Source of the DNA: an uncultured Clostridium sp.
GTDB lineage: Bacteria; Bacillota; Clostridia; Peptostreptococcales; Peptostreptococcaceae
Reading direction: 5' to 3'
Assembly: GCA_900557165.1 (NCBI GenBank)
Contig: USRS01000029.1
Span: 1 to 23,916 of the forward strand
DNA: 23,916 nt
The translations under genes and the position numbers were made by a program. Below the pieces are notes generated by a model. It did not search any database. It worked only from the letters and a program-made list of their open reading frames with translations, and was not told the origin of the DNA. Below, one piece after another: positions 1 through 23,916 of this stretch (position 1 is the first letter of the stretch; each line of letters starts with the position of its first letter).

Positions 1-169
1 CTTCTGGAGCTTTATCTATGTTAGCGAAATCTACAGCTTCTCCTAATTGATATCTTTCGTGTAAAGTTTTTGTTATTGCAGCTGTTAATGTAGTTTTACC
101 GTGGTCAACGTGACCTATTGTTCCTATATTAACATGTGGTTTATTTCTTTCAAATTTAGCCTTAGCCAT
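1..169 (-). CDS. tuf: Elongation factor Tu, N-terminal 56 residues (partial)
   Basis: EF-Tu is the GTPase that delivers aminoacyl-tRNA to the ribosomal A site. Only the first 56 codons are in the window; the gene continues beyond base 1. The start reads [20 protein letters not shown], followed by the P-loop GHVDHGKT at residues 19-26, which is diagnostic of EF-Tu. An AGGAGG ribosome binding site (179-184 on the plus strand) lies 9 bases before the ATG. The gene follows sigH, as expected at the start of the translation and ribosomal-protein region in Clostridia. No clear promoter was found in the 35 bases between the sigH terminator hairpin and the start, so it may be fed by read-through or a promoter inside sigH. 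Confidence 0.97.
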
Positions 170-203
170 TTTAAAATACCTCCTGTTGTATTTAAATATA
201 ATT

Positions 204-237
204 AAAATGCTTACTATAAGCTTATGATAAGTATTTT
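204..237 (-). terminator. Imperfect terminator hairpin after sigH
   Basis: Bases 204-220 and 221-237 form an inverted repeat with an A-run on one side and a T-run on the other, interrupted by about three mismatch or wobble positions. It starts 4 bases past the sigH stop. The downstream T-tract on the minus strand is broken by A residues, so termination may be partial and allow read-through into tuf. Confidence 0.5.
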
Positions 238-241
238 ACTA

Positions 242-886
242 TTAATCATTTCTGTTTTCAAGATGTTTTTCCAATTTTCTCTTTACTCTTTGAAGAGCAT
301 TATCTATAGATTTTACATCTCTATGAAGCTTGTCCGCAATATACTGATAAGACTTTCCATTTAAATACAGTTCCAATACTTCAAGTTCTAAATCACTAAG
401 AAGTTCATTCATTTTATTTTCTATGTTTTTTAGTTCTTCTTTACTAATGATCAATTCCTCTGGGTCTGTAACTATACTTGTTGCTATAATATCTAAAAGA
501 GTTCTGTCTGACTCTTCGTCATATATAGGTTTATTTAAGGATACATAAGAATTTAAAGGTATATGTTTTTGTCTAGTGGCAGTTTTTATTGCAGTAATTA
601 TCTGTCTTGTAATACAAATTTCAGCAAAACATTTAAATGAATTGGTTTTACTTCCATCAAAATCTCTAACTGCTTTATATAGACCAATCATTCCTTCTTG
701 TATTATGTCATCTTTATCAGCACCTACCAAAAAGTAGGATTTTGCTTTTGCTTTAACAAAATTCTTATATTTTGTAATAATATATTCTAATGCTATTTTA
801 TCCCCATTACTTGCTTTTAATACAATATTATACTCATCTTGTTGATTATTATCCAAGATTTCATAATTATTATTAGCTACTAACAT
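242..886 (-). CDS. sigH: RNA polymerase sigma-H factor (transition/sporulation sigma)
   Basis: SigH (Spo0H) is the alternative sigma factor that directs transition-phase and early sporulation genes. The 214-residue protein has sigma-70 region 2 at about residues 25-108, including DIIQEGMIGLYKAVRDFD (core binding and -10 recognition), then region 4 with a helix-turn-helix at about 160-205 (LNGKSYQYIADKLHRDVKSI). There is no region 1.1 or full region 3, as expected for this family. The ATG at 884-886 (MLVANNN) is chosen because a GGGGGAG ribosome binding site sits 6 bases upstream. A longer frame beginning at a TTG (899-901) would place that site inside the coding region. The gene lies downstream of yacP and has its own sigma-A-like promoter. 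Confidence 0.95.
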   Translation of the reverse strand: MLVANNNYEILDNNQQDEYNIVLKASNGDKIALEYIITKYKNFVKAKAKSYFLVGADKDDIIQEGMIGLYKAVRDFDGSKTNSFKCFAEICITRQIITAIKTATRQKHIPLNSYVSLNKPIYDEESDRTLLDIIATSIVTDPEELIISKEELKNIENKMNELLSDLELEVLELYLNGKSYQYIADKLHRDVKSIDNALQRVKRKLEKHLENRND

Positions 887-920
887 TAAAATCTCCCCCA
901 ATTAAATGTTTCATATATAT

Positions 921-950
921 ATTATAACTCTTGAAACCTAGCGCTTTCAA
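921..950 (-). promoter_or_regulatory. Sigma-A-type promoter for sigH
   Basis: On the minus strand, TTGAAA (945-950) is followed after 18 bases by a perfect TATAAT (921-926). The -35 box overlaps the TGA stop of yacP (947-949), and the -10 box lies 34 bases upstream of the sigH ATG. SigH can therefore be expressed independently of rlmB-yacP. No experimental start is known here. Confidence 0.65.
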
Positions 951-1477
951 TACTTTCTACGAATCTTCTCAAGTTTCGACAATATGTCTTTATCTAACCT
1001 TTCCTCTAAGAAATTTCGCTGTATTTTTTGTTGATGTCTTTCTTGTTCCTCTTTAATTTTAACCATAGCATTGTCTACATAGAGCTTTAACTCTCTTGCA
1101 GATATTCTAGAAGCCCCTTTCCCTAAAATAATCTGCTGTTCTGCATAGTCACTGGTTGCTACTTCTATATCATCATATTTCGATAATGAACTAATATATT
1201 TTTCTATATAACTATCTGCTGTTTGATGTTCCTTTGTGTAAACAATAGTTATATATTTTCTTTCTTCTATTTTTTCTTTTGAATTTTTTACATTATATGC
1301 ATCAAATACTATTATTGCTTTTTTGCCTGTATATTGTGCATATTCAATAATATAGTGGATTAGTTTTTCTCTTGCACTTTCTAAATCCTCTTTAGATATT
1401 TCTTTTAATCCATCCCATGCGTTTATAATATTGTAACCATCTACTATTAAATAAGAATTTTTATTAGTTCTCCTCAT
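947..1477 (-). CDS. rae1: NYN-domain endoribonuclease, YacP/Rae1 family
   Basis: The 176-residue protein belongs to the YacP family of NYN (PIN-like) nucleases. In Bacillus subtilis the homologue Rae1 is a ribosome-associated endoribonuclease. The signature YLIVDGYNIINAWD at residues 9-22 carries the first acidic metal ligand and the GYN motif. Further acidic positions lie in IIVFDAYN (about 55-62) and TADSYIEKYI (about 86-95). The C-terminus is basic and helical. It starts at an ATG 13 bases after the rlmB stop, with only a weak AAGAAG ribosome binding site, suggesting coupling to rlmB. The rlmB-yacP-sigH order matches the conserved Bacillota cluster. Family assignment is firm; ribosome-linked activity is inferred from the B. 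subtilis protein. Confidence 0.88.
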   Translation of the reverse strand: MRRTNKNSYLIVDGYNIINAWDGLKEISKEDLESAREKLIHYIIEYAQYTGKKAIIVFDAYNVKNSKEKIEERKYITIVYTKEHQTADSYIEKYISSLSKYDDIEVATSDYAEQQIILGKGASRISARELKLYVDNAMVKIKEEQERHQQKIQRNFLEERLDKDILSKLEKIRRKY

Positions 1478-1490
1478 ATCTTCTTATTTT

Positions 1491-2222
1491 TTAGTCCCTA
1501 TTTCTTTGCCTAAATATCTCGTATAAAAGAATTCCTCCAGCTACTGATGCATTTAGTGATGTAACATTTCCTGTCATTGGCATTTTAACAGTAAAGTCAC
1601 AGTTTTGTTTTACTAATCTAGATATTCCAAAACCTTCACTTCCTATAACAAGACCTATAGGCCCAGTTAAGTTTTGTTCATAGAAAACTTCTCCATCCAT
1701 GTCAGCTGCCGCTATCCAAAGTCCTTCTTCTTTTAATCTTTTTATTGTATTAACTATATTGGTTACTTTACAAACAGGCATATATTCAATAGCTCCTGCA
1801 GATGCTTTTGCAACTATAGGAGTTATATGTACAGATCTTCTCTTTGGTATTATTACACCATGAGCTCCAACAGCATCAGCCGTTCTTATAATTGTACCTA
1901 AATTATGTGGGTCAGTTATTTCATCTAATATAATGAAGAACATATCTTCATTTGTAGCTTTTGCTTTTTCAATTAATTCATCTAATTCATAATATTTATA
2001 TTCACTAACTACAGCTATTACACCTTGGTGTGCATGACTTGTACTTATTTCGTCTAATTTGTTTCTATCTACATATTGAACAACTATATTTTTATCTTTA
2101 GCCATTCCTATTATTTTTTTAATAGAACCTTCTTTTGCTCCATTTGCTATCATTATTTTATCTATTTGTCTGTCACTTTTTAAAACTTCAATTACGGGAT
2201 TTCTACCCTCTATATTTGTCAA
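1491..2222 (-). CDS. rlmB: 23S rRNA 2'-O-ribose methyltransferase, SPOUT/TrmH family (RlmB-like)
   Basis: This SPOUT-class enzyme uses S-adenosylmethionine to methylate an RNA ribose, with 23S rRNA as the likely target. An N-terminal substrate-binding region begins NIEGRNPVIEVL. The knotted catalytic domain shows the three SPOUT motifs: motif 1 with DPHNLGTIIRTADAVG, motif 2 with IGLVIGSEGFGI, and motif 3 with VKMPMTGNVTSLNASVA. The start is not the first possible codon. A GTG at 2229-2231 lies directly on the ribosome binding site AGGCGGTG, whereas a TTG at 2220-2222 sits 6 bases after it and is preferred. The exact RNA position modified cannot be told from sequence. It heads the rlmB-yacP-sigH group, after a structured leader. 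Confidence 0.9.
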   Translation of the reverse strand: MTNIEGRNPVIEVLKSDRQIDKIMIANGAKEGSIKKIIGMAKDKNIVVQYVDRNKLDEISTSHAHQGVIAVVSEYKYYELDELIEKAKATNEDMFFIILDEITDPHNLGTIIRTADAVGAHGVIIPKRRSVHITPIVAKASAGAIEYMPVCKVTNIVNTIKRLKEEGLWIAAADMDGEVFYEQNLTGPIGLVIGSEGFGISRLVKQNCDFTVKMPMTGNVTSLNASVAGGILLYEIFRQRNRD

Positions 2223-2328
2223 TTCGTTCACCGCCTATAAATTTTTAAATCTTTGCCTTATGATGACTATCTTACCGCAACTTATTTTGCATTTTTATTA
2301 GTCTCTTTTTAATTTTTCAAATAGTTTC

Positions 2329-2365
2329 AGAGGTATGCAATGGCATTTTTACTCATTGAACCTCT
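2329..2365 (-). other. Hairpin in the rlmB leader
   Basis: AGAGGT at 2329-2334 pairs with ACCTCT at 2360-2365. Inside it CAATG (2338-2342) pairs with CATTG (2354-2358), giving a two-part stem with a small asymmetric internal loop and an 11-base apical loop. No T-tract follows on the minus strand, so it does not look like a terminator. A TATAAT lies at 2387-2392, but only a poor -35 (CAGAAA, 17 bases away) precedes it. If that is the promoter, the hairpin would be near the 5' end of the rlmB transcript. Its function is unknown. Confidence 0.4.
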
Positions 2366-2469
2366 AAATTTTAATATTATAAATATATTATACTATATTA
2401 ATTGTATTATTTCTGAATATTTTGGTTACTTGTTATTTAACCTTTATTAAAATATGTTTACCAACTAAT

Positions 2470-2502
2470 AAAAAAGTATTGCACAAAAGGCAATACTTTT
2501 TT
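2470..2502 (-). terminator. Rho-independent terminator after mrnC
   Basis: A perfect 13-bp stem (2470-2482 with 2490-2502) with a 7-base loop starts one base past the mrnC stop codon. On the minus strand it ends in six T residues. It separates cysS-mrnC from rlmB-yacP-sigH. Confidence 0.88.
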
Positions 2503-2503
2503 A

Positions 2504-2917
2504 TTACATGTTACTTTCTATTATAGAAATTCCTTTATATATTACATATTCCAGTCTTTCTTTTTCTTCATTTAAATATAGGTATCCTACTAAAGCTTCA
2601 AATCCTGTTGCACATTTATAGTCTATAATATCTGCATTTTTAGGAGAAGTATGAGATTTTTGATTTCTTCCTCTTTTATAAATTCTCATTTCCTCTTCTG
2701 TAAATTCTTCAGACATACCATGTATTATAGATGCTTGAGCTTTTGCATTTGAATATTTAATAGCTGTTTTGTGTAAGTCATTAACCTTTCTATTACAGTT
2801 TTTTCTAATTAAATATTCTCTTATATATGATTCATACACAGTGTCTCCTAAGTAAGCTAATACTAACGGTGACATTGTCACTAATTGTGTTTTATCCATA
2901 TTTATGCTCTTCTCCAT
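2504..2917 (-). CDS. mrnC: Mini-ribonuclease III (23S rRNA maturation)
   Basis: Mini-III is a dimeric RNase III catalytic domain without a double-stranded-RNA-binding domain. In Bacillus it trims the ends of 23S precursor rRNA. The 137-residue length fits. The RNase III signature LAYLGDTVYESYIREYL includes catalytic Asp25, and a second acidic residue, Glu107, is in CATGFEALVGYLYL. The frame starts at ATG 2915-2917 and overlaps the cysS end by 16 bases. A second ATG at 2897-2899 (MDKTQL), three bases after the cysS stop, is equally possible because neither has a strong ribosome binding site. Translational coupling to cysS is likely. The cysS-mrnC-rlmB order is conserved in Bacillota. Confidence 0.93.
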   Translation of the reverse strand: MEKSINMDKTQLVTMSPLVLAYLGDTVYESYIREYLIRKNCNRKVNDLHKTAIKYSNAKAQASIIHGMSEEFTEEEMRIYKRGRNQKSHTSPKNADIIDYKCATGFEALVGYLYLNEEKERLEYVIYKGISIIESNM

Positions 2918-4302
2918 TTTACGCCTTGTCTTGTATCTTCAAGAACTATACCTTTTTCTAATAATTCATTTCTTATTTCATCTGCTAATTTAAAATCTTT
3001 ATTTTTCTTAGCATCTGTTCTTTTTTGTATTAATGCTTCAATTTCTTCATCTAACATATCTTCTTCATGTTTTTTATTAACAATATTTAATACACCTGTT
3101 AATTCATTAAATTCACCTAATACTTTATTAGCAAATTCTTTAGTTGCATTTTCATTAACATTAGAGTTCATAAATCTAGCAAGTTCAAATATTATACTTA
3201 ATGCATCTGCTGTATTTAAATCATCATCCATAGCTTCTATGAATCTTTGTCTAAATGAATTTAACTCTTCTTCTAGTTTTAATTCATCAGCATTTTCTGC
3301 GTTGTCATTTAATTTACTTATTATGAATTCTACTCTTTCTTTAGCATTATATAACCTTTCAAGTCCTGCTTTAGATTGATTTAATATCTCATCACTAAAG
3401 TTGATTGGATTTCTATAATGAGTTGATAACATAAATAATCTTACTACTTCTAAATCGTAAAGTTTTGATATATCTCTTACTGTAAAGAAGTTTCCTTTTG
3501 ATTTACTCATTTTCTCATTATTTATATTGATGTATTCATTGTGCATCCAGTAGTTAGAAAAAGTTTTTCCGCTTCTAGCTTCACTTTGCGCTATTTCATT
3601 TTCATGATGAGGGAATTTTAAATCTTGTCCTCCAGCATGTATATCTATAGTATCTCCTAAATATCTACGAGACATAACAGAACATTCTATATGCCATCCT
3701 GGTCTACCTTCTCCCCATGGACTTGTCCATCCTGGTTCACCTTCTTTTTTAGCTTTCCATAAAACAAAGTCCATTGGATGTTTCTTTTGATCATTAACTT
3801 CTATTCTTGATCCTGCTTCTAACTCTTCTTGTTTTATACCAGAAAGCTTTCCATAACCTTCGAATTTTTGAGTGTCGAAGTATACATCTCCATTTACTGC
3901 ATAAGCATATCCTTTATCTTCTAATTCTTTAACAAATTCTATTATTTGTTCTATATTTTCTGTTACTTGAGGATGAACTGAAGCTCTTTTTATTCCAAGT
4001 CCATCAGCATCTACGAAGTATTCTTTTATATATTTTTGTGCTATTTCTTCTGGTGCAATTCCTTCTTCGTGACCTCTTTTTATTATTTTGTCATCTACAT
4101 CAGTAAAGTTTTGAACAAAAGTAACATCATATCCTCTGTACTCTAAGTATCTTCTTAATGTATCAAAAATTATGAAAGGTCTTGCATTTCCTACATGTAT
4201 GTAGTTATATACTGTAGGACCACAAACGTACATTTTAACCTTTCCTTCTTCTAATGGTTTAAACTCTTCTTTTGATCTTGTCATGGTATTAAATATTTTC
4301 AT
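2902..4302 (-). CDS. cysS: Cysteinyl-tRNA synthetase
   Basis: This class I aminoacyl-tRNA synthetase charges tRNA-Cys with cysteine. The 466-residue length is normal. MYVCGPTVYNYIHVGNARPF contains Cys27 of the zinc site and the HIGH-type motif HVGN (36-39). Further zinc ligands lie in GWHIECSVMS and PHHENEIAQSEA. The KMSKS loop is intact in EKMSKSKGNFFTVRD. The C-terminal part is the helical DALR-like anticodon-binding region. The ATG at 4300-4302 follows an AAAGGAG site with about 10 bases of spacing. No T-box was found in the 282-base gap upstream, so, unlike proS, this gene shows no riboswitch control here. Confidence 0.97.
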   Translation of the reverse strand: MKIFNTMTRSKEEFKPLEEGKVKMYVCGPTVYNYIHVGNARPFIIFDTLRRYLEYRGYDVTFVQNFTDVDDKIIKRGHEEGIAPEEIAQKYIKEYFVDADGLGIKRASVHPQVTENIEQIIEFVKELEDKGYAYAVNGDVYFDTQKFEGYGKLSGIKQEELEAGSRIEVNDQKKHPMDFVLWKAKKEGEPGWTSPWGEGRPGWHIECSVMSRRYLGDTIDIHAGGQDLKFPHHENEIAQSEARSGKTFSNYWMHNEYININNEKMSKSKGNFFTVRDISKLYDLEVVRLFMLSTHYRNPINFSDEILNQSKAGLERLYNAKERVEFIISKLNDNAENADELKLEEELNSFRQRFIEAMDDDLNTADALSIIFELARFMNSNVNENATKEFANKVLGEFNELTGVLNIVNKKHEEDMLDEEIEALIQKRTDAKKNKDFKLADEIRNELLEKGIVLEDTRQGVKWRRA

Positions 4303-4548
4303 TTTCCCATCTCTCCTTTCTATTTAGTTTCCTTATTTAATTATGTATTTTAAATATTATAAATAAATTCATTCCATTAAACAGTAATGATATTATTATA
4401 CCCTTGTATATTTAATTCTTAACTTTAATTTTGCTCATAAGATGCAAAGAAAATACAAATATTTTCTAATAAATTTATTCTACTATAATATTATACATAA
4501 TTACATCTTTATAAAAAACAAATTCTTTTATATTTAACTAACTAAAAC
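4303..4548. other. AT-rich gap upstream of cysS
   Basis: This very AT-rich spacer should hold the cysS-mrnC promoter. Several TATAAT-like words occur (for example on the minus strand at 4490-4495), but none has a convincing -35 partner. No open frame or T-box is visible. In Bacillus relatives cysE often lies between gltX and cysS; no trace of it is seen here. Confidence 0.5.
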
Positions 4549-4581
4549 AAAAGAATTGCTACCTTTGGTAGCAATTCTTTT
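4549..4581 (-). terminator. Rho-independent terminator after gltX
   Basis: A perfect 15-bp stem (4549-4563 with 4567-4581) with a 3-base loop starts 3 bases after the gltX stop. It ends on the minus strand in TTTTGTTTTAG. Confidence 0.88.
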
Positions 4582-4584
4582 TAA

Positions 4585-6069
4585 TTATAATATGTTATTT
4601 TTAACATAGTTTAATCTATTTAAACAAGTTTCTTTTCCGATAACTTCCATGATTTTATTAAGGTCTGGACCGTGCATTTGTCCTGTTAAACTTATTCTTG
4701 AACCCATGAATAAGTTTTTACCTTTTATACCATGCTCTTTTTGTATTTCTTTAAGCATTGCTTTAGCACTAGCTTCATCTAAAACTTCCATATTAGATAA
4801 TTTTTCTATTAAAGCATCTACTAATGTTGGTATATGTTCTAATTTTAAGAACTCTCCACATTCTTCAGTTTCTAATTCAACTGTATCTCCAAAGAATATT
4901 GACGCATGGTCAGTTATTTCTTTTACATATTGTAATTTTTCTTTAAGAACTGAAACCATTCCTTTTAAGAAATCATATTTTTCTTTAGCTTCTTCTTCCG
5001 TTACAAATCCAGCTTCTACTAAGAATGGTATAGCTAAATCAGTTAACATTGCATCATCTGCATCTTTCATGTAGTGTTGGTTAACCCAATTTAATTTTTC
5101 TGTATCAAATACTCCACCACTCTTAGAAACTCTTTCTATTGAGAAGGCTTGTTCAAGTTCTTCCATAGAGAATATTTCTTTATTTTCTTCTGGAGACCAA
5201 CCAACTAGTGCAACATAGTTAACTAATCCTTCTGGTAAGTATCCTTTTTTCTTGAAATCTTCTACTGCAACATCACCATGTCTTTTACTTAATTTTTTCT
5301 TTTCTTTGTTAAGTATATTTGGTAAATGTACAAATACTGGAGCTTCCCATCCGAAAGCTTCATATAAGTAAACATGTTTTGGAGTTGAAGAAACCCACTC
5401 TTCTCCTCTTATTACATGAGTTATTTTCATTAAATGATCATCAACTACAACTGCAAAGTGGTAAGTTGGGAATCCATCAGTTTTTATTAAAACTTGATCA
5501 TCTAAATCATTTGTATTGAACTCAGTTTCTCCTCTTACACCATCTACAAATTTTATAACATGGTTTTCTGGTAATCTAAGTCTTATAACATATGGTTCAC
5601 CTGCTGCTATTTTAGCTTCAACTTCTTCTTTAGTTAAATCTCTACAGTGTCCATCATATTTAGCAGTTTCTCCTGCTTCTCTTTGTTTTTCTCTTACTTC
5701 ATCTAATCTTTCTTTTGTACAGAAACAGTAGTAAGCTTTACCACTATCTAAAAGTTGTTGGATGTATTTTTTGTATATATCTAATCTTTCAGATTGTATG
5801 TATGGTCCGCAGTCACCTTTTTGAACTACATTTCCATTATCATCTAACATAACACCTTCTGTGTGATTTACGCCAGCCCATTTCATGGCATTTAACATAT
5901 TTTCTATTGCACCATCAACAAGTCTAGTTCTATCAGTATCTTCAACTCTTAATATATATTCTCCGCCCATTTTTTTTGCGAATAAATAATTATAAAGAGC
6001 TGTTCTTAAACTTCCTATATGAACAAATCCTGTAGGACTTGGAGCAAATCTTACTCTTACATTACTCAT
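4585..6069 (-). CDS. gltX: Glutamyl-tRNA synthetase
   Basis: This class I synthetase charges tRNA-Glu with glutamate. In bacteria that use GatCAB it may also charge tRNA-Gln; discrimination cannot be judged from this window. The 494-residue protein has the HIGH-region variant [18 protein letters not shown] (HIGS at 17-20). A zinc-binding motif of the Cys-X-Cys type (Cys115, Cys117) is completed by Tyr138 and Cys142. The KMSKS equivalent is KLSKRHGD. The C-terminal half is the helical anticodon-binding region. An AGGAGG site lies 6 bases before the ATG. The start is 25 bases after the proS stop with no terminator between, so it is probably cotranscribed with proS from the T-box leader. Confidence 0.96.
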
Positions 6070-6094
6070 ATTGTGCCTCCTAAAAATTAATCTA

Positions 6095-7807
6095 TTATAA
6101 TCTTACGTTCTTTTTTTTGAACTCTTCTCTAACTCTAGCTTCTATATCTTCTAAAGCTATTAACTCTTTTTCACCAGTTTCTCTTAAAACAAATTCAACT
6201 TTTCCGTCTACTATATCTTTACCAACTGTAATTCTCATTGGTATACCTATTAATTCAGCATCTTTGAATTTGAACCCTGGTCTTTCATTTCTATCATCTA
6301 ATATAGCTTCAACACCTATAGATTCTAATTGTTTGTATATTTTTTCTGCATTTTCTACTTGTTCTTCTTTTTTCATGTTAACTGGAACTACTATTACATG
6401 GTATGGAGCTACTGATAGTGGCCATTTTATACCATTTTCATCGTGATGTTGTTCTATTATAGCAGCTGCTGTTCTTTCAACACCTATTCCATAGCATCCC
6501 ATTTGTATTGGATGAGATTTTCCTTCTTTATCAACAAATGTACAATCCATAGCTTCTGAGTACTTAGTTCCTAATTTGAAAATGTGTCCAACTTCTACAC
6601 CTCTCATTATTTCTAACTCTCCACCACAGTTGCTACATTTATCTCCGTGTTGTACTGATCTGAAATCTCCTACTACACCTTCAAAGTCTCTTCCAAAGTT
6701 AGCATTTTTTATATGGAATCCAGTTTTATTAGCACCAACTACTAAGTTTGATTGATCTACAACTTCTTGGTCTATAAATAAGTAATCTGCTTTTATTCCT
6801 ATTGGTCCAGCAAATCCTGTTTCAGCACCAGTAACTGCTTTTACCATTTCTTCTGATGCCATTTCCATTTCGACAACTCCACCTACAGCATTTGCTACTT
6901 TAGTATCGTTAACGTCTCTATCTCCTCTAACAACTACTGCTACAGATTTTCCATCTGCATCAAATATTAAAGTTTTAGCACATTTACTAGCATCAGTATT
7001 CATAAATTTGTGTAAATCTTCTATTGTTTTTATTTCTGGAGTTTCAACTTCTTCTAACTCTAACATTTCTTCTTTACACGGTTCATGATTAACAGATACA
7101 GCTTTTTCTATATTTGCTGCATAATCACATTCTTTACAGAATACTATTTCATCTTCTCCAACTTCTGATTTAACCATGAATTCTGCTGAATATGCTCCAC
7201 CTATTGCACCTGAATCCGCTTGAACTGGCGCATTATCTAACTCACATCTAGCAAATATTCTTGTATATGCATCAAACATATCTTGGTATGATTTATCAAG
7301 ACCTGCTTCATCTATATCAAAACTATAAGCATCTTTCATTGTAAATGTTTTAGTTCTCATAACACCAAATCTTGGTCTTCTCTCATCTCTATATTTTGAT
7401 TGTATTTGATATAAGTTTAAAGGAAGATCTTTATAAGATTTTACCTCTTGTCTTATTATATCTGTAAACACTTCTTCATGTGTTGGTCCAAGACAGTAAT
7501 CTTTTCCAGTTCTATCTTGTAATCTGAACATTTCCGGTCCCATAACATCCCATCTACCAGATTCTTGCCATAATTCTGCAGGTATTAATCCTGTACAGTA
7601 TATTTCATTGGCATCTTTTGCGTTCATTTCTTCTCTTATTATGTCGCTTATCTTCCTGAATACTCTTAATCCTAATGGTAATTGGTTATAAAGTCCTGAA
7701 GACATTTTTTTTATCATACCAGCTCTTAACATTAATTGATGACTTGTTATTTCTGCATCAGCTGGCACTTCTTTTAATGTTGGTACAAACATTCTTGACA
7801 TTCTCAT
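6095..7807 (-). CDS. proS: Prolyl-tRNA synthetase, bacterial type with editing domain
   Basis: This class IIa synthetase charges tRNA-Pro with proline. At 570 residues it is the long bacterial form. The N-terminal catalytic core carries [17 protein letters not shown] and motif 2 ([17 protein letters not shown]). A YbaK-like insertion at about residues 225-390 would hydrolyse Ala-tRNA-Pro. Motif 3 is [14 protein letters not shown], and a C-terminal anticodon-binding domain starts at about residue 465. AGGAGGT lies 8 bases before the first ATG; a second in-frame ATG is two codons on. In Bacillus, proS is usually not in the ctsR-sigH cluster; here it precedes gltX. Expression should be set by the T-box upstream. 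Confidence 0.97.
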
Positions 7808-7837
7808 ATTGACTTACCTCCTAAAATTTCTATATTA

Positions 7838-7876
7838 AAAAAAGCCCTTCATCTCTAAAAATAGAGACGAAAGGCT
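7838..7876 (-). terminator. T-box regulated terminator before proS
   Basis: A 14-bp stem with two G-U pairs (7843-7856 with 7863-7876) and a 6-base loop is followed on the minus strand by seven T residues. It is mutually exclusive with the T-box antiterminator just upstream and lies 31 bases before the proS ATG. Confidence 0.9.
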
Positions 7877-8100
7877 TGTACTTTCCGCGGTACCACTCTA
7901 GTTAATCTATAAAAATAGATTCTCTCAAAGGATGTAACGGTCCTACCCGTAAAAACTTTTTAACGTTTTTATACTAAAAGATTGGTTCAAAAACTTCCTC
8001 TTAGGAACTCTCACCACTATTCCCTCTCTGTAAAGATTTCATTTTTTACTATTTCTTTATTGTTGTTTTTAGTCTTATTTAAGTTGTTTCTAAAATATAA
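7838..8100 (-). promoter_or_regulatory. T-box riboswitch, proline specifier, controlling proS-gltX
   Basis: The leader contains the canonical T-box sequence AGAGTGGTACCGCGG on the minus strand (7885-7899), whose TGG pairs with the acceptor end of uncharged tRNA. Stem I features include AGAGAGGGAATAGTGGTGAG around 8009-8028, and a specifier-loop context TGAACCAATC that exposes CCA, a proline codon (7983-7985). Binding of uncharged tRNA-Pro should stabilise the antiterminator and open proS transcription. The competing terminator lies at 7838-7876. The specifier call rests on position and agreement with the downstream gene. Confidence 0.93.
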
Positions 8101-8107
8101 TAATTTA

Positions 8108-8136
8108 ATCATATAGCATTTTATTTTTATTGTCAA
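8108..8136 (-). promoter_or_regulatory. Sigma-A promoter of the proS T-box transcript
   Basis: A perfect TTGACA (8131-8136, minus strand) is followed after 17 bases by TATGAT (8108-8113), a 5 of 6 match to the -10 consensus. Initiation near base 8101 would give a leader of about 290 bases, right for a T-box. Confidence 0.82.
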
Positions 8137-8257
8137 CTTGAACTTTTAAGGAATTTATATGTATTTTTTTGTATATATTCATCCTATTACAAATATAATA
8201 ACCATTAAACTATATTAATATACTATTAAATTTAAACTTTACTTTAATTTTTATATC
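8137..8257. other. AT-rich gap between ispF and the proS promoter
   Basis: There is no open frame and no convincing hairpin with a T-tract after the ispF stop. The ispD-ispF transcript may therefore run into the T-box leader, where the regulated terminator would stop it when tRNA-Pro is charged. Confidence 0.5.
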
Positions 8258-8731
8258 TTACTTTTTATTTAATAAACAAATACTTTGAGAAGATATACCT
8301 TCTTTTGATCCTGTAAATCCAAGCCCTTCTTCTGTAGTAGCTTTAACACTAATATTTTCTATATCTGTATTTAATACACTTGCAATATTTTTTCTCATAT
8401 TTTCAATATGAGGAGCCATTTTAGGACTTTGAGCTATTATTATGCTATCTATATTATTTATTTCATATCCTTTTTCATTAATTAAATTATTTACACATTT
8501 AAGGAGTTTCATACTATCTGCTCCCTTATATCTTTCATTTGTATCTGGGAAATGTTTACCTATATCTCCTAAAGCCAATGCACCTAGTATACTATCCATA
8601 ATTGCATGAATTAAAACATCTGCATCAGAGTGACCTAATAATCCCTTTTCATGAGGGATATTTACACCTCCTATGATTAATGGTCTTCCTTCCACAAGTT
8701 TATGTACATCATATCCTAAACCAATTCTCAT
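8258..8731 (-). CDS. ispF: 2-C-methyl-D-erythritol 2,4-cyclodiphosphate synthase
   Basis: IspF is the trimeric enzyme of the MEP isoprenoid pathway that converts CDP-methylerythritol 2-phosphate to the cyclic diphosphate with loss of CMP. The 157-residue length is typical. The metal site is visible as GYDVHKL (Asp8, His10) and [16 protein letters not shown] (His42 region). The C-terminal signature is [19 protein letters not shown]. The ATG abuts the ispD stop codon (TAG then ATG with no spacer), and its AAGGAG site lies in the last codons of ispD, so the pair is translationally coupled. Confidence 0.97.
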
Positions 8732-9427
8732 CTAATTAATCTCCTTCTTATTTTCATTTAAAATTTCTTCGCCTATTTTTAAATCTTCTGGTGTAGTAAT
8801 TTTAATATTGTTATACGAGCCTTCTATCACCTTTACATTATAACCTAAATATTCCATTAGCATTGAATCATCTGTTCCGTAATAACTTTTTTCTTTTGCT
8901 ATTTTATGAGCCTTTATAATAGATAAATATTCAAATACTTGAGGAGTTTGAATTGACCATAAAGTGCTTCTATTTGGTGTATCACAAACTTCATTATCTT
9001 TATTTATGATTTTTATAGTATCTTTTACAGGAACACCAACTATTACACATTTATTTTTTTTTGCACATTCTATAGAATTTTTTATAATTTCATCTGTTAC
9101 AAAAGGCCTTGCTCCATCATGAATTAGTACAATATCACATCTTTCATTAACAGCTTTTAATCCGTTAAAAACTGAATCTTGTCTTTCTTTGCCCCCAAAA
9201 GCAATTTTGATATTTTTATATCCATATTTATCAATAATATTTCTTCTAAAAAAGTCTGCTTCATCTTCTTTTACAACTACAACAATTTCATCTATATTTT
9301 TATTATTATAAAATTTATCAATAGTATGAGCTATAACTTCTTTTCCTTTTAATTTTAAAAACTGTTTGTTTATATCAGCTTTCATTCTACTTCCCCTACC
9401 TGCACTTACTATCACTACACTATTCAT
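8732..9427 (-). CDS. ispD: 2-C-methyl-D-erythritol 4-phosphate cytidylyltransferase
   Basis: IspD couples CTP to methylerythritol 4-phosphate, the third MEP-pathway step. The 231-residue nucleotidyltransferase has the N-terminal nucleotide loop VSAGRGSRM with KQFLKLKGK, then VLIHDGARPFVTDEII and a C-terminal TPEDLKIGEEIL. The ATG at 9425-9427 is preferred over an adjacent upstream TTG (9428-9430) because it sits 5 bases after GAGGTG. The upstream terminator ends only about 33 bases before the start, so a complete promoter hardly fits. Expression may depend on read-through from the radA-disA unit or a compact promoter. Confidence 0.95.
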   Translation of the reverse strand: MNSVVIVSAGRGSRMKADINKQFLKLKGKEVIAHTIDKFYNNKNIDEIVVVVKEDEADFFRRNIIDKYGYKNIKIAFGGKERQDSVFNGLKAVNERCDIVLIHDGARPFVTDEIIKNSIECAKKNKCVIVGVPVKDTIKIINKDNEVCDTPNRSTLWSIQTPQVFEYLSIIKAHKIAKEKSYYGTDDSMLMEYLGYNVKVIEGSYNNIKITTPEDLKIGEEILNENKKEIN

Positions 9428-9460
9428 CAATTCACCTCTTTTTTATCATCTTATCCTTAA

Positions 9461-9492
9461 AAAAAGACCTTCTAAAATTCGAAGGTCTTTTT
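9461..9492 (-). terminator. Terminator after the PIN/TRAM gene
   Basis: A perfect 12-bp stem (9461-9472 with 9481-9492) with an 8-base loop starts 2 bases beyond the stop codon at 9495-9497. On the minus strand it is followed by a T-run. It separates radA-disA-yacL from ispD-ispF. Confidence 0.85.
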
Positions 9493-9494
9493 CA

Positions 9495-10595
9495 TTAATT
9501 TTTAGGTTTTCCAAATATCATTCTACCTGCAGAAGTTTGAAGTACTGATGTAACTAATACATTAATAGTTTCACCAATATGTTTTTTTCCACCTTCTACA
9601 ACTATCATTGTTCCATCATCTAAGTAAGCAATTCCTTGGTTTGACTCTTTTCCTTCTTTTACTACTTGAGCTACCATTTCTTCTCCTGGTATAGCAACTG
9701 GTTTAACAGCATTTGCCAGCTGGTTTATATTTAAAACTTCTACACCTTGGAACTGAGCAACCTTATTTAGATTATAATCATTTGTAACGACTTTTCCATT
9801 CATAACTTGAGCAAGTTTTAGAAGCTTGCTATCAACTTCTGGTATATCATCAAAGTCTTTTTCAGTTATCTCAACTTCTATGTCTAATTCTTTTTGAATT
9901 ATATTAAGTATATCAAGACCTCTTCTACCTCTAACTCTTTTTAAATCATCAGAAGAGTCTGCTATATGTTGTAATTCATTTAAAACAAATTTAGGTATTA
10001 TAAGTTTACCTTCTACAAAACCTGTTCTACATATATCAGCTATTCTACCGTCTATTATTACACTCGTATCTAATACTTTTGGAGGTATTGATTTTCCTCC
10101 ATGATCTTTTTTACTTGATTTATCTTTTCCTATATTCGAAGATAATCTACTTAATTTATTTATATTAAATAAATCATCTCTACTTTTTAAAGTGATTTTC
10201 ACACCTATATATCCCATAAATATGTAAATTATTATAGATAATATCATTTTAATTAAAGGCATACCAGAAATTGATCCTAATAATCCACCTACAAGTAAAT
10301 AAGCTATTACAAGACCTACAATTAATCCAACTACACCTAGCAATATATCTGTTTGTGGGTATTTAGATATTTCTTTATCCAATATCTTAACAAACTCTCT
10401 TACCTTACTAAAAATCCAAGGACTAATTAAATAGAATAATATTCCTACTACTAATCCTACTATTATACCTACTAAATATACGTTATTTAATCCAAAGCTA
10501 ATTTGTGGAAAGTACTTCTCTAAACTTAAATATGAAGTTATTCCTAATAAAACTCCTAAAAAGGATATCAGCGTTCTTATTATTTTGCTTAACAA
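9495..10595 (-). CDS. yacL: Membrane PIN/TRAM-domain protein (YacL family)
   Basis: The 366-residue protein has about four N-terminal membrane segments (roughly residues 5-25, 38-60, 83-105 and 112-135). A cytoplasmic PIN nuclease-like domain follows (about 172-290), with acidic residues in [16 protein letters not shown] and [14 protein letters not shown]-terminal TRAM domain (about 305-366) is predicted to bind nucleic acid. The combination suggests a membrane-bound RNase, but no substrate is established to my knowledge. The start is a TTG at 10593-10595, 6 bases after GGGGGTG. It lies 87 bases after disA, as in Bacillus where yacL follows disA, and is the last gene before a terminator. Confidence 0.9.
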
Positions 10596-10641
10596 AACTT
10601 CACCCCCTATAGTGTGTGGTTTATATGATACATCATGTGTA

Positions 10642-10685
10642 TGAATTTTTCATTAATTTTTTCTGAATTTTTTATTAATTTTTTA
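10642..10685. repeat. Two-copy 22-bp tandem repeat between disA and yacL
   Basis: Copies at 10642-10662 and 10664-10684 read TGAATTTTTCATTAATTTTT and TGAATTTTTTATTAATTTTT (first 20 bases) and differ by one base. The second copy overlaps the disA stop codon. It is probably a local slippage duplication in AT-rich DNA. Confidence 0.6.
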
Positions 10686-11762
10686 TATATGCATATCTAA
10701 TGATGACATTTTTTCCATTTTTATAAGTCCATTTTTGATATAAGTTGCTCTTATTTCTCCTATTCCTTCGACTTCATCTAAATCTTCTATTGAAGCTGCT
10801 TGTATACTTTTGAAGTCATCAAAATAATTAATAATATTTTCTATAATTCCAGTTGGTAGTCTATGAATTTTATTTAAAATCCTATATCCTTTCGGTCTAA
10901 TTTCCATATCCATACTTTCAGTAATTCCTGAATATCCTAAAATTTTAGAAACCTTAACTAAATCAAGTAACTCATCATCTGTTAAACTTTTCATTTTTCT
11001 TTGAATATCCTTTAGTTCAACATTGTCCTTTTTATAGTCCATATAAATCATCATTCTATCTTTTTTAGTAGTTCCCATTAATTCTTCCAACTGCATTCTA
11101 ACTAGTGTACCTTCTTCACCTAGCTCAATTACATACTTTTCAATTACAGTTATTATTCTCATAACCATTTCTATTTTTTGAACAACTAATGCTACTTCAT
11201 AAATAGTTACCATATCCTTAAATTCAAAAGAATTAAGATTTAATATGGCTTGATCTAATACTGATTTATATTTTTCTAATGTTTGTAAAGCTTGATTAGC
11301 TTTTGTAAATATCTTAGATATTTCTTCAACTACATATTTTTGTTCTCCCCTATACACAGTAATTATATTTCTTCTTTGAGAAATAGATATTACTATAGCG
11401 CCTGTCTGTTTAGCAACCCTTTCTGCTGTTCTATGTCTAGTTCCAGTTTCTGATGTTGATATGGAATAGTCAGGTATTAACTGTGCATTTGCCAATAATA
11501 TGGTTTTTACATCTTCACTTAAAACTATTGCTCCATCCATTTTTGCTAATTCATATAAGTACGCTGGTGAATAATCTGCGTTTATTTTAAATCCACCATC
11601 TACTATCTCAGATATGTCTTTGTCATTAGCTAATACTATAAGTCCTCCTGTTTTAGCTCTAAGCACGTTGTCTAGACCTTGTCTAAGAGGTGTCCCTGGA
11701 GATATCTTCCTAAGAGCATGAAGTAAATTTTTATTATCCATAATATTATCGATATTATACAT
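10683..11762 (-). CDS. disA: DNA integrity scanning protein DisA, diadenylate cyclase
   Basis: DisA makes the second messenger c-di-AMP from two ATP and pauses on branched DNA, linking DNA damage to sporulation in Bacillus. The 359-residue protein has an N-terminal DAC domain (about 10-150) with the catalytic DGA motif at 76-78 and GTRHRTAERVAKQTG around the RHR motif at 109-111. A central helical spine follows. The C-terminal helix-hairpin-helix domain includes IEDLDEVEGIGEIRATYI. The ATG at 11760-11762 is 9 bases after the radA stop; its GGGGGTGA site overlaps the radA TGA, so the two are coupled. All recognisable catalytic motifs are intact. Confidence 0.96.
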   Translation of the reverse strand: MYNIDNIMDNKNLLHALRKISPGTPLRQGLDNVLRAKTGGLIVLANDKDISEIVDGGFKINADYSPAYLYELAKMDGAIVLSEDVKTILLANAQLIPDYSISTSETGTRHRTAERVAKQTGAIVISISQRRNIITVYRGEQKYVVEEISKIFTKANQALQTLEKYKSVLDQAILNLNSFEFKDMVTIYEVALVVQKIEMVMRIITVIEKYVIELGEEGTLVRMQLEELMGTTKKDRMMIYMDYKKDNVELKDIQRKMKSLTDDELLDLVKVSKILGYSGITESMDMEIRPKGYRILNKIHRLPTGIIENIINYFDDFKSIQAASIEDLDEVEGIGEIRATYIKNGLIKMEKMSSLDMHI

Positions 11763-11771
11763 TCTTATTCA

Positions 11772-13139
11772 TCACCCCCTTAATATAAGATTTATAGCTT
11801 GTCTTAGGTTGTCTACAGGTATTATTTCTATACCTTTTGTATCTTTGACTGATGCATAATTATTTTTAGGAATAACTATTTTTTTAAATCCCAATTTCTT
11901 ACATTCAGCTATTCTTTTTTCAATATAACTAACAGCTCTAATTTCACCTGTTAGTCCCACTTCACCTGTAACTACAACATCACCATCAATAGGTAAGTTT
12001 CTAAAACTAGAAGATACAGATAATATTATTCCTAAGTCCATTGAAGGTTCATTAACTTTTATTCCTCCAACAACATTTATATACACATCTTGATTTTGTA
12101 TTTGTAATCCTACTCTTTTTTCTAAAACAGCTAATAGCAATGCTACTCTGTTATAATCAACTCCTGTTGCTGTCCTTTTTGCAATACCAAAACTTGTTGG
12201 AGATACTAATGCCTGTAACTCTAAAAGCATTGGTCTTGTCCCTTCTACAGTTGAAATTATAACTGAACCTGATACATCTTTTGGTTTTTCAGATATTAAA
12301 ACTTCAGATGGATTAGTAAGTTCTATTAACCCTGTATCCTTCATTTCGAATACACCAAGTTCATTTGTTGAACCAAATCTATTTTTTACCGCTCTAACTA
12401 ATCTATAAGAATTATATCTTTCGCCTTCAAAGTATAAAACTGTATCCACCATATGCTCTAGTAACTTTGGACCAGCAAGAGATCCTTCTTTCGTTACATG
12501 TCCAACAATAAATGTTGATATACCCATTCTCTTAGAAATCTTCATAAATCTAGAAGTTCCTTCTTTTATTTGGCTAACTGTTCCTGGTGCTGATGATATT
12601 TCTGGACTATAAACAGTTTGAATTGAATCCACTATTATTAAATCTGGATTTATATTATCTAAATAAGCTTCTATTATGCTTAAATTATTTTCAGAAAAAA
12701 TAAGTAGATTATCTGTATTAACACCTAATCTATGTGCTCTCATTTTTATTTGAGATTGTGATTCTTCTCCTGATATATATAATACTTTTTTGCCTGAACA
12801 AGCCACATTTCTAGATACTTGCATTAACAATGTAGATTTACCTATACCAGGGTCTCCACCTACTAAGACTAAGGAACCTTTAACAATCCCTCCACCTAGT
12901 ACTCTGTCTAGTTCTTCTATCTGTGTAGAAAATCTTTCTTCATGTTTTATTTCTATTGAATTTATGCTTATTGGTTTTGAGTCACCTTTATTTATTATAA
13001 ATACTTCCCTTTGGGATTTCTTCTCTTCTATTTCTTCAACAAATGTATTCCATTTTGTACATTCTGGACATTTACCTAACCATTTGCTAGTTTCATATCC
13101 ACATGATTGGCATACATATTTAGTTTTAATTTTTGCCAT
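11772..13139 (-). CDS. radA: DNA repair protein RadA (Sms)
   Basis: RadA is a RecA-like ATPase and branch-migration helicase that processes recombination intermediates. The 455-residue protein starts with a C4 zinc finger (Cys10, Cys13, Cys24, Cys27). The RecA-type core follows with Walker A in VLVGGDPGIGKST (about residue 95) and the RadA-specific KNRFG motif in RAVKNRFGSTNELGVF. A C-terminal Lon-protease-like domain contains LGIILSVSSSFRN. The start has an AAGGGTGA site 6 bases upstream. A weak promoter candidate lies at 13205-13233. The order clpC-radA-disA is the classic Bacillota arrangement. Confidence 0.97.
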   Translation of the reverse strand: MAKIKTKYVCQSCGYETSKWLGKCPECTKWNTFVEEIEEKKSQREVFIINKGDSKPISINSIEIKHEERFSTQIEELDRVLGGGIVKGSLVLVGGDPGIGKSTLLMQVSRNVACSGKKVLYISGEESQSQIKMRAHRLGVNTDNLLIFSENNLSIIEAYLDNINPDLIIVDSIQTVYSPEISSAPGTVSQIKEGTSRFMKISKRMGISTFIVGHVTKEGSLAGPKLLEHMVDTVLYFEGERYNSYRLVRAVKNRFGSTNELGVFEMKDTGLIELTNPSEVLISEKPKDVSGSVIISTVEGTRPMLLELQALVSPTSFGIAKRTATGVDYNRVALLLAVLEKRVGLQIQNQDVYINVVGGIKVNEPSMDLGIILSVSSSFRNLPIDGDVVVTGEVGLTGEIRAVSYIEKRIAECKKLGFKKIVIPKNNYASVKDTKGIEIIPVDNLRQAINLILRG

Positions 13140-13204
13140 TACTATTCACCCTTAAATGCTTATTATTACTTTATTGTACTATATATTGTTAATATCTGCA
13201 TATA

Positions 13205-13233
13205 ATATTATTCCTATTTAATAAATATATCAA
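13205..13233 (-). promoter_or_regulatory. Candidate promoter for radA-disA-yacL
   Basis: TTGATA (13228-13233, minus strand) with a 17-base spacer and TAATAT (13205-13210). The -10 match is only 4 of 6 and the region is very AT-rich, so this is tentative. It lies after the clpC hairpin and 66 bases before the radA ATG. Confidence 0.35.
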
Positions 13234-13253
13234 GATAAACTTTATCTAACTTT

Positions 13254-13282
13254 AAATAGAGGGAGATAATCCCCCTCTATTT
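13254..13282 (-). terminator. Hairpin terminator after clpC
   Basis: AAATAGAGGG (13254-13263) pairs perfectly with CCCTCTATTT (13273-13282) around a 9-base loop, 7 bases past the clpC stop. The T-tract on the minus strand is short (ATTTAAAG), so some read-through to radA is plausible. Confidence 0.65.
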
Positions 13283-13289
13283 TATAAAA

Positions 13290-15743
13290 TTACTTAACTT
13301 CAAAAGTCATTTTGCCTTCTTTAACTGTAGCCTCAACTATGTCTCCTGATTTTATAGTTCCTTGTAATATTAGTTCAGACAATTCATTTTCCAATTCTTT
13401 TTGTATGGATCTTTTTAATGGTCTAGCTCCATATTCTAAATCAAAGCCTGATTTAGCTATCAAGTCTATAGCATCTTCATCCATTTCTAATTTTATTGTC
13501 ATCTCGTCTAATCTTTTTACTAATGTTTTACACATTAATTTTACTATTTGTGATATATCTTCTTTATTTAATGAATGGAATACTATTATGTCATCTATTC
13601 TATTTAAAAATTCTGGTCTAAATTGTTTTTTAAGTTCTGACATAATATTTTCTTTCATTTTGTCATATTCATCACGTTCTTTTTTGTCTTTGTCTGGTGT
13701 ACCAAAACCTAATGTTTTTTGTTTTTTAATAGTTTTAGCCCCCACATTTGAAGTCATGATTAATATAGTATTTTTAAAGTCTACAGTTCTTCCTTTTGAA
13801 TCCGTAAGTCTACCATCATCTAGTATTTGTAATAAAATATTAAATACATCTGGATGGGCTTTTTCTATTTCATCAAATAATACTACAGAATAAGGATGTC
13901 TTCTAACTTTTTCTGTTAATTGACCACCTTCATCATAACCTACATATCCTGGAGGAGAACCTATAAGTCTAGATACTGAATGTTTTTCCATATATTCTGA
14001 CATATCAATACGAACAATTTGATTTTCATCTCCAAACTCAGCTTCTGCTAAAGCTTTACTAAGTTCAGTTTTTCCAACTCCTGTTGGACCTAAAAATAAA
14101 AATGAACCTATTGGTCTATTTGGATCCTTAAGACCTGCTCTTGCCCTTCTAATGGCTGTACAAATAGATTTTATTGCTTGGTCTTGGCCTATAACCCTTT
14201 CATGTAATATATCTTCTAATTTTAATAGTCTTTCTGTTTCTTCTTCCATCATTCTACTTACAGGTATTCCTGTCCATGATCCCACAACTTCTGCAATTGT
14301 TTCTTCATCAACAACATTAGCATGCTTATATGATTTATTCCAACTATTTCTTACTGAATCTAGTTCTTCTTGAGCTTTTCTTTGCTCATCTCTTAACTTA
14401 GCTGCTTTCTCAAAATTTTGACCTCTCACAGATTCTTCTTTTTCTTTTTTAATATTATTTATTTTTTCCTCTAAATCTTTTATATCTTTTGTAGGAGTAT
14501 TTTCTTTTAGTCTAACTTTTGATGCAGCTTCATCTATTAAATCTATTGCTTTATCTGGTAAAAATCTATCTGTTATATATCTTACAGATAAATCTACAGC
14601 TGCTTTAATAGATTCATCTGTTATTTTTACTTTGTGATGAGCTTCATATTTATCTCTAAGACCTTTTAGTATTTCTATAGTATCTTCTTTTGTTGGTTCT
14701 TCAATTAATACAGATTGAAATCTTCTTTCTAATCCTGAATCTTTTTCTACGTGTTTTCTGTATTCATCTATAGTTGTAGCACCTATTACTTGTATTTCCC
14801 CCCTTGCCAAGCAAGGTTTTAAAATATTAGAAGCATCTATAGACCCTTCTCCTGTTGCTCCTGCACCTATTATCGTGTGCATTTCATCTATAAATAAAAT
14901 TATATTTCCCTTTTTGATAACCTCATCTATAACTTGTTTTATTCTTTCTTCAAACTCACCTCTATATTTTGCACCAGCTAGAAGAGAACCCATGTCTAGA
15001 GTATAAAGAATTTTGTCTTTTAGTGTATCTGGTACTCTACCTTCTGCTATATCTATGGCTAATCCCTCTGCTATGGCTGTTTTACCAACACCTGGATCTC
15101 CTATTAATACAGGATTATTTTTTGTTCTTCTGCTTAAAATTTGTATTATTCTTTCTATTTCTTTTTTTCGTCCTATTACAGGATCTATTTTATCTTGCTT
15201 AGCACATTCTGTAAGGTTTCTTCCATACTTATCAAGTAATTTTGATGAAGTAGAGTTTTCAGAAGTTGCTACTGATTTATTTGATTTTTGAGGTTCTATG
15301 GAATAATTATCTATTCCCATCATTTCTATTATACTTTCAGCAATATCTCTAGAATCAATATTTAGTGATGCTAATATTCTCATTCCCAAACCTTCACCTT
15401 CTTGGGCAAGGGCTAATAAAATATGTTCTGTTCCTATATAATTTGTTTTTAACTTATTCGCAAAAGCTCCTGATAATTCTAAAATTTGTTTAGATCTAGG
15501 ACTTAATGTCACATCAGATGTTCCTATATCATTTTTACCCTCTATCTCTACAATCTTACTTTCTAGTATATCTTCAGTAACCCCTAATTTATTTAATACT
15601 TTAGCTGCTATACCATCTTTTTCTTTTAGAAGACCTAGAAGTAAATGCTCTGTTCCTACAATTTTATGTCCAAAACTTTTCGCTGACTCTACACCTAAGT
15701 CAATTGCTGTTTTAGCTCTTTGAGTAAATCTATTGAAGTACAT
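13290..15743 (-). CDS. clpC: ATP-dependent Clp protease ATP-binding subunit ClpC
   Basis: ClpC is the Hsp100 unfoldase that feeds proteins to ClpP. The 817-residue protein has two N-domain repeats (1-140) with GTEH motifs at Glu32 and Glu106, AAA1 with Walker A GDPGVGKT at 215-222, and a UVR-type coiled-coil middle region (LRDEQRKAQEELD). AAA2 has Walker A GPTGVGKT near 545, followed by a C-terminal D2 small domain. The start is taken as the ATG at 15741-15743 (MYFNRFTQRAK), 7 bases after AGGAGG; an upstream ATG (15747-15749) lies only one base from that site. Glu32 and Glu106 match the phospho-arginine-binding residues described in B. subtilis ClpC. It is the last gene of the CtsR operon. 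Confidence 0.97.
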   Translation of the reverse strand: MYFNRFTQRAKTAIDLGVESAKSFGHKIVGTEHLLLGLLKEKDGIAAKVLNKLGVTEDILESKIVEIEGKNDIGTSDVTLSPRSKQILELSGAFANKLKTNYIGTEHILLALAQEGEGLGMRILASLNIDSRDIAESIIEMMGIDNYSIEPQKSNKSVATSENSTSSKLLDKYGRNLTECAKQDKIDPVIGRKKEIERIIQILSRRTKNNPVLIGDPGVGKTAIAEGLAIDIAEGRVPDTLKDKILYTLDMGSLLAGAKYRGEFEERIKQVIDEVIKKGNIILFIDEMHTIIGAGATGEGSIDASNILKPCLARGEIQVIGATTIDEYRKHVEKDSGLERRFQSVLIEEPTKEDTIEILKGLRDKYEAHHKVKITDESIKAAVDLSVRYITDRFLPDKAIDLIDEAASKVRLKENTPTKDIKDLEEKINNIKKEKEESVRGQNFEKAAKLRDEQRKAQEELDSVRNSWNKSYKHANVVDEETIAEVVGSWTGIPVSRMMEEETERLLKLEDILHERVIGQDQAIKSICTAIRRARAGLKDPNRPIGSFLFLGPTGVGKTELSKALAEAEFGDENQIVRIDMSEYMEKHSVSRLIGSPPGYVGYDEGGQLTEKVRRHPYSVVLFDEIEKAHPDVFNILLQILDDGRLTDSKGRTVDFKNTILIMTSNVGAKTIKKQKTLGFGTPDKDKKERDEYDKMKENIMSELKKQFRPEFLNRIDDIIVFHSLNKEDISQIVKLMCKTLVKRLDEMTIKLEMDEDAIDLIAKSGFDLEYGARPLKRSIQKELENELSELILQGTIKSGDIVEATVKEGKMTFEVK

Positions 15744-15754
15744 TTTCATCCCTC

Positions 15755-16759
15755 CTATTTCTTATTTCTATTGGCAAGAGTAAATTCTTCTCTTAAAAAA
15801 TCAGCTCTTTTTATATCACCATCACTAGTCATTGGAGACATCAACTCCATAATAGGCTTCATTCCTGTCATTAAATTAATAACTTTTTCTAAACTAATAT
15901 CTTTAATATAGTCCATTTCAATCCCCAATTTTATATTAGACAAATGTTTCATAGCTTCTTGTGCTGATATTATTCTGCAGTTTTGTAATATACCTAAAGA
16001 TCTATAAATATCATCTTCTAATTCTATGGATGCTTCCATATTTACAAGTAATCTAGATTCATTTTCTTTTGTCTTAATATCTTTTGTTAAACTTTTTAAA
16101 CTTTCAATTATATTTTTTTCTGATCTACCAATAACTGATTGATTAGTTATTTCAAACATATTACCTAAAGTATTTGATTTATTGCTAGAAATACCTTTTA
16201 TGTTTGCACCTAACTTATGTGCAATATTTGAATAAGTTTCTATTTTCTTTTGTAGTGATAATATTGGTAAATGAATAACTACTGTGGCCTTTAAACCTGT
16301 TCCTGCATTAACAGGTAAACAAGTTAAATAACCTATTTTATCATTAAATGCATACTCTATTTTTTCTGATAAAATATCGTCTATCTTATTTGCCATATTA
16401 AAGGCTTCATCCATATTAAATTTGTCTTCGTATATTTTAATTCTTATATGATCTTCATCATTAATCAATATACATTTTGTCTTATCTTTGTTAATAATAA
16501 TTGAACCTATTTCACTCTTTGAAAATTCATTGCTTATAATTCTTCTTTCTATTAAGGCTCTTTTTTCTATTTCACTAAGATCTTTTATATTATGTGAAAT
16601 AAAATTATCCTCAGATAAATCTTCACATTCTAGTATTATATTGTTAATTTTTTGTGATATATTTTGAGATTCTGTCTGACTTAATTTATGAGGAAAAGGA
16701 TAGTTATTTATATTTCTAGATAAGGCAATATTATTGGCTATGATTATATTATCTTGCAT
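15755..16759 (-). CDS. mcsB: McsB-family protein arginine kinase homologue, probably catalytically degenerate
   Basis: McsB normally phosphorylates protein arginines, inactivating CtsR and tagging proteins for ClpC. This 334-residue homologue aligns along most of its length (DEDHIRIK at 101-108, NAGTGLKATVVIHLP at 151-165, ASIELEDDIYRSLGIL at 243-258). It is about 30 residues shorter than B. subtilis McsB and starts about 19 residues later. Against the B. subtilis sequence, recalled from memory, the ATP motif SSRIR (27-31) is ANNIA (8-12). Cys167 is Leu148, Arg176 is Lys157, Arg207 is Lys188 and Glu212 is Asn193, while Arg125 is kept as Arg106. The start is firm: AGGAGGAGA precedes the ATG by 5 bases. 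It sits 12 bases after mcsA. Family membership is sure; kinase activity is doubtful, and a structural or adaptor role with McsA is possible. Confidence 0.9.
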   Translation of the reverse strand: MQDNIIIANNIALSRNINNYPFPHKLSQTESQNISQKINNIILECEDLSEDNFISHNIKDLSEIEKRALIERRIISNEFSKSEIGSIIINKDKTKCILINDEDHIRIKIYEDKFNMDEAFNMANKIDDILSEKIEYAFNDKIGYLTCLPVNAGTGLKATVVIHLPILSLQKKIETYSNIAHKLGANIKGISSNKSNTLGNMFEITNQSVIGRSEKNIIESLKSLTKDIKTKENESRLLVNMEASIELEDDIYRSLGILQNCRIISAQEAMKHLSNIKLGIEMDYIKDISLEKVINLMTGMKPIMELMSPMTSDGDIKRADFLREEFTLANRNKK

Positions 16760-16771
16760 AATACTCTCCTC

Positions 16772-17311
16772 CTATTCATTGCACTTTTGTAAATGTTTTA
16801 TTTTATCCCTTATATCTGCTGCTTTTTCATACTCTTCTTTTTCTACAGCTCTAATTAAATCTTCTTTTAAAATTCTTATTTCTTTGCTTATATAGACATC
16901 ACCTTCCACCTTCTTTGGAATTTTTCCTATATATTCATCATATCCATAGATATTTTTAAGAATTGGTTTAAGCTGCTTTTCAAAAGCTTCATAACATTTA
17001 CTACAGCCAAGCTTTCCTGTTTCTCTATATTCGGCATATGTAGTGTAACAATTAGAACAAATAATATCTTTATCTGTAGATTCCTCATCGGCTGCTAGTA
17101 ATTTATCATATTGTTCATCTGATTGGTTATTTTCATCTATATTAAATTTATCCATTACATCCTTTATGGAAAATGGTTCTTGGAAATTAAAATTAAACAA
17201 TGGGTAGTCTTTTGCACAATCACTACATAAATACATTCTTGTTTCTTGTCCATTTATTATGGAGCTAATAAAAACTGAAGCAGTTTTCTTATGACATTTT
17301 TGACATAACAT
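16772..17311 (-). CDS. mcsA: McsA, zinc-binding activator of McsB
   Basis: McsA binds and activates McsB and helps modulate CtsR in Bacillus. The 179-residue protein has four CxxC pairs (Cys3/6, Cys29/32, Cys85/88, Cys103/106) that make two zinc sites. Its C-terminal UVR motif (about 146-176, LKEDLIRAVEKEEYEKAADI) is a typical ClpC/McsB-interaction coiled coil. The length matches the family. The ATG follows the ctsR stop by 4 bases, with the ribosome binding site AGAGGAGTGA containing that stop, so ctsR and mcsA are coupled. All zinc ligands are intact, in contrast to the altered McsB partner encoded next. Confidence 0.93.
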   Translation of the reverse strand: MLCQKCHKKTASVFISSIINGQETRMYLCSDCAKDYPLFNFNFQEPFSIKDVMDKFNIDENNQSDEQYDKLLAADEESTDKDIICSNCYTTYAEYRETGKLGCSKCYEAFEKQLKPILKNIYGYDEYIGKIPKKVEGDVYISKEIRILKEDLIRAVEKEEYEKAADIRDKIKHLQKCNE

Positions 17312-17315
17312 AATA

Positions 17316-17780
17316 TCACTCCTCTATATTAAATAATTCCTCTATTATATTTTTTAAAATTTTTGCCCTTATTATGTCATTTAACCCACATATAGGTGTA
17401 TTTAATGATTTATCATCTATAGTACATAATATTATCTTTGCTTCTCGACTATTAATCAAGTTTATGTCTATTAACCACTTTATAATCATTTTACTTTGTA
17501 GATATGTTATTTGTTTGTCTATTTTTTCATAAAAGATATTCAAAACCTGATCTTTATTTAGTTTAGTGATTTTATCGATTTTTATATATCCTCCTCCGCC
17601 TTTTTTGCTTTGGACCTCATATCCCTTCTCCCTAGAAAAGCGAGTTGTCAAAACATAATTTATTTGAGACGGAGCACAATTAAATAAGTTTGCAAGTTCA
17701 TTTCTTTGTATTTGAACTGTATCACTATCTTCCATTAAATCTTTGATAAATTTTTCTATTATATCACTAATTGATGCCAT
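17316..17780 (-). CDS. ctsR: Class III heat-shock repressor CtsR
   Basis: CtsR is a dimeric winged-helix repressor of clp genes that acts as a thermosensor through a glycine-rich wing. The ATG at 17778-17780 gives 154 residues, the same as B. subtilis, and lies 6 bases after the AAGTGGTG site; two GTG codons and another ATG further upstream are rejected because they lie on that site. The N-terminal domain has SISDIIEKFIKDL, the helix NCAPSQINYVLTTRFS and the wing SKKGGGGYIKI (58-68). The C-terminal domain contains INSREAKIILCTIDD. The wing reads SKK where Bacillus and Geobacillus CtsR have SKR, the arginine phosphorylated by McsB. It heads its operon and should repress itself through the operator upstream. 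Confidence 0.95.
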   Translation of the reverse strand: MASISDIIEKFIKDLMEDSDTVQIQRNELANLFNCAPSQINYVLTTRFSREKGYEVQSKKGGGGYIKIDKITKLNKDQVLNIFYEKIDKQITYLQSKMIIKWLIDINLINSREAKIILCTIDDKSLNTPICGLNDIIRAKILKNIIEELFNIEE

Positions 17781-17807
17781 ATACATCACCACTTAAATAA
17801 ATTTTTC

Positions 17808-17824
17808 TTTGACTTTCTTTGACT
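17808..17824 (-). promoter_or_regulatory. CtsR operator (tandem heptamer)
   Basis: The minus strand reads AGTCAAA, three bases (GAA), AGTCAAA. This is an exact match to the known CtsR consensus of direct RGTCAAA heptamers spaced by three bases. It lies 28 bases upstream of the ctsR start and next to the predicted transcription start, as expected for autorepression. Confidence 0.93.
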
Positions 17825-17830
17825 ACTATT

Positions 17831-17859
17831 TATATATATTATATACATATTTTAGTCAT
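17831..17859 (-). promoter_or_regulatory. Candidate promoter of ctsR-mcsA-mcsB-clpC
   Basis: ATGACT (17854-17859, minus strand), a 17-base spacer and TATATA (17831-17836). A perfect TATAAT lies at 17838-17843 but lacks a -35 at the right distance. Either would start transcription at or just before the CtsR operator. Confidence 0.45.
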
Positions 17860-17908
17860 AAAATCTAATTATTATAAATAAAAATATTTTATGTATAATA
17901 AAAAATAA

Positions 17909-17938
17909 ACGACATGATATTTTTTAATATCATGTCGT
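17909..17938 (-). terminator. Rho-independent terminator after the EF-G-like gene
   Basis: A perfect 13-bp stem (17909-17921 with 17926-17938) with a 4-base loop is followed on the minus strand by TTTATTTTTTATT. It begins 16 bases after the stop codon and insulates the ctsR operon. Confidence 0.9.
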
Positions 17939-17954
17939 CTAAAATATATATTAT

Positions 17955-19886
17955 TTAATTATTAGCTTCAGCAATTATTTTAGTTGCAAGTTGTTGTGGA
18001 ACTTCATTGTATTTTTCTAGTTCCATTTCAAAGTAACCTCTACCTTGAGTCATTGATCTTAAATCAATTGCATATTTAAATGTCTCACTTTGAGGCGCTT
18101 CAGCATAAATAACTTGTTTACCTTTATCATCAGGCTCCATTCCTAATATTTTACCTCTTCTCTTATTAATATCACCCATTACATCACCCATATATTCCTC
18201 TGGAACAGTTATAGTTAATTTCATAATAGGTTCTAATAATATAGGTTGAGCTTCTTCCATTCCTTTTTTGAATGCTAAAGCTGCTGCCATTTTAAATGCC
18301 ATTTCAGATGAGTCAACATCATGATATGAACCATCATATAGTGTTGCTTTTATATTTGTAACTGGATATCCTGCAAGTATACCTTTTTGCATAGAATCTC
18401 TTAATCCTTTTTCTACTGCTGGTATATAAGATTTAGGAACTGATCCTCCAAATATTTCTTCATCAAATTCAAAATCATCTTTAGTTCTTGTAAATTTAAT
18501 TTTTACATCACCATATTGTCCATGTCCACCTGATTGTTTTTTATGTTTTCCTTGAACATCAGAACTTCCCTTTATAGTTTCTCTATAAGCAACTTTAATG
18601 TCCTCTAAATCAACATCTACACCAAATTTGTCTTTTAATTTATTTTTAACTGTATTTATATGAAGTTCACCTTGTCCACCTACTAAAGTTTGTTTAGTTT
18701 CTGCATTTCTGTACCATTGTATTGTTGGATCTTCTTCTGCAATTTTGTTTAATGAAGATCCTATTTTATCTTCTTCACCTTTATTCTTTGGTACAACAGA
18801 ATAATAAATTTGTGGTTTAGGTAAATCAATTTCTTCTAATAACTGTGCATCTGCATTGTTTGCTAGAGTATTTCCTGTTTGAAGAGAATTAATTTTTGTT
18901 ACAACTACTATATCACCAGAATTTGCACTTTCAATTTCTTCAAGTTCTCCATTTTTCATTGTATATAAATTACTTATTTTTTCTTTTGTGTCTTTATTAA
19001 CATTAACTATTTCTGAGTCTTTTTTCATTTTGCCTTCAACTATTTTTATATAAGACATTTTTCCTATGAATGGGTCAACCATTGTTTTAAATACTAATGC
19101 TCTTAATGGTTCATCTTCTTTTTTATATTTAGGTTGTATATATGAACCTATAGTTTCTAATATTTCTTGTGAACCTATGTTATTAATTGTTGATCCACAT
19201 ATTACAGGTATAATATCACCACTTTGAATACCTACTATTATTCCTTTTTGTATTTCTTCTGGAGTTAATTCTTCTCCATTAAAATATTTATCTAAAATTT
19301 CATCATCAGTTTCAGCTATATGTTCCATTAAAGCTTCTTTTACATTTGAAACCTGTTGTTTAAATTCTCCATCTAAATCATCATCCAAGTTTTCTAATAC
19401 ATTATGTAGTCTTACAAATTTTTTATCTTTGTATATCGGGCTTATCATTGGTACTATCTTATTGTCATATTTTTCTCTTAACATTTCTATTGCATCTTTA
19501 TATCTTGCCTTTTCATTATCTATTTTGTTTATAAACATGATTTTAGGCATATTTTCAGTTAACTCCAAAGATTTTTCTGTTCCCACTTGTATAGGATTTG
19601 TAGCATCTATTACTATAATAGCTGCATCACTGGCTCTTAATGCCGAAATTACTTCTCCAACAAAATCAAAATATCCAGGTGTATCTAAAAAATTATACTT
19701 TATCCCCTTATACTCTATGGGAGCTAGTCCTATACTATAAGTCATGTTAACTTTGTCGGATAACTTGGGCATTTTTTTTGAGATATTTGTAGTATATGCT
19801 AGGGCATAAATTAAATTTGATTTCCCACAACCACTATGCCCTAGTATTGCAACATTTCTTAAATCGTTACTATCATAGACTTTCAT
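17955..19886 (-). CDS. EF-G-like translational GTPase
   Basis: The 643-residue protein resembles elongation factor G across its length but is shorter than canonical EF-G (about 690). The G domain has the P-loop GHSGCGKS (16-23), switch II DTPGYFDF (68-75) and G4 NKID (120-123). Domain II follows, then the domain III segment VGGQGELHINTVKNKL, domain IV with KKQSGGHGQYGDV, and domain V with TVPEEYMGDVMGDINKRRGKI. Canonical EF-G has DTPGH, where the His is catalytic, and RGITI in switch I; here switch II has Tyr72 and switch I reads NMTYSIG. This fits the EF-G2/EF-G-like subfamily, not the main translocase. AGGTAGGTG precedes the ATG by 5 bases. It is monocistronic, between pyc and ctsR. The role is unknown. 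Confidence 0.88.
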   Translation of the reverse strand: MKVYDSNDLRNVAILGHSGCGKSNLIYALAYTTNISKKMPKLSDKVNMTYSIGLAPIEYKGIKYNFLDTPGYFDFVGEVISALRASDAAIIVIDATNPIQVGTEKSLELTENMPKIMFINKIDNEKARYKDAIEMLREKYDNKIVPMISPIYKDKKFVRLHNVLENLDDDLDGEFKQQVSNVKEALMEHIAETDDEILDKYFNGEELTPEEIQKGIIVGIQSGDIIPVICGSTINNIGSQEILETIGSYIQPKYKKEDEPLRALVFKTMVDPFIGKMSYIKIVEGKMKKDSEIVNVNKDTKEKISNLYTMKNGELEEIESANSGDIVVVTKINSLQTGNTLANNADAQLLEEIDLPKPQIYYSVVPKNKGEEDKIGSSLNKIAEEDPTIQWYRNAETKQTLVGGQGELHINTVKNKLKDKFGVDVDLEDIKVAYRETIKGSSDVQGKHKKQSGGHGQYGDVKIKFTRTKDDFEFDEEIFGGSVPKSYIPAVEKGLRDSMQKGILAGYPVTNIKATLYDGSYHDVDSSEMAFKMAAALAFKKGMEEAQPILLEPIMKLTITVPEEYMGDVMGDINKRRGKILGMEPDDKGKQVIYAEAPQSETFKYAIDLRSMTQGRGYFEMELEKYNEVPQQLATKIIAEANN

Positions 19887-20082
19887 ATTAGCACCTACCT
19901 TTTTTAATTATATAAAACTAACAAGCATTTTATGTTAATTTTATACTATTTTCATGTATAATATTCCCAATCATGTAAGATAAGATTACCTTATTTTTAA
20001 GAAAAAAATAATTAGGTATTCTTTCCCTTGGATTTAAAATATATTTCTGCATACATTTATATTTTTCCTCTTTTTTGTATAA

Positions 20083-20116
20083 AAAAACTCTAAAGTGGTT
20101 AAACTTTAGAGTTTTT
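20083..20116 (-). terminator. Rho-independent terminator after pyc
   Basis: A perfect 14-bp stem (20083-20096 with 20103-20116) with a 6-base loop starts 14 bases after the pyc stop and ends in seven T residues on the minus strand. The remaining spacer to the EF-G-like start (19887-20082) has no clear promoter or open frame. Confidence 0.9.
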
Positions 20117-20130
20117 AATCTTATATTTTA

Positions 20131-23100
20131 TTATTCCAATGTCATTAATAATTGTTTATCTGAAACCATTTCGCCTTCTTTTACTTTTATTGATTTTATT
20201 TTTCCATTTGTTTTTGATACTATATTAGTTTCCATCTTCATAGCTTCTATAACAATTAATGGTTGATGTTCTTCAACTTCTTCTCCTTCTTTAACAAGAA
20301 CTTTGATTACTTTTCCTGGTATGCTAGCTCCTATTTCTAAAAGATTATCCATATCTGCTAATTCTACTTGTTTAATACTTCCTGCATAGTTATTGTCTTT
20401 TACTTCTACTTCTCTATGCATTCCATTTAAATCAAATACTATTGTTCTATAACCATTTTCTTTTACTTTTCCTATATTTCTTAAACTAATAGTAAGCATC
20501 TTACCTTCTTCTATATCAACATCACATTCTTCTCCAACAGCAAGACCATAGAAAAATACATCACTTTCTAATTTAGATATATCATTATAATCTTGTAAAT
20601 GTCTTAAATATTCTTCATATACTTTTGGATATAATTCATAACTTAAAATATTTCTAATATTAGATCTCATATTAAATTTATCATTTAAATAATCTTTATC
20701 TTTATCAAAATCAGCTTTTGGTATTAATAATCCTGGTCTTACTGTGATAGCTTCTTCACCTTTTAATACAACTTGTTGTAAATCTTTTGGAATTCCACCT
20801 TCTGGTTGACCAATCATTCCTTTACAGTAGTCAACAACAGAGTCTGGGAATGATAATTTTTTACCTTCTTCAATTATATTGTCTTTATTTAACTTATTTT
20901 TAGTCATAAATATAGCGAAGTCTCCTACAACTTTTGAAGATGGTGTTACTTTTATTATATCTCCCACTATTTTATTTGCTTCTTTATAATTTTTCTTAAG
21001 TGTATCAAAATCATCCCCCAAACCAAAGCTATCAGCTTGTGCTTTTAAGTTTGAATATTGTCCTCCAGGCATTTCTAAATCATATATTTCAGCAAAAGAT
21101 GTACTCATACCACTTTCAAATTTTTTGTATATTTGTCTTAAGTCTCCATAATAATTTGATAATTCTTCATATCCATATAAATCTATATTTGTATCTCTTT
21201 CAGTATGTCTAAGAGCTTCTACAATGGCATTTAATGATGGTTGACTTGTTAAACCTGACATGGTTTGAAGAGCTGCATCTACTATATCTACACCTGCTTC
21301 AGATGCCATTAAACATGTTGCAACACCATTTCCACTTGTATCATGAGTATGCAAATGAATAGGCGCTTTTACGTTTTCTTTTAAAGCTTTTATTAATGTA
21401 TAAGCAGCATATGGTTTTAATAAACCTGCCATATCTTTTATGCAAATTATATCTACTCCTAAAGATTCTAATTCTTTAGCCATTTTTACATAGTAATCTA
21501 AATTATATTTTGATTTATCAGGATTTAATATATCTCCTGTGTAACACATTGTTCCTTCTACAATCTTGCCTGTTTCAAGACCAGAATTTATTGATAACTT
21601 CATATTTTCTACCCAGTTTAATGAGTCAAAAATTCTTATAACATCTATTCCTTGATAAGCAGATTCTTTTATAAAATCTACTATAACGTTATCAGGATAA
21701 TTAGTATATCCAACTCCATTGGATGCTCTAAACAACATTTGAAACATTATATCAGGTATTTCTTTTCTTAATTTTTGTAATCTTCTCCATGGAGATTCTT
21801 TTAAAAATCTGTATGCAACATCAAAAGTTGCCCCGCCCCACATTTCAAGTGAAAATAAATCTTTTTGATATTCATTTGTTGCTTTAGCAGCTTGTAATAA
21901 ATCATAAGTTCTAAATCTTGTGGCAATAAGAGATTGATGAGCATCTCTCATTGTTGTATCAGTTAACAATAATTTTTTTTCATTTTTTATTTTTTCTATA
22001 TATGCTTTTTTACCTAATCTCTCTAATTGAGTCTTGCTACCTTCTACTTTAGAAGCTCTTTCAGTTATAATTCTTGGTTTATGTAATGGTTCAAACTCTG
22101 GTTTAGGCATGCATTTATTTTCATTTACTATAACATCTCCTATAAATTGAAGTAATTTAGTACCTCTATCCTTACTTTCTTTTATATTAAATAATCTAGG
22201 ATGTTCATCTATAAATTTTGTACTACATTTACCTGCTCTAAACATAGGGTCTTGTAAAACATTTATTAAAAATCCAACGTTAGTTTTTACCCCTCTAACT
22301 CTAAGCTCTTTTATAGATCTTACAGTCTTGTTTATAGCTTTTTCAAAAGTTCTATCCCAAGAAATAGTTTTAACTAATAAACTATCATAATATGGAGTTA
22401 TACTAAATCCTGCACATCCATTTCCACCATCAAGTCTTATACCTGCACCAGAGCCTGTTCTATAGACTTGTATCTTTCCTGTATCAGGCATAAAGTTATT
22501 CTTAGGGTCTTCTGTTGTTATTCTACATTGTATAGCATAACCTGTTAATGTTACATCTTCTTGAGATTTAATATCTATCTCAGGGCTATCTAATCTATAC
22601 CCCTCAGCAATAAGAATTTGACTTTGTACTATATCTATACCTGTAACTTCTTCTGTTACTGTATGCTCAACTTGAATTCTTGGATTCATTTCTATAAAAT
22701 AGTGATTTCCTTTATTATCTACTAAAAACTCTAATGTACCAGCACTAATATATCCAACTTCCTTTGCGATTTTTACAGCATCTGAACATATTTCATCTCT
22801 AATTTTTTTATCTATAGAAAATGCTGGTGCATATTCTATTATTTTTTGATGTCTTCTTTGTACAGAACAATCTCTTTCATATAAATGAACTAAGTTTCCA
22901 TACTTATCTCCTAATATTTGAACTTCTATATGTTTTGGATCTTCTATATATTTTTCTATAAATATTAATTCTTCTCCAAAAGCTTTTTTGGATTCACGGC
23001 ATGCAGTTTCATATTCAAGAACTAAATTTTTCTCATCATATACAACCCTCATACCTCTTCCGCCTCCACCATTAGAGGCCTTTATCATTATAGGATAGCC

Positions 23101-23565
23101 TATTAAATTAGCAACTTCTTTTGCTTGTTCAGCACTTCTTATTACTTCCTCAACACCAGGTATTGTTGCAACACCAACTTTATGAGCAACTTTTTTAGAA
23201 TTAATTTTATCACCCATTCTATCCATTATATCAGCAGATGGACCAATAAAAACTATTCCATTCTCTTCACATTTTCTTATAAATTCAGGATTTTCAGCTA
23301 AGAAACCATAACCTGGATGAATCGCATCTACATTTTTTTCCTTAGCAAGTTCTATAATTCCATCCATATCTAGATATGCATCTATTGGACCCTTGTCTTC
23401 CCCTATTAAATAAGATTCATCAGCTTTTGTTCTAAATAAGCTATATTTATCTTCTTTACTGTATATACCTACACTTTTTACTCCTAATTCATTACATGCT
23501 CTGAATATTCTTATAGAAATTTCCCCTCTATTAGCTACTAATACTTTTTTAAACTTTTTAAGCAT
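20131..23565 (-). CDS. pyc: Pyruvate carboxylase
   Basis: This biotin enzyme makes oxaloacetate from pyruvate, bicarbonate and ATP, refilling the TCA-related pools. At 1144 residues it is the single-chain form. The biotin carboxylase domain (about 1-455) carries the ATP-grasp loop KASNGGGGRGMRV, EKYIEDPKHIEVQ and EMNPRIQVEHTVTE. The carboxyltransferase domain (about 535-810) has TTMRDAHQSLIATR and HLHTHDTSGNG as metal-site segments, with the carbamylated-lysine region ICIKDMAGLL. The allosteric/linker domain follows. The C-terminal biotinyl domain has EAMKMET with the biotin Lys1110. The ATG at 23563-23565 follows AGGGGGA by 5 bases. It has its own promoter candidate and terminator, so it is monocistronic. 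Confidence 0.98.
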   Translation of the reverse strand: MLKKFKKVLVANRGEISIRIFRACNELGVKSVGIYSKEDKYSLFRTKADESYLIGEDKGPIDAYLDMDGIIELAKEKNVDAIHPGYGFLAENPEFIRKCEENGIVFIGPSADIMDRMGDKINSKKVAHKVGVATIPGVEEVIRSAEQAKEVANLIGYPIMIKASNGGGGRGMRVVYDEKNLVLEYETACRESKKAFGEELIFIEKYIEDPKHIEVQILGDKYGNLVHLYERDCSVQRRHQKIIEYAPAFSIDKKIRDEICSDAVKIAKEVGYISAGTLEFLVDNKGNHYFIEMNPRIQVEHTVTEEVTGIDIVQSQILIAEGYRLDSPEIDIKSQEDVTLTGYAIQCRITTEDPKNNFMPDTGKIQVYRTGSGAGIRLDGGNGCAGFSITPYYDSLLVKTISWDRTFEKAINKTVRSIKELRVRGVKTNVGFLINVLQDPMFRAGKCSTKFIDEHPRLFNIKESKDRGTKLLQFIGDVIVNENKCMPKPEFEPLHKPRIITERASKVEGSKTQLERLGKKAYIEKIKNEKKLLLTDTTMRDAHQSLIATRFRTYDLLQAAKATNEYQKDLFSLEMWGGATFDVAYRFLKESPWRRLQKLRKEIPDIMFQMLFRASNGVGYTNYPDNVIVDFIKESAYQGIDVIRIFDSLNWVENMKLSINSGLETGKIVEGTMCYTGDILNPDKSKYNLDYYVKMAKELESLGVDIICIKDMAGLLKPYAAYTLIKALKENVKAPIHLHTHDTSGNGVATCLMASEAGVDIVDAALQTMSGLTSQPSLNAIVEALRHTERDTNIDLYGYEELSNYYGDLRQIYKKFESGMSTSFAEIYDLEMPGGQYSNLKAQADSFGLGDDFDTLKKNYKEANKIVGDIIKVTPSSKVVGDFAIFMTKNKLNKDNIIEEGKKLSFPDSVVDYCKGMIGQPEGGIPKDLQQVVLKGEEAITVRPGLLIPKADFDKDKDYLNDKFNMRSNIRNILSYELYPKVYEEYLRHLQDYNDISKLESDVFFYGLAVGEECDVDIEEGKMLTISLRNIGKVKENGYRTIVFDLNGMHREVEVKDNNYAGSIKQVELADMDNLLEIGASIPGKVIKVLVKEGEEVEEHQPLIVIEAMKMETNIVSKTNGKIKSIKVKEGEMVSDKQLLMTLE

Positions 23566-23603
23566 GTTATCCCCCTTTTCATAATTTAGTTTTAATATTT
23601 AAG

Positions 23604-23632
23604 ATTATAGTTTATATAACTTTAATTTTGAA
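23604..23632 (-). promoter_or_regulatory. Candidate promoter of pyc
   Basis: TTCAAA (23627-23632, minus strand), a 17-base spacer and a perfect TATAAT (23604-23609). Initiation near 23597 would give a leader of about 30 bases. Confidence 0.55.
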
Positions 23633-23833
23633 CATTTCTAAGATAGTTTTTTAATAAATAAGACAAATCTAACAATTTGGATAAATAAATTTTGTTTTTT
23701 TGTTAAATTTATATATATTAATTAAGTAATTATAGAGTCTTTTTATTAGTAAACTATATAATAGCTTAACTAATACTAATTCATTATTAATAAATAATAA
23801 TCCTTGTACAATATGTGTTTTTTACAAAAAAAT
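23633..23833. other. AT-rich spacer upstream of pyc
   Basis: About 200 bases of very AT-rich DNA between the pyc promoter candidate and the palindromes. No open frame, RNA gene or binding-site repeat was recognised on either strand. Confidence 0.5.
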
Positions 23834-23865
23834 AAATCTATGTTTATAATTATAAACATAGATTT
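23834..23865 (-). terminator. 32-bp perfect palindrome, likely terminator of the gene beyond the window
   Basis: Bases 23834-23848 are the exact reverse complement of 23851-23865, and the central AT completes a 32-bp palindrome. On the minus strand it is followed by ATTTTTTTG, which fits a rho-independent terminator for a gene ending near or beyond base 23916. Confidence 0.6.
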
Positions 23866-23866
23866 C

Positions 23867-23891
23867 AGAGTGTAGACAAAGTCTACACTCT
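23867..23891 (+). terminator. Second hairpin, T-tract on the plus strand
   Basis: An 11-bp stem (23867-23877 with 23881-23891) with an AAA loop is followed on the plus strand by TTTATTTTT. By shape it is a plus-strand terminator, but no plus-strand gene precedes it. It may instead be part of a tandem or bidirectional terminator, or an operator-like dyad (GTGTAGAC and GTCTACAC). Confidence 0.45.
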
Positions 23892-23916
23892 TTTATTTTT
23901 GTCAATACTCTTATAT

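What the first reader, a model, noticed from the sequence alone, without database searches (positions are those of the whole stretch)
15755..16759. McsB homologue with a dismantled arginine-kinase active site
Seen: the segment aligned to the ATP-binding SSRIR reads ANNIA (residues 8-12); the residue at the catalytic cysteine position is Leu148; the GTGLR arginine is Lys157; the RGIYGE segment is KGISSN (Lys188, Asn193); and the RDxxRA allosteric motif is GDIKRA (314-319). The N-terminus is about 19 residues shorter. The rest of the fold, including NDEDHIRIK, LEDDIYRS and LGNMFEITNQ, is well kept. Known: in B. subtilis McsB these positions (27-31, 167, 176, 207, 212) bind ATP phosphates or the substrate, or are needed for catalysis. 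Inference: a pseudokinase retained in the operon, perhaps as a McsA partner, CtsR modulator or ClpC adaptor. The frame is intact and strongly translated-looking, so it is not a decaying pseudogene.
Basis: partly seen in the sequence, partly recalled or inferred. Interest (0 to 1): 0.75.

Follow-up and report, generated by a model that had tools for sequence, protein, structure and literature searches.

The report
Dead McsB arginine kinase, kept anyway
In this bacterium the enzyme that normally tags faulty proteins for destruction has lost most of the residues it needs to work, yet the gene and its partners are kept; the same has happened in other clostridia, which offers a natural test of what the protein does without its chemistry.

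The parts
15755..16759 (-). mcsB-like pseudokinase gene, 334 aa (P0001)
16724..16738 (-). ANNIA (residues 8-12), replaces SSRIR: Arg29 and Arg31 equivalents lost
16442..16444 (-). Arg106 (= R125), an essential arginine still kept here but lost in the other 10 of 11 clade members compared
16316..16321 (-). Cys147-Leu148: catalytic Cys167 position is Leu; a Cys lies one position earlier
16289..16291 (-). Lys157 (= R176K)
16181..16198 (-). KGISSN (188-193): R207K and E212N, lid segment
15803..15820 (-). GDIKRA (314-319): phosphoarginine pocket, R337 lost, D338 and R341 kept
15758..16030 (-). C-terminal dimerisation domain (about residues 244-334); its first part is among the best kept stretches in degenerate McsBs
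16772..17311 (-). mcsA, 179 aa, both zinc fingers (8 Cys) and UVR motif intact
17316..17792 (-). ctsR, 158 aa
17808..17824 (-). CtsR operator AGTCAAAGAAAGTCAAA upstream of ctsR
   Evidence: exact match; 0.04 expected by chance with up to one mismatch
13290..15749 (-). clpC, 819 aa, directly downstream of mcsB

Best explanation
The gene encodes a McsB pseudokinase. In the common ancestor of Terrisporobacter- and Intestinibacter-type bacteria the McsB-YwlE phosphoarginine cycle was lost: the ATP-site arginines, the allosteric pocket arginine and the phosphatase gene disappeared. The McsB fold, its dimerisation domain and its zinc-finger partner McsA stayed under selection beside clpC. The same conversion happened independently in a large Clostridium clade, and possibly once more in C. 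bornimense, where the two trees disagree. Proposed mechanism, step by step: (1) McsA still docks on McsB through its second zinc finger and forms the hetero-oligomer (inferred from conserved McsA cysteines and the conserved Gly162-Tyr163 loop); (2) the complex binds ClpC and feeds it aberrant or regulatory clients as a scaffold adaptor, without marking them with phosphoarginine (inferred); (3) where CtsR is kept, as here, it senses heat itself and still controls the operon through an intact operator, so loss of kinase activity does not break regulation (operator shown; self-sensing taken from the B. subtilis literature). Loss of arginine kinase activity is the well-supported step (about 0.9); the adaptor role is the uncertain one.
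Against: No binding or activity data exist. A review states that McsB's adaptor activity toward ClpC requires its kinase activity in B. subtilis (PMC5506225, passages). The MgsR result points to ClpX rather than ClpC. Constraint is weaker than in active McsB: 0.020-0.086 for 28 canonical Clostridioides-type pairs; two close Clostridium degenerate pairs have 0.31 and 0.34, against 0.03-0.15 in the canonical Clostridium pairs with dS under 0.5 that were printed. McsA is relaxed too (0.08-0.29 in Terrisporobacter-type vs 0-0.04). Many relatives lost the pair outright (42 of 71; genome completeness is not told). Three degenerate Clostridium genomes keep a Thr-type phosphatase (G113, G117, G123), a fourth (G149) matches by pattern only, and G122, G124, G291 have unconfirmed pattern hits. 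The window keeps Arg106. YwlE status of the window's own genome is unknown, as that genome is not held. The McsA-contact loop itself is less conserved in degenerate proteins (0.67 vs 0.80).
Confidence: 0.5

Rival explanations
1. Slow decay. The kinase became unnecessary and the gene is drifting toward loss; it persists because translation coupling with clpC or weak residual binding makes disruption mildly costly. There is no specific retained function.
For: dN/dS is raised relative to canonical McsB, and McsA is relaxed as well. 42 of 71 family genomes have neither mcsA nor mcsB. The catalytic Cys is still eroding (lost in 20 of 92). PMC5506225 (passages) mentions translational coupling of McsB with ClpC.
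Against: No stop lies inside the listed PF00217 match of any degenerate copy, and frames are 333-357 aa except one cut by contig ends. dN/dS is far below 1 within both Peptostreptococcaceae groups. The first part of the dimerisation domain and the McsA zinc-finger cysteines are about as conserved as in active systems. Pairing with McsA is perfect (29/29).
Confidence: 0.22
2. CtsR-directed role: the McsA-McsB complex binds and inactivates or delivers CtsR without phosphorylating it, as reported for McsB freed from oxidised McsA during thiol stress.
For: CtsR and an exact operator are kept in the window and in the Terrisporobacter-type loci L001-L005 and L041. PMC5506225 (passages) describes removal of CtsR from DNA by McsB that is not acting as a kinase.
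Against: The degenerate pair persists without any CtsR in all four Intestinibacter-type genomes. The CtsR wing residues did not change with the kinase: canonical Clostridioides-type CtsR also has Lys/Gln there, and Clostridium-degenerate CtsR keeps an Arg before the glycines.
Confidence: 0.16
3. Still an enzyme with rewired chemistry: Lys substitutes for Arg at several phosphate contacts, so the protein uses another nucleotide or acceptor.
For: R176K and R207K are nearly uniform (88/92 and 90/92), R125 is mostly Lys (70/92), Cys167 and Glu212 are kept in 72/92 and 79/92: a consistent Lys-for-Arg pattern rather than random decay.
Against: Each of those R-to-K exchanges alone kills B. subtilis McsB. 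R31 is mostly Ser or Ala and R337 mostly Ser, and in the Clostridium group Cys167 is Ser in 119/120 and Glu121 is Lys or Arg in 120/120. YwlE is gone in 10/10.
Confidence: 0.08
4. The protein is an active but weak arginine kinase.
For: Arg106 and the acidic NDEDH segment are kept in the window; a few degenerate Clostridium genomes keep a YwlE-like phosphatase.
Against: Five essential arginines and the catalytic Cys are replaced; YwlE absent in 10/10 related genomes.
Confidence: 0.04

Closest known systems
McsB protein arginine kinase (B. subtilis, G. stearothermophilus, S. aureus; PDB 6tv6, 6fh1, 8gqd)
   Different: Arginines 29, 31, 176, 207 and 337, Cys167 and Glu212 replaced; YwlE absent in 10/10 related genomes; scores below the NCBIfam equivalog cut-offs
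Kinase-dead laboratory alleles of B. subtilis McsB (C167S; R-to-K series, PMC7235348, section 7 and passages)
   Same: The same positions are changed, in the Clostridium clade even the same C167S change (119/120)
   Different: Natural, multiple and conserved over genera, mostly with loss of the phosphatase
Bacterial Ser/Thr pseudokinase families (PMC12599244; search listing, start of abstract and reference-list passages seen)
   Same: Kinase retained without catalytic residues
   Different: A different kinase superfamily; this one has a phosphagen-kinase fold and is encoded beside a protease chaperone
Chlamydial McsB (CT675; PMC5177608, PMC10128030, PMC11708050, passages seen)
   Same: Kept with McsA; in one Chlamydiae MAG (L019) the core residues are likewise lost
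   Different: Only one MAG sequence compared here; the papers treat the C. trachomatis protein as a putative or presumed kinase of untested function

Membership tests
McsB protein arginine kinase | ATP:guanido phosphotransferase domain and McsB fold | tested here: met
McsB protein arginine kinase | NCBIfam equivalog score cut-off | tested here: not met
   312 bits vs 385 (NF002194), 286 vs 500 (NF053707)
McsB protein arginine kinase | essential arginines 29, 31, 125, 176, 207, 337 | tested here: not met
   of these only Arg125 is kept in the window
McsB protein arginine kinase | catalytic Cys167 and Glu212 | tested here: not met
   Leu148 and Asn193
McsB protein arginine kinase | operon with mcsA and clpC | tested here: met
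McsB protein arginine kinase | YwlE arginine phosphatase in the genome | tested here: inconclusive
   0/10 related genomes have it; the window's genome is not held
McsB protein arginine kinase | arginine phosphorylation activity | not testable with these tools
   needs biochemistry
Pseudokinase / pseudoenzyme | catalytic residues lost across a clade, fold and frame kept | tested here: met
Pseudokinase / pseudoenzyme | purifying selection | tested here: met
   dN/dS 0.065-0.24, relaxed relative to 0.020-0.086 in canonical pairs
Pseudokinase / pseudoenzyme | absence of activity | not testable with these tools
   needs biochemistry
ClpC adaptor | gene linked to clpC (suggestive, not defining) | tested here: met
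ClpC adaptor | binds ClpC and promotes client degradation | not testable with these tools
   needs biochemistry

The most novel reading that the evidence does not exclude
Clostridia have at least twice converted the McsA-McsB degradation-tagging kinase into a catalytically dead McsA-McsB adaptor for ClpC, discarding the phosphoarginine code and its phosphatase while keeping the scaffold; tag-writing and client delivery are therefore separable functions of McsB, and delivery alone is enough for long-term retention, even without CtsR.
Probability: 0.46. Interest if true: 0.82.

Novelty: new variant of a known kind. Interest (0 to 1): 0.7.

Why it matters
Whether McsB has a function apart from its kinase activity is unsettled in B. 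subtilis. Natural pseudokinases under selection, mostly with the phosphatase gone and McsA kept, make the question directly testable, and C. beijerinckii (recalled as a solvent-producing laboratory species) carries the same kind of protein. It also warns that the database name 'protein arginine kinase' for such proteins (C. beijerinckii records) is probably wrong, and that absence of YwlE may be a cheap genomic marker for absence of phosphoarginine signalling.

Tried and rejected
CtsR co-evolution: I suspected that the CtsR wing arginine, a McsB substrate (recalled as Arg62), would be lost with the kinase. Rejected: Lys/Gln occur there in canonical Clostridioides-type CtsR too, and Clostridium-degenerate CtsR keeps an Arg.

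ClpC reader erosion: the GTEH glutamates (recalled as E32/E106 of B. subtilis ClpC) are invariant in all four classes, so they do not discriminate.

The first Clostridiales YwlE pattern was too narrow: it missed CAGNTCR forms in four canonical genomes (G163, G206, G207, G275) and gave a hit in G124 that does not coincide with a PF01451 match. A wider pattern and PF01451 on 30 genomes (23 degenerate, 2 intermediate, 5 canonical) corrected this; counts in the report use the corrected set. Loops were read only for matches with a locus; two of those (L272, L286) gave no loop by my search, and ten weaker matches had no locus. The wider pattern also hit G122 and G291, not confirmed. The Thr-versus-Ile loop rule for arginine versus tyrosine phosphatase is recalled (a review seen in passages says a single residue change sets the selectivity).

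Dropped rows: G154 and G296 (cut by contig ends) were left out of the conservation, tree and YwlE counts; G159 and G272 (6 of 8 core residues, both without a YwlE pattern hit) are counted apart. In one search, 6 of 98 proteins were left out for length, and the 98 are the window plus the first 97 of 120 listed hits (136 in all), the rest being canonical-like (about 33-39% identity) or fragments. The 120 C. beijerinckii-type proteins are the listed part of 564 hits. In the Clostridiales, 98 of 175 genomes with PF00217 were compared; the canonical ones were chosen mostly by high PF00217 score, so the bimodality there is partly by selection; the 71-genome family sample is not so chosen.

Trees are quick SH-aLRT trees with long-branch warnings. 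Canonical versus not needs 3 changes on each best tree, 2 forced by starred branches. C. bornimense (G011, G193) sits with other degenerate Clostridium in the McsB tree but among canonical Clostridium in the partner tree (fork support 93, not starred), so a third origin is open. Independent-pair testing had 2-3 pairs and no power. dN/dS ended at its time limit and its printed output was cut, so part of the Clostridium pairs was not seen; many of those pairs are near saturation.

Searches for print: in the open-access library found no description of McsB pseudokinases; subscription papers are mostly not held.

Odds: after checking, the third origin was downgraded and the confidence of the best explanation and of the novel case lowered by 0.02 each.

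Full report

The active site. Aligned with B. subtilis numbering, the window protein has R29N, R31A, R176K, R207K, E212N, R337G and C167L, and keeps R34, R125, D338 and R341. PMC7235348 (section 7 read) reports that single R-to-K exchanges at R29, R31, R34, R125, R176, R207 or R337 each abolish McsB activity in vitro. The window therefore carries changes at five positions where one conservative change is enough, plus the catalytic cysteine.

Not a private defect. A protein search (120 of 136 hits listed) returned a clade of relatives at 43-99% identity. Of the window protein and the 97 closest hits, 92 are full length: 73 keep none and 19 keep one of six scored essential arginines (29, 31, 125, 176, 207, 337). 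R207 is Lys in 90, R176 Lys in 88, R337 absent in all 92. Cys167 is kept in 72 and lost in 20, so the Leu in the window is a late local step, not the defining event.

Distribution in the family. In 71 Peptostreptococcaceae genomes (unnamed, centred on G004, the genome of the T. mayombei record L004) PF00217 occurs in 29: 10 degenerate (G001-G008, G026, G075; in the records three of them are named Terrisporobacter and two Intestinibacter), 18 canonical (active-site table) and one frame-broken (G031). Each of the other 28 has a single PF00217 protein, so no second McsB supplies the lost activity. McsA at E 3e-28 or better occurs in exactly the same 29 genomes; the best matches in the other genomes are at 5e-6 and weaker. 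Full-length or contig-split ClpC is found in all 29. CtsR occurs in 25 of 71: it is missing from the four Intestinibacter-type genomes and from canonical G033 and G044, and present without McsB in G058 (with a stop in the match) and G059. Genome completeness is not told, so single absences could be gaps.

The phosphatase. PF01451 proteins with the C-x-GNTCR loop expected of the arginine phosphatase YwlE occur in all 18 canonical genomes and in G031, in none of the 10 degenerate and none of the 42 McsB-less genomes. G006 and the ten McsB-less genomes with PF01451 have other loop types (GNICR, or HNSCR in G015) in their best match. Three raw pattern hits in McsB-less genomes (G048, G055, G060) do not coincide with PF01451. 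Writer and eraser thus vanish together, while McsA and the McsB fold remain.

Recurrence. In 225 Clostridiales genomes 175 have PF00217. I compared active sites in 98 of them (loci). Together with the Peptostreptococcaceae there were 57 degenerate proteins (3 or fewer of 8 core residues, window included) and 66 canonical ones (7 or more), with G159 and G272 at 6 of 8. By DNA pattern YwlE is present in 66 of 66 canonical and 7 of 56 degenerate genomes (window not counted). Of the 7, three are confirmed as PF01451 with a Thr-type loop (G113, G117, G123; the last two read CTANTCR), G149 has the same pattern as those two, and G122, G124, G291 are unconfirmed. One degenerate lineage is C. beijerinckii (99% identity to records of that name; the NCBI names shown call the protein 'protein arginine kinase'). 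Among the 120 listed relatives there Cys167 is Ser in 119, Glu121 Lys or Arg in 120, and none keeps more than 2 of the six arginines.

Number of origins. In both the McsB tree and a tree of the partner proteins McsA plus ClpC N-terminus, the window's clade of 11 is one starred branch next to canonical Peptostreptococcaceae and apart from the Clostridium degenerate group. Canonical versus not needs 3 changes on each best tree, 2 of them forced by starred branches. C. bornimense (G011, with G193) falls with degenerate Clostridium in the first tree and among canonical Clostridium in the second, so a third origin is open. G159 (6 of 8; Arg29 and Arg31 lost) sits inside the Clostridium degenerate group, which suggests that those two arginines went first and the rest eroded later, in parallel (inference). 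These are quick trees with long-branch warnings. A Chlamydiae MAG (L019) also lacks the scored core residues.

Selection and what is kept. NG86 dN/dS for mcsB is 0.065-0.24 in 20 printed pairs of Terrisporobacter-type and 0.06-0.22 in 6 pairs of Intestinibacter-type, against 0.020-0.086 in 28 pairs of a canonical Clostridioides-type group (named by inference from genome size). Two close Clostridium degenerate pairs have 0.31 and 0.34, against 0.03-0.15 in the printed canonical Clostridium pairs with dS under 0.5 (part of the output was cut). The gene is under purifying selection but relaxed, and mcsA is relaxed with it. Column conservation falls in the lid (0.83 to 0.45) and catalytic loop (0.88 to 0.63) but hardly in the first part of the dimerisation domain (0.66 to 0.62); the McsA-contact loop is intermediate (0.80 to 0.67) with Gly162 and Tyr163 kept. 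All eight McsA cysteines are kept in 11 of 11 Peptostreptococcaceae, and each in 27-29 of the 29 Clostridium degenerate operons examined. In S. aureus the second McsA zinc finger contacts this loop and positions the catalytic cysteine (PMC12467219, passages).

Regulation. An exact CtsR operator lies upstream of ctsR (17808-17824), and in the Terrisporobacter-type loci L001-L005 and L041 as well; none is found in the Intestinibacter-type loci. In B. subtilis loss of CtsR binding is triggered by a heat-dependent change of CtsR itself (PMC12634643, passages), so the operon can stay heat-inducible without McsB kinase activity. This is inference for the present organism.

How it probably works. Shown: fold kept, catalytic set lost, phosphatase lost in the related genomes, McsA and ClpC linkage kept, CtsR dispensable in Intestinibacter-type genomes. 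Inferred: the McsA-McsB complex persists as a scaffold that brings clients to ClpC. Support from experiment is indirect: kinase-dead C167S is milder than deletion for MgsR turnover in B. subtilis (PMC7235348, passages), though that work points to ClpX, and a review holds that adaptor activity toward ClpC needs the kinase (PMC5506225, passages). The chief rival is slow decay, which the raised dN/dS and the many genomes without the pair allow.

Membership. It is an McsB homologue by fold and operon, but not, on this evidence, a protein arginine kinase: essential residues and curated score cut-offs were tested and not met. It is best called a McsB pseudokinase, a new variant of a known kind.

Novelty. 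Searches of the open-access library found no description of McsB pseudokinases in clostridia or of their link with YwlE loss. Subscription papers are mostly outside the library.

Noticed in passing
window 7860-8072, minus strand: T-box leader (RF00230, 122 bits) upstream of the prolyl-tRNA synthetase-like gene at 6095-7807.
   Followed up: no
window 17955-19886, minus strand: 643-aa elongation factor G-like protein (NF009381, 767 bits) with an unusual P-loop (GHSGCGKSNL) and an apparently shortened switch I stretch.
   Followed up: partly
L006-L009 (Intestinibacter-type): ctsR and its operator are lost while mcsA-mcsB-clpC stays; the McsA frames are longer (212-218 aa) and match the family in two pieces.
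   Followed up: partly
L049/L050 (genome G031): mcsB lies in two overlapping frames (160 and 203 aa) in a genome that still has YwlE: sequencing error or fresh pseudogene.
   Followed up: no
L019 (Chlamydiae MAG): McsB-like protein lacking the scored essential arginines and Cys; bears on whether chlamydial McsB is active.
   Followed up: no
L265, L266 (genomes G117, G123): Low-molecular-weight phosphatase with CTANTCR loop (Ala for Gly) in genomes with degenerate McsB; the same codon pattern occurs in G149 and in McsB-less G109 and G110.
   Followed up: no
L189-L218: None of these low-scoring Clostridiales loci shows an exact CtsR operator in the fetched flank except L192 (G272, intermediate), although most carry ctsR.
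   Followed up: no
L027-L029, L031, L032, L034, L035, L037 (canonical, Clostridioides-type): CtsR wing reads KGGGGYVQI where Clostridium CtsRs have an Arg before the glycines, although McsB and YwlE are intact there.
   Followed up: no
public records of C. beijerinckii: Degenerate McsBs are named 'protein arginine kinase' in NCBI records; the name is probably misleading.
   Followed up: yes
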